Source of the DNA: Branchiostoma floridae
Taxonomy: Eukaryota > Chordata > Leptocardii > Amphioxiformes > Branchiostomatidae
Direction: 5' to 3'
Assembly (NCBI RefSeq): GCF_000003815.2
Contig: NC_049994.1
Span: 12,587,996-12,651,995, forward strand
DNA: 64,000 nt
Below the pieces are notes generated by a model, which was not told where the DNA came from, ran no database searches, and saw only the letters and a program-made list of their open reading frames with translations. Of the stretch, positions 1-64,000 are shown piece by piece. How positions within the stretch are numbered: position 1 is the first letter of the stretch; each line of letters begins with the position of its first letter. The position numbers and the translations under genes are program-made.

Positions 1-10
1 ATTGTACAAT

Positions 11-188
11 TGAAACAACCAGAGGGGCGAGTAAGAACAGAAAGAAACAACACCCCGACTCCCGGGATTCGAACCCGCGCCGAACCCGGGCAGCCGGATC
101 ACAAATCGAACGTGCAAACCGTTCGGCCATAAAGGCTTAAGCCGTTAGGCGTCTTCGGTTTAGCAGTCCTTGAACACCACTGTTACAC
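11..188 (-). repeat. tRNA-derived SINE, copy A of a direct pair
   Basis: On the minus strand this unit contains a pol III B-box-like GGTTCGAATCC (plus positions 65-75) and an A-box-like TGGCCGAACGG (around 119-129), the hallmarks of a tRNA-derived SINE head. The acceptor arms do not pair, so it is not a working tRNA gene. It matches 292-469 with only one difference noticed (g/a in the stretch before the B box). Confidence 0.65.
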
Positions 189-291
189 TACTCCCCCTTT
201 TCTTTTCAAGATTCGTCCTCGAATCTCCGAGATCGACATCCCTGTGTGGCACATACTAGCCTGTTAATCACAGGGCCGGCGTGGGAACCAG

Positions 292-469
292 TGAAACAAC
301 CAGAGGGGCGAGTAAGAACAGAAAGAAACAACACCCCGACTCCCGGGATTCGAACCCGCGCCAAACCCGGGCAGCCGGATCACAAATCGAACGTGCAAAC
401 CGTTCGGCCATAAAGGCTTAAGCCGTTAGGCGTCTTCGGTTTAGCAGTCCTTGAACACCACTGTTACAC
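292..469 (-). repeat. tRNA-derived SINE, copy B of a direct pair
   Basis: Second copy of the 11-188 unit at a constant offset of 281 bases, with the same A and B boxes on the minus strand. The copies are separated by about 100 bases (189-291) not present in either. Near identity suggests a recent segmental duplication rather than two independent insertions. Confidence 0.65.
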
Positions 470-3400
470 AATGATAAAATAATGGAAGCAGGATGGATGA
501 AAACTTGGTGCGTGAGTAGAGGGCTGGAGGTGTGGTTGGAGGCCTCAGGGCTTGAATACTATCTTTGAAAGTTGATAACAATTCAGTAAGGCAAAATTTC
601 ACCACTTTCGAGTCTTCACTATAGTGTATAGTGACTCTAACATTAGTTGTAGTCACAATTTCAGGCTTTTTACAGCTTTTCGCAACATAGAGAAAGGTGG
701 AATTGCAGGTGTGGAAAGAACCCCAAACAAGCAAAATTTCCAAATTTTTAAAAATGACAAGATTATACTGAGACCGAGACTTCACATTACCCATTGCTTT
801 AATATAGGGATAGTCCTGCTATTTATATATATATAGGTTATTTTCCTGGTTATGTTTGCCATAGATGAAGTTCTTTCAACATCTCTTCTGTCTGCAGTCC
901 TCAGTTCTTCTTTGTCAAAACCACACACAGATGTGCAATGATTTATCATCAGTCCAACCAGACAAAACTCTTCACCAAACAGAAGTTGTTCCAATTAAAA
1001 TCCCTAATTTTGCCACCACAGTTGGCCAGCGCCAGGTGACACCCAGGTAATGCGCATCACCTGCTCAGCCCTTGGGCAAAACTCCCCGACAACAAAGACT
1101 CCTCTCTGCCTACGCTCCCCACTGTTCCAGGCAAAATAAGGGACCCAGGAGTTTTGTTTGCCAAAACTAATGTCTCCGATTGTAGAAATAGACAAAGCTT
1201 TGATGGGCGGCTTAGCGCCCTGCCAGGGAAGTGCATCATGGGATAATCCGCTGGCACATGGGATTTAAAGAGAGTATTCAGGAGTCGCTGTATATAGTGG
1301 CGGCACATATAGCCTGTTTGTTGGCTTAAACGGGAAGTTCAATGTAGACTTTAAAAAGGACAGGTGGTCTTTTGTACAAGGGAACAGACACTGCTGTCTT
1401 GTTTTTAAATATAGTTCAAACAGATGTCAGAGAAAAAGATGGGTTAAATGTATTTCACCTACAGGTGATAGCTAGGTTGAACTGATGTATTTGCTATATT
1501 CTATTGATTATTAACAATAACTTTGAGATAGTTTTCAAATATGCCATGTTATCAGTCTCACTATCAATTTCTCCTTGAATGCCACATCCTGCCATAGCAA
1601 ATAGGTTCAAACAAAATCATAATCACCATGAAGAACGTAACCTAGGAGCCATTCTTCTATATCTGAGCACAACTTTGTACCACTTAATCTAAATATAAGA
1701 GTAACGTTCTTCATACGTGTGACTATTAGAACAAATTGTCCAAATTTAGTTCTTTTCATCATAAAGTACCTTGTTTTCACAACATGGCATTCCATTAATG
1801 TCCCTTGCCCAAACCAAGGCTGGCACTTCCCGTCAACTCTCAAAAGAAACTCAACATAAACTAGACGTTCCCACGGTTGAAACATTCTTGCCTTTTTCTC
1901 AAGACGACCTCTTCAGCCCTTGAGTGGCCATTATCATGTTCTCCTTTAATGAAAAGTTTGCTTCAGGGAGCAGAGTGCACATCTTCAACTCACAAGTGGC
2001 ACCTATCTCACCCCGTAACAATGAACCAAAGTGTTACAGAACAAGGTTAGTTCAACCTTCAATGTACGCAAACTCCCACCTGAAAAAACACACGACTTTG
2101 AAATTGTTGTCGCACTTCCACTGAACCAATTGACTTGGCACAAAATATGACTTTTTCAAGACGCTACTTCAACAGAAGACAATGCAGTATGACACACTAA
2201 ATTGAAAGACTTTCAGCTTGAATAACAGTGGTATTACAAAGACAACTCGGGCTTGTGAAGAGGTGTGGCTTGGTAACATTCCTGTTTTCGTAGTTGGTTC
2301 AACCCACAACCTGAAAACCTTGCCCACCAGAGAGATATGTATGCTCGAATTAGTCACCAAACAAGCATTGCTTGCTTATGACTTTCCTGCAAGATTGAAA
2401 AATGATACCTCCTATTTTCACAAATGTACTGATTTGGGTCTTTGACCATCCAATTGTCACAGCTCAATTAACTTTATTATTTTTCTCAAATCTAGTTCAT
2501 TTGCAACTTTTTCTTGATAGCACATGCCCATTTAACCTTCTTCCTTCTACCTAACCAACCCTGCGACCAATACAAACTTAGTTAGAGCACATGATCTGCC
2601 TTAGTAGCAAAAAGGTTAAACACTGAAAGCTTTATGAAGTCCTAATATCAGGGGTGTTAGAGGGATTCCCTATCAAAACAGGAATCCCGAAAGCCAGCCC
2701 AACTGAGCAGAAATATGCAATATCAGATGTGGTAGCCCCTAAGGCACGAACAGCAGCTTGGACGATCACGGTCGCCTTATCACAGTTCAATACACTCTGC
2801 CGCTGATGTGCGTGATAACAACGTGCCAAAAATATCACACGACAAACTGGTAGTGAACCAGACATATGGCAAATATGTCCCCCACAGCTACCGTATGTTT
2901 TTGCAAAAATTATCACATGGTAGTCGATATCATGAACTGCGTGAGATATTGGCTACCTCATGACTGCTGACTTAATATTGAACTTCTGATATCAAAGTTT
3001 GCTGATTATCGGCGTATCTAGAATATGTCCGAGCTAAAATCGATATGGTCCTAATGGATACATAATTGCCTGTACATAATGGTTTGATCCGCAAGATTCT
3101 GCGACATTTTTTGCAATGAGCATTCCGCGGATTCCGAAGCAAAAGGGACATGTTGTCATGGCAACCAGAGGGCTAAGTAGGACTGACAACTCTGGTTCGG
3201 ACAAAGGCGAAAGCAAGGTTTGGCACCGAAAATGAAAGGACTACGTTGATACTTTTCGATGGGGTCCTGCAAGGTCAAGAAGCTCTTATGTGATAACCTA
3301 TAATCAATATCAGGCGCCAATGCCTCCCTGCCATGCTGTACAAGAGAGAGGGACCATGGGACCATGTGCAATTTTGACCAGAACAAAGGATATACCAAAG

Positions 3401-3703
3401 GGTCAGTCCAGAAAACTGGGCAAAGATTACTGGCATAAAACTGCAAAGAAATACATTTAAAAAATTCACGAGTTAAGCGTTGCAGTAACAAAGTTAGGTG
3501 GTAGAAATGTCAAGAAAGTTTAAAGTGCCAGAGATAAAACGTGCGATTTTATTGCATCACTTGTTGTTGTGGATAAATGGTTGGTCCCGCGGGACGGAGG
3601 GAGGGCAAGGCAAGACATGACAAAGACAGGAGGGGTACATAAAAGGGAAAGACTCGGGGAAAACCCTTGATTTTGTGGGTTATACAAGTTTTGTCTGGCT
3701 TAC
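470..3703 (-). other. Intron 1 of the CDK4/6 gene (part)
   Basis: This stretch lies downstream of the CDK4/6 first coding exon on the minus strand. I searched it for the expected next exon (starting with an LFDVC-like sequence) and did not find one, so intron 1 runs off the left edge. Short open frames here resemble no known family. Confidence 0.5.
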
Positions 3704-3933
3704 CTGACAACGTTTGGATGCTCGAAACTCTCCAATTGTCTGAGGAGGGCGATCTCTCGAATGGTGGACATCGGCATGCCTTCTTCACCAGTCTGAACCC
3801 TCACCCTTTTCAAGGCTACGAACTCTCCCCCATTTTTCAAGTCTCTAGCTTTGTAGACAGTCCCGTAGGCTCCAGTACCGATCTTGGCAACTTTTTCGTA
3901 CTGTTCAGTGCCTGGGTCCGGGTCCGTCTCCAT
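3704..3933 (-). CDS. CDK6: Cyclin-dependent kinase 4/6, first coding exon (partial gene)
   Basis: Encodes the first 76 residues of the D-type-cyclin-dependent kinase that phosphorylates RB in G1. Visible features are the glycine loop GTGAYG (residues 19-24), the ATP-anchoring lysine in VALKRV (K42), and the cyclin-binding C helix PMSTIRE (54-60), which is diagnostic for CDK4/6 (PLSTIRE in CDK6, PISTVRE in CDK4) rather than the PSTAIRE of CDK1/2. The exon ends inside the Arg codon after HPNVV at a GTAAGC donor (phase 2), where I recall the vertebrate CDK6 first coding exon also ending. The ATG at 3933 gives a normal-length N-terminus. The remaining exons are off the window to the left. Amphioxus may have a single pro-orthologue of CDK4 and CDK6; the symbol reflects closer likeness to CDK6. 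Confidence 0.92.
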
Positions 3934-6135
3934 GCTCGGGAGTGAGTGCGCCCTGTCCCGAGAGATCTGCAGCTACCACGCGGTGACTGGCGGCGAGCCC
4001 TTGTGAAACAGTATCCGGCGGCGCACGAGGCCACACACACTGAAAACCCGCTGCAGAACCGGCCGGTCTACACTGCAGCCCACGCCGCGAACAGACGACC
4101 CCGCAAGCTTTCTGTCATGTAAATTTAAATCTCAAATCAAAATATGCAGGAATTTTCGTCCCTTTTTTCCCAAACGGGCCCCCGCAATACAAGATTCACA
4201 ACTTCAACTCTTTGTGAGAACAAAGTTTTTGAAGCATGTGTCAGCTTTAGGCCGATAGGGCAGGTTTACATATATTTTGGTTTCTCTGGGGATTCCCAAA
4301 TCGAATGTTTCCGCATTCCAGGTAAAATTTTGAAGGCTTTCTTTGGTTGAACGGGCCGACCTGGAACCGACCCAAACCCGATCAGCTGATCTGGAAACTG
4401 CCCCGGTCACCACGGAAATTACACCAGCCTTGGACTCGGAAAAATTCCCATTCATAAAATCTCCGCAATGCATTCAGTCTTCATTCATTCATCACAGCCA
4501 TTTGTTGACATCCTCCCCGAACGGCCCCTTTCCGAAGTCCCAGAGCATGCTCTCCGGCGAAGTCGATCTTTTCCGGGGCAAAGAACGACAAAGAAGTTGC
4601 CAGACTCTTCCTCCAAAGTGTCCTGAATATACTTGCCAGCTCCTGAGGCTGTCGTCTGACGGCTAACTTTGTCTTGCTTGGGCGGTGATCGGATCCCTTT
4701 GGCCGACTTGTGTCCTGAAAAAGTGAGTCAAATCAGAGAATCTGCGAAGAAAGAAGTCGGCATATCAAAGGCAATCCTTTCTTCGCAATGTAAACAGACA
4801 TTTTGTAGTGCGACCGCTCGCAAACTTCCCCTCACCGTGTCCTTACGAGCCGCTAAAACTAAACAAAAACACTTTAAAGCAGTAGAACAAATATTCAACT
4901 TACCGTGGGGCGCAAATTTTACCACTTTTACCTCGCGCGCGATTTTTTTCAAATATTTTAAAGGTTTTCTTGCTCGCGAGAACGCTGTAGGTAGGGAGCT
5001 AATTATGACTTTGAAAAGCCCACGTGGATTTTTCTCTTGACCCCTGTCCGCTGTGATTGGTCGAGCCTAACACGTCAGATAATACAAATGATTTATGTCG
5101 CTAGGGGAGGTGTTTCCCGTCGTGCTACAGGAACAGGAGTTTCCCTCCAAACAAAAACATTGCTGACGCCGGAATCCTGATCAGAAAAGCACCTAGCATG
5201 GCCCAAAACTTCAGCATAAGTGCGAGTGCGACAGAAAAGGGAACTTTAGACTGAGTATAAAGAATCGCGGGGGTGGTAGTTTACCTCAGACTCCACCCCT
5301 TTGTCGTCTGTAGACTTTCCCGCCACCCCCGGCCAAGGGGTCAACGGTCACGCCTCAATTGGTACATATTGGTATGCAGCAACACAAAGACAACTTGTGA
5401 TGCCCAACTTGTAGTTTATTAACTTCCTTGCAAGTTCTGATTCCCGGGTTTATTGGAACCACATGTACTTGTTCGAGAGTAATAGGCACTGCGTGAGTCT
5501 TGCGGTCAAACTGGGTGTGTGCTTGCTTGCGAAACTTTTCCGTTTCGTGGGTTGTTCTTGAAGCGAAGGCCGCGGGTTTTGACCCCATTGTACTTCACAA
5601 ATATTGGAACATTCTTAACACCTGTGTGCCACAGTCCGACACTGTGTCGACGGTAACGTGGTGACCAAGAGGGGCCACAGAAATCAGGATGCAATTTATC
5701 AGAGCCTGTGTCGAGCTCTAGTCCCTCGGCGCTTTGATCAGTTCGTGCGACTGACACATTTGCTTTGAATCAAGTCCAAAGTAATGTGCCCAGAAATTTT
5801 GGGATCGTGTGTCCAGATGGTCTGACCGATAACGAACTCCCGCTGAAGGGTAGGTAACGGATGTTTTCTCTGCCGTCCTGGGTGGCACAGCGGCCACGGC
5901 CCCACTACTCTCCTGCTACCCACTGGTCATGCCGCAAGGTCGACAGGTGGATAGAGTAGAATGATAAATTATGATGTCAGGTAGCCTAAGACCCGGGCCT
6001 ATAAATAACAAAGAAGACAGACCCAGGACAGCCTCCTTCGCAAACTTCCAGAGCGGTTTTCTTTTCAGCGCTCTCCAACTGAGAAAAAAAACGCTTCCGC
6101 TCCAGAAATCTGCAACGAAGTATACTCTTCAGTTT
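3934..6135. promoter_or_regulatory. Upstream region of CDK4/6, probable promoter zone
   Basis: About 2.2 kb upstream of the CDK4/6 ATG up to the assembly gap. The first kilobase is comparatively GC- and CpG-rich (for example around 4000-4090 and 4930-4980) and has an inverted CCAAT motif near 5055, as expected for a housekeeping promoter. No TATA box is evident and the transcription start cannot be placed. 5050-6135 holds no gene I recognise. Confidence 0.35.
4485..4714 (-). CDS. Candidate unrecognised exon upstream of CDK4/6
   Basis: On the minus strand a good acceptor (TTTTTCAG) is followed by 230 bases open to a TGA at 4485-4487, with a non-random-looking composition (a GKYIQDTLEEE-like stretch followed by a hydrophobic NFFVVLC). 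A 76-codon open stretch in GC-rich DNA can arise by chance. It could equally be a 5' UTR exon of CDK4/6. I recognise no family. Confidence 0.18.
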
Positions 6136-6235
6136 NNNNNNNNNNNNNNNNNNNNNNNNNNNNNNNNNNNNNNNNNNNNNNNNNNNNNNNNNNNNNNNNN
6201 NNNNNNNNNNNNNNNNNNNNNNNNNNNNNNNNNNN
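6136..6235. other. Assembly gap (100 N)
   Basis: Exactly 100 undetermined bases, the usual placeholder for a gap of unknown size. Distances across it should not be trusted. Confidence 0.99.
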
Positions 6236-6390
6236 AGTAATGACTGCTCGTATTGTCTTCAAGTACCGCAAAGTAAATTGAGTTTCAAATATTTGCGGAG
6301 GAATGGCGTGTTTCTCCAGGATCATGAGGATGGACGAGAGACATTTACTGAGTGACATTTCTGTTGTACATTTTTGTTTTCGATCTCCTT

Positions 6391-8240
6391 CAATCAATCA
6401 ATCAATCAATCAATCAAATGGTTTATTCAGAATAAAAACAAGGCACTGGCAACCAGAGGTTGAATTACGGCCTTGTTGTACAGCACCTCTGTGCTACAAA
6501 TACAATAAAATCACGTTACATATATACGATACAATACAGTTGCATTGTTAACATTAATTTCCATTATTTTTGTTCAGCAGGCATATCATATATGGGATTG
6601 CACTTTTTTTGTAGCGCTCAGTTCTGGGTTTGACAGTGTCTAGTTGGTTGCTGGCCCTTGTGGCTCTCCCAGTGATAGCCCCCCGGGTTTGTGGTAGCCA
6701 GTGACGGAAGTCCGGTGACTGGAGGAGTTTCTGGGCGAACTGCAGGCAGAGGTGGTCTCTCCTTTGATCTAGGGTAGACAAGTTCAGAATCCGGCACGCC
6801 TCTGGGTATGAAGTGTAGGCAGAGCGGAGTATTATCCGACATGCGCGTTTCTGGATGAATTCGATCCTTCGTCGCTGTCTAGCAGTTAGTCCAGGATGCC
6901 AGGCAGGCGCTGCGTACTCACAGCTTGGACGGACGAATGTTTTGTAGCAGGTAAGTATGTCATCCCTAGACAGATCGAACTGGTTGAGTTGTTTAAGCAT
7001 AAATAGCTTTCGGTTGCCTTGTTTGACAATGTGGTCTACATGTGCGTTCCAACCAAGGTCAGCCTGGATGAACAAGCCGAGGAGTTTAACTATCTTGACC
7101 TCCTCTAACGGTTGGCCAGCAATAGACAGGGGTGGCAGTGGAAGGACTGTTCTCGTAAAGACCACGTGCATGGCTTTGCATTTTTGGGGGTGAAGTTTCA
7201 TCTTTCTTGTGGATGCCCATTGGTCGAGGCTGTTGAGGTCCGTTTGAATTGTTGAGGTGTCCCGGATCAACCTGCTCTCAGCTAAGTTAAGATCATCCAC
7301 GAACTTCCACCTCCTAGCAAGGGAATCCTCACTTGCACTGTTGATTAGAGCAAGGAAGATTAAGGGGCCTAACACTGTTCCTTGTGGTAGGCCACAGGTC
7401 GTCTCCCTCCAATCTGAATACGTTCCCTTGTACATCACTCTCTGCTTTCTAGTGGACAGGAACGAACATACCCATTTGGCGAGCGAGCTTCGTAGACCTG
7501 CTCCAAGTAGGCTTGAAATGGCTATGCTGTGGTCCACAAGGTCGAACGCCTTGGCAAAATCCGTAGTTATCAGCGTTGTTATTGTCTCCCTCTTATCTGC
7601 TGTTCTAGCCAGTTGGTCAATTAAATCAACGAGGCAGTGTGTCGTAGAACGACCTGGTATGCAACCAAACTGGTTTGGGTCAATGCTGTGCTTGATGTCA
7701 GAGTACAGATGTTTCGAGATGAAAGTTTCCGCTACTTTTGCTAGGGTAGGTGTCAGGGATATGGGTCTAAGTTCGCTGATCGACGGCGGGCGCGTTTTAG
7801 GTAGTGGTATGATATTTGCCTGTCGCCATTGTTCTGGGACGACCCCCTCCGATAGTGAGGCATTCAATATGGACGTTACTGGTGTAGAAATCTCATAGGC
7901 AAAGCACTTGATGATTCTGTTGGAAAGACCGTCCGGTCCTGCGGCTTTGTTCACTTTGACGTGTTTCAACTTTTCGTACACTTGCCACGGCTGCACCTCG
8001 TCCAAAGGCCTAGCTGGGAGAAATGTTGGTAGTCTAGTGTTGTCCAGTGGGTCGAGTGAGCAGGTTATTGTGCACAGAGCATTGTTTACTGCGTCAGCGA
8101 CAGCCTTGTTGTCTCCTGGTGGTGCACCTTCAACGTGGAGGGTGAGACCTGTTCCTGACGTGTTCGTCATGACCTTGATCTGCTGGTACCATGTCCTTAA
8201 GCTCCGTCTCTGACAAATCACCTTTTGAATCCAATAAAGG
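6391..8240 (-). mobile_element. 5'-truncated non-LTR retrotransposon
   Basis: Contains the reverse-transcriptase ORF described separately, a short 3' UTR, and on the minus strand a 3' tail of about seven TTGA-type tetranucleotide repeats (plus 6391-6416), as in CR1/L2/Rex-like LINEs that end in microsatellites rather than poly(A). No endonuclease domain is found upstream. The frame closes with a stop just beyond 8221, indicating a 5' truncation typical of target-primed reverse transcription. Confidence 0.8.
6554..8221 (-). CDS. Reverse transcriptase of a non-LTR retrotransposon (fragment)
   Basis: A 555-residue open frame without internal stops. Visible RT motifs in order are NKAAGPDGL (residues 91-99), LRPISL (151-156), DFAKAFD (221-227, first catalytic Asp), GLPQGTVLGP (277-286) and FVDD (307-310, catalytic Asp pair). 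The C-terminal thumb and tail follow, with a YAAPAWHPGL-like block typical of LINE ORF2 proteins of the CR1/jockey group. The frame begins at a GTG because the element is 5' truncated, so this is not a true start. Intact coding over 1.6 kb suggests a fairly young copy. Clade assignment by eye is uncertain. Confidence 0.88.
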   Translation of the reverse strand: MICQRRSLRTWYQQIKVMTNTSGTGLTLHVEGAPPGDNKAVADAVNNALCTITCSLDPLDNTRLPTFLPARPLDEVQPWQVYEKLKHVKVNKAAGPDGLSNRIIKCFAYEISTPVTSILNASLSEGVVPEQWRQANIIPLPKTRPPSISELRPISLTPTLAKVAETFISKHLYSDIKHSIDPNQFGCIPGRSTTHCLVDLIDQLARTADKRETITTLITTDFAKAFDLVDHSIAISSLLGAGLRSSLAKWVCSFLSTRKQRVMYKGTYSDWRETTCGLPQGTVLGPLIFLALINSASEDSLARRWKFVDDLNLAESRLIRDTSTIQTDLNSLDQWASTRKMKLHPQKCKAMHVVFTRTVLPLPPLSIAGQPLEEVKIVKLLGLFIQADLGWNAHVDHIVKQGNRKLFMLKQLNQFDLSRDDILTCYKTFVRPSCEYAAPAWHPGLTARQRRRIEFIQKRACRIILRSAYTSYPEACRILNLSTLDQRRDHLCLQFAQKLLQSPDFRHWLPQTRGAITGRATRASNQLDTVKPRTERYKKSAIPYMICLLNKNNGN

Positions 8241-9121
8241 CTTCAAAAACGATAATTGAATCTAACTGAAATAATTGTAATACATCGAAAGAAGGTTAGA
8301 CATCCAGGTAACAGATACAACAAACAGCAGTTGCTCGATCAACTGGATAACCTAAATCATGTCAAGAGTTGCTTGAGTAGTATAGCTACTGCTATGTGGC
8401 GAACAATAATAAGATCTAAAAGTAAAAGTGTGTACAAATTCATGGAGGTGGTTGTCTCTTCAGTTCCACCGCTTCTTTTCAAGCAGCAGCAAGCTATAAA
8501 AGGCGACCATAATTAGGAAAACCTTGGACCAAGGCAATGCCATTAAGCGGGATGGACGAATAGGGACTGAAGTTGTTGTACAAAAAAATAAAACAATAAT
8601 ACAGACTCAATGAGGCGGTTCTAAACAAATAAACAGATCAACCACTCATAAATGTTCTCATCAGACATCACAGGTAAACGATAGGAAAAATTACAGGAAT
8701 GGCTGTGTATAGACTTCCCAACAAAAAAGGCGAAGGGATTTACATGTATTCTTTGTCGGATTGTCGGATACGTCGTCTTACGCGAAAAATTCCGGCCTGC
8801 AATCGCGACTTTTCTAACGGGTTACCATTTTCGAGGTTGTCATTAATTTCAATATAAATTTCTTATTTCATTAACATTGCAGACATGCGATGTTTGATGC
8901 TTAACTGCTACAAGCGTATTGCACAGAGTGATATAGTTACATGTCCCAACTTTGTACAATCCGAAGCCCTCCAAAAAGTACTTTTCGATGAGCACGGACG
9001 CTCACATATGTTGAGATGGACGATATACGACTGTCCACAAATCGCGCCTTCAAGATGACGTACCATATCATTCCTTCCCAACAAGTACCAGCCTAGCAAT
9101 CAGCAATGTATTTAGTTACTC

Positions 9122-9145
9122 CAAGGAGGTTCAAAAACCTCCTTG
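9122..9145. mobile_element. Mini-palindrome insertion (CAAGGAGGTT family)
   Basis: A 24-base foldback with CAAGGAGGTT and AACCTCCTTG arms. Perfect 7-bp direct repeats (GTTACTC) flank it at 9115-9121 and 9146-9152, the signature of a transposition target duplication. Confidence 0.6.
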
Positions 9146-10066
9146 GTTACTCAAAAGATTGCAATTTTCCCGCCGCATTTTGCGGTGCTTCAACTTCAAG
9201 ATTACAACACTGCGCCAAGCATCGTTCGCTCGACCAATATATTTTAGCTTTATCTGTTTTTTCTACTACAATACTAAATGACCTGGTGTCGCGTGAATAC
9301 AACCATCTGCTTTTCTCCAAGCAGATATAAGGCTATGGAGTCCGGCAATCCTTTTTTGCAACATTTATCGTTTCTAGTATGACACGACGTTTTTCAAGGG
9401 CTCGCGGAGGCTGAGACTGACAAGAGTCTGAGACAGTCTATGGTGTTTCCCGCATTTGAGTCCGATAGACCACCAGTATCGTTTATGAACTATATATATG
9501 GGGCATGTACTTTATATATACGTATATGACCATATATATGATATACTTGTATCAAGGGACTTTTAGTATGGCAGACATCCAAGAAAACTAAACTCTTCCG
9601 AAGTTCCAATTAAGTTCCCCTTCCAGTTGCAGGCTGTTATTTCCTGTGATACGAGTCTATCTTTTCGCTTTGCCATGTCTTTCAATCCACGTCTCCACCG
9701 GATTCCATAAGTTACTGGAAATAGTAGACATGTGGCAGAAATTGGCCAAATAAACTGAATGATGATGATATGTCAAAGGAGTACATCTGTAACTCCAGAG
9801 GCCTGTAGTCCTGTAGACACCATGGTAGAGACTATTACTATCCTACGCGTTATCCTACGCGTTACGGAATCTTACGGGAATTGAATCGAAGTGGTTGATG
9901 GACGAAGTGAGTCAGTGAAAGTGGGCAGGGATGGGGTGTGGTCACCGTAGGTGGCCGACAGGGGGCGTTGTTAATTACAGCTCTCCCTGAAAGTCACTAG
10001 GATAAAAGAGGGCGTGTCGCGCGGTTTGGAACGTACGTCAGCCGCGTGGGCCGGCGATGATTAAAC

Positions 10067-10088
10067 CAAGGAGGTTACACCCCTCTTG
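10067..10088. mobile_element. Degenerate mini-palindrome (CAAGGAGGTT family)
   Basis: A 22-base imperfect palindrome starting CAAGGAGGTT and ending CTCTTG. The flanking 7-mers (ATTAAAC / ATTGAAA) agree at five of seven positions, so this may be an older copy. Confidence 0.35.
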
Positions 10089-10154
10089 ATTGAAAACAAG
10101 GACTCAGTATAATTCTCCAACAAATCGCATTGTGAAAGACACCACTGTGTCCTT

Positions 10155-10220
10155 ACAATACAATACAATTAGATACAATACAATACAATACAATACAATA
10201 CAATACAATATAATACAATA
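10155..10220. repeat. Pentanucleotide microsatellite
   Basis: About a dozen near-perfect ACAAT units in tandem with minor interruptions. Confidence 0.9.
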
Positions 10221-10251
10221 TTCCATATGTAAACATACACACACACACTCC

Positions 10252-10320
10252 TAGCCTGGTATCCAGCCGTAATATAAATTTAGCTCCCGAGTCTCTTCTC
10301 TCCTCTTGGATACCAGGCTA
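10252..10320. mobile_element. Foldback element with TAGCCTGGTATCCA termini, copy 1
   Basis: Begins TAGCCTGGTATCCA and ends with the reverse complement GGATACCAGGCTA, 69 bases in total with a C/T-rich middle. Related foldbacks occur at 25737-25824 and 38176-38284, so this is a dispersed MITE-like family. Confidence 0.6.
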
Positions 10321-10684
10321 GCATACTCTATCATGTAGTATTACAGTATATGGTAGTATTGTTGGTACCACAATAAAAAAATAAATAAAAAAAAACTCGC
10401 ATCAGTGGAACTAAGGCTGCACGTTAGACTCCATGTGAAAAGACCTCCTACCTTATTTAGTGATGTGTTGCACTGAAAATTCCAACGACTTCCCTGTCAA
10501 GTCAAAATTAATCGTCATTTATACATACATACATACGGACTAGCTCAGCTACAGGAAGAACTCTCAATATGTTACAAGGACAGGATCAGGAAGTGGTGCG
10601 TCCCCCATCCTCTCAGCTCGTGCCATGTGCAGAACGTGTATTGGACGTGGCCGAGCCTATATCTACATTGGCGTGGTTTGATAG

Positions 10685-10898
10685 TAGCCTCCATAGCAGG
10701 CTCTCTGTGGCCCTTTTTTTGTGTGTTCACAATACACTTTTGCTGGCCATTTCTTTTTGTACTGGGTCGCTGACTGCTGGGCCGCGGGACCGGCAACCAG
10801 CGCCAAGGCCAGCAATCAGCGACCCAGCCAGCAAGAAATGGCCAGCAAAAGTGTATTATGAGCCAAAAAAGACCCCAGAGAGCCTGCTATGGAGGCTA
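10685..10898. mobile_element. Foldback MITE with 9-bp target duplication
   Basis: A 214-base element whose halves are inverted copies of each other over most of their length: it starts TAGCCTCCATAGCAGGC and ends GCCTGCTATGGAGGCTA, with GCTGGCCATTTCTT-type blocks repeated inverted inside. It is flanked by perfect 9-bp direct repeats GTTTGATAG at 10676-10684 and 10899-10907. Long inverted repeats with a 9-bp duplication suggest a Mutator-like MITE; the superfamily is inference. Confidence 0.75.
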
Positions 10899-11283
10899 GT
10901 TTGATAGGGAGACCCTCCCAGCCATCCGGCTTCCGACGAGTCATGTTACAACCGCCGGAAAAGTTGACTTTGGCAGTTCAGTCGAGGTCATTTTAAAAGT
11001 TTGCCTCATGACCCAGAACCGTGCGAGTCATTGTGGTCGCCCACACGTCACGAGAATATACTGGGACAATGTCTCATTGGGGCTAGAAAACAGGGGGTAT
11101 ACAGGTTTTATTTTTTGGAAACAGAAACGTTGAACGTACATCATACTCATAGAGGGCCATAGAGAAAGAGAAAGAGAATAGGAATTAGGATAATTCTCTG
11201 AAGTGGTCCCAGAAGTTTTTTGAAGAGCTCTAATTCTTCGTGGATATAAGTAAGTAAGGCATGTAAAAAGAAAATGATTCAAC

Positions 11284-11300
11284 CAAGGACAACGCCCTTG
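11284..11300. mobile_element. Mini-palindrome insertion, shortest copy
   Basis: A 17-base element CAAGGACAACGCCCTTG with only 5-bp inverted ends, flanked by perfect 7-bp direct repeats ATTCAAC (11277-11283 and 11301-11307). Confidence 0.5.
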
Positions 11301-13397
11301 ATTCAACCAAATTCTGTACACCTTTTTAAAGTCTATTAGAGTCTAACTTACTCTAAGTCGCTACCCGAAAAGATGATATGGATAACACGGACGGTGAAAG
11401 ACTTACAAAGACCGCCAGGTGTCGTCATTTTGCTACGGAACTGATCTATCGACAACAATGTACCTGTTACTATTGTCGTACTCTCCCAGTAGAGGTTCGG
11501 CTGTGGCTATTTTATGGCGTGTTTTATGTGTTTTTGTCGGGCTTTCTATTTTGTCCTGTCCACCGGTCATGTCCACCGGTCATGCCGAAAAAATCCGAAT
11601 CTCTGCTTGGATAATTGTCACGCAATAAAGTTGTGTCTGCCTGTATCATTATATGTCGTCCTCAATTAAATAGACGTTGTACCATAGTTCCAACATAGAG
11701 GATGTTGATGCATTTTTTGTGCATTATAAAACTTTTTGTAACCGGCAAGAAAAGAATCTGCGCCGTGCGTTTGAGGGCATTCAAAAGAGAGATGGCTATG
11801 GAAAGTCAGCATTGCAACTTTTTCTTCTCATTTCAGTTCTCTAGGCCCCGCGGACACCAACATGGAGATGACTTTGCTTTATTATTCGTGGGTTCCCTTG
11901 CATTTCCTGATCCTCTATCTGTGTAATTATAGCATCCGTACAACATATGATTACGCAAGGGATCCTCAAGTTAGAATATTAACCGGGGCCGTATGTAATA
12001 TCATGACATCTTTTTTAAAAGAAAAGAAGGGATATATTATAAAATGTAACTGACCGACACGTAACAGGTAAAATGGAGAGGAAGGGGGTTGAACCCAAAA
12101 TATGACGTATTAAAACATTCCCGTTTATCTATCAATGTATCGCAAATCAATTTGTGAACTGTTGGAAAATGTTGAGTAGGTAAGAATTTCAGAGCAATAT
12201 ACGGGTCAAAATTGCCATTAGAATCCATCGGAATTTCAAGTGCAAGTATTAACAAATCAAATACAAACCTCGAGTGTTTGCTTGAGTCACACAGGCAGAC
12301 ATGCCAAAATTATGAACTGAAAGAAATTGGGGAAAGTATTCATAATTTTGCGACATGATGTTTGCAGCAAGTTTCGGCTTGAAATGTTATGCAACTTCCG
12401 TTTGAAACACTAGCATATCTGAAATTCAGATTTGAAGAATGCAATGTGCTCGTATTGGTAGCAATTTGATTAACACACTGTTCCACTGACGCCATATTCA
12501 AAGTTTAGAATCGTCATTGGAGAAATCACAACTACTGGATCAAAGGCACACATTCAGTTACCGCAATACTAATATAGTACTAGCAGTCCGGTTCAGTGAA
12601 TCCAAACCGGAAAAAGTGGAGGTAAATTCTCCTGGAGATTATTCCCGCGCCCTGTTCGTTGATCTAGTTACAATTTAGTCGTCACGAAGTGAAATGGAGG
12701 ATTCATCATTTAGGTAAACTTACCGACGGTAAAAGCTCGTGCCCCGTCACTACTGGGTTCCCGTCACCGTGCACGAAAAGCTTGAGAAGGCGTGTGCACT
12801 ACCACGAGTCGTTCTAACAATTACTAGTGAGTTAATAACCAACATGCAGCGCGGCGGTTATCGAAAGTGAAAGCAAGCCTAGCCGGAATAAAAGTTATAA
12901 GTCCGCTCTTACGTCGCTTTCAATACTGAAGTGTAAACTTTCAGGGGTACTATGTGATTGTCCAGAGAAATATCAAAGTTTGGTATATATACCCAAAGTT
13001 TTATGTTAACCGCTGACAAGTTGCAATTGGCAATTGATCGCCGTATCCTGAAAACTTCTTGTACTACCAACAAGCTCAGTAACAGCATTTGACAGTTAAG
13101 TTACGCCACCTTCAGCTGAGCGACGTCTTGTTAAAGTGCACCTAACACTAAACATACCACAATGTGTGTCGTTTAAAACTACCAATTACAACCCGTTAGT
13201 GTTACAGGTGCAACCGCACTGTTGTACGCGTACCTTTGCTATGTAAGAACAGCTCATTCCTACCAGAAGCCAACATCCATTTAGAAATGGTACAATTTCA
13301 ATAGAATTATTCTGCATAAGTAACAGTTAAATAAGATATACTACATCTTGTTGCGTCTTTGCTGATGACAAACTATTACGTTGATGAAGGTTACACA

Positions 13398-13560
13398 TCC
13401 AAGCAGATCCTACAATGGCATAAGATAGTACCAAACTAGCCAAGGAGTGTAGTCAGCCAAGAGGTGTCCATTTGCCATGTAGCGAAACATACTCCTTAGC
13501 CGGCTACACGCCCCTGTCAGCCTTTGATACTATCTTATGCTACCGTAGGATCTGCTTGGA
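13398..13560. mobile_element. MITE with TCCAAGCAGATCCTAC inverted repeats
   Basis: Terminal inverted repeats of about 35 bases (13398-13432 and 13525-13560) share TCCAAGCAGATCCTAC and GCATAAGATAGTA with few mismatches. The 163-base element has no coding capacity. The terminal motif recurs elsewhere in the window. Confidence 0.7.
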
Positions 13561-13745
13561 GATTAGTTTTTTTTGTCCTCCCAGTTCATTATAGCGACGC
13601 TGAAGAAGAGAGACGGATATCACTCGACTTGTCTAGAAGTAATCTCCGTATGATTTTGTCCAGTTGCAGGGATTGAACGTCTTTAAAAAGTAAAGTTATT
13701 CTAATCTTTAACATGTGACATTGTGACTATTTCTCCTGTGCCAGG

Positions 13746-13800
13746 TGAGTCAGCTACCACGCCCACCTCCTGACGATTACGTCAGGATCACATGACGTCA
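13746..13800. promoter_or_regulatory. AP-1-like and perfect CRE sites upstream of ALIX
   Basis: A TGAGTCA (AP-1 type) lies at 13746-13752 and a palindromic TGACGTCA (CRE, CREB/ATF type) at 13793-13800, about 220 bases upstream of the ALIX start codon. Position and exact match make promoter function plausible; no expression evidence is available. Confidence 0.4.
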
Positions 13801-14019
13801 GTCAATACATTCACCGCATGAGTACGCCATAGGCATAACATACACGATAATACCACTTTTTCTATTTAGGATACATCTAGGAGTACTTTGCATAATCTTT
13901 TATACGTCTTATCATAATATTGACTTTTTGCCCTAAGTAGGAGCATTAGATCACCGGACGTAATATCCTTGAACAGTTTTGTTTATTTTGGTAGCATTTG
14001 ACTGCGGTTAAAATCCATC

Positions 14020-17000
14020 ATGGCGTCGTCTTTTTTGTCCGTACCACTGAAGAAGTCGTCAGAAGTAGACCTGGTAAAACCCCCGGAAAAATTCATCAAG
14101 AACACTTACTCCGGGCCAGGAGGGACCCAAGATGACTTTGTACCCATGCTGAAGGAACTGGACAAGTTGCGAGACTCTGCAACCTGCAAGACGCTGGACA
14201 GACATGACAGTTCCTTGGAGCTCATCCAGAAGTGAGCCGATTTTCTTTCTCAGGAATTTTGTTGCAGACAAAGCTTTCAATTCGTGTTTTGTCGTATTCA
14301 TTAACGTACTGTAGAAGTGTGACAACGATTGGTAATGTTTAGATCTGTATTTTGCGTAATATATGTCTGATTATTCTTAAAATGTCAAAGTATCAACTGT
14401 TTTTATAGCCGTGACAATGATACAATTTGCATACAAGTACAACGCAGTGTTAAAATATTAAAGATATACCTTTGAGCTTCGTGGCATCATGTTATTTTTT
14501 GCAGCAACAACTAAGATCTTTCCTTGCAACAACATGAGCATTATTTCATTAGTTCTGATATCAAAGTGCATTTATGTACCAAAATCGTTTCGCTAGGAAG
14601 GCCCAGAGCCTCTCCTACAATTTTTGAATGTCACACCCGGAAGTGAGAAGCGCCTCTGGTTATACACTGACGTCATTGTCACAAGTGCTCCGAAGTACCT
14701 TGCACAGTCGATGTGCAAATTTGATCAGCATCAATATAGCAAAAAAATCTTTGTGGGCATGAGCAAAAATGGAAACAAATAATCAGAAATACAAAATAAT
14801 ATCGGTGGGCAGTTTGTCAAAATCACTCAAAACTTGCCAGTGGGAAATTTTAATTTTTTAAAGATATGTATTTCTGTGATATTTTCTTGTGCACAGTTTT
14901 TGCAGCGAGCATTGCATTTGTACCGTAGTATGTTGCCATGGTTGCGCTGTTTCTGCAAACCACGTCTCTTCGCATACCTGTGAACTTGATTAATTTACAG
15001 TTTCTACCTTTTCCTCCGATCCTCAGGTACTATGATCAGCTCTGTGCAATTGAAGCCAAGCTCCCAATCACAGAGAACCAGGTATGCAGATATGTCGTAG
15101 TGTTAAATGATACACAGTATATAAGGTATAACATCATAGTATAGGCATATAGTATTGTGGTCTTGAACATGTACCTAGACTACATGTATGTCACATTTTG
15201 TCTTTGCCTTCATCAAATTTATGACCATGGAAAACTTACTCCAAAAGTTGGAATTATCTAGAGCATGTAGATGGAATCTCTGTGATTACATGCATAGATA
15301 TTGCAATGGATCCCATTGCCTGCTAAAACTATGGGAAATGCCAGAGGTAAACAACATTATTACCATGACAACATGGTATAATTGTTACTTGCTAGCATAT
15401 ATCCTAGCAGTATAGACTTTAAGAACAGGAAGCGAAGAAAATGAAGCTGAAATTTGCTGTTGTTGCTTTCTTGCACTCTGCTGACACTGCACATTTTACC
15501 CTCCTCCTCTGTCTGTCACACCTGTTTCTCAATCTACCTTCCTGTAACCTCTGACCTTCCTGTGACATCTGACCTCCCTTCAGGAAGATGAACCCCCTAC
15601 CCCCTACCAGGTAAGGTCAGGGAAGTTCACTCGCACTTAATCTCCAAGCAGATGGAGGTTGTTATGTTACACAGCTATCCCATTGTTTTTACCCATAACA
15701 TTAAACTTAAAGCACTCAGTAAAGTGCAAGTCAATGTTATAACCTCCCAACATCTACTTGGAGATTACTTTCGCAAACTGTCTGTTACCTGTACGTGTAT
15801 AGCTCTTGTTTTTCTTTTGTCTTTCTTAACATCTAATGCTTGTGTTTTGCATATTTGATAACTTTCCATTGTTTCCATAGAAAAATCATACAATAATCTG
15901 CCTTCTCATAAATGTCTCTTTACAGTGTTATGGTTAAATACCTGTTCACCATCTTAACACTGAAAAATCTAACCTAGTCTGTTTATGTGACATTTGTGCT
16001 GTGTCTGCCGCCATATTGTTATCCCTTTTTGCTGCATATGTACAATTAATGAAACCATGAAAACATTGAATTGAATTCTATGAATAATTATAGTTTTCAT
16101 AGTAAATCATACAACATTAATAATATAATGTCTAATAACATACAAGGAGACATCTGTGCCGTTGGGCCAGTTTTTTTTTATAAGATGCCGTAGACATGAC
16201 TAATAAGTCAGTATGAGAACTGCTAATTAACGGCTATTTTCCAACTGGTTCAACAAGGTACTTGTGAGGTATTGGTAAGTTTTTGTATGAATAATAAAAT
16301 TTGGAATCATCTGCATTGTATGTTGTGTACTTCAGATGAGGAAAACCTCAGATGTACTGTAAAAGCATTTAAGTTCACAGGGATTTTATTTAGCAGTAGC
16401 GGAAAAAGAACTTTTTGCGGTGGATTTAATTTCGCGGTAGCACCATGCACTGTAGCATCTTACTGCCATGGGAAAATGTTCGCGGTGGTTTTAAATTTGC
16501 GGTGGAGGCCACCGCAAAAAACGCGAACATTAAACCACCGCGAAAGTTTCTGCATTTACAGTATACTAAAGATATTTTGTCTTACGGCCATACACAGAAG
16601 TCAGAGCTGAATGTTATAAACCTTATTGTTGTTCCTGTAGATCCGAGTCAACTTCACCTGGTACGATGCCTTCGACCAGGGCATGCTGTTTCTGGGAAAG
16701 ATGAAGAAGAGTAAGTTATTAGGATATTATTGTTTTTGGTGTGTCTTTGTGTGTACAGATTTTTGTAGTCAGCATAACTCAAGAACCTCTTGATGGATTA
16801 AGATGATATTTGCTATTTGGGTATTTAGGTCTCTGGATTTGGGACACTGCCGCACCACTGCCGCACCAACTGCAAACATAAAACCACCACGAAAATTTCT
16901 GCATTATATTTCTAATTTTATATAATTCATCTCTGTTTTAAGCCATGTCATCTGGAGACTATGAGAGGATGTGTGTCCTGTTCAACATCGGAGCACTGAT

Positions 17001-20000
17001 GAGCCAAATAGCTGCTGCACAGAACCTGGGCGCCGACGACGGCCTGAAAAATGCTGCCAAATATCTGCAGGTATCTAAAGAAAAATAAATGGAAATAACA
17101 GCACTGTTCATTGCATATACATTACCTGTAATATGTTGTTAAGGTCAGGGTAGAGATTGGGATCTGGTACAATCAGCAGTTTCACCTCTAGAGATACTTA
17201 TCAGAACCTCTGCTACAATCAGGATGATAGAAATTCATTAGGGTGGTCTCCAATTTATAAATCCTCCATATGTAAATCCAAGTCAATCTATCGATGTGAA
17301 ATGACTCATGAGTCAAAATCAAAAACTGTCTTTTTAAGGCCCTGCTTGGATATCTTTGATTTTGCCATATGGTAGTCTCTACATGATATAATGATTTGTA
17401 CATGTTTGGTCTGCATAACCAGTCAAATGAGTAATTTTTTTGCAGTTCTTATATTTAATATGTTTATTTCAGCAAGCGGCTGGTGTGTTCACACACATCA
17501 AGGAGTCCATGGCAGGGCCCTTCCAACAGGTGGTGACCCCTGACCTCTCCCTGGAGATGCTGAGCACCCTGTCTGTTGTCATGTTGGCCCAGGCACAGGA
17601 GGCCATCCTGCTCAAGTCTATACAAGGTATGTACACAGCCAGGGAATGGGTTCTTGAATAGTTTCATCAGGTTGGTACGTCCAGGGAATGGATTTTTTTT
17701 TTGTGATGACTCTGAGGCAGAGCTGTTTTCTCAGATCTGAACTTTTTTTTGAAGGAGTTATAGCCAGTTGCTATGTTACAATGTGGGGCCGCGTAGCACA
17801 GTGGTAGTGTATTCAGCCTGTGACTGAGAGGTCGTCGGTTCGAATCCGCCTGCCGTGTTGCCGGTCTTGTGCCCTTGGGAAAGGCACTTTACACGACTTT
17901 TCTCACTTTACTCAAGTGAAAAATGAGTCGTCCCTCGGACAGGACGTTAAATGGAGGTCCCGTGTATGGGGAGATCCATACCCCATGCACGTTAAAGAAC
18001 CCCCACACGTGCGATGGTGCAGTGTGCGTTGGTGCAAATCCTTCTGTTGGAAGTTGGTGATTCACTTCAAATCACCCGGACGGGTGTGTCACCCCGTAAG
18101 GGGCGGTATAACCCGTCATTGTGCGAACATGTGCGAACATGTATATAGGGCTCCCTTGGAAATCAGTTACTACGTTAACTGAAGGGACTACCCCAAAGAT
18201 CAATAAATAAATAAATGAATAAAAAACAATGAGGGAGCTTCAGGTGTGCCCAACTGGCCGAGGCTTTTACAAGGCCAGGCCTCAGCTAGTTGGGCGACCT
18301 TGGCTGCCTGTATTGCCAGCCAAACAAATAGGTAACGTGCCCGTTAGATAAATAAATAGATAAGCTTCAGGTATGAAACTTCTCAACTGGATTATTCTTA
18401 GCGGGAGGTATAGAGGAGACCCGGTGAGCTTAGCTAAAAACATGAGCCGTAATGAAGCTGCATCAAGTAGACAGTATTTTTTTTCCTCTGGATTATTCTG
18501 GTGAGGTAAAGCAGTATGTAGTGAAAGAAAAGTCTGAACTGGACAGTGATGTAACACAGAAGCTTCAATTCCATGGTTGAATTTTATGTTGTTCTTTTGC
18601 AGACAAGATGAAGGAAGTCATCATCGCAAAGTTGTCCATGCAGGCGTCTGACTTGTACTCTGATGCCATGAAACAGGCACAGAACCCACACTTTGGAGAC
18701 TTACTCCCAAAGGTAACAACAATACCATTGTCTTAGATAATAACTGCCCAAGGCTATGGAGGATAGGGAAGGATGGAGGAAGAGAGTCATGGCCATCCGT
18801 GCAACCAGCACGTCCGGATGATGATGATGAGATAATGATGTGTTTTTGAAGTACTTAAAAGCAGAGGTGTCAAAGTTTAATTGTAACATGTGACACTGTT
18901 TGTGATAACAAGGGTTGTTTCAGACGTGTACAGTTTTCAATCTTAACTACATATGGTTGTCCCTTTAGATGTATAGGAGAGTTTTAGATATCCAATATCG
19001 GTATTCAATGTGATGATTTTACTGTCTCTATCCTTCAGGAGTGGATCCCAACCCTAGCTGGTAAACAGGCCATGTACCATGCCCAGGCTGAGTTCTACAT
19101 GTCACTTCTGGCCAAGAAGAACAAGAGCATTGGGGAGGAAATAGCCAGGCTCAAGGTAGGGTCCATTTAATCAAGGAGACAGAAACTTTGTCTTTAGAGA
19201 CAGTTAAACTTGAGAGACAGCAAATTCATATAACATATCAAATTCAATAGATCCAGAAGGCAGAGGTTTGAATGCAGGAATTGTACATGGGTATTGTATG
19301 AGGGATAGAAAAAAAAGTACTTGTCTCAAGCATTATGTTTCGAGTTGGCGAGTTGGACCTGCCTGTGTGTGTGTGCTGTTTGTTGGTATTTAAGTGTCAC
19401 GTAAATATTTTTGTATATATGATGATTTTGGAAACAGTCAGATGTTTCAGACATCATCCATTATCTTTCGTCAGTGACACTGAAGATATCTTGTTGGAGA
19501 GCATCTTTTATATGCTAACGCTAAATCCCAAGTACTATTTGGCATATCTTATTACCTGAATGCATAACCTTCATAAACGTTTTCTCCATTTATCTTCTCA
19601 GCATGCCCTAGAGCTGGCAAAGACCGGTAGCAGCAGAGCAGGTTCGACCATGGACATGAAAGACTTCATCGGTAAACTCCAGCGTGCGCACGACTCTGCC
19701 GACAAGGACAACAACTTCATCTACCATGACCGCGTACCGGAACTCAGCAACCTGCCTGCCATTGGTCGAGCTGTTGTGGCCAAGGCTTTGCCTCTCTCCA
19801 AACCCATGAATCCCAAGTTTACTGGTACTGGTCTAGTTCCAGATCATTCTTTATTGATAATCATATCTTTGGTCATATGTTGAAAATTAAAATCCAGTTC
19901 ATGCCAGCTATGTTCCTGGTCATTTTACCCGAACATAGGGGCGTTGTCCAGTAAATTTTCAGATCTAAATCCAAATAACATTGTGGTATATGAAATTGAC

Positions 20001-23000
20001 CTCTAATAAGATTATGAAAAGAAGGACTGCATCTTAAACTATTCTTAAAATATCCCCACCATATCAATATTACCACTCGGGGGACATGTCAAGTACAACT
20101 GTGTGATTTGGGGGTTGTGAACTGGTGAACTGTCAAATCGTTAACTATATCTGAATGCTCTCAATGTTTTCTGACATGAATCATGGTATTGCAATGCTGT
20201 GATGTAAATACTTCCTCTAGGTTCTTATCAATTGCATTTCTTCACTACCTTTTTTTCTGTACTGTGTGTAGTAAACAATGTTCCTGTTATGAACAGTCTT
20301 AGGAGTCTGTTGTATGTTTTGTTGACAATTTTTGTGCATCTTGTGTTTTTTCCTGACTGCAGACTTGTTTGAAAAGCTGGTTCCCCTTGCGGTACACTTG
20401 TGTGTGTGTGTGTGTGTGGATGCAGGTGTACATTCATTTCCAATGTTTCACAATGTGTGTTTTCTGTGTTTCCTGACTGCAGACCTGTTTGAGAAGCTGG
20501 TTCCCCTGGCGGTACACCAGGCTCTGACTGGTTACGAGGCCCGTAAGGCGGATGTGGTGAACAGGGAGGTGGGGCGGCTGAGGGAAGCAACGCAGCTTAT
20601 GAACAGGTGTGTGTGCGTTTACGCGTGTGCATCTTACACATCTCTTACACAGGCAGGTGGGGCTACTGAGGGAAGCCACAAGGCCTATAAAGAGGTTTAT
20701 GAGGTTTATGTGTGTGTGGTGGGTATGTATGTGTATAAGTGTCTTACACAGGGAAGTGGGACTGCTGAGGGAGGCAACAGGTATGAACAGGTGTGTTTGA
20801 GTGGGGAACATGTGTCTTAAGCAGAAGTTTGAACAAAACAGCTGTTAAGGTTTCTTCTCTGCCTAAATTGTCATTTTGTCCTTCCATTGTGCTCTCATTA
20901 ATGAATCAAGAAAGAACTGTGCTACCATCGACCATTGATAGCTTGTTATGAAAGAATTATGTTTTTAGACCATATGAATGATGTCATGAAATTTATTGCC
21001 CATAATGTAATTCTTTCCAAGAGAAAATACAGCACATACCACTGCAATAAAGCTACAAACATACTTTCGCACATCTTTATATCAATTAATCGTCTGTACT
21101 TCATCATCATCAGTCTACCAAAGCTAGGTAACTGCTGAGGCAGCCTGTCTGCCTCAAATGTTCTTCACTTCTGATGGTGTCTGTAGTTATTGAAAAATAA
21201 CTGCATCTGAAAGTGTGCCTGTGGCATTAAGTCCATCCCCCCCCCATGTACAGTGTGCTGGCATCCCTGAATCTGCCAGCTGCGATTGAGGACCTGTCAG
21301 GTGACAACGTCCCCCAGTCTATCCTGGAGAAGGGCACTGCCATCAAGGAGAGGGGAGGCATCGATAAGATCAACCAGCTCATCCAAGACTTACCCGAGCT
21401 GCTGCAGAGGAACAAGGAGGTTCTAGATGAGGTTTGTCAGAACTCTTGTTGTATATGGCTTCACTGTAGTAAGACATACTGAAGGTCTGCAAAAGAGCTA
21501 CAATTTCCAAACTCTAGTACAGTTGTAGCGCAAAGCCTTTTATAATCCTAGTTTCTAGAGTACTTAATAATATTCTGTAATTATCGTGTTAAAAGAACTC
21601 ATCATCTTCTGATACAGACTCAGTGTCATCAATGATTAAAGGTTTCACTATGTTAGTAACCAAAAATAAAAAAGGATTCATACTTTGTATAAGTCTAAAT
21701 CAATTCCATGGAACTTTTCTGTTTGTTGTTTATCTCTCTCTATATAACCTCCTTGATTGAATCAAATGCGCTCTTGCTATCAGGCAAATCGTGTCCTAGA
21801 CGAGGAGGAAAAAACAGACAGCGAATTGCGGGCGAACTTCAAAGAGAGGTGGACGCGCACGGCGTCTGCTCAGCTGTACAGTCCGCTGAGGGCGGAAGGT
21901 GGGAAGTACCAGTCTATCCTGGATAACGCCATCCATGCAGATACCATTGTACGGGAGAAGTACAACAAGCATGCTGAGAACATCACCCTACTGTGTAAGC
22001 CTGAGGTGAGGGTCACATTTGTACTGGCAGATTCAATTTTGTTTCTTTATTGCACCTTATTGATGATAATTGCACCCTTTTCTTTATTGTCCCTTTGGGA
22101 TGGAAATGTGCTTGTTGGGACAGGCCAAAAATGTCACCCATCTCCAAAAATCTGTACTTCTTGAAATCTAACTGATGAAACTGTATTTATGTAATCTTGA
22201 AATGACAGATTCAACAAGGAGATTTAACAGCATGCCTTCCAAACAATGAGTGGGATATTTAAAATGTAAAAGCTAGAGACACAACATTTGATTTTCTTTC
22301 TGAATAACTGCAATACATCAATGTTTAAATTGCATTGTTATTACATGTATAACATATCTCATTATCTTTATCAGGATCTGCCAGGGAAGATTCCCTCATC
22401 CAGCCCAGCAGCAGCCTTACAAGGGAGCAAGGTACTGTAAGTTTTTTTTAGAAGGGAAAGGAAGCTGTAGCAATGCGTTGCATAGCAGGTACGTGTTCAC
22501 AGTGTGATGTGTGTTAACAGGGAATGTAAAAGACCACTGCATATATTTTGCAATTTATGGTAAAACTTTCCTCAGCTTGAAATATAGTGATTATGTTTTG
22601 TTTAGAAGGGCCAAGCCTAAGAAAAAGAAAAACTAATTAAATTTCTTGCCCCCTTGCGGTTTTCCTAATACCGTTGAATACGAGAGTGCATGTAAACCTA
22701 TGAAGAAATAAATGACTGCACTTTGAGTGATTTTTGCTATTTCTTGTGTTCTCTCAGTGTGTGACAGACCTGCGCCAGTTGATGGAGGAAGTAGAGACTA
22801 TCAAGGCAGAGAGAGATGTCATCGAGTCTGAGATCAAGGAGGCCAAGACTGACATCTGTAAGTTCATTGTACTGAGAACATTCCCCCAGCTCTTTTTGAC
22901 AAGCTCAAAGAACAATGGACCAAAGCTGAATGTCCCGTCTAAGGAATGCAACCCTTTCCTTTATCATGCATGTTGGGTGATGAGCGACAACAACAGGATC

Positions 23001-26000
23001 CTGCCTCTTAGTCCAGAGGCAGGGTCGCTAGACACTAGACTATGCATGATACTAAGGAATAGTGCAAAATTATTTGTGGGGACGTAACCATGGTAGACGT
23101 TTATTTTTCATCATCAGTGTTTGTTTTAAGCTTGTGAAAGCAACTTTCTGTAACTCTAACGCAATGCAAGACAGCAGTGTGATGAGTTTGCGCCTTTGCG
23201 GTGAAAAAAAAAGTCCCAAACATGAACATGAAATCACCCTAAATATTTCACAATTTACAGTACTTGGCTCACGTAAGTCATCATCATGCCAACACCATGA
23301 CTATCATTTGTCTGACATCTTTAATTAATCTTTATTTAGCGTCCAAGTTCTTGTCAGCGCTGGCACAGGACGGTGTGGTGAACGAGGAGAACCTGTCGGT
23401 GGGAGAGCTGGACAGGATGTTTGGTCCCCTCCAAAAACAGGTCACAGAAAGTGTGTCCAGACAGGAGGGTCTCATGAACAAGATTCAGGTAGGTCAACGG
23501 TTAGAGTTTACCCTGCAAATGAGCTGGCATTGTGGTTAGAGATGCTAATCTAAAGGGATCCTGGTTTAAATTTCAGGGTTGTGCCCGTAGAATCCAAAGG
23601 TTATGGGTTTGAATCCCAATATTGTGACTTTGGGAAGGCACTTTACACCATTCCTCACTTGACCATGCCGTTGTTGCACTAGTTCTGTGAGTAACATTTG
23701 TATTGTAAGACTAGACTTTTGTGTAAAATGCCGTTGATACCAGTTTATTTCCCCCCATACAGACCGCCAACACAGAGTTCTGCCAGCAGAAACAGGCGAG
23801 TGGATCGGCCAATCAGAGGGAAGAGAAGCTGAAAGACCTGGCCGCCGCACATGACGCCTTCATGGAGCTGCTGGGTAATCTGGAAGAAGGGACCAAGGTA
23901 AGGTTGCATTGTGGGTAGTGAGATTCTGTGGGGACAAGGTGTGAGTGACCTTGAAGATGTCAAGCACAAGTTGGAAGCTCCATATTTAGAGTTACCTGAC
24001 TACATATTGGTTTGTTTTCAATTCAGTAAAAAGTTACCTTTGTGTTTCAGCAATAATGCTAGATTACTGTAATAACACTGTGTAATCAATTTGCTAACCA
24101 GTCTAGAAACAGAGTATTCAAAGTAAAATCTTAACAGCAGCTTCAAGATATTGAACTTCATGATTAGATTGTCTTTTCATCTATATTTCAGTTCTACAAT
24201 GAGCTTCTGCTGCTTTTAGTCAAGTTCCAGACAAAGTGTAACGACATTGTCTTTGCTCGAAAGACGGAGAAAGATGAGCACCTGAAGTAAGTATAATATC
24301 TGAATTCTTCATCTGTCTGTAATTATGGTATTTCACAGACTTAAAGCAGATTTTGAGCTGCTCTATTGTAATTTTCTGAACTTTCCTTCTATTGACATCC
24401 TGATGTATAATGACTTGAACTTTAAACAGGATGGAAGGCTTAGATTTTTTTCTGCCCCAGCAAATGTCCATCCTGGGATGAACAGACAGGTGCTGAAGAG
24501 AACCCTGGTTCCAGTTTGATAAAAAAAACTATGTTGTGTGTTAATGTATAAATGATTATACATCTATAAGACTAATATCTTGTGCTCCAATCACAGAGAG
24601 TTACAGGAGAACATTGCCAAGCAGGAAAAAGATTGAGCCAGAAGTTACAATGGAGGATGGTACCTACATTATAGGCTAGGAGAGATAGGTTTTGAAGAGA
24701 AAGAAACCATGTTGTGTGAATGTATAAAAAGATAGTATGACCAATGCCTTGTGCCCCACTCATAGAGACTTACAGGAGAACATTGCCAAGCAGGAAAAAG
24801 ATTGAGCCAGCAGTTACTATGGAGGATGGCACCTACATTATAGGCTAGGAGAGGTTCTGGAGAGAAAGAAACCATGTTGTGTGTCAATGTATAAAAGATT
24901 GTATGACCAACATCTTGTACTCTACTCACAGAGACCTACAGGAGAACATTGCCAAGCAGGAAAAAGATGTAGCCAGCAGTTACTATGGAGGATGGTACCT
25001 ACATTATAGGCTAGGAGAGGTTCTGGAGAGAAAGAAACCATGTTGTGTGTCAATGTATAAAAGATTGTATGACCAACATCTTGTACTCTACTCACAGAGA
25101 CCTACAGGAGAACATTGCCAAGCAGGAAAAAGATGTAGCCAGCAGTTACTATGGAGGATGGTACCTACATTATAGGCTAGGAGAGGTTCTGGAGAGAAAG
25201 AAACCATGTTGTGTGTCAATGTATAAAAGATTGTATGACCAACATCTTGTACTCTACTCACAGAGACCTACAGGAGAACATTGCCAAGCAGCCGTCCCAG
25301 TCTGCCCCCACCCCTCCAGCCTACCAGGCCTCGGGTTAGTCATGCTTCCTTACATGTAACATTTAACCCTTACCAGCCTGATGTGTTTTTGTTAACCCCC
25401 CAACAGGGATATACAGGACAGCATTCTTCAGCAGCCAACCTCCAGTATCCCTAATACACCGGAGTATCAAAAAACTGGTTTGTGATGAAATAAACTGGTG
25501 AATACTCTTTCGTTGGGTTAAAGAGCTTGAGTGGAACTGCTTACTTTGGTTTGTTCTAACCTCAACTGGTTGTTCTATAGCAGTTTCAATGGGAAGTTAG
25601 CTAAATGCACTGTAAGCTGTGTTTCCTTAAGCATTGTGCATGTTGCACAGGAACTAGCTTGTACACAGACTGCACTTGATTGGTGACAATGGTAGCTGCT
25701 TCTGCAGTAGAGTTAGAAGTGTTGTTTGGCCAGAATTAGCCTGGTATCCAACCGTATTATAGCTCCCAGGTCTCCTCTGTCCTCTCTGCATTCTCTTCTG
25801 TATAATACGGCTGGATACCAGGCTGGGCCAGAATAGCCTACAACTTAGCATGTACGTGGTGTAGCCTTTTTAACAGGCATGTGCTTTCTTGGGATTGCTA
25901 CAATGTATGTAGTTTTGCATAGCAGTTTTGCTAACTTAACTGAATGTGTGCACCTTTAATTACAGGACCTGGTGGAGCCAAGCCACCGCCACCTGCTCGC

Positions 26001-26390
26001 CCCCCTCCCCCTCAAGTGCAGCCACAACAACAACAACAACAACAGCAGCCACCTGCACAGCAAGCAGCTGCAGGCTCCCAGCCCCCACAGCTGAACATGC
26101 CCCAGGCAGGACAGCCCCAGTACGGCTACAACAACCCCCAGTACTACAGCCCTCCCCCCATGCCTACCAGCTACAACCCCTATGCAACCATGCAGTACCA
26201 GCCTCCTCCACAGCAGGGCGCTGCTGCACCGTATGGACAGCAGCCTGGAGCCCCACCGTATCCCCAGCAACAGCAGGCTGCCCCGCCCTACCCACAGCAA
26301 CAGTACGCCCCCCAGTACCCCCAACCTGCCTATAATCCATACGCACCCCCCTCCCAGTACAACCCATATCAACAACAGCAGCAACGTTGA
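14020..26390 (+). CDS. PDCD6IP: Programmed cell death 6-interacting protein (ALIX)
   Basis: ESCRT-associated cytosolic scaffold for multivesicular-body sorting, cytokinetic abscission and membrane repair. Coding exons: 14020-14231, 15027-15081, 16641-16710, 16943-17070, 17473-17626, 18603-18712, 19039-19155, 19602-19824, 20483-20606, 21254-21431, 21784-22005, 22375-22431, 22758-22857, 23340-23488, 23763-23897, 24192-24286, 25264-25334, 25966-26390; all junctions are GT-AG and in frame, giving 874 residues (human about 868). BRO1 domain spans about 1-355, with the CHMP4-binding MLAQAQE segment conserved. A coiled-coil V domain spans about 357-700. The Pro/Gln/Tyr-rich tail (about 710-874) keeps PPARPPPP and a PPYP...YP ALG-2-type motif. 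The human TSG101-binding PSAP is not intact (PSQSAP instead). The tail exon has a same-length alternative at 25407-25477. Minisatellites duplicate parts of the exons at 20483 and 25264. Confidence 0.95.
15584..15610 (+). CDS. PDCD6IP: Candidate 27-nt alternative microexon of ALIX
   Basis: Between coding exons 2 and 3, both joined in phase 0, a pyrimidine-rich acceptor (CTCCCTTCAG) and a strong donor (GTAAGG) bracket 27 bases encoding EDEPPTPYQ. Inclusion would add nine residues near residue 89 in the BRO1 domain without shifting the frame. Whether it is used is unknown. Confidence 0.4.
15638..15767. mobile_element. MITE with TTAATCTCCAAGCAGAT termini in an ALIX intron
   Basis: Starts TTAATCTCCAAGCAGATGG and ends with CATCTACTTGGAGATTA; inner AGGTTGTTAT / ATAACCTCC blocks also pair. 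It is about 130 bases, noncoding, and starts 28 bases after the candidate microexon. Confidence 0.6.
16355..16563. mobile_element. MITE with TACTGTAAA...TTTACAGTA termini
   Basis: Starts TACTGTAAAAGCATTTAAG and ends GCATTTACAGTA. The interior has repeated, mostly inverted GCGGTGG / CCACCGC blocks. A sister copy is at 58169-58320 and a distant relative at 41758-41968. A decayed remnant appears near 16850-16905. Confidence 0.7.
17785..18210 (+). repeat. tRNA-derived SINE, nearly full length
   Basis: The head has an A-box-like TAGCACAGTGGTAG and a perfect B box GGTTCGAATCC (about 17838-17848), followed by a body with CTTGGGAAAGGCACTTTACA and TTAAAGAACCCCCACA blocks and an AATA-repeat tail. It lies in an ALIX intron in the sense direction. 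Partial relatives sit at 23575-23655 and 42738-42985. Confidence 0.75.
20351..20800 (+). repeat. Partial duplications around ALIX coding exon 9
   Basis: The acceptor and first ~39 coding bases of exon 9 occur in a slightly diverged copy at about 20351-20398, upstream of the real exon (20483-20606). The end of the exon with its donor is repeated in decayed form at about 20648-20690 and 20748-20790, separated by TG-rich DNA. The extra copies do not continue in a useful frame. The real exon was chosen because it alone encodes the full conserved segment and joins in phase. Confidence 0.65.
23575..23655 (+). repeat. SINE fragment
   Basis: Shares a B-box-like GGGTTTGAATCCC and the TTTGGGAAGGCACTTTACA block with the SINE at 17785; head and tail are missing or decayed. 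Confidence 0.45.
24530..25294 (+). repeat. 166-bp minisatellite duplicating the ALIX exon 17 acceptor
   Basis: Five tandem units each contain a splice acceptor followed by the first coding bases of exon 17 (acceptor exits at 24597, 24766, 24932, 25098, 25264; spacing 169, 166, 166, 166). Units 1 and 2 run into a stop (KQEKD then TGA). Units 3 and 4 are nearly identical but also lack the rest of the exon. Only the fifth continues into PSQSAPTPPAYQ and a donor. Units 3-5 look recently homogenised. Confidence 0.88.
25407..25477 (+). CDS. PDCD6IP: Alternative ALIX exon 17b, probably mutually exclusive with exon 17
   Basis: An acceptor (CCCCCAACAG) and donor (GTTTGT) bracket 71 bases, exactly the length of exon 17 (25264-25334) and with the same entry and exit phases (2 in, 1 out). 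It encodes KDIQDSILQQPTSSIPNTPE, clearly paralogous to KDLQENIAKQPSQSAPTPPA from exon 17. Using both exons would shift the frame, using either keeps it, so mutually exclusive splicing is the natural reading. The segment lies at the V-domain/proline-rich-tail junction where human ALIX carries its TSG101-binding PSAP. The sequence and phase match are seen directly; the splicing behaviour is inference. Confidence 0.75.
25737..25824. mobile_element. Foldback element with TAGCCTGGTATCCA termini, copy 2
   Basis: Starts TAGCCTGGTATCCAACCG and ends CGGCTGGATACCAGGCT, with TATTATA / TATAATA also inverted inside and a C/T-rich centre as in copy 1 at 10252. It lies in the last ALIX intron. Confidence 0.65.
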
Positions 26391-28769
26391 ATGGGTACTA
26401 CAAATGTATATTTCTGAACACAGAAATTTCTTTCTGTCTATAATACATATATCCTATCCAAGCCTACTAAAACCCTGTTAGATATTTTATAACACAGTGA
26501 CAAAGGCAATGGTAAAACCAATAGTAAAAACACATGTACAATACATTTGTATTATCGACATCTCAAAAATGTATATCCTGCTTATGGTGTATGAATAGTG
26601 TCAGATACATGATGAAGAAAGCATTTTGTTTGAGATGATATTTTTCAGAAGATGAAATTTCCTTCTTTCAGTTTGATGTATAAATGAAAGTGCCTCAAAG
26701 GCTACTTCTTAAAACAGAGCACTTTTTTTTTTCTTAGAAGAAAATGTTTTGGTCTTTGCAATGTCAACTGCTGTTTTGCTTGGAAAATGGCTGGCTTTGT
26801 TGTTAAAAAGCAAACTGAGGACCTATTGCTGGGTATGGATTGACTTTCATAAAACAACAGTATTTTCACACACTTTAATGGTGTTATATATATATAATTA
26901 GTGTGTTATTGAGTCTGTATTTTTCCCACGCAAGCACATATCTGTCTATCTTAGCAAAAAAATGAAATGAAATTACTGTTGTGATTAGATAGACTGTTGA
27001 GCTTCATGCATTTTGTCAAAATATGTCAACAGAAATGATAAATGAATTGTGTGTGTTTCAGTTAGCATAAGCTTTTGTTCTTGTGTAGAACTGTGGAATA
27101 AGTCATTGAATTAGATTTTGTATATCTCCGGGGAACAGTTCAACAAGTAGGAGAAAAATAACAGAATGGATTATTACTAACCAAATTATTGATTATAGCT
27201 TGTGCCTTGTGGTATTTGGTTGAGACAGAAATCCCAAATTGTACTTTCTAAGAAGTCACTGGTTATGATAAAAGTTTGCCAGCTCTTGTTTGATATATTT
27301 AAGGTGGGAGGGTAGAAAGTCTTCAAATGGTAATTGTGCTAAGTTTGAGGATTACAATATGTTGAATGAACTTAGAGCATGGAGAGGGGGCTGTAGGTAA
27401 CTGCTCATGCCATTCCTTAAAGTCTCAATCACTTTGTTTTTGTGTGTTGGAAGGGGATTTAATATGCTGATGAATAAAGATAATATCATTGTGTTTTTTT
27501 TTTACTATAATAATGATAATGTTTCATTCAATGTCCTGTTATGTACAATTTTATGTTACAAAAACTGCAAGAAAAGTGCTGAAGTTCTTTGTATGCATGC
27601 TGTAGGCTGTTGATTAGCTCCCATGATTTTGTAGAGATGAAGAGTCTGAACATACTAGTAGCTGTATACCTTGAAGGGAAGGAGAAACTTGTACAAAAGA
27701 GGAGAATGGAGAAATGTAGATTTTGCATGTTTGCTATATTTTGATAATATTTTGACACCAATGATAAACTAGATGCAGATGTCCAACATCATTAAGGAAA
27801 GTGATATGTATACATTCTGGTATTACTATACAATTAGAACAGAAGTATTATGTACAAAGTTAGGAATGTTGTACTTTTTGTGATATTTTGTTCAATTTGA
27901 ACCCCTGTCAAAAAAAAAACTCTGAAACTTCCTTATGTTAGAACTTGATATACATGTACTGTGTAACAATATCTCTGTATCCATGAATTGTTCCTATACT
28001 TCTGATTGACCATCATTAAAAGCTTTCTGCTCAATAAATGTCTCTTGTGTAAGATTTAAGATGACAAAGACTTTATTTTCTTGGCTGCACTTTTTGTAGT
28101 AGAGATGTTTAACAGGAACATGGTTTATCTCAACAAGTCCCAAAACAAGTAGAAATGCATTCAAGCCACCTAGCACTGGAGAAAACAAGCCTGCAATAAG
28201 ATAATCAAAGAGACGTTATCTGCTATCTGCTGTATAAGTTTTTGAATGAGCTCTTTGTACAGTTTGAACTGCCCAAATAGCGTAGCATATGGCATGAAGA
28301 AGGTCTAGAAAAGAAACTGCATTGTTTAAAAGCTTTTTAGGAGGGAAAATGACAAATTGAAGAAAGTTTCCTTTCTGGAATACATTTGGGTGATGGTAGT
28401 CTCAACTACCCTCAAATAATCATCTGGTGTATCTTCCTGTTGAAACACATAACAATATACATGATGACGATAACGTAACATCTATTTGTCAGAATCTCAA
28501 GGTTTCAACCAACCAATGATATTGTGAAGACAAAGTTACTGAAGTTGGCTAGTACTTGGCCGTCAGTGAAAAACATTAGATGCTAGAAAGTCAAGGATAG
28601 GAGCAAAAAGTACACTACTTAAATGACTAGTACCGTACTAAATGCTGCGACAAAACGCGAAGTTTTAAGGGTCAGAACGTTACATCTGCTTGGAGATGAA
28701 AAATCACTTTCCACATCTCGCGTTTATTTCTTACCACGAGAAAACACGAGATTTAGTTTGACTTCCAAC
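26391..28769 (+). other. ALIX 3' UTR and spacer to HIBADH
   Basis: AT-rich and non-coding. The last good poly(A) signal AATAAA is at 28033-28038, giving a candidate 3' UTR of about 1.65 kb; an earlier AATAAA near 27473 could be an alternative site. 28060-28769 would contain the HIBADH promoter; a TCTCGCG motif near 28715 is the only candidate element seen. Confidence 0.5.
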
Positions 28770-31700
28770 ATGGCGGCCGCGTGGTTCAGATTTGCTCGTA
28801 GGAGCTCTCCTTTTTCTGTTGCTTTCAGAGCCTTTTCAGGTCAGTGTGCTCACGTTAATGTTGCCATGGTAACACGAAATCTTGAGGAATCTATAGCAAC
28901 TACTTGACATATTCACAGAGCCAGGGAACTTGTACAGTTGTTGAACAAAATCGCTGCATGTCGTCGTAAACTCTTCACCTCAGACATACCAAACGTAGCT
29001 CCAAAACGTGGACGTTTTTAACACAAAACTTTGGCGTAAGTCTGTTCTTTGAAGCTTCAAGACATGTTGTTTATTGCTTACCCTTACCCTTACGTATCCT
29101 AATTTATATGCTATGTAATTTTATAAAGAAGGGTAAACAACTTCACATATTTCAGCTGTTGTATGAGCTTGTCTGTGATTGGTCAGTTAGGAGGTGTGAC
29201 CAGGGAGGGGACGAACATGCAAATATAGTGCACCTGTCAGCTGAGCTAGAGTGGAAATTCATTGTGATTTTCATACTTCGTCATTTTCAGTGGTGAATTC
29301 CACGGCTTTGAAGGGAATTACAAGTTATTATCAAATTCCTTGGATGTGGGGTTCATACTTTAAGTAACAAATATGGCTTCTAAAAGTAAAAGTAAAAGTG
29401 ATGAAGTACTTCACAGCAGTGGAATTTGCATGTGACATATTGTTATAGCGTTATCATTATCTTAGCTCAGATTGAAAGATGTATTAATGAATAATTGTTT
29501 CTCTGTCGTTTTACAGTATCAGTATCTCACCAGGTATGTATATTTTGCCTTGATAGATATTTAGTTGAGTTGTCAATATCTTTTCACACATATAATGATT
29601 ATAATTTAGAAAATAGGGCTGTGGACTTAAATACACAATCAGTCACAGATACTAAGATAGTGGTTTTGATCCATTTATACCTAAACTAGCTTGGTCAATT
29701 AAGTATTTGTAAGTTAAACACATCTGCAATTGTCTTTTCTGTTGTGATCTTTGCAAAAGTAGTTACTTCTTTATAATCTCAAAGTAGGAGAGAAGTGTAT
29801 TTTATAGTTTTCAAATGCATGATTGTAAATTCTAGCCTATAAGAAAACATTGTCTCTTTCCTCGTCAGGCCTCGAGAACACCTGTGGGTTTCATTGGCCT
29901 GGGGAACATGGGAGGACCAATGGCAAAGCACCTCATTGATAACGGACACCCCGTCATTGTCCATGACGTGTATCCTGAAGCTATGACGTCATTAGAGGTG
30001 TGTATTCTAGTTTTGGTCCTTGGTGAGAAGGCTTCGTACTTATACTGGCATTAACAGCAAGTTAAAAGAATTTATTATTATTCTATCGGAAAAAGTAGGG
30101 AAAAAAGTATGTGAAAGATTGACGCTTTGATACAACATGGTTCCAGATTTCTTGTGCAGTTTACTATCATAATCGTAATACATGTGTAGATATTTTAGAA
30201 CTTCAAATGATATGATCCATATTTTTGTTTGACCCTTACCTCTTCCCTCCTGACCTCAATCATAAGCGGTTTGCAGGTCTTCTCTTGAATGACTAATGGT
30301 TCAAAGAAAGCAAATAAACAAACATGTAATCGTACATTGCACTACTTTGGTTGTATCAACACAAACTTACTGTAACTGCAAATACTTCCAAATAGTCCTA
30401 TATCCTTCTGCTGTAGAATGAAGTCTCTGCAAACTTGAATGAATTTGCAGTAACAGTTGTCTCATAACAATGTTAGGATGCAGGAGCGATCAAGGCCAGT
30501 TCCCCAGCAGAGGTGGCCAGTAAGGCTGACAGAATCATCACCATGCTGCCGTCCAGCCCTAATGTACAGGAGGTGTACTGTGGGGAGCAGGGTATCCTCA
30601 GGTTTGTATACTCAACATCATGCGTTTCAGTTACATTTCCAAGCTGATGCCTCACTGAGTAGTTATAAGGCTCTTTTTTCCACTTTTGGGTGGGGGCCTT
30701 GTGGAACTCCTTCAATTTGTATTCTGTATCTGTGTCGATATAGCCCTTTGGCATAACACACCAGCAGGTGGCATAGCAGCAGCTGGTTATATTATACTGA
30801 ACTTGAATTGTCATGCCAAACCTTAGCACACCTGACTGCAAATGTTGTTTATCTCATAGCCTGGGCAAAAATATGCTGGATTTGAATGGTAATTTAATTG
30901 TGAAAACATCCACATGTCCTGCTTACAAATTTAAGTGATAGAATATTGATATAAGTTTGTGTACATTTCTTACAGCAAGGTGAAAGCCGGCAGTCTTTTG
31001 ATTGACAGCAGCACGATCGACCCCGCTGTCTCCAAGGAGATGGCCGAGGTCGCTGCCAAGAAGGGCGGAGTCTACATGGACGCACCTGTGTCTGGGGGTA
31101 TGGTATTTATCATTTTTAAGCAGTGTGGGGCAGTTAAGGTTTCTCTCCACGTGGTTGTACCTAAACTATTTGGGCTACCCTAGTTATCTGAAACTTTTGA
31201 GTATGAAATTGATCTTACTTTGTGGTAGATTGTCAACTTGGTATAAAAATTTACATACACTTTACTTCAATCTCAAAACAAGAGTATTGATAAGTTTTCA
31301 TAATTTTCAGCCACTGTTACGTCAAATTTGTCACCTTTGTGATGGACTTTATTTAATTAAATCTAAACAATGGTATTCACAAGTCCGTAATGATGATGGT
31401 GTCTGATAGACATCGAAACATGGGAAGTAAGTACTCCCTGGTTGTGCCTAAAGAACCTTACTATATGGATATTCACAAGTGTATTGGTTTGTTCAGGTAC
31501 AAGTACACAAATGTTCAGGTCTTGAGCTGTACAGCTGTACCTAAACAATCTTACAGGTACAGGTACAGGTACACAGCCCTACACACAAATTATGTGGTTT
31601 AACCCCTCCCCCTCTACACATTACAGGTATTAAGGCAGCTGCTGCAGCCACACTAACCTTCATGGTGGGTGGTAAGCAGGAGGAGTTTGAGGCTGCTAAA

Positions 31701-33522
31701 GAACTCCTGCAGTTCATGGGGAAGAACGTGGTGTACTGCGGGGATGTTGGTTCAGGACAGGTAGACGTTTAGATTATAATCTTGGATTATATGATATTGA
31801 TTCATTGACAAGCTAGAATACTAGTATGCAGTACAGGTTAAAGTACTTCGCTTGTGCTATCGAAATTAGGGAAGGTTTATCAACGTCTTGGCATTTGCTA
31901 TACATATCACTGTAAATCTGAAAATCTTTGCATTAGTTTTATGTTTGCGATTTTGGAATTTGACGATGGAACTGAACACTGACACTGAACACTGACACTG
32001 AACATCTGCTCCATATATATATAAGGCCAAATAGATTTTAGAAAAACTACCGCATTATTTCAATTTAAAACCCTGAAAATGTCTCCTTTGCCTTCCTACT
32101 GTAAAATTATGTAGCCCCCAAACTCAAAATGATGTATAGTTTTTGTAATAAGCATCTAGCTTTGAAGATTTAAATATTGTATTTTTTTTTCCAGGCAGTG
32201 AAGATCTGTAACAACATGCTGCTAGCCATTGAGATGATCGGCACATCAGAAACCATGAACTTGGGCATGAGGTCAGCTATTGTAATGACAAAGACTTCTT
32301 ATCAGATTATTGAAATTGAACTGCTAAGAAGAAGAAAAAATAGAACTACTTGTACATGTATACTATTGTGTGTCGAAATTTGTCTGGACAAAATACCATT
32401 AGGTACTCTGCAATATTACTTGTTTTCTATGTAGATTTGTGTATTTTGAAACATGAAAAAAGGTTGCTATTTTATTTGGCCCTTTTTTTATTGTTCCCTT
32501 TTCTCTTTTTTTCTGTCTCCAGACTTGGTTTGGACCCAAAGTTGTTAGCCAGTGTGATCAACATGAGTACTGGTAGATGTTGGGCCAGTGACACCTACAA
32601 CCCTGTCCCAGGGGTCATGGAAGGTGTGCCCTCCTCCAACAACTACCAGGGAGGGTTCGGAACTGCTCTCATGACAAAGGTACGGCAATAAGCTTCGTCA
32701 AAGTTTCAGTGCCACCGGATTGTGGGTAAGGTCAGAGGTCCCTCAGAAGTAAACAATGAAAAAGTACAAAGCAGGGTTGTAGCCAACCAGAAGTCATTTT
32801 CCGTCCCCTCGATTTTGAATGGCTTTGGTGCAGCATTCCTAGGGGTTCCCAAGGAAAAGTTTGAAATGTAGACCCTCTGAAACGCTATTTTCCGCATTTT
32901 GAGGGTTAAATTTTGCTCCCAGAGGACAGAATGGGCAAAATTTTCTTCCGTCCCCAGCTGAAAAATTCTGTCAAAGGACGGAAGGACTAGTGCTGGCTAC
33001 AACCTGGTACAAAGTCTTTATTTCTTTCGTTCGATATATGAATAGTAGTCAGTTGATTTTTTTTCTCAGCATGTACCTTGCATATGTAGAGGTATAAGTT
33101 TCGCCAATTTATGGTTACAAGAAAGTTAAAGTTAACACAGCTGTAGACAAAACATTCAAAAATAATTTCATCAGGTTTGCAGAACATAGTATATTGGAGT
33201 TTTCTTTTACACAAAGCATTGTTTAGTCCACAATGTATTGCAACTGCATGTGTGTATTTACAACTGTAAAAGTAGCTATAGTAGGATTCTTTCAAGCTGT
33301 TGCAAACAGTAGACAACTGTGCAAATAAAGCTAACTTTTTTTCCTTTGATCACCCCATTCTAGGATCTTGGACTTGCCCAGAACGCTGCAACGGCCACGA
33401 AATCACCGACGCCCCTTGGCTCCCTCGCCCACCAGATCTACAGAATTCTTTGTAACAAGGGCTATCCACTTAAGGATTTCTCTTCTGTCTTTCACTATCT
33501 CAGTGAAGAAGAAAAGAAATAG
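28770..33522 (+). CDS. HIBADH: 3-hydroxyisobutyrate dehydrogenase, mitochondrial
   Basis: NAD-dependent enzyme of valine catabolism that oxidises 3-hydroxyisobutyrate to methylmalonate semialdehyde in the matrix. Coding exons: 28770-28839, 29517-29533, 29869-29997, 30477-30601, 30976-31097, 31627-31760, 32195-32271, 32523-32679, 33364-33522; total 329 residues (human about 336), all GT-AG and in phase. The ATG in a good context starts an Arg/Ser-rich, acid-free N-terminus fitting a mitochondrial presequence; an in-frame ATG at 28623 would mask it and was not chosen. Visible motifs are the Rossmann GLGNMG (39-44), the substrate-binding DAPVSGG (149-155), the catalytic lysine in VKICNN (K202), and NNYQGGFG. 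Exon 2 is only 17 nt. Confidence 0.95.
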
Positions 33523-35095
33523 GTAGCAAACTAGAAATTTAACTGTAACTGTAGGATACAAAGAAGTTTCTTGGTATGGGAGGGGGGTATTTTCCATCTA
33601 AGTGCTCAACCTGTCATAAAATGAAAAAAAGGCTTATTGCAGCAAACTTCTCTCTAATCATGTTTTCAAATTTCTTCCCAATAATTGAAATGTATGCAAC
33701 TGATATGAAAAACGTATTCACCTTTATCGGGACACTTGATGGGAAACTTATTTTGACTCAGAACTTTCATCACCTGCCAGAGGTTCTAGATGTTATTCAG
33801 CTGCCTTCATCATATCAGAACCAAAAATAAATTTTTGAATACAAACATCCACATGTTATTGTTGCGGATGTACAGTACCATGCTGATATGATAGGCTTAC
33901 TATAGATCCATACAAACATTTCACACCTAATATACATATAGAAGTGCTGAACAGAGAACAACCATACCTAACATGGATGTACATTTCTGTTCATACCTGA
34001 AATGGAAATGTTGAATGTCCACAGTACAAATCTTGTGCCTCACTGGCATTTATGTTGTAAAAGCTGGTGTTAATAAAAGATACAATGGTGAACTATTGTG
34101 TATAGATAAGCAAAAAAATATGTTTGAAGTAACCATTAGGAGAAGCTCAAATGAAAGATTAAAAAAATATCATACCATGTCATCTTGCTGTAGTGAAAGA
34201 TAGCTGAAGTGAGTTTAGAAGCTTTTTGAATAATCATGCTATCATGATGTGTTGTACAGTACTTAACAGGGAAAAAGTTGGTCTGGTTAAGGATTAGTTT
34301 TCCAAAGATACTAGATATGTTAGATTGGTGGATTGTTGTGTCAGCATTTTAAGCATTGTTATCTCCAGGATAATTTTTGATTGTACCTCACATTACATCC
34401 TACTTCATGAATACATTAAACTTAAAACTATATGGTTTTACAATAAAATGGTGAAAATTATTTGACTTCTGTAATTTGATTTTTATGTAGGAAAAAATAT
34501 TTTGTTTAGCAAACATACTTTAAAGTTCATCATTTCAATACTTTCCAACATGATTACTTTTTGAATGAATTTCACTGTAACCTTAATGACCTTAATTATA
34601 ATGTGGGGCTGGTGTACTTTAATCTGGCAGTGTACTTATAATTAAATTCGTCATACTTGCAGCAGCAAGACACAAAACAACATAAACTTGAAACAAAAAG
34701 ACCATTCCCTTTGCTGGTTCATTGCAATCATTCAGCAATGGTTTTGAAATACATTTTATAGCTGTGAGTCAAAGATCGGGTCATATAAAGTGCTTTGAAC
34801 TTGGCGGAGTTGAAAGGTATCAAGACAAGATGCTTTGCGATCCTAAGGGGAGTCTCTAATAGGGAGTTCGTGTATCCGGTGTAAATGCGCTTGGGGAAAT
34901 ATCTTTAAGAATGTCAATTCCTCCGATACATTTTCTAATTTTCAGATTACTGTACAGTACAAGAATATCACTAATTGTTTCCTTTTAGTATATTTCGCTT
35001 TAATTTAAATGCATGACACTGAAAACCCCCTTCCACGCCCCATACCGGAAGTGTTCGCACACATGGCACTGAGCTGCTGACTCACTTGCTACAAC
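33523..35095 (+). other. HIBADH 3' UTR and PSMD10 promoter region
   Basis: AT-rich, no gene. Poly(A) signals AATAAA lie near 33825 and 34442. The last ~100 bases before the PSMD10 ATG are GC-richer and free of a TATA box. No transposon recognised. Confidence 0.45.
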
Positions 35096-35794
35096 ATGGC
35101 CGCCGTGAACGGTTCGCAAACCGTGTCTGATGTAGAAGTCTGTAACCTGGCCTTCCAAGGCAACGCTGGCCGTCTGAAGGAGAAAATCACGGAGAACAGA
35201 AACTTGGTGAACGTTACAGACCAGGACCGACGCATCCCTCTTCACTGGGCGGCGTCCGCGGGGCAGAAAGAGGTGGTCGACTTGCTGTTGGAATATCAAG
35301 CCGACGTCCAGGCTCGAGACGATGTCAACTGGACGCCTCTACACATCGCAGCCTCTGCTGGTCACCGGGATATCTGCACGGCTTTCATCGCACACGGGGC
35401 GCAAGTCAACGCCGTCAACAACACCGGACAGACTCCACTGCACTACGCCTCCTCACGCAACAGGATTGAGATCGCCGACAGCTTGCTGACCCAAGGCGCT
35501 GACCCCAACGCTGCTGACCAGTACGGGGCAACGCCACTTCACCGTGCAGCGTCCAGAGGGAACGTGAGAGTTCTGACCATGCTGCTTGACCATCAGGGTC
35601 AGGTCAATGCCAAGGATGGCCAAGGAAACACCCCCTTGCACCTAGCGTGCGAAGAGAACTTGCCCGAGGTCGCCAAGTTGCTGGTTGAGAACCACGCGAG
35701 TCTTCACGTCAAGAACAAAGAGGAGCGCACCCCTCTGGATCTCGCAGAAAAGTCTTTTGGAAGGTTGCTAGAAAGAATGAGTAATGAACAATAG
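35096..35794 (+). CDS. PSMD10: 26S proteasome non-ATPase regulatory subunit 10 (gankyrin), intronless
   Basis: Assembly chaperone of the 19S regulatory particle (binds the RPT3/PSMC4 ATPase); in mammals it also binds CDK4, RB and MDM2. A single 232-residue open frame (human 226) composed of ankyrin repeats, with TPLH-type turns starting near residues 47, 80, 113, 146, 179 and 212. The LxCxE RB-binding motif is retained as LACEE (183-187). The ATG follows an AACATGGCC context. The frame is uninterrupted, whereas the human gene has several introns, so either introns were lost or this is a retrocopy. No poly(A) tract or target duplication was noticed nearby, and full conservation argues for function. 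Confidence 0.93.
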   Translation: MAAVNGSQTVSDVEVCNLAFQGNAGRLKEKITENRNLVNVTDQDRRIPLHWAASAGQKEVVDLLLEYQADVQARDDVNWTPLHIAASAGHRDICTAFIAHGAQVNAVNNTGQTPLHYASSRNRIEIADSLLTQGADPNAADQYGATPLHRAASRGNVRVLTMLLDHQGQVNAKDGQGNTPLHLACEENLPEVAKLLVENHASLHVKNKEERTPLDLAEKSFGRLLERMSNEQ

Positions 35795-38175
35795 GAACTT
35801 GTTGCCATACTAGTCCCGGATTTTTGCCATCGCATTGAACTTGTTTACATCAATTTGGCAATTAGACTGGTGTTTCAATATTTGTTATCATTCCCTTCTG
35901 TATTGAAGTTCACGTTATATGATTCTTCTTTCATACAGTATAATTCCAATCAAACTGTTCCGACATGGGTAGCAAACATGTAACGTTAACTAGTTACAAT
36001 GTAGATTATCAAAGTGGCAAACAAAGAAAACAACAACAACATGTTAAGCTACTAGAAGCAAATGGCCAGCAACTCTACATCTACATCACAGCAAAGAAAT
36101 AAGGTTCATTTCTGTATCGAGAAGCCTTTTGATTATCTAACGTTACCCTCTGGATGCAAAGATGGGATGCAATAAATGAGTTTGATCTTATGAATGTCTT
36201 TGATGTCTGTATATGCATATAGTTGTATATAGTTAAGAGATGGTAATAATAGGCACAAACAAGATCAAACAACGCTCTGAAGTTGACCATGTACGTCTCT
36301 GAGTAAATGCTCCGCTTTAGCTAAAACAGTTGCAAGTTCGCTACGGATTAGTTACTTGGAATGACATACCCATTTGCCCACGACTTGTGGGAGATTATAA
36401 TACAACCGTACTTGAATTCAGAATAGCTTGCGGACACTTAAGAAGAAAAATGGTTCGTCAATTCAGGCGCCAATTGCGCTTTACATTTGAGACTTTTGAT
36501 TAAATACTGAAAAAATCAGTTATGATTTTCGAAGTACGTTTGGAATTCACCGAATTCGCTTTGAATTTGAGCGGTCTGGTTCGCGACGTGGGGCAATGAA
36601 TCACGTTCTACGTAAGAAGGTATGCAGGTCTCTGTTGAACGATGAACCTCAATCATAACGCTAACATGTTGTCCAACGTTACCTGACGTTACGTTACGTT
36701 AAGCTCCAAGCAGAGGTGCAAAGGCACGGTCGACCGTACACGAAGGCCAACTTTTTGGGTTAACCTAGTCCTTTGACATCACCGGGTCGCTGGGGGGAAA
36801 GGTAGACATGGACCAAAGAACTGTTTCCAGGCTCGTCTCTCTCTCACTGTAGTTATTCATTCGATCAGGTTTAGGGACGTCCACTCTGTCATAATTTTCT
36901 GCAAATCCCTGCATCATATTCAATTCCTAGCGGCAAGTGTCCTGCTAGTGTATGTGCAGTACTGCAAAGTTCCAGTAGGCAGCGCTCGTGATCAGGCCTT
37001 CGAACCTGCGCGATGACTCACGGGATAGCAGTCTGAGCTGTGACGAGACAGGGTGACAACCCAGAAGATTGTTGCGGTCTTGGGAGCTGTAAAAACGGCA
37101 GTTTTTCACTCAAATTTAGACTCCGGTGGGTACCTATCGACTTGTAGAATGTTAATGATGATATATAGATATGATTCATGTACAGAAAGGGGTTTTAGGC
37201 TTCGCAAATGACTCTGGATCGCCTCCGAACTGGGTTGCTGTCAGGAAGACCTCGACTGAAAAACAGACATGGCCGCTCTAGCTCAGTGGGGGCGAATTTT
37301 TGTGTCTCAGAGTTCACTGCCTGCTACTTTACAGCCTGTTTTAAATGTTTTCAAGGATGGTGTTGTGTATTGGTGGTGTGGGTTTGGTGCTGGTTGCATC
37401 ATTAATGTCTCTTGCACCTTCTAGCTTGAATTATGAGAATGTTTTTGTGAGTCTTTTAGTGTGTGTTTAGAGCAACATATCGAAACCACAGTATAGTAGA
37501 GAAACATCAGAGAAGAGGGAAAGCTTTGTTGTGTTGAAGTCTTTCTTCCAGTACGATTGCATACTCGTCTTCCTGAGCTAAAGATGAATATATAGACAGG
37601 TGTGCACCTCACCTGTTACCTGTCACACACATCACACTTACCAGGGGGCAGCATTCTGGAATTATGATGGGAGCAATCAGATTTGGTCAGAAGTACATGA
37701 GCCTGGATTGCTCAAAATAAACCCAGTTTTCCAGGTAGGCTTCTCTGACAATCACAGGTGAGAGACTTCTGTGAGTATCAGACAAGCTAGGCTGTCAGAA
37801 AATGTTGTGCTACCCCAACATCTGCTTGGAGATCATACATTGCATAGAATTTTAGTAGCTGTTTAGTTACTAACTGTAACGTTATCTCCCCTTATTTTGT
37901 TCCCTCTCTGGGTTTCTTAGCATGGCCAAAAGTAGTATGAATTTGGAAAGGTTTACGGTGTTCTAAGTCTTACATTCGCCTCTGAAAAACTGTTGATTTT
38001 CACTATGCTATTAGGTGCAGCGAGCTCAAATGTTTTGTGCAACATGTGACTCATTTTTAGTCATATTGCCTGGCCAGTGGCCTACATTCTTTTAGCTCAC
38101 CAAATGGCAAGTTGTATATGCTGCTTTCAGCTGGGAATTTGGGGGAACGTTAATATGCCAGTAATGAAAAAATCT

Positions 38176-38284
38176 TATCCTGGATACCAGACCCCATCTT
38201 GATCTCAAAAATATCTATCATGAATCATGTGTTATAGATATATAGATATTCTTGAGATTGGGCTGGGGTTTGGTATCCAGGCTA
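38176..38284. mobile_element. Foldback element with CCTGGATACCA termini, copy 3
   Basis: Starts TATCCTGGATACCAGACCCC and ends GGGTTTGGTATCCAGGCTAG; an inner ATCTCAAAAATATCTAT / ATAGATATTCTTGAGAT pair extends the stem. Related to 10252-10320 and 25737-25824 by its termini. Confidence 0.6.
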
Positions 38285-38819
38285 GAAGAACTCTCAGAGT
38301 TCTGTGTCTATCCTTCTGTCCCTGGACAAGCAAAAATTCCAACCATTCTGTGCCGATTGAAGGATGAAAATTGAAACTTTATGACATTGTTGAGATTTCT
38401 TGTGCCTTTGACATTTAGATACACTGACAGCTCTTTGCTCTGTCGAACAAAACTTACGATACGGACGGAGAAAAAATCAAGGGCTGGAAGAAGTCTTGCC
38501 TTTAGAATATAAAACATACAATATCTGTTGTCACATGGTGTGGTGTAGTGACCCATTTTTGGTCTTAATTCGGAAACTGCTTTTGAGAAGAATGTCAGAT
38601 TCAAAGTCTGAGTGTCAAATATAGGGAATTCCATTTGAGAGACTGCAAGCTTTGCCTGTAACCTTTTAACCCTTGACCTTCTTCTATAGAACTTCTTAGA
38701 AGTGTCTTGGCAACTAGGCCATCTCAGCTTGCACAACCTTTGACCAGATCAAACACTTTCATTGTCAGAAATCTTTAAAAGTTTTCATGCATACTCTGTT
38801 TTGCCAAACTGCCTGTACC

Positions 38820-38854
38820 CAAGGAGGTTAAAAAAATCCTTTTTAACCTCCTTG
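38820..38854. mobile_element. Mini-palindrome insertion (CAAGGAGGTT family)
   Basis: A 35-base foldback with CAAGGAGGTTAAAA arms, flanked by CTGTACC and CTGTACT (six of seven identical) at 38813-38819 and 38855-38861. Confidence 0.55.
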
Positions 38855-40674
38855 CTGTACTTAAACAATGGTCCAGATGGAGTCAATACTGGAATAGGGT
38901 TCATGTCAGGTTAGAAGAGTCTGCTTGAGGTACTTAAATTTGGGACAGACTCAGATAGTTCAAGGGTAGATGTAAAAAAGGTGAAGCATGTTGAACCTCA
39001 AAGTCAGACTGAGGAGGAATCATGACACTTCTTTGTTAACTATTAGTGCAATGCAGCTTTCCTATATGGCTCATGTACAAGTGAAGACAATTCAACCTAT
39101 ACAACTGGGTGAGAAATTCATTAAAGATTACTGGTACTAGTACAGTGGTACTTCTGTATGTTTTTGAGTGAAATCCATCACTCATCTTACACTTCACTAA
39201 AGAACAGTGACACATGTCGAATGAAATGTCCAGAAATAATCTTCAAATCTTTCGTCCATTTGTAGAAATTGAATTGTCCTTAGATTTTGTTGTTTACCTG
39301 GATCTTTGACCTTCATCAACGAGTCCTTGGTACCGCTTACCCTTTGACCTCAGCATAGAGCCATCATCAAAGTTCAGCCCTGCACCCCAGGCTATGTCAA
39401 GGTCATGTCCACCAGCACTCCAGGGTGTCAACAGTTGTTTTCAATCGGCAGCTAGCCTTAAGAAATAGCTAGCAGCTGTATTGTGAAGCACCATTCTTTA
39501 TGGCGATCAAAGGAATGAAAGCAGGATGGTGTTAAACCTGGTAGACATGGCTTTTGGTAACCTCTCTCGTTTTTTTGTTCTTTTTATCAGCACTGGTATG
39601 TGTATAGCACCAGAGATCTAGCCATATGTTTAACAAGTGAAAACATTGAGCCATAGGTTACTACGGGTTATTGTACCCAGGCTACAGAGTTTGACATACT
39701 TTTTTTAAAGCCAGGTTGTGCAAAAACGTATTCCATCACCATTTCAATTTGCCAGGCCACAGTTCCAGTTGGGCAAACTGGTAAATACTTGTATAGGGCC
39801 AGGCACCAAAACAAGGTTCTAATCTAAGGTTGAGGTATAGATTGTTTTTAATCCCTTCTGTTTCCTAAACTTGTCATCCATGATTTCCACCAAGCAAAAA
39901 TCGGTTGTACTGCAAAACTATGTTTCAGTACATGTATTTTGAACCCTCTCAAAGAGCACTTATGACTATTCGCAACTTCACAAGGCTTCTCCCTGCACAG
40001 CTTTTTTCCTGATCCATCCCATGCTATGGTAGAGTGAAGTAGGTGGCAATGAAGTCACTACAAACGAACACAAGTACCTGTTCAGTACTCTTGACCCAGG
40101 AGGAAACTGATTGTGCACCACTTCGGCTCTCTGGTTACATGATTTCTGAATGAAGAATCAGTCATGTGGGGCGAAGAATCACTGAGGCAGGATTTTATTT
40201 AAAATTCTGACGAAGGTGAAGGTTTGTGACATACAATGATTGTCATAAGGTACAGATAAAAACAAAATAGAATTGAAAACATGTCCACAAGGGTGTAAAA
40301 AGTATCATGCACAAAACTAAATGTTTGGTGCCACAAAGACCTTTTCAACCCTTTCATGTATGGTTTTAACGTATATAAATACTGCTGCTCCACAAAGTGT
40401 AGGTAGTTACATTTATGAAAAGAGTGGTGAAGATAACATATTTACTTTCAGCATAGTCATAAGTCGGGAAACAATTATCTTTACATTTGCTTGTAGTTTT
40501 ACACACTCCTGTATTGCATGTAGTTAGATATTTAATAAGCCATAAGTTAAGCTATAGAACTGTAGTTATGTAGATGCCATACTTTAGATGCCATACTTTG
40601 TACCTTGTACAATTGTTGTGCAATAAAGTTATTATGTTTTACATCATGTCTTTTATGACTCCAGGTGTTTGAAG

Positions 40675-43600
40675 ATGAGCCGACAGACGATAAGCGGGAA
40701 GCCGAACCGGCACACGCCCACGAGCAGCGCCACATCGACCCAGGACCTGGCGGGGCTGTTTGAGTGTCCGGTGTGCTTCGACTACGTCCTCCCCCCCATC
40801 CTACAGTGCCAGAGTGGACATCTGGTGTGTTCCAGCTGCAGACCTAAACTCTCATGCTGTCCAACATGCAGAGGACCACTGGGTAGGGGGCCTTGGATTT
40901 TTTGTATTGTTTATTCTGGTATTTTGATGAACAAGACAAGTGAATAGGAAGTCTTGGACTTCTTTCCCTCTTTTCATAAATATTGCTTTCAGATTGTAGT
41001 GTTCAAATATGCAAAATACCAGAGGGTCAAAGGCAACGATCAGCACCCGCTTCCACTAGATGGCAATTTACCACTGAACCACCAAACATATGACAAGTTG
41101 CACATGGAATTTTATGGATAAAGAGCTTATCTTTTTTGGTTTCTTGTCTTATTTAGATCATATTCCAATTATAAAATCACGCAAATTTTGGGTTCAACGG
41201 TTGTTGATTATGGTTGCAGCAATTACTGTCAATTACCATGGATGATTGTTTAAAAGTGGCTTTTCTATGGTGGTTATCATCATCAAATTATCAAGGTTTT
41301 TATTATTAAATATAAGACTTAGAGGCATATGAATTGTTTTCATAATCGTTGTTCTTGATGCCACCGTTTCCACCTTCTGTAAACTGTAAGTTGCCTTTTT
41401 GCTACTTTACAATTGCTCATGTTTTCACATGTTCTTCTTGTACTTCTAGGCAACATCAGAAACCTGGCCATGGAGAAGGTAGCGAGCACAGTCATGTTCC
41501 CCTGCAAGTACGCGTCGGCAGGGTGTCCTGTTACATTGTTGCACACAGGTAAGGTCACAGGTCAGCAGTAGGATGATGCATTCTTGGCAACACCACAAGG
41601 GCTTAGCCTTTATTGGTCCTTACTCCATTGTATTTGGATTGGATTTACAGGGCTGGAAATACCACATGCATGTGCAGGTAAAATTGGAGCTGTGCAGGTA
41701 TTTCTGATGTCTACCTGCACTTAACCTGCACTGGTCCATGTACTGGGTTTTATACATACTGTAATTCACTTTATCTTCACGGTACCAAATTTTCACGGTC
41801 TGAGAAAATTGAACTTGTTCTCGGAACTAAATGTTCACTGTCGAGGCAAGTGCGCATGAAAAAAGTCTGTGAATTATTTTTTATCGGTAATGATAAGTTC
41901 ACGTTAAAGTCGTCACCGTGAAAACCGTGAACATAACATTACAGTGAAAAAATCAGGAATTACAGTAAATGTCCTGTGATGTAGGTGCATGTGGATTGTT
42001 ATTAACTGCACTGACTGTTACCATCTATGAAGTATAAGAAAAAATGAATGAATTTGGTATGATCCATACTTAAATAAATTCAAAGTGGTGCAGGTAATTT
42101 TAATGTTACCTGCAAGCCCTGATTTATGATAAAAGAAATAACTCAATTTTGTGTTGTACACTTAAAATGTGTATGGAAGACATGTATTCATTTTGTATCA
42201 AAATATGTATCCTCAATACTGTAATAGAAAGGATATGGTCTGGCTGTATGTCTGGATGACTTACTTGAATGTCACAGAATCCGTCTGTGGTAAGTTGATA
42301 AGTTCTAAAGCCACTGTTTCTGCTTTCACTTGTATTCTTCAGAAACAACACTAGAGCTGTAAAATTCATCTTTTTAACTTTCATCTAGCCAAAGGATTCG
42401 TCTGCTATGCTTAGTCTTGACTTGTTATGCAGGTAGTCTCATACTCTGATTTAGAAATAGGACAATCGATACATGTATTGATGGTTGTTTTTCTCCCCTA
42501 ACAGAAAAGCCAGACCACGAGGAGATCTGTGACTTCAGACCGTACTCGTGCCCGTGTCCGGGGTCCTCCTGTAAGTGGCAGGGTTCACTGGACGCAGTCA
42601 TGCCACACCTGACACACGCACACAAGTCCATAACAACACTACAAGGTTAGTCACTGTTTCCTTTTTTACCTAACTCTTGTGTGGTACTGTTTTTGGTTCG
42701 CCTGCTTGTCTGTATGGGATCATGTGGTGTAATTAGCTCAGGAGAAATTGTTTGGCTCTGGAATAGGTTCTGGGTTCGAAATTTTAAGGGTTAAGGCACA
42801 TAACAATACTTTCCTTACTTCACTCAGGTGAAAATGAGTACCTATCTTCGGTTAGGATCGTCCCTCAGATAAGACGTAAAAAGGAGGTATTCCGTACACC
42901 ACTTACTTACTTTCTAATTAGCCTTCAGGCATGATCGCTTGCAATAAAGTTGTTATAATTATTATGTGAATTAAGAACCCCTATCAAACATTTCCACACC
43001 TGTTCCCTACAGGAGAGGACATCGTGTTCCTGGCCACAGACATCAACCTGCCTGGGGCTGTGGACTGGGTCATGATGCAGTCCTGCTTCGGACACAACTT
43101 CATGTTAGTCCTGGAGAAACAGGAGAAGTATGATGGGCACCAGCAGTTCTTCGCTATCGTACAGCTAATAGGTACCAGAAAACAGGCTGAGAACTTTGCC
43201 TACAGGTAACTACCACCAGCAGTTCTTCGCTATCGTACAGCTAATAGGTACCAGAAAACAGGCCGAGAACTTTGCCTACAGGTAACTACATGTACTACCA
43301 GTAGTTCTTTGCTATCGTACAGATAATTATAGGTACCAGAAAACAGGCCGAGAACTTCGCCTACAGGTAACTACCACCAGCAGTTCTTCGCTATCGTACA
43401 GCTAATTATAGGTACCAGAAAACAGGCCGAGAACTTTGCCTACAGGTAACTACCACCAGCAGTTCTTCGCTATCGTACAGCTAATAGGTACCAGAAAACA
43501 GGCTGAGAACTTTGCCTACAGGTAACTACCACCAGCAGTTCTTCGCTATCGTACAGCTAATTATAGGTACCAGAAAACAGGCCGAGAACTTTGCCTACAG

Positions 43601-44369
43601 GTAACTACATGTACTACCTGTAGTTCTTCGCTATCGTACAGCTATTAGGTACCAGAAAACAGGCCGAGAACTTTGCCTACAGGTAACTACACGTACTACC
43701 TGTAGTTCTTCGCTATCGTACAGCTATTAGGTACCAGAAAACAGGCCGAGAACTGTACTGCATCCTCATTCTCTTACCACACACCCCTATACCCAGGGGA
43801 CAGATTTTCTGACAAGCATAGTATTTTGATTCACCAGGTATGCTACTTCTTTGATGTCTTCAACTGTATCCTCTCTGGCAGTAATCCCCCTTAAGAAGCA
43901 TTAAAATGCAGTTCTTCACTATCGTGCAGCTAATAGGTACCAGAAAACAGGCCAAGAACTTTGCCTACAGGTGACTACCACTAGCGGTTGGTTGTTTTGC
44001 AGCATGTTGTATTAGCTATGCCATGGGTTATGTAGTTGGGTAACTTGGAAAAGGTTCAGTAAGACAGAGAGATCACTGAAAAAAACCTCAAACATAAACC
44101 ACTGCAACTCTCAAGTTTTTCTGCAGTCATCAACTCAGGTGGATGTGTACCCATATCACCATGGTAACCACGATTGTCCTTCCCCTTCCAGACTGGAGTT
44201 GAACGGCCACCGGCGAAGACTGACATGGGAAGCCACGCCCAGGTCAATCCACGAGGGCGTGGCGTCCGCCATCAGCAGTAGCGACTGCCTGGTGTTCGAC
44301 ACCAACATCGCCAGACTCTTCGCAGATAACGGGAACCTAGGAATCAATGTCACCATCTCTACCTGCTGA
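40675..44369 (+). CDS. SIAH1: E3 ubiquitin-protein ligase SIAH (Seven in absentia homologue)
   Basis: RING E3 ligase that targets many signalling proteins for proteasomal degradation. Coding exons: 40675-40882, 41450-41548, 42505-42645, 43013-43205, 44192-44369; 272 residues (human SIAH1 282). RING finger at 31-66 (CPVC...[11 protein letters not shown]...CCPTC). The SIAH-type zinc finger follows, with Cys/His pairs in CKYASAGC and [10 protein letters not shown] and a C-PCPG-C and HLTHAHK end. The substrate-binding domain (about 145-272) is almost identical to the human one, ending INVTISTC. Divergence is confined to the N-terminal 30 residues. A spliced 5' UTR is implied by an acceptor ten bases upstream of the ATG. 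Intron 4 is filled with partial copies of exon 4. Single SIAH1/2 pro-orthologue is likely. Confidence 0.95.
41758..41968. mobile_element. MITE with TACTGTAAT...ATTACAGTA termini
   Basis: Starts TACTGTAATTCAC and ends GGAATTACAGTA, with internal TTCACGG / CCGTGAA inverted blocks; noncoding. It resembles the 16355 and 58169 elements in termini and layout but not in body sequence. It lies in SIAH intron 2. Confidence 0.6.
42738..42985 (+). repeat. Degenerate SINE
   Basis: A tRNA-like head (TAGCTCAGGAG..., GGGTTCGAAA) is followed by the GGCACATAACA, AAATGAGTACC, TCGTCCCTCAGATAAGACG and TTAAGAACCCC landmarks in the same order as in the SINE at 17785. It lies in SIAH intron 3. Confidence 0.5.
43141..43982 (+). 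repeat. Minisatellite duplicating the SIAH exon 4 donor
   Basis: The last ~65 bases of exon 4 plus its donor are repeated in tandem: units start near 43141 (the true exon), 43217, 43299, 43378, 43457, 43533, 43618 and 43700, with an isolated ninth partial copy at about 43909-43982. Units are 76-85 bases and most keep an intact CCTACAG/GTAACTA donor. Spacings are mostly not multiples of three. The first copy is the coding one because it continues the conserved protein and its donor joins exon 5 in phase. Confidence 0.9.
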
Positions 44370-45708
44370 GATGTGTGTTAGTAGCCAGGCCGTAGGCCTA
44401 GGAAAAAAATGTTGTGTTTCCTGTTTCCCTAGAGAAAAACCTGCCAACCCTAGACTTTTTTGGTTGGGCTGTGGAGTCACATAGCTTCCAGTTGGAATTT
44501 TTATTCAGCCTGCTTCCTATTGAAGTAAAAACACTGTTTGGCCTATCTAATGAAGGATGAAAGTGCAAAATGGCACAAAAGTTTCACATTGAATGAAAGA
44601 CAAGTGTCGCATTTCAGCTTACTTTGTTCAACTGTTTTGGCCAGCCTAAGAAAATCGCCAGAAAAAGAAAAAGGATAATCCTTAGCCCTACCTACCGACC
44701 CTAATTTATTCTGGACTGAAACAGGAAACACATTTTTTCCCAGGCCTTACCAGTTCTCTCTTTGGTTCTCGGAGTCTGCCACCTCTAAATGTGCAATTAG
44801 AAATAAAAAAGAGAGAGACAGCTGACGTGTTGTCAAGCATAAATGTAATTTTACATCTCAATGGTCTAGTTATGTACAGAAAGACTTCCAAGAACCAGGA
44901 GTTTGAGCTTGGTGTGGCCGACATGTTTCTTTCTGTTGTTTCTTTTGTGTATGATCTGAAGAATGATAGCATAAGAGCCTACTACAGACAGTGAGTATAC
45001 CTGATTATTGTGTACTATATAAATGCCATTCAAATAACTGTTATGTGCCTAAACTTCTCTTACTGTATCTGACCAGCTTTTCAAGCTAGAGTAATGCTTA
45101 TATGCTATAAATGATGCAAACAGAACTTATTTAAACTATAAAAGACTAAATTAAAAGGAAATATGTCAAATTTGTGTGTAAGTATGATTTTGTACTATCG
45201 GGACTTCCAATTCAGAAAGTTTTAATGATACCGGGTCTTTTGGTAAAGTTCTGTTTCAAAGATGACCAGTTGTGACTTGCAAATATCCTGTTCAAGTCTA
45301 ACACAGGAAAAGAGACGTTTTGTTTTTGCCTTTCTGGGACAAGAGAAGATGTTGCTGACAGAGAGACATATCATGGACTGATTTCAAAAGAAATCTACAT
45401 CCCCGCACAAGAGTTAGAGCCAGTAGACCATCCCTAGTTAGATGGCAGCAATATCGCTTGTTCTGGCCAGTATTGTGTGAACTTCTCACTGAAGAAGTTT
45501 CAGCCACAGTTTGGATATATGGCAGGAGACACACACACAGTCTCTTATGTTGTGTAGAAATGTGTAAATGATTTTTAAGCTGTCAGACATAGGCTATATC
45601 TAATAAGACATTGTATTAATTAGCATTTCTTATATCTTTGATACATATGGATATTGTCACTGTTGCAGAGCCTTTGTTGTTTCAGAAGGAAAAGTGTGGA
45701 CTTTGATA

Positions 45709-45834
45709 GGGCTGTTCCATTGAAAGTATGTGTGGGGGAATCAAAATGAAAGCGTTTTGGTTAAGCAATATATTCTATGTTGGTAAATGGTAGTCCAGAG
45801 TCTTTGCCTCTCATCCTTTTCAATGGAATAGTCC
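45709..45834. mobile_element. Foldback element with GGGCTGTTCCATTGAAA termini
   Basis: Starts GGGCTGTTCCATTGAAAG and ends CTTTTCAATGGAATAGTCC, an inverted match of about 17 bases; the interior is noncoding. I recall very similar termini in MITEs of other marine invertebrates. Confidence 0.55.
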
Positions 45835-46425
45835 TCAGAACGCTATTATACATTATGCTGGTTTAATGCTGTATAAAAAGAGGACTACTATGACAAAAAT
45901 ATGCTGTAAATTGCCACACTAGGACCATTTTAGCAATAGCAAGGAAACTGGCACAACTATGTTCGCTTGCATCATATTTTTCCAATATGTATCTGTATGT
46001 ATGTATTCATAATTGAACTATGAACTTTGCCCAAGCAGAACACTCGCCAATTTTGTATGTTTTACCTTGAAGCAGGAATAAGGAAATAAAAACATTGACT
46101 AATTTAACATTTTGGTGCACAAACTTGCAACAAATACATCATACTTGACTCTGCTAACTTTAATATCTTTGACATATCCTTTCCAAAATGCAAGTTTGGT
46201 CAAATATTTGCACTTCTGAAAAGAAAAATAGTTGGATACAAAGACTTTCTATGGCCTACTCTATGTTTTGTTTATTTGCTGTTCCAGATTCAGTGCCATC
46301 TCTTGTATCAATGAATTGTCGAAACCCCAAAAGTTGAACATATTATCTTATTTTTTGCTTCCTCCGCTGTATGGTAACAAATCTGTACAGCAAAAAGTGT
46401 AGATTTATTGAAACAAAAAACCATA

Positions 46426-46978
46426 TTAAAGGGATAGTCAACCCCAGAAGCAAGTGTTCTGTTTCTTCAGATACTAATAAATAGAAAAAAGTAATATTGG
46501 CCACTTAACATTTAGTATAAACTATGGCAGTCAGTTGTGCAAGAATATTACAAGAATGTGCAAAAGTATAGGACGAATGTCAGCAGAGAATCTTAGGTTG
46601 GTCTCAAACATCATTTTTGCCTTGGGTTTCTTAAAGCTTGTTTGTCAATCAGCCATAGCAACTTCATCTTTTACTTCCTTTGGGCCCAAAATTGACAGTC
46701 ATATTAAAGGTTGAAATCTTAGATCTTGAAAATACTGTCTGTATGAATTGCTCATCAGATTTGCAACCTTGCAAACTTAATTCTCCTCTTGCTTTGGTCC
46801 CCCCCAAAAATTGACCTGAATTATATTGGGTGTCACACTGAGAGAATGTTGTGGGCCTTTTTTCGGGGCACTATTAAGTTATTTGGCTATCTCTGACAAA
46901 AGTTGGTTGATTTTTTTCATTCGTTAATGTAGTATCTTTGGAAAGAACATGTGCTTCATGGGTTGAGTTCCCTTTGAA
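46426..46978. mobile_element. Possible MITE with AAAGGGATAGTCAACCC termini
   Basis: TTAAAGGGATAGTCAACCCC at the left pairs with GGGTTGAGTTCCCTTTGAA at the right (three or four mismatches), enclosing about 550 noncoding bases. No clear target duplication, so element identity is tentative. Confidence 0.4.
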
Positions 46979-48030
46979 TAGTAACACATAAATTCTGTTT
47001 TATTGAATATGCTTGAATGACATTGTCCATGTGGTGCATTTGTGGTGAATGCCAGCTATAACATGCTGCCTATAGACTATCTACTGTTTATACAATGTAT
47101 ACAATGTTGATATCATTGTTATGCAGATAGTGGCCATACAGATGCTGGGAGGAAAGATGATAATTTTCCATGAGGTCCCAAGCAATAGAGAAAAATGTAG
47201 CAGGAGAAAAGTCACAATCTTTCCTCCCGATATCTGGTTGGAGATTGCAAACATGAGCACTGAGTGATAAGCGTGGGTATGAGCAACTGATGATTTGCCT
47301 TGTGCTTTACACAAACTCGGTGTTGGCCAAATGTGTTTATGAGGTCAAAACCTAAGCAATAGTGATACCAAGGAGCGCCTCTTTAAAAGAGCGCATCCTT
47401 GATATGCAAGTTTGTTCACTTGGGCCACACTTGTTTAATTTCTTTGTTTCTGATGGAACTAGCTGTGTAATTTACCTGGAAGTTATACATTTATTTTGTC
47501 AATGTACTGGTTCATTTATGTTATAGTATTAGTACTTCACATCGCCTTTATGAAATCAGTACTTCTGTCTACAGTAGCATATACAAATGTAGTTTTTTTT
47601 TTCTTGAAATTTCTTTCTGACAAAATCAGAAATCTGTGGAATTAGATAGGTGTGGCCGTAATGTTACCAAGCCATTGCAGAAATGTATGTGCATGTATGT
47701 AGCAGCCACATGATTGCATGATACTAGCATGAGTGATAGAGAGAAGAATGTATATTATTATTGCTTATATTTCCGTTTCTCCCCTTACCTACCACAGAAT
47801 GTGCTGGGATAGGTGCTGCAAATTATAATGTTAGCAACTTCGGAATTTTGAAGTAGTCCTTTGAGTCACAGCTTTATGTTAGGACAATAAGACCAACACT
47901 TTATGAATCATAGACTGTACTTTTATGTGTTACAAAAACTCCCCCTCCCCAAGAATGACTAATTGACAGTAGTTCAGCCACAGGAATAACATGGACCACT
48001 TGTCAAGGAAACAAGAAAACCTTTTCAGTT

Positions 48031-48093
48031 AAGTGATTGTTAACAATATCTAGTGTCCTCCATATATGTACTAGATATCATTAACAATCGCTT
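48031..48093. repeat. Inverted repeat, about 22-base arms
   Basis: AAGTGATTGTTAACAATATC and GATATCATTAACAATCGCTT face each other across a short loop. Could be a small foldback transposon or a stem in a long SIAH 3' UTR. Confidence 0.4.
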
Positions 48094-49751
48094 ATATGAA
48101 AACAAGTTGATATCTTTCTGTAAAAAAAAACATATAAATATATGTACAAATGCCAATGGACCCTTAGTGATCAGTGGTTTACTGATGGGACACAGTATTT
48201 TGTTGATCATAATTATGAAGAAGCCATTTAAGTCCTAACATTCTAAAGTGTTACCTATTAATTCAAAATAGCTGCAAATGTTTAGATAAAAAAGAGCCCA
48301 GCATCTCTGTGGAGAGTGAGGATGGAGTACCGGTATTCCTGATCAGCTGCAACACTTCTTTTAATATTAGAAAAATTATTTATATCAAAAGTAGAATTGC
48401 TATAGACCGAGCACTATCCTCTTAGTTTATGTGCATTGGTTGCGAGTGAGTGAGAAAGCATAAACTATGAGGATGGCACCCAAACAAAGATTAGGGACAG
48501 ATGACTCTAAATGTATAAACATTGTATGTATATATTGTTGCTTTACTAAACAGAGAAAGCATCAAAGTTCTGCTTTAGTGTTTCAATAAAGTTTGTTGTA
48601 CTTTCATTTCATGTGGTCTTGTTACTGTTTCTAGTCCTAAGAACTCTAGGTGTATACTTGCATGTAATCTTCATTTCTGTAAATAATAGAAAAAATGGTC
48701 CTTCAAATGTTCAATAAAGCACATCAGTGTTCAAGTTAAATACTTCGACAAGCCTTCCTTTGCCAGTCCATTCACATTCATGTATTTCTTGCTTTGTCAG
48801 AATTTGGTACCAGTGCTTTAGTTTAAGTAGTAAAACATTTTATAGAAGATAAAACAAAAGTCAAAGGACTGCATCGATGTTTTATCAAACCATCCATGTT
48901 TAATTAGTGAAGCCATTTCCAATATCAATCCAGTTGATTGAAACTTACAATGAATATGGTAAATGATACATTCCATTCACACTACAAGACAGTCATATGT
49001 TCGTTAGATAACTGTTAATCTTCATTTGATCTCTGTAAAGAAAATGGGAATTGGACCTATATTGTACAGTACATCTGTGGAAAGATTCTTTCCTTCCCTA
49101 TTGGGCTACCTTGTCATATGATGATAATATCTGATGACATGCAAGCTGCCTACTATCTTTCAAACATGTAGGTTATTACTACATCAAATAAGTTAACATG
49201 AATTCTGAATCTTGCTCCACATGTTGTATCATCTTCATATCACTAAGACACAATGTTAGCAAAGTTGCACTAGCTACAGTCTTAGGCATGAGAGTCACAT
49301 TTAACGTTCAAAGATAGCTCTTACAATGTCCTTCACAGAAAGAATCAAGAACTGACTGTTCTTATCCATCTACTCAAATTACATCACAGGTTAATAACTC
49401 AGTGGTTATCTACAACTAATTACTAATCGTACTCTTGTTCATTTCCAGAACACTAAATTAACTACTAACCAATGGTCAAAACACCATCACTTAATGTTGC
49501 ATTGCAACATAGTCAGAAACTGTATACACTACAGGTAAAACCGGACATACACAAATTTCTAGATATACTGAACTTCTTTTGTCTCTTGTGTTCCTCCGAC
49601 ACCGATCCTCCAAGAGGTGGCTCCCGTGATACGGTACCTGAGGACCTGGTGTCAATTTTCATTTCAGTGTCTACACCATTTTACATTGAGACAGATACCT
49701 TCAAAGATGGCAGAGCCATCCTTCTCAGCAGCCATCATCCTACGTTCAGAC

Positions 49752-49815
49752 ACCCCTATGTTCCCACACCCCTACGTACATGTACATACATGTAGGGGCG
49801 TGGGAACATAGGGGT
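49752..49815. repeat. Strong hairpin, about 29-base stem
   Basis: ACCCCTATGTTCCCAC and its inverted mate GTGGGAACATAGGGGT form the base of the stem, and CCCCTACGTACATGTA pairs with TACATGTAGGGG apart from a four-base gap. Stem plus tiny loop spans 64 bases. No target duplication seen. Confidence 0.55.
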
Positions 49816-50027
49816 ATAACTTCATTAGTGCTGGTATCACGTGTCCGTAAGGTCACGTGTCAAAAGAATTTGGTCATTCACACCGTACGAAGGCCAGAAT
49901 GATGTTAAAAAATTCAGCTAGTGAACACTTTTGTTGAAAATCGGCAAGTCAAGCTTAGTTCACATCCAACGTTACCTCAGAACTAGCTTCAACCTGTTGA
50001 TAATAGAACAATGGGCATCGGTTGGAG

Positions 50028-50063
50028 CAAGGAGGTTAAAAAAGGGAGTTTTTAACCTCCTTG
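50028..50063. mobile_element. Mini-palindrome insertion (CAAGGAGGTT family)
   Basis: A 36-base foldback with CAAGGAGGTTAAAAA arms and perfect 7-bp flanking repeats GTTGGAG (50021-50027 and 50064-50070). It lies 67 bases beyond the stop codon of the cytokine-like gene, probably within its 3' UTR. Confidence 0.6.
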
Positions 50064-50129
50064 GTTGGAGACAAAAGAAAGTTCACTATATCTTTAAATC
50101 TCGTATATGAACCCGTACATCCTCGCACA

Positions 50130-53100
50130 TTACGGGATGTCGCATGTGGAGCGGACCAGCCTGTTGAACTGGTGATGCACGTCCGTCACCACGCGCTCGA
50201 AGTCCCGGATGAGCAGGTAATGCCTGACGTCAGTGTCCATCCCGGGGTCGGCGGTAGGGATGGGGCTGGGCGGGGTGCTGTTACTGTGTTCTAGTGTGAT
50301 ACCCAGCATGGTGGCCTGTGGAGGGATTTCAAAGACTTTATGACAACTGCTATCTCCTTGTATGATATTGCCGACTTCTTAGTTCATTGCCTTGAAGTCG
50401 TCTAAAGACCTTGCTCTGAACGATCTCGTTAAGAAAATGAGTAAACAAACACCCATAACTTGAGCAATACGCATTCACTGTAGCAACATCACTCATCATC
50501 AAAAACGTTTGTTAACATTGGTCGTGAATGGAGTTGTTCGCTTATAGTGTTAAAGAAACTCTTTGCAACGTCGCTAAAGTCTACTAGTATGTTCATTTTT
50601 CGTAAAGAACTCTCGAACAACATATTAGACTGACCCCTCAACTCATATTGACAACGCTGTGAGTTGTGTGAACATACCTAGGATTAGGTCTTTTCCAAAT
50701 AGGTTGTCCAGATTCTGTTTGAGTAGATACCACCTTTACTTATTACCGGTACCGCGGTATGCGTAAAGTTTCGGCAATTTTCGAACGCATACACTCACTA
50801 GACTAGCCTATATCAAAATTCGTGTTATTCGGTCGAAGTAGTGACAGATAGAATAAATGAAAACTACCCAATGGATTACCAATGGAATCTAATATGTTGA
50901 CAGGTGATCACTATAGACAGAGTTCTTAATGCTTCAACGAGAAACATATGTTTAATAGTGACCACCGTCAAGTTGTGACGCGTACAGGTTTGATAGTATG
51001 GTTATCTCGTCCATCTGTCCTTACCGCTACTCTCACAGCAAGGATGATCTTCCTGGTGTAGTCAATGACCCTCTGTAGTTTCCTCATCAGCTCGGGGTCC
51101 CAGCCACCCTCTGCCCGGGACGAGACCAGCAGCTCACGGAACATCATCAGCTGGTTCTCTACCCACACCAACCTGCCCTCGTCCTGTAACACAACACACG
51201 CAGCGTTAGAAACACTGACATTTTTTACCTTTGCCAAGAAGGTTGTGTTTTCTGTAGCGTCTGTGTGACTGTGTACATGTGTGCGCGCGTGTGGTGTGTG
51301 TGTGTGTGTGTGGATGGACAGCATAAATTGAGAATGCTTTGATGGATTGTGTTCATGTTTCGTATGTGAGTAGGTCTTCATGAGATCTTGAAATGATTAG
51401 ATTTTGCACCCCTTAACGGTTTGTTACAGTATATACAGGGTGAATGTTGTGTTAGGTAATGTAACTAGTAAACTTCCCAATATATATATGAGCAAATGTT
51501 AGTGAAGGTTTAATCAGCTTACCGTTAGATTGTCTCGCTGGTTGAAGGTCTGTGAGAGGCTGGGAAACAGCGTGGGGAGGTCCTGGTCATCTGGGTCCAC
51601 CTGGATACAGGCAAGTAATGAAGATATAATTACGATTTTGCTGCAAAGTGCGCATGCGACGACATCAGGGAATGGACAGGTACATCACTAGCTGACTGTA
51701 CTCAGAAGGCGATCGCGAAGAACAGGGAAGTACGGAGAGGATAGTGCTGGAGGCAACCATGGTCCCCTCAGCCCTCTAGATGAGGGTGAGACGAGGTGAG
51801 GTGAGGCTAACGGACATTGGTAATATCAAATAGTCCGACAACCCACACATCCTTGAACATATGAGGATCTAGAGACCTACCGGAATGGAGTCGCGAAGAC
51901 GAGTGACACACCCCCGAAATCTGATGGCCAGCTGACTGTTGATCTCCATCTGCCTGCAGGGTGTTCTGTCCCGCTTGTGTCTGACCGGCACAGCGTCGGC
52001 CTGCACCGCTACCAGCAGGCAGAGCGCCGCACAAAGAGCCACGGTGGAAACTGTGGGGCATAGAACATCGGTCAAGCTTAGGATGCGTAAGATTGGGGGA
52101 AAACGATGATCCCGACTGAAACTCGTGAAGAGACAAGTCGTCTTCCGAAGTACATTTTTCATGTACACAACATGAAAACTGTAAACGCGCAAGAGTAGGG
52201 AAGACACGACTTTGTTTCGAGATGATTGCGATTAAAGCTTGTGAACGGACAAGCCCTCTTACTAGGCTAGCACTATGGCAGCAAGTCCATCTGCCTTATG
52301 CCACGATCAAAGTGAAAGTCTTCTATATATAAAAAAGGATAGGGAAAACACAGCAAAATGTGTATAAACATGTTAGAAAATTACGTAGATGTGATGCATG
52401 TGAATGGCTATGCGTCATAAATTCCTATCGTATTGAGATATCACACTTCATGTATGTGGTTGCAACGTCGGGGAAGTGTTCCGCAAGGATTTATTCTCGG
52501 CCCTAATTATCATCGGAATGTCGCCAGCACTGTTTATTTTGTAAACTTACAAACTATATCATTTCTGTTTGGTACATTCAAGGACGTTATAAAAAGATTT
52601 ATATAACGTCCTTGGTACATTCTTGTGATGCTGTATTCATAGAGACCCTCAACATCAGTTTTATATCTAGTTAACGTGAAGACATTCTTGGTCGGACAAA
52701 CCTCATTCTTTGTGCTACCCAGGCCAGATGCACCATTCCTCGCTAGCGCGCTTTTGAATCTATTCTGCCCTACTCAGATTTCAATCGATTTTGATGGTAA
52801 GAAGTGCAAAAGCAAGTTCCGTCTCCGAAATGGATGTGCAAAAGGAAAGAGTAATTTCTATATTGAGAAGGGACAATGACGACCATATTCTCCAGCGTAC
52901 AGAAGCCACAATAAATGTACTTTTTTTCATAAGCGTTTGATATACAAAGGTGACTGACAGTTAAGAACCAGCGATGATGTCATAATGGAATTTGTGACTC
53001 ATCGTGATGCGTCACTGAGGAAACGTTGAGCAGAAAAAAGAGAACACAGAAGAGATAATTTTGTTATGTATTGTTTTAAACAATTGAATTAACCTTTTCA

Positions 53101-53500
53101 GAATGTTTTGTTGCTGTTGATCGTTAATGTTAGATTACTCCTGCGACTGTTGAAAACTCGAAACACACAATTGAATGATCACCATAGCGATCTGCGGATA
53201 CTTATGAAATGCAAAAACATCACATAATCTGTTTTGAATGCCGTAAAGCATATATATTCATACAAACGTCTTCAGTATATCATAAAGATGACAGGCGACT
53301 GACACATTTTTTCTGTCCTAACTTTTTTTGTTGATGCGTATATATGTGCATCTCGTAAAGCAAAGTGTCTCAGTAGGTTAACACATGCACAACGCATTAA
53401 AAGAGACACCTGTATGTTTAAAAGGTAGATATTTTCGATGCACCGCTACGAGGATTAAGGCACATTTTAAAGAAGGATTCCTACCTTGTCCTTGCTGCAT
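50130..53500 (-). CDS. Secreted four-helix protein, candidate long-chain class I cytokine/hormone
   Basis: Coding exons on the minus strand: 53500-53485, 52050-51881, 51600-51523, 51183-51025, 50315-50130; 202 residues, GT-AG throughout, intron phases 1,0,0,0. The first exon holds only five codons plus one base, then a hydrophobic leader (LCAALCLLVAVQA, about 11-23) and a furin-type RHKR (29-32). Mature part about 33-202. Predicted helices: A 37-59 (exon 2), B 90-110 and C 117-141 (exon 4), D 169-198 (exon 5), with long A-B (exon 3) and C-D loops and a short B-C loop: the up-up-down-down plan. Cysteines C37, C53, C199; C37-C199 could join the N-terminus to the end of helix D as in erythropoietin. 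N-glycosylation sequons N86 and N153. Five exons, this phase pattern and this exon-helix map are those of GH/PRL, EPO, IL-6 and G-CSF genes. Which subfamily is unresolved; a GH-like hormone has been reported in amphioxus and this might be it. Confidence 0.72.
52579..52614. mobile_element. Mini-palindrome insertion, variant interior
   Basis: A 36-base foldback with CAAGGACGTTATA arms, flanked by perfect 7-bp repeats GTACATT (52572-52578 and 52615-52621). It shares only the CAAGGA/TCCTTG-type ends with the other copies and sits in intron 1 of the cytokine-like gene. Confidence 0.55.
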
Positions 53501-53564
53501 GATGCTGCTTGAAGACGATCGACAACAGGTGTTGGGTTGAGTGCACAGAGAGCGAGTTGGCCAT

Positions 53565-53571
53565 CTTTATA
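53565..53571 (-). promoter_or_regulatory. TATA box of the cytokine-like gene
   Basis: On the minus strand GGGTATAAAG lies about 65 bases upstream of the ATG at 53500, placing a start site near 53535-53542 and leaving a 35-40 base leader. A strong TATA box fits an inducible gene and contrasts with the TATA-less neighbours. An ATG just after the TATA box lies upstream of this start and is probably not transcribed. Confidence 0.6.
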
Positions 53572-55661
53572 CCCTAACATGATGCTATTTCTAGATAAAA
53601 TCCACAATTGTCATGATCACCTGCTCCAAAAGTAGATAATGCGTATTTTCCACGGATATAGACACTGTCCAGTGTCGTTTCCTGTTTGTATATGTTTTAA
53701 CTAGCTTTCGGTGGGTTGGGCAGACGGTGATTAAACATAAAGAAATTGAAGAGGTGATGCATTTAGGTCTTTTAAGTTTAAAAGCAATTTCACTTGACCA
53801 TTAACGTTAATATTTGTACAAATGTACATTTTTTTCTTGTTGTTGTGGCAAATGTATATTTTCCGCAGTACTTTTGCGTCCAGTTTTCCTTTCGGCAACT
53901 TTCTCTCCGTCCGCCCACTTTCCTACCTGCTTCTGCGCATCATTGTCCCGGGTCGGTCTGCCGTGACAGGTTTCCGTCGTCTGGTGTTGTCATTCCATCA
54001 ACAGTTCGCGTTCTTTACATTCCTAATTACCATGACATACTAGCGGCTCCTGTTCATCGCACAAACCGCTACCGCGAAATGGCCGTCGTCTTCGGACCGA
54101 ATTTTACCTCTCAGAGCCACTAAAAAGTTGTTCAAAGACTTTTTGTATGTGTTAAATGAAGGAATCTGGTATGTATTCATTTGATTAAACTTCTGAAGCC
54201 TCTGTGTCTATTCTTGACGTATTGTTTGTGAACACTGTTACGAGTTTTTGTTAGAATTCCTGAAATGTGCCCTTTACGGTTCATTTACGGTTAGGTTGAA
54301 GCTGCGTAGGCGACAGGGATTTGTTGTGTTACGGAAATCCTCCAAATTTCTAGGAATTATCCATGGAAATCCTGCAAGTCACAAAGACTCAAAATCCACC
54401 TGCGACGCATGGGAAAGCTTTTAAGCGGCTAATTAGTTTAGGGGACAAAAGACAAGGTGAAACACCAGGCCTTTTGTAGCCAGTGTTTTTGTAGCCAGTG
54501 TCATCGTGTGTGCCTGTCACTGTGTGGAAGACTTATTGAAAGTCATGCTGCCTCTACAGGTGACGAGTAGCTACCGGACTGGTGAGGTGAGATGTGTCAC
54601 CATAACCTCATTGTCATAACCTACTTGTTGGTTACTATTGAGAAAACAAAGTCAGTACAAGACACAATGAAAAATAACCGGAAAATAGAATTTAATCATA
54701 GAAAGAATACCGTTCTACATACTCACAGAAACAGCAAGTAACGGTGTGAAATTTTCCGACCATTCATTTCTTGAGTGTTCTTGTTGTTTGATGACGTAAG
54801 TTGAAAACTCATTCTTGCCGTGATTTTAAAATTCATAAAATCGAATAAAATCCATGCATCTTGGGTAAACCAATAAAATGCCAGATTTACTCTAAGATTT
54901 ATAATTTCAGTCTGGCATCACACTTTTGTGGAACAATTAAAACATCAAAATGTTCTCTCTGCCTAACAACAATTTTGCTACCTTTGCTAACAGCCACAAT
55001 TTCACAACAATCATTTTCCCCCTATCTGTCTAGCCACAATTTTGCTATCTTCTACATTTTCCTCTATCTAACAATAATTTTGCTACCTTTGCTAATGCGA
55101 CAATTTCACAACATTCAATTTCCCCAATGTTTGCTATCTTCTACATTTTCCTCTATCTGATAACATTTTGCTACATTCAGTTATTCAGTTTTCTCTTCTA
55201 TCTAGCCATAGTTGATACCCTCAATTTTCACCCTATCTAGCCACAATTTTGCTATAGTCAACCTTTCCTACATGTAAGAGAAGTTTGTGACATGTTTGAG
55301 TTATTCTGTATTATGACGGTGCCTCTAATAAATTAATAAAATTGCCAGAAATACAGACAGATTTCACTCTGGCACCATGCTTTTAAAAGAAAAAACAAGA
55401 AGAACTTATATCACTATCATATCTAGATCATTAAAATTCTGTTACAGCCAATGTTTCCTGAACATATAGACAAAGTTATGCCAAATTCAGATTTTTCAAT
55501 ACATATAAGACACAATATTTTGCTACACTGATTTTTGCTAACACCTAGACACAAATTTGCTTCTCAATTTTCTCCAATATCTATTCAAGTACTCTCTATC
55601 TAGCCACATATTTGCTACATCCAGTCTTCCCTAGTTTGTGACATGTGTGAGTTCCTCTGTG
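53572..55661. other. Spacer between the cytokine-like gene and PCTP, with low-complexity repeats
   Basis: No gene seen. 54950-55260 and 55500-55640 consist of decayed tandem repeats rich in CACAATTTTGCTA, CTACATTTTCCTCTATCT and TTTCACAACA phrases, roughly 100-base periodicity, probably an old minisatellite in the PCTP 3' flank. The end nearer 55661 would be PCTP 3' UTR. Confidence 0.45.
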
Positions 55662-58600
55662 TTATGATGTGGCAGTTTTCCTTTTGCTGCAGAATTCTGG
55701 GTATTTCCTGCAGGCTTTCTGCATAGAAGTCAGGAAGCCTGGAACACCAGTCTGTGGAAACAATACATCATGTTAGATCAAGGACAGAAACCAAGTCAGA
55801 TAGGCTCCTTGTAGTTTATTTTACAGTGAACACCTCCATCATGGAAACCTTCATTTTAACTTGGAATGCGAAAAATGGGTAAGAAAATAAAGGCACTGTA
55901 AATATCTTTAGATTTACTGTGATTTGATTACATAGTAGGAAGAAACTGTAGTGTCTGTGATGGTTTTATGTTCGCAGTTCAAACAAGGGGGTAGGTGGGC
56001 TGAAGAAAGAATAGGCATTTTTATGGTGGTTTCAAGTTTGCGTTTGAAGAGGCATTTCAATATTGTTCTGATATCTTCCTGTCGATTATTTGTTTAATTA
56101 GATGTAGAAGTCCAAATGATGAAATAGTGTCATACTACAAGGATAAATGTGACTAATGCAAACAGCAGTTCCTGGCAAAGTCACTAGGACCAAGGCAGAA
56201 AGTAAGAGGCACTGCACTCACCTTGGCTGCCCAGTTGATGATAAAGGTTGGAATCATCCCTTTTGGGTTGTCATAGTAATACATGAAGGCTGAAACAAGA
56301 AAGGATAACGATGGACATAAGAAAAGTGACCACAGCTTAAAGTTATGTTATCATTTATATTGTATGTAAATGGGGTATAGATACAATGCTAAACTTTCAG
56401 GGTATAATGTTAAATGTTCAGACAGTGGACCTGTGACATTTGGAAAGTTGCTGTAATATGCAAATTGATTGACATTTTGTAACAATATATGCATAGCTTT
56501 GTAGGATATGGGGCCAGCTCTTGCAGTTACAGGACATGCATGACATCATTTTTTACTTAAACAACACAAAGCTAAATAATGAATAGTGCTATCAGGTTTA
56601 CATGATTACCTACAAATTTTGCTTCCTCTAACAGTGTGAAGTTAAAAATCAGCTTTTCAGTAAGTGTATTCTGGGAATAACCTAATACATTGAGGTACCT
56701 TTTGTTCCTTGTTTACCATCTGACGCAAAGACAAGCGAACACTTGTAGTCGTCCACGCGGATGACGCCATCTTTCTCAGGAACGTCTCCTAAGGTTGTAC
56801 TCTGGGCCAACACAGCCCACACATGGCCACAGTCCACATCAAACTCACGCAGTTCACGCATGTACACATACTGTGGTGTAGTCAAGGATGCTGTGCGATC
56901 TTAGAAAAGGAACTTAACAACAAAGACAGAAAGAGAAAGATTTTCTCATCCAATAACTTGAATTGGTCGATATCAATTTACAGTGCAGAAAAGAATAGAC
57001 TGTTTTCAGGATGCTGTGCGATCTTAGAAAAGAAACTTAATGACAAAACAAAAGACTTCCTTATACAATATATTGAATTGTTTGATAGCAATTCACAGTA
57101 CTTAGAAGAATAGCATGGATGCCAGACTGTTTCCAGGGCCTACACAGACCAACTCTTTGGCTCTAGAGTCAACATGCCCCCTTGAAATTCAACTACAGAC
57201 CCCTTGAGTTAGACCCTGATTAACACAATACATAGTACATTGTACTAAGATTGGAGGTCTGGCATCTAGGCTAATATTGAGAGGAAGGCAGTTGAGTGAG
57301 CATTTATGAATGCTAATTGTTCTTGGTCATTAGTTCAGCCATGCTATACAAAATGTATTTCTGGTAGGAAATGAACACTGATCTCAAATCTGTTTAGCTC
57401 AGCTCAGAGCTGGTTGTGAAGACAGATGCTAAGTGTATGTACAGTGACGGTGTGTAAAGTCCATTTACAAGATCATTAGTTCTCTAGCTTTTTTGAACAA
57501 ACAATGGACCACAGTGTAATGTCCCATCCTAAGGACTGTGGCCCTTTTCAGTGGCGTGCAAGTCGGTGAGCTAAGGTTCAGACTCTTGACCCTCAAGTCA
57601 AGAGTGAGGGTCACCAACCACTGTAGCATGCATAGTGGAAGGTAAGGCATAATCATGATCGAGTAACATTATAAGTTTAGAAGTTAATAACATTATATCA
57701 TATGAGGAAGTAATCATAGAGGAACATCATAAGTTTAGGAGTTCATAACTTAATATTATGTGAGAAAAGAAAGGTGATTGAAGTCCTGAAAGGATACATC
57801 TCTGTTGGACATGAACATGGGGAAGTTGACGTGCCAGTAGATGACTTTCTTCCCTTCCACCTCCCTCTCATACAGCTCTGTACACAAGAAACAGAAAAAT
57901 GGGCATCAAAATTAATTTTGATATAGTGTTTCAAAAGATAAAAAGCATGTAATCTTCATATTGATGTGCAGACAAACAAGATCCATGACAACTTGAGTAA
58001 TATTTTTATAATATAAAGAACCACCATGAATATCCTTGAGACAGACATACATGTAGAGCATGATGTGTAAGACCCTGTGAATTCTATATGAGAATTGAAT
58101 ACTTTTCTTACTGTACTTTATAATAAATAGTATGGAATTGTTGATTTCATACTCCCAACTGAACACAATACTGTAAATGCATTTAAGTTTGCGGTGATTT
58201 AATTTCGCGTTAGCGGAAAAAGGACTTTTCGCGGTGGATTTAATTTCGCGGTAGCACCATGCACTGTAGTATCTTAATGCTCTGAAAAAATCCACCGCGA
58301 ACATTTCTGCATTTACAGTATATGCACTGATGGTCTCCTGAGACTGGATTGCCAAAGTTGATTTCTCTTTCAATACACTGTAGTAGATGTACTAACTGTG
58401 GAAAGTTTCCCCCTGCAGTTTGCAAAAAGCTGCAAGAGGGTCTAAACATAAACCACTTCTGTCACACCAAAATCATCACGACCATAGAATGGAATCAAAT
58501 ACATGTACATGTAGCATGAAGAAGGTTCCATCTCTAAGACATTACCAAAAATTATACACACTGAAACTAATAGACCCTTACCATTGACATAACTGTCCCA

Positions 58601-59888
58601 TTGTTTCCTATACTCCAGGTCCATGTAGACATCAGCACAGACTTGGGGAGAGACGTCACTTAACGTTCCCAGGACTTTGTACTCGTACAGACCTGACTCC
58701 TGTGTGGTACAAATCACACAAATGTGTAAGTTACATATGTGGGTAAGAACAATAACATTTACAGGTTGTTTTGAATTCGAAATGACACTAGAATCTCAAT
58801 GTATGATAGAGTTGAATGGCTCTATTTGTAAATGTATATGTTTCATGTTATGATGTGTGATAGAAATAAAAAAGCCATAATGTAGGGAAATGTATGATGT
58901 GTTAAGATGGTGTATGCTTTATGTATCTTATAAAAAACATACAAGATGTTAACCATACAAGGTGCATAACTCCAACTTTAGGAGTAGAACAGTTTATCAT
59001 AACATATGGTATAAAGTGTGAGGTCCTCATCGATAAACGATGGACAAACAATGTCACCATGAAAGTCTAATACTGCTGTTTAGAAAAGATGAAATGTTTG
59101 CTTTCCAATACCGTCATGTCATCATACTATATATATGTACAGCTTGACAAAGTGACAAGAAAACATTGTGCAACTGTTTTAACACAATATGTACATCTTC
59201 ACCTGTATATTATCCTTCTCCCAAGTATTTTTCACTGATTTTTTTTTATGATACTCCCTGTTTAAAAGTTAAAAATACAAACAATTCTCCACCACCAGAC
59301 CAGTTTCATGGACTTATGTCATACCACAAATTGTACCTGTCAAAGTTGTCCATATTCTTCCTGTCTTTATCATTTTCTTCCGCTGTTTCTTCCGAGAAAA
59401 AACAACTAAGACTTTAGATGAAACGTCCCACCACCAGACTTGACCCTTGTACCTTCAACCTGACCTTCAACTTAACCCCATAATTTGGCCTTGACTTTCA
59501 ACCTCACCTTCACCTTTAACCCCAAATTTCAGAAGCAGATATCACCTTGGTCTGTTTATAGACAATACACGATATATAGCTATGTAACAAATTTTTTTTC
59601 ACAGTACAGTACAAGCATATCAAGGTTTGCTGCAGTTCACACCAAACCTGCATGGTGTCCCCACTACACAGCACAATAAAAAGCTTCCACAGCCACACCT
59701 GCAAAGCCCAGAGCATCACCTCTACATTTAATCATCACCCAGCCATGACCACTTACCTCCCTGTATAATCTGTGGATCTGCACGTCATGTGACTCTGTGA
59801 AGAACTCCCATCCTCCGTCTAGCTGGGGACTTTGTAGCTCCTTACACACGTTTTCAAACTCCTGGTCTTCAAATGTAACCACTGCCAT
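55662..59888 (-). CDS. PCTP: Phosphatidylcholine transfer protein (START domain)
   Basis: Cytosolic carrier of phosphatidylcholine (StarD2). Coding exons on the minus strand: 59888-59757, 58699-58582, 57877-57798, 56870-56699, 56289-56222, 55751-55662; 219 residues (human 214), GT-AG and in phase. The whole protein is one START domain. Segments matching human PCTP include SGLYEYKVLG, ADVYMDLEYRKQWDSYV, MSNRDYVYMREL, GVIRVDDYK, FMYYYDNPKG, INWAAKTGVPGFL. The start at MAVVTFED follows an acceptor (AAACACAG) 15 bases upstream, so the 5' UTR is spliced and the promoter lies further right, beyond the hairpin-rich DNA or within it. StarD7/StarD10 relatives are less similar by eye. Confidence 0.94.
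58169..58320. mobile_element. MITE with TACTGTAAATGC termini
   Basis: Starts TACTGTAAATGCATTTAAG and ends CTGCATTTACAGTA. Long stretches (ATTTAATTTCGCGGTAGCAC, CATGCACTGTAG) also occur in the 16355-16563 element, so these are two copies of one family. It lies in PCTP intron 2. Confidence 0.8.
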
Positions 59889-60486
59889 CGGTAGAGATGC
59901 TGATCTGTGTTTGATAACAATAATCAATAATCAATAGGGGAGTGATATCTGAAATGTTACATGTACAAGCTTCAAGTATGCCAAAGGTCATTTGAACACC
60001 CTTAAGCATATTTCCTAACTAAAGTTAAATTCCATACATATTTCCATCTATAAGGGCAGTGATTATCTCCATTTCTATATAGCACTTGGGCAGCAAGCAG
60101 AGAAAGCAAGACGTACACTCTAATGTTACCCCTAAGTCTTTGCAACAGTGTGATCTCCCTAATCAAGGACTAGTAAAATTGAAAAGATGGGAGTAAAAAA
60201 GATTTCTTGGTATCTTCCCCCTAATCAAGTAAGCAGGCAACAATAATAGGGTTACTCAGTGTTAAGTCAATTAGCCTGTCTGTTTCCAGCTTGTGTCCTA
60301 GGTGCTAAGCTGGTCAACAACTCGATGAAGATTAGACATCAAGGAAATAGGATATGCCAAACAGCAGTACAAGTAACTTAAGCAATGGGATATGTAAGCA
60401 AGGGGATATAATATCATATATATCCAGTTGCTTGAATAACTGCTATTTGGTGTAAGCTTAGTGAAGCTGTAATACATCTGCATTAA

Positions 60487-61210
60487 CCTGCATAGCACCC
60501 TGCAGGTGTAATGACTATTGTCTCCCACACCTACACACCTGATACAATACCTGGGCAAGGTGTGGTCATCACTCAATCACACCTGAAACCATCATGTCCT
60601 CCGTGGGTAGTAACGTTAGTTCACCTTTATCCGCCTTAAACCTATATCCGTTGTGTAGCTAAACAGGGTATCCAGGGATATTAAGTTGATGTACTGTGGA
60701 CGTAGTTTCAAATTGTACTATTGTATATTGTAAATTACCATCTAGCGACTTGATATCCCTAAATACATTGTTCTTAAAAAGAACTGATAAAGGTTCCCTA
60801 TGGATAAAGTTGAACTAGCGTTATATTTGTAATTATGGCTTCATAAAAATAAACACACTTAGTCTAAATCATCTGGCACAACACCTGTGAAAGGTGTGGT
60901 CCCAACCTATTGGACTAAACACCTCTCACCACACCTACAACAATGTAGGTAAAGGTGTGTGCACAGATCTACAGGGGCTGATAGACCCTGCATACCTGCA
61001 TATCATCTTCAGTCCAGGGACTCTATTATAAACATACACCTATACACTTATAGTACCCATACAGGTGTGATCACCAATGTTTCAGCTCTTCAAACCACCT
61101 GGTACGAGAATAACACGGTGGCACCTGTAAAGGTGTCTCTCCTTTAATATAGCAGTACACCTGTCCCAGTACCTGGGCAATGTGTGTTCACTAGATTTGC
61201 ATACCTGAAA
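60487..61210. repeat. Cluster of CACCT / AGGTGT short inverted units
   Basis: At least eight ACACCTG or CACCTG motifs alternate with AGGTGTG or CAGGTGT motifs, often as small stems (CACCTGTGAAAGGTGTGG, CACCTGTAAAGGTGTC). An ACCTGGGCAAGGTGTG phrase recurs in altered form near 60550 and 61172. The layout (short stem units spaced 20-100 bases) resembles the neighbouring CAGCACTGG array with a different stem. Confidence 0.5.
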
Positions 61211-61400
61211 GGGGCGACTTTAACAAAGGGAGGGAGAAAGGTTCGCCTCTGTCATCTAGGAAAGACGTGTGATTCTCTGAAGAAGTCTAAAATGCCCCAA
61301 TGTTACATGCAAATTCTGGCTTTGTTCAGTCACATTTGTGGTCATATGATGCTGCATGCTGCGATCTCCCAATCCCCCTAGACACGAAAGACGGCCATAG

Positions 61401-61420
61401 CAAGGAGGTTAACCTCCTTG
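61401..61420. mobile_element. Mini-palindrome insertion, perfect 20-mer
   Basis: CAAGGAGGTTAACCTCCTTG is a perfect palindrome flanked by 7-bp direct repeats GCCATAG (61394-61400 and 61421-61427). Confidence 0.65.
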
Positions 61421-61502
61421 GCCATAGCAAGCAAATTTTGCTGCTACAAAGAACCCTATCTCATTTTATGACTCTCCCACTCCAAAACCTCTCCCTCCTT
61501 TT

Positions 61503-61589
61503 TCAGCACTGGAACCCAGTGCTGAAGATGGCGTCAGCACTGGAAAACGAGTGCTGACGAATATTCAGCACTGGAAACCGAGTGCTGAG
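61503..61589. repeat. CAGCACTGG hairpin array, small block
   Basis: Three units of the form TTCAGCACTGG-N3to5-CCAGTGCTGA (CCAGT sometimes CGAGT). Each can form an 8-10 bp stem with a tiny loop. Confidence 0.8.
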
Positions 61590-61768
61590 AGATCGGGAGA
61601 CTCTGAGATATACAGTAATTTGCAATTACGATACGTCCTTTGCTCTACTACTAAAACTTAAGACTGGATTATAAACGTCACCTATGGCAGACCTCATCCT
61701 TTTGGAAGTTCAGCGGCGCCTCTTCATCGACAACAACAACAACAACGAGGAGGCACTCACAGCACCCC

Positions 61769-61789
61769 GGCCCTTTTCAGGGCCACCCA
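61769..61789 (+). other. Orphan match to the histone mRNA 3' stem-loop
   Basis: GGCCCTTTTCAGGGCC followed by ACCCA reproduces the metazoan replication-dependent histone 3' element: six-base stem, TTTC loop, ACCCA flank. No histone coding sequence precedes it, and no clear purine-rich downstream element follows. It could be a relic of a histone gene, a captured piece in a repeat, or chance in a hairpin-rich region. Confidence 0.4.
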
Positions 61790-62184
61790 AATCTTTCCCA
61801 AAAGGGCTATATCTATCACAATCACACAATAAAGTTGCTTATTGTTATAATGACAGCTATCCCTTAAACACCTCTTACACATATACATATATCTACCTTT
61901 CAATTACACATGTACAACGAATAAAATACACAACTTTACACGAAGTTTTCTTTGCACGAAGTAACTTTAGTCAAATTTGCGTCCTTTTACTAGTACCGCT
62001 ATCAGTACTTTATAAAAAATGTGCAATAAAGGTCTTCATTCATTCATTCATTCATTTTATAAATGATATATATCCCTTATACAGAATACATATATTCAAT
62101 TAAATAATGAATGGATAGCACAACTACAATTTTCTTTGCACGAAATAACTTATCTTTCCTTCGAATTTACGTCTTGTACCTCTC

Positions 62185-62690
62185 TCAGCACTGGGAGATT
62201 CCAGTGCTGGAAGGACGTTAGCACTGGTTCGCACATCGTTCCAGTCCTTTAAAGACGTCAGCACTCGTTTTCCAGTGCTGAAGATTTCATAGCACTGGTT
62301 TTCCAGTGCTGAAGTGTCCTCGCGCACTGGTAAATCCAGTGCGGAAGGCGAGGTTTTTGTATATCAGCACTCGGTTCCAGTGCTGACGGCAGTTTCAGCA
62401 CTGGGTAACCAGTGCTGAATGATCTTTGACCTGACCCGACCCGGATTTCAGCACTGGTAACCGAGTGCTGGCGGCAGTTCAGCACTGGAAAACGAGTGCT
62501 GACAGAAGTTCAGCACTGGAAAACGAGTGCTGAAAGAAATTCAGCACTGGAAAACCAGTGCTGAGGGAGTTTCAGCACTCGAACAAGGCCGATCAGCACT
62601 GGAAAACTAGTGCTGAAAGAATTTCAGCACTGGAAAACCAGTGCTGAGGCCGTTCAGACAATTGATTCAGCACTGGAACACCAGTGCGGA
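62185..62690. repeat. CAGCACTGG hairpin array, main block
   Basis: About a dozen units with a CAGCACTGG arm, a 2-6 base centre (often AAAA or TAA) and a CCAGTGCTG or CGAGTGCTG arm, separated by 5-40 bases of unrelated DNA. Compensating changes (CACTCG with CCAGTG and so on) occur. A longer phrase ending GCGGAAGGCGAGGTTTT occurs twice (near 62340 and 62687), so part of the array grew by duplication. Confidence 0.85.
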
Positions 62691-63892
62691 AGGCGAGGTT
62701 TTCGTAGACTTGCCTCCCACTAGTCCCAGGTCGATTGAGTGAGTATCAAATCGTATGGAATTGGAGAAAGACTTACTGACTGGAGGTTTATCTTTTGTGA
62801 CACCGGTGCACACCCAGCTGATCTTTGTCAGGTCATGACCCGTCTACTACTATAGTAACTGTTCCCAAACATGCTAATAAGGTAATCCTATATATTCAAA
62901 TTAGAAGTAGCCAAGATGCCAATAAGGTAATCCTAGATATTTAAATTAGAATTCACCAAGATACGCATTTTGCTTTAGAGGTACTCGGTGGTCTTATGTC
63001 GAGGTTTTCTACATTGGCTGTACAAGATTATGTTGATATCCGCATATATGTAGGATTCTTAACAACCGTCGTATGATTTGAATACCCGATTCTAATTTGA
63101 AGCTTTATGGTAACAGGTTAGAGTAAATCTAGTCTGTGTAACACAAACTCCGCTGTCCAGGGCTCTAACTGGCCGGCGGATGTTTGGCGGGCTGCTATAA
63201 GCGAGATTTAATCGGGCTAGAGTAAATCATGTCAGTCATACACTGACTGAATCGTTGATCTATTGAGGGATTGATGAAATAAAATGAAAACTGAAGTCAA
63301 AGATAACATCATGAACGAGAGAAATACTCTAGTTGACAATGAACGATATCATACTGATGTTTTGGGTCGGAGCCAGTTAAAATCTGACCGGGGCGGAAGG
63401 GCGCGGTAATACGCCGGAAGTGCATGGTTGTACCCCATATATCACTTGGTGATCTTTTAATATAATATAGCTGAGCATTTCTTTTTCTTAAATTTCCTTA
63501 GAAGTCCGTGAGTTGTATTTATGTGCATGGGGCAGTTGGTTGGCAATTGACGCCCTTTTTGTATCAGTCCGCGACAACGGTGATGCGTTTTTTCGCCTAA
63601 GGACCCAAATAACACGTTTATTATGCAGTTTCAATCAATTTGCGCCATCGAAAATTGCACACAAAAAAAATAACGCATGGATTTTCAAAAATTTTCATTT
63701 TTCTCAGAAGGGACGTACTAATCTTCTCCAGCATGTTAGCCGCCATCCATGGATTTTTTTTCATATCCAAGCAGCTTCGGACATAAACGTGTAAAAAAAA
63801 ATATACTCGGTCTATGGTATCAGGCTGGAGTTTATTTTACGATATCTGAGATAGCTGGACACGTTAAGGCCGAAGGGCTACAATTCCTAGCC

Positions 63893-64000
63893 CAGGGGCG
63901 GATCCAGGATTTTGCAAAGGGGGGGCGCGTATGCTGTTGCACCTGAGGTCGTGGCCGAAGGCCACGAATGCGCAGCGTAGCTGCGCGGGGGGAGAGCACG
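63893..64000. mobile_element. Left end of a hAT-type element
   Basis: CAGGGGCGGATCCAGGATTT at 63893 matches, as I recall it, the terminal inverted repeat of a widespread group of hAT transposons and MITEs; the G-rich run after it is also typical. The other end is outside the window. An inner GTGGCCGAAGGCCAC palindrome follows. Confidence 0.5.

Follow-up and report, generated by a model that had tools for sequence, protein, structure and literature searches.

A five-exon gene in the window, by which we mean the whole 64,000-nucleotide stretch of the Branchiostoma floridae genome analysed here, probably encodes a secreted long-chain class I-type helical cytokine and appears to be single-copy as far as could be seen; we put the probability of this reading at about 0.7. 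The class I assignment is partly supported by the exon plan, the predicted secretion signals, the order of the segments along the chain and the fact that the genome also contains exons of class I receptors. The sequences of vertebrate blood, immune and pituitary cytokines have diverged beyond recognition, which makes the origin of these proteins hard to trace. A lancelet gene with a kept exon plan, together with receptor exons, provides concrete ligand and receptor candidates and could help show where EPO- and GH-type hormones came from.

Gene structure and protein features

The gene model was rebuilt directly from the window. It consists of five coding exons on the minus strand, running from position 53500 to position 50130, and encodes 202 amino acids plus a stop codon. 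The coding exons are 16, 170, 78, 159 and 186 nt long and the intron phases are 1,0,0,0. All four introns have GT..AG ends, and the reading frame is open throughout. The features are as follows:

53565..53571, minus strand: TATA box TATAAAG in the sequence, starting at 53571, 71 nt upstream of the ATG
53485..53500, minus strand: coding exon 1, 16 nt, ending in phase 1, read from the sequence
51881..52050, minus strand: coding exon 2, 170 nt, with the rest of the predicted signal peptide, RHKR, proposed helix A, Cys37 and Cys53
51971..51982, minus strand: RHKR furin-type site, residues 29-32, located by combining exon coordinates with the sequence
51523..51600, minus strand: coding exon 3, 78 nt, with the proposed A-B loop and the sequon NLT (residue 86)
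51025..51183, minus strand: coding exon 4, 159 nt, with proposed helices B and C
50130..50315, minus strand: coding exon 5, 186 nt including the stop, with a Pro-rich C-D loop, NST (residue 153), proposed helix D and Cys199

Genes of long-chain class I cytokines have five coding exons with phases 1,0,0,0, which carry in order helix A, the A-B loop, helices B and C, and helix D; the coding exons of EPO are about 13, 146, 87, 180 and 156 nt long. The exon sizes and phases of the lancelet gene match this plan, with the helices placed as proposed above.

The N-terminus of the product is hydrophobic with an AxA site, a predicted signal peptide as judged by eye, and is followed by VPVRHKR. The mature chain after RHKR would be 170 residues long. 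It contains an odd number of cysteines (residues 37, 53 and 199), others being found in the signal peptide (residues 12 and 16), and the N-glycosylation sequons lie at N86 (NLT) and N153 (NST). The positions of Cys37 and Cys199 would suit an EPO-type disulphide between the start of helix A and the C-terminus.

Helical moments were compared with those of shuffled sequences. Proposed helices C and D were significantly amphipathic (p = 0.045 and 0.0024, respectively), whereas A and B were not (p = 0.25 and 0.77); an 18-residue scan gave p values of 0.51, 0.78, 0.007 and 0.001 for A, B, C and D, respectively. When five human cytokines (EPO, TPO, G-CSF, IL-6 and GH1) were put through the same scan, helix A was significant in 2/5, B in 0/5, C in 3/5 and D in 3/5. 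Because of this behaviour of the human proteins, amphipathicity restricted to C and D in the lancelet chain fits a long-chain cytokine and falls short of proof.

An earlier note on this DNA had described the five-exon model with its 16-nt first coding exon and phases 1,0,0,0, the TATA box, RHKR, the two sequons and cysteines near both ends of the mature chain; all of these were recovered in the rebuilt exons, splice sites and product. For the signal peptide that it claimed, the hydrophobic N-terminus and AxA site, judged by eye, are suggestive. Its "four amphipathic segments", in contrast, were reduced to two, C and D.

Sequence relatives and class I receptor exons

Pfam, PDB comparison, shuffled alignment and hhalign named no family for the protein, in agreement with the earlier note, which held that similarity was too low to name a member. 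Profile searches against cytokine families, proposed in that note as a check, likewise returned no family match: at E<=10, no Pfam cytokine family was matched by the precursor, the mature chain, exon 4 alone or exon 5 alone, and EPO_TPO did not match the protein. Two other Pfam matches were rejected, Defensin_propep (E = 0.022, below the cut-off and on the signal peptide) and TACO1_YebC_N in exon 4 (E = 0.17, below the cut-off). phmmer found no convincing solved relative among PDB sequences (best E = 0.53). The hhalign probabilities against cytokines were 0.05-0.41%, on par with the 0.16% of a myoglobin control. Shuffled global alignment gave z = 2.6 for TPO (p = 0.017), 0.86 for EPO, 1.33 for G-CSF, 1.23 for IL-6 and 1.26 for GH; the TPO value was the best of the five compared and is not significant once five comparisons are counted. 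In the same test, known within-family pairs reached z = 9.6 and 9.7, and known cross-family pairs -1.3 to 2.3.

Human EPO, TPO and GH each match their own Pfam cytokine family only, so the missing family match of the lancelet protein counts little, and a distant class I member could likewise fail to match. Human G-CSF reached IL11 (5.6e-4) and IL6 (0.023), and human IL-6 reached IL11 (1.3e-3), IL23 (0.0062) and GCSF (0.02). By these comparisons, the lancelet cytokine candidate is unplaced within the superfamily.

The genome searched was a 513-Mb assembly of 431 contigs, with the window on contig C16. A search for paralogues at E<=10 returned four places, all of them exons 2-5 of the gene itself; as the initial filter let through only four candidates, distant paralogues may have escaped this search. 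The gene is apparently single-copy, as far as the genome search could tell. The IL6 family profile found nothing in the genome (0/1 matched), but the positive controls were also silent, so this outcome carries no information.

Class I receptor exons are present in the same genome. The EpoR_lig-bind profile gave six places at E<=1, four of which are class I receptor first-domain exons with FTCWW or FRCWW, three on C7 and one on C15. The remaining places, on C10 and C11, were set aside, as they did not read as receptor first-domain exons. The receptor features are as follows:

C7:20654588-20654710 and C7:20695611-20695763, minus strand: near-identical pair of first-domain exons, 41 kb apart
C7:19439866 (19.440 Mb): more diverged first-domain exon
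C15:19050157-19055388, minus strand: Ig domain, then prolactin-receptor-like exons ending in WSEFS, from Pfam and PDB comparison

The near-identical pair on C7 (20.655 and 20.696 Mb) is a recent tandem duplication. Three exons tested alone against EpoR_lig-bind gave E values of 1.8e-6 to 1.7e-5; with a cut-off of 27.3 bits, C7 exons passed at 28.5 and 27.4 bits and the C15 exon, at 19.054 Mb, fell below at 25.4 bits. Against solved structures, the C7 exon at 20.7 Mb matched the prolactin receptor at 3.4e-8 versus 0.0042 for gp130. The C15 first-domain exon matched residues 3-40 of a prolactin receptor chain (1.9e-5), and the next two frames on the same strand, WSEFS included, matched the same chain from residue 41 (1.7e-16 together, versus 6e-4 for gp130). 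These later frames are named as receptor by PDB comparison alone; Pfam gave no match for one and two weak unrelated matches for the one with WSEFS. In sequence, the receptor exons found resemble the prolactin receptor more than gp130; the earlier note had proposed a gp130/EPOR/GHR-like receptor as the partner. An Ig domain lies directly before the C15 receptor frames (Pfam, 2.9e-10). GHRl is described with an N-terminal Ig-like domain in a 2022 review (PMC9010856), and the C15 locus perhaps fits this published receptor.

Because class I receptor exons occur in the same genome, a lancelet class I ligand would have possible partners; they have no bearing on its fold. They do bear on the reading that the gene encodes a helical secreted protein specific to the lineage and unrelated to cytokines, its exon phases being alike by chance. 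This reading would account for the lack of detectable similarity to any cytokine family, and phases of 1,0,0,0 are by themselves no rarity (a few percent, as a rough guess). Against it stands a joint agreement: the phases, the exon lengths with a tiny first exon, helices C and D, the position of the loop and the end cysteines all fit, and the genome contains class I receptor exons. We consider this reading unlikely.

Amphioxus class I cytokines have been published, and the lancelet gene is therefore not the first of its kind. GHl is a type I helical cytokine of 208 aa (KJ735508), and the amphioxus genome is stated to contain several other divergent class I cytokine genes, given without sequences in the sections of the review used here (PMC9010856). 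If the gene were the B. floridae orthologue of GHl, it would already be known. Its length and class are similar, GHl primer P19 has its best ungapped position within proposed helix B, and receptor exons resembling the prolactin receptor would suit a GH-type ligand. However, no match to either GHl primer occurs in the window at <=3 mismatches, and their best matches to the coding sequence (13/25 and 14/23) were no better than those of shuffled primers (p = 0.79 and 0.32, respectively). Since both primers are also absent from the genome at <=3 mismatches, they decide the matter in neither direction. We rate orthology to GHl as unlikely.

Chromosomal neighbourhood and coding character

We take PSMD3 and MED24 to be neighbours of human CSF3, and presumably TOMM7 marks the IL6 side, CCDC47 the GH1 side and POLR2H the THPO locus. 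Five of these neighbour markers were found in the lancelet genome: PSMD3 on C16 (a partial match), MED24, TOMM7 and CCDC47 all on C10, and POLR2H on C14. ARS2, the intended EPO neighbour, had no match in the genome, but the controls were likewise without a match, so its absence carries no weight. Since only one of the five markers found is on C16, synteny names no vertebrate counterpart, and the neighbour genes lend no support to the gene being an orthologue of IL6, CSF3, GH1 or THPO. C16 also carries the Hox cluster (10.05-10.64 Mb), 2 Mb from the window; Hox linkage was dropped as support for an IL6/CSF3 origin, being undone by the C10 markers. Sharing C16 with the Hox cluster and PSMD3 is what a one-to-one forerunner of a vertebrate gene on the IL6, CSF3 or GH1 chromosomes might show, but with 3/4 of such markers on C10 we regard this descent as very unlikely.

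Ten other frames in the window were compared with Pfam, and 7/10 matched at E<=0.01; the matches were a kinase, BRO1, an NAD-binding domain, ankyrin repeats, two SIAH parts and START (below the cut-off). These neighbours may be read as ordinary CDK, ALIX, HIBADH, gankyrin, SIAH and START-domain genes. At 24849-25359 (plus strand), two overlapping frames repeat one stretch, a short tandem duplication within the apparent ALIX/PDCD6IP-like gene. At 43172-43601 (plus strand), a 37-38-residue SIAH TRAF-like stretch occurs twice in nearly identical form, 316 bases apart. A 32-nt inverted repeat with abutting, 88% complementary arms lies at 49752-49815, and a 562-aa frame at 6554-8242 (minus strand) resembles, by eye, a non-LTR retrotransposon reverse transcriptase. 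Beyond the end of the window, at a distance of about 11-20 kb, tandem ankyrin-like frames are followed by a GTPase-like frame, both judged by eye.

Both codon position and codon use give the gene a good coding character. GC at the three codon positions is 0.61, 0.42 and 0.76, in a window with 41% GC. Scored for codon use, with 628 codons from other genes in the window as the training set, the gene reaches 0.507, a value attained by 0.13% of random window 609-mers read in a single frame with stops skipped (mean -0.19, SD 0.145). The true frame was the highest of the three sense frames in 4/5 exons, the exception being the 16-nt exon. One reservation concerns exons 2 and 3 (2/5), where the score of an antisense frame exceeds that of the true frame. 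Wrongly joined exons or a dead gene would fit with a first AATAAA/ATTAAA, the nearest canonical poly-A signal, 1225 nt downstream of the stop, but canonical splice sites, an open frame throughout and coding-like codon use make this highly improbable.

Proposed action and comparison with known cytokines

If the gene encodes a class I-type cytokine, the signal peptide would be removed near A25, and a furin-like protease would then cut after RHKR32 to release the 170-residue chain. The chain may fold into an up-up-down-down four-helix bundle with helix A from exon 2, B and C from exon 4 and D from exon 5, and would be glycosylated at N86 and N153. In EPO the two chain ends are tied by a disulphide; a Cys37-Cys199 bond may likewise tie the lancelet chain. 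The mature chain would bridge receptor chains of class I, perhaps those of the same genome that resemble the prolactin receptor, and signal via JAK/STAT. A more specific proposal is that the gene is a little-changed descendant of an ancestral long-chain cytokine, nearest to EPO/TPO, not GHl, and a ligand of a prolactin-receptor-like receptor; we offer this tentatively, as a possibility on the improbable side.

Compared with known systems, GHl (PMC9010856) is similar to the predicted lancelet product in being a class I helical cytokine that is secreted and about 200 aa long. GHl primers do not match the lancelet gene, a comparison made by primers alone that leaves the difference unproven. IL-6/G-CSF and GH/PRL share the five-exon phase plan and the proposed helix order with the lancelet gene; they differ in that IL-6, G-CSF and GH show no sequence match to the lancelet protein and that 3/4 of the neighbour genes lie on another chromosome. 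EPO/TPO differ in that the lancelet protein has a furin-type prosegment and no Pfam match, and POLR2H, presumably the THPO neighbour, is on C14. The resemblance to EPO/TPO, in turn, extends to the tiny first coding exon and phases 1,0,0,0, a short A-B loop exon (about 87 nt versus 78 nt in the lancelet gene), and a cysteine where helix A begins and another past helix D, and TPO gave the nominally best alignment of the lancelet protein (z = 2.6, p = 0.017, one of five).
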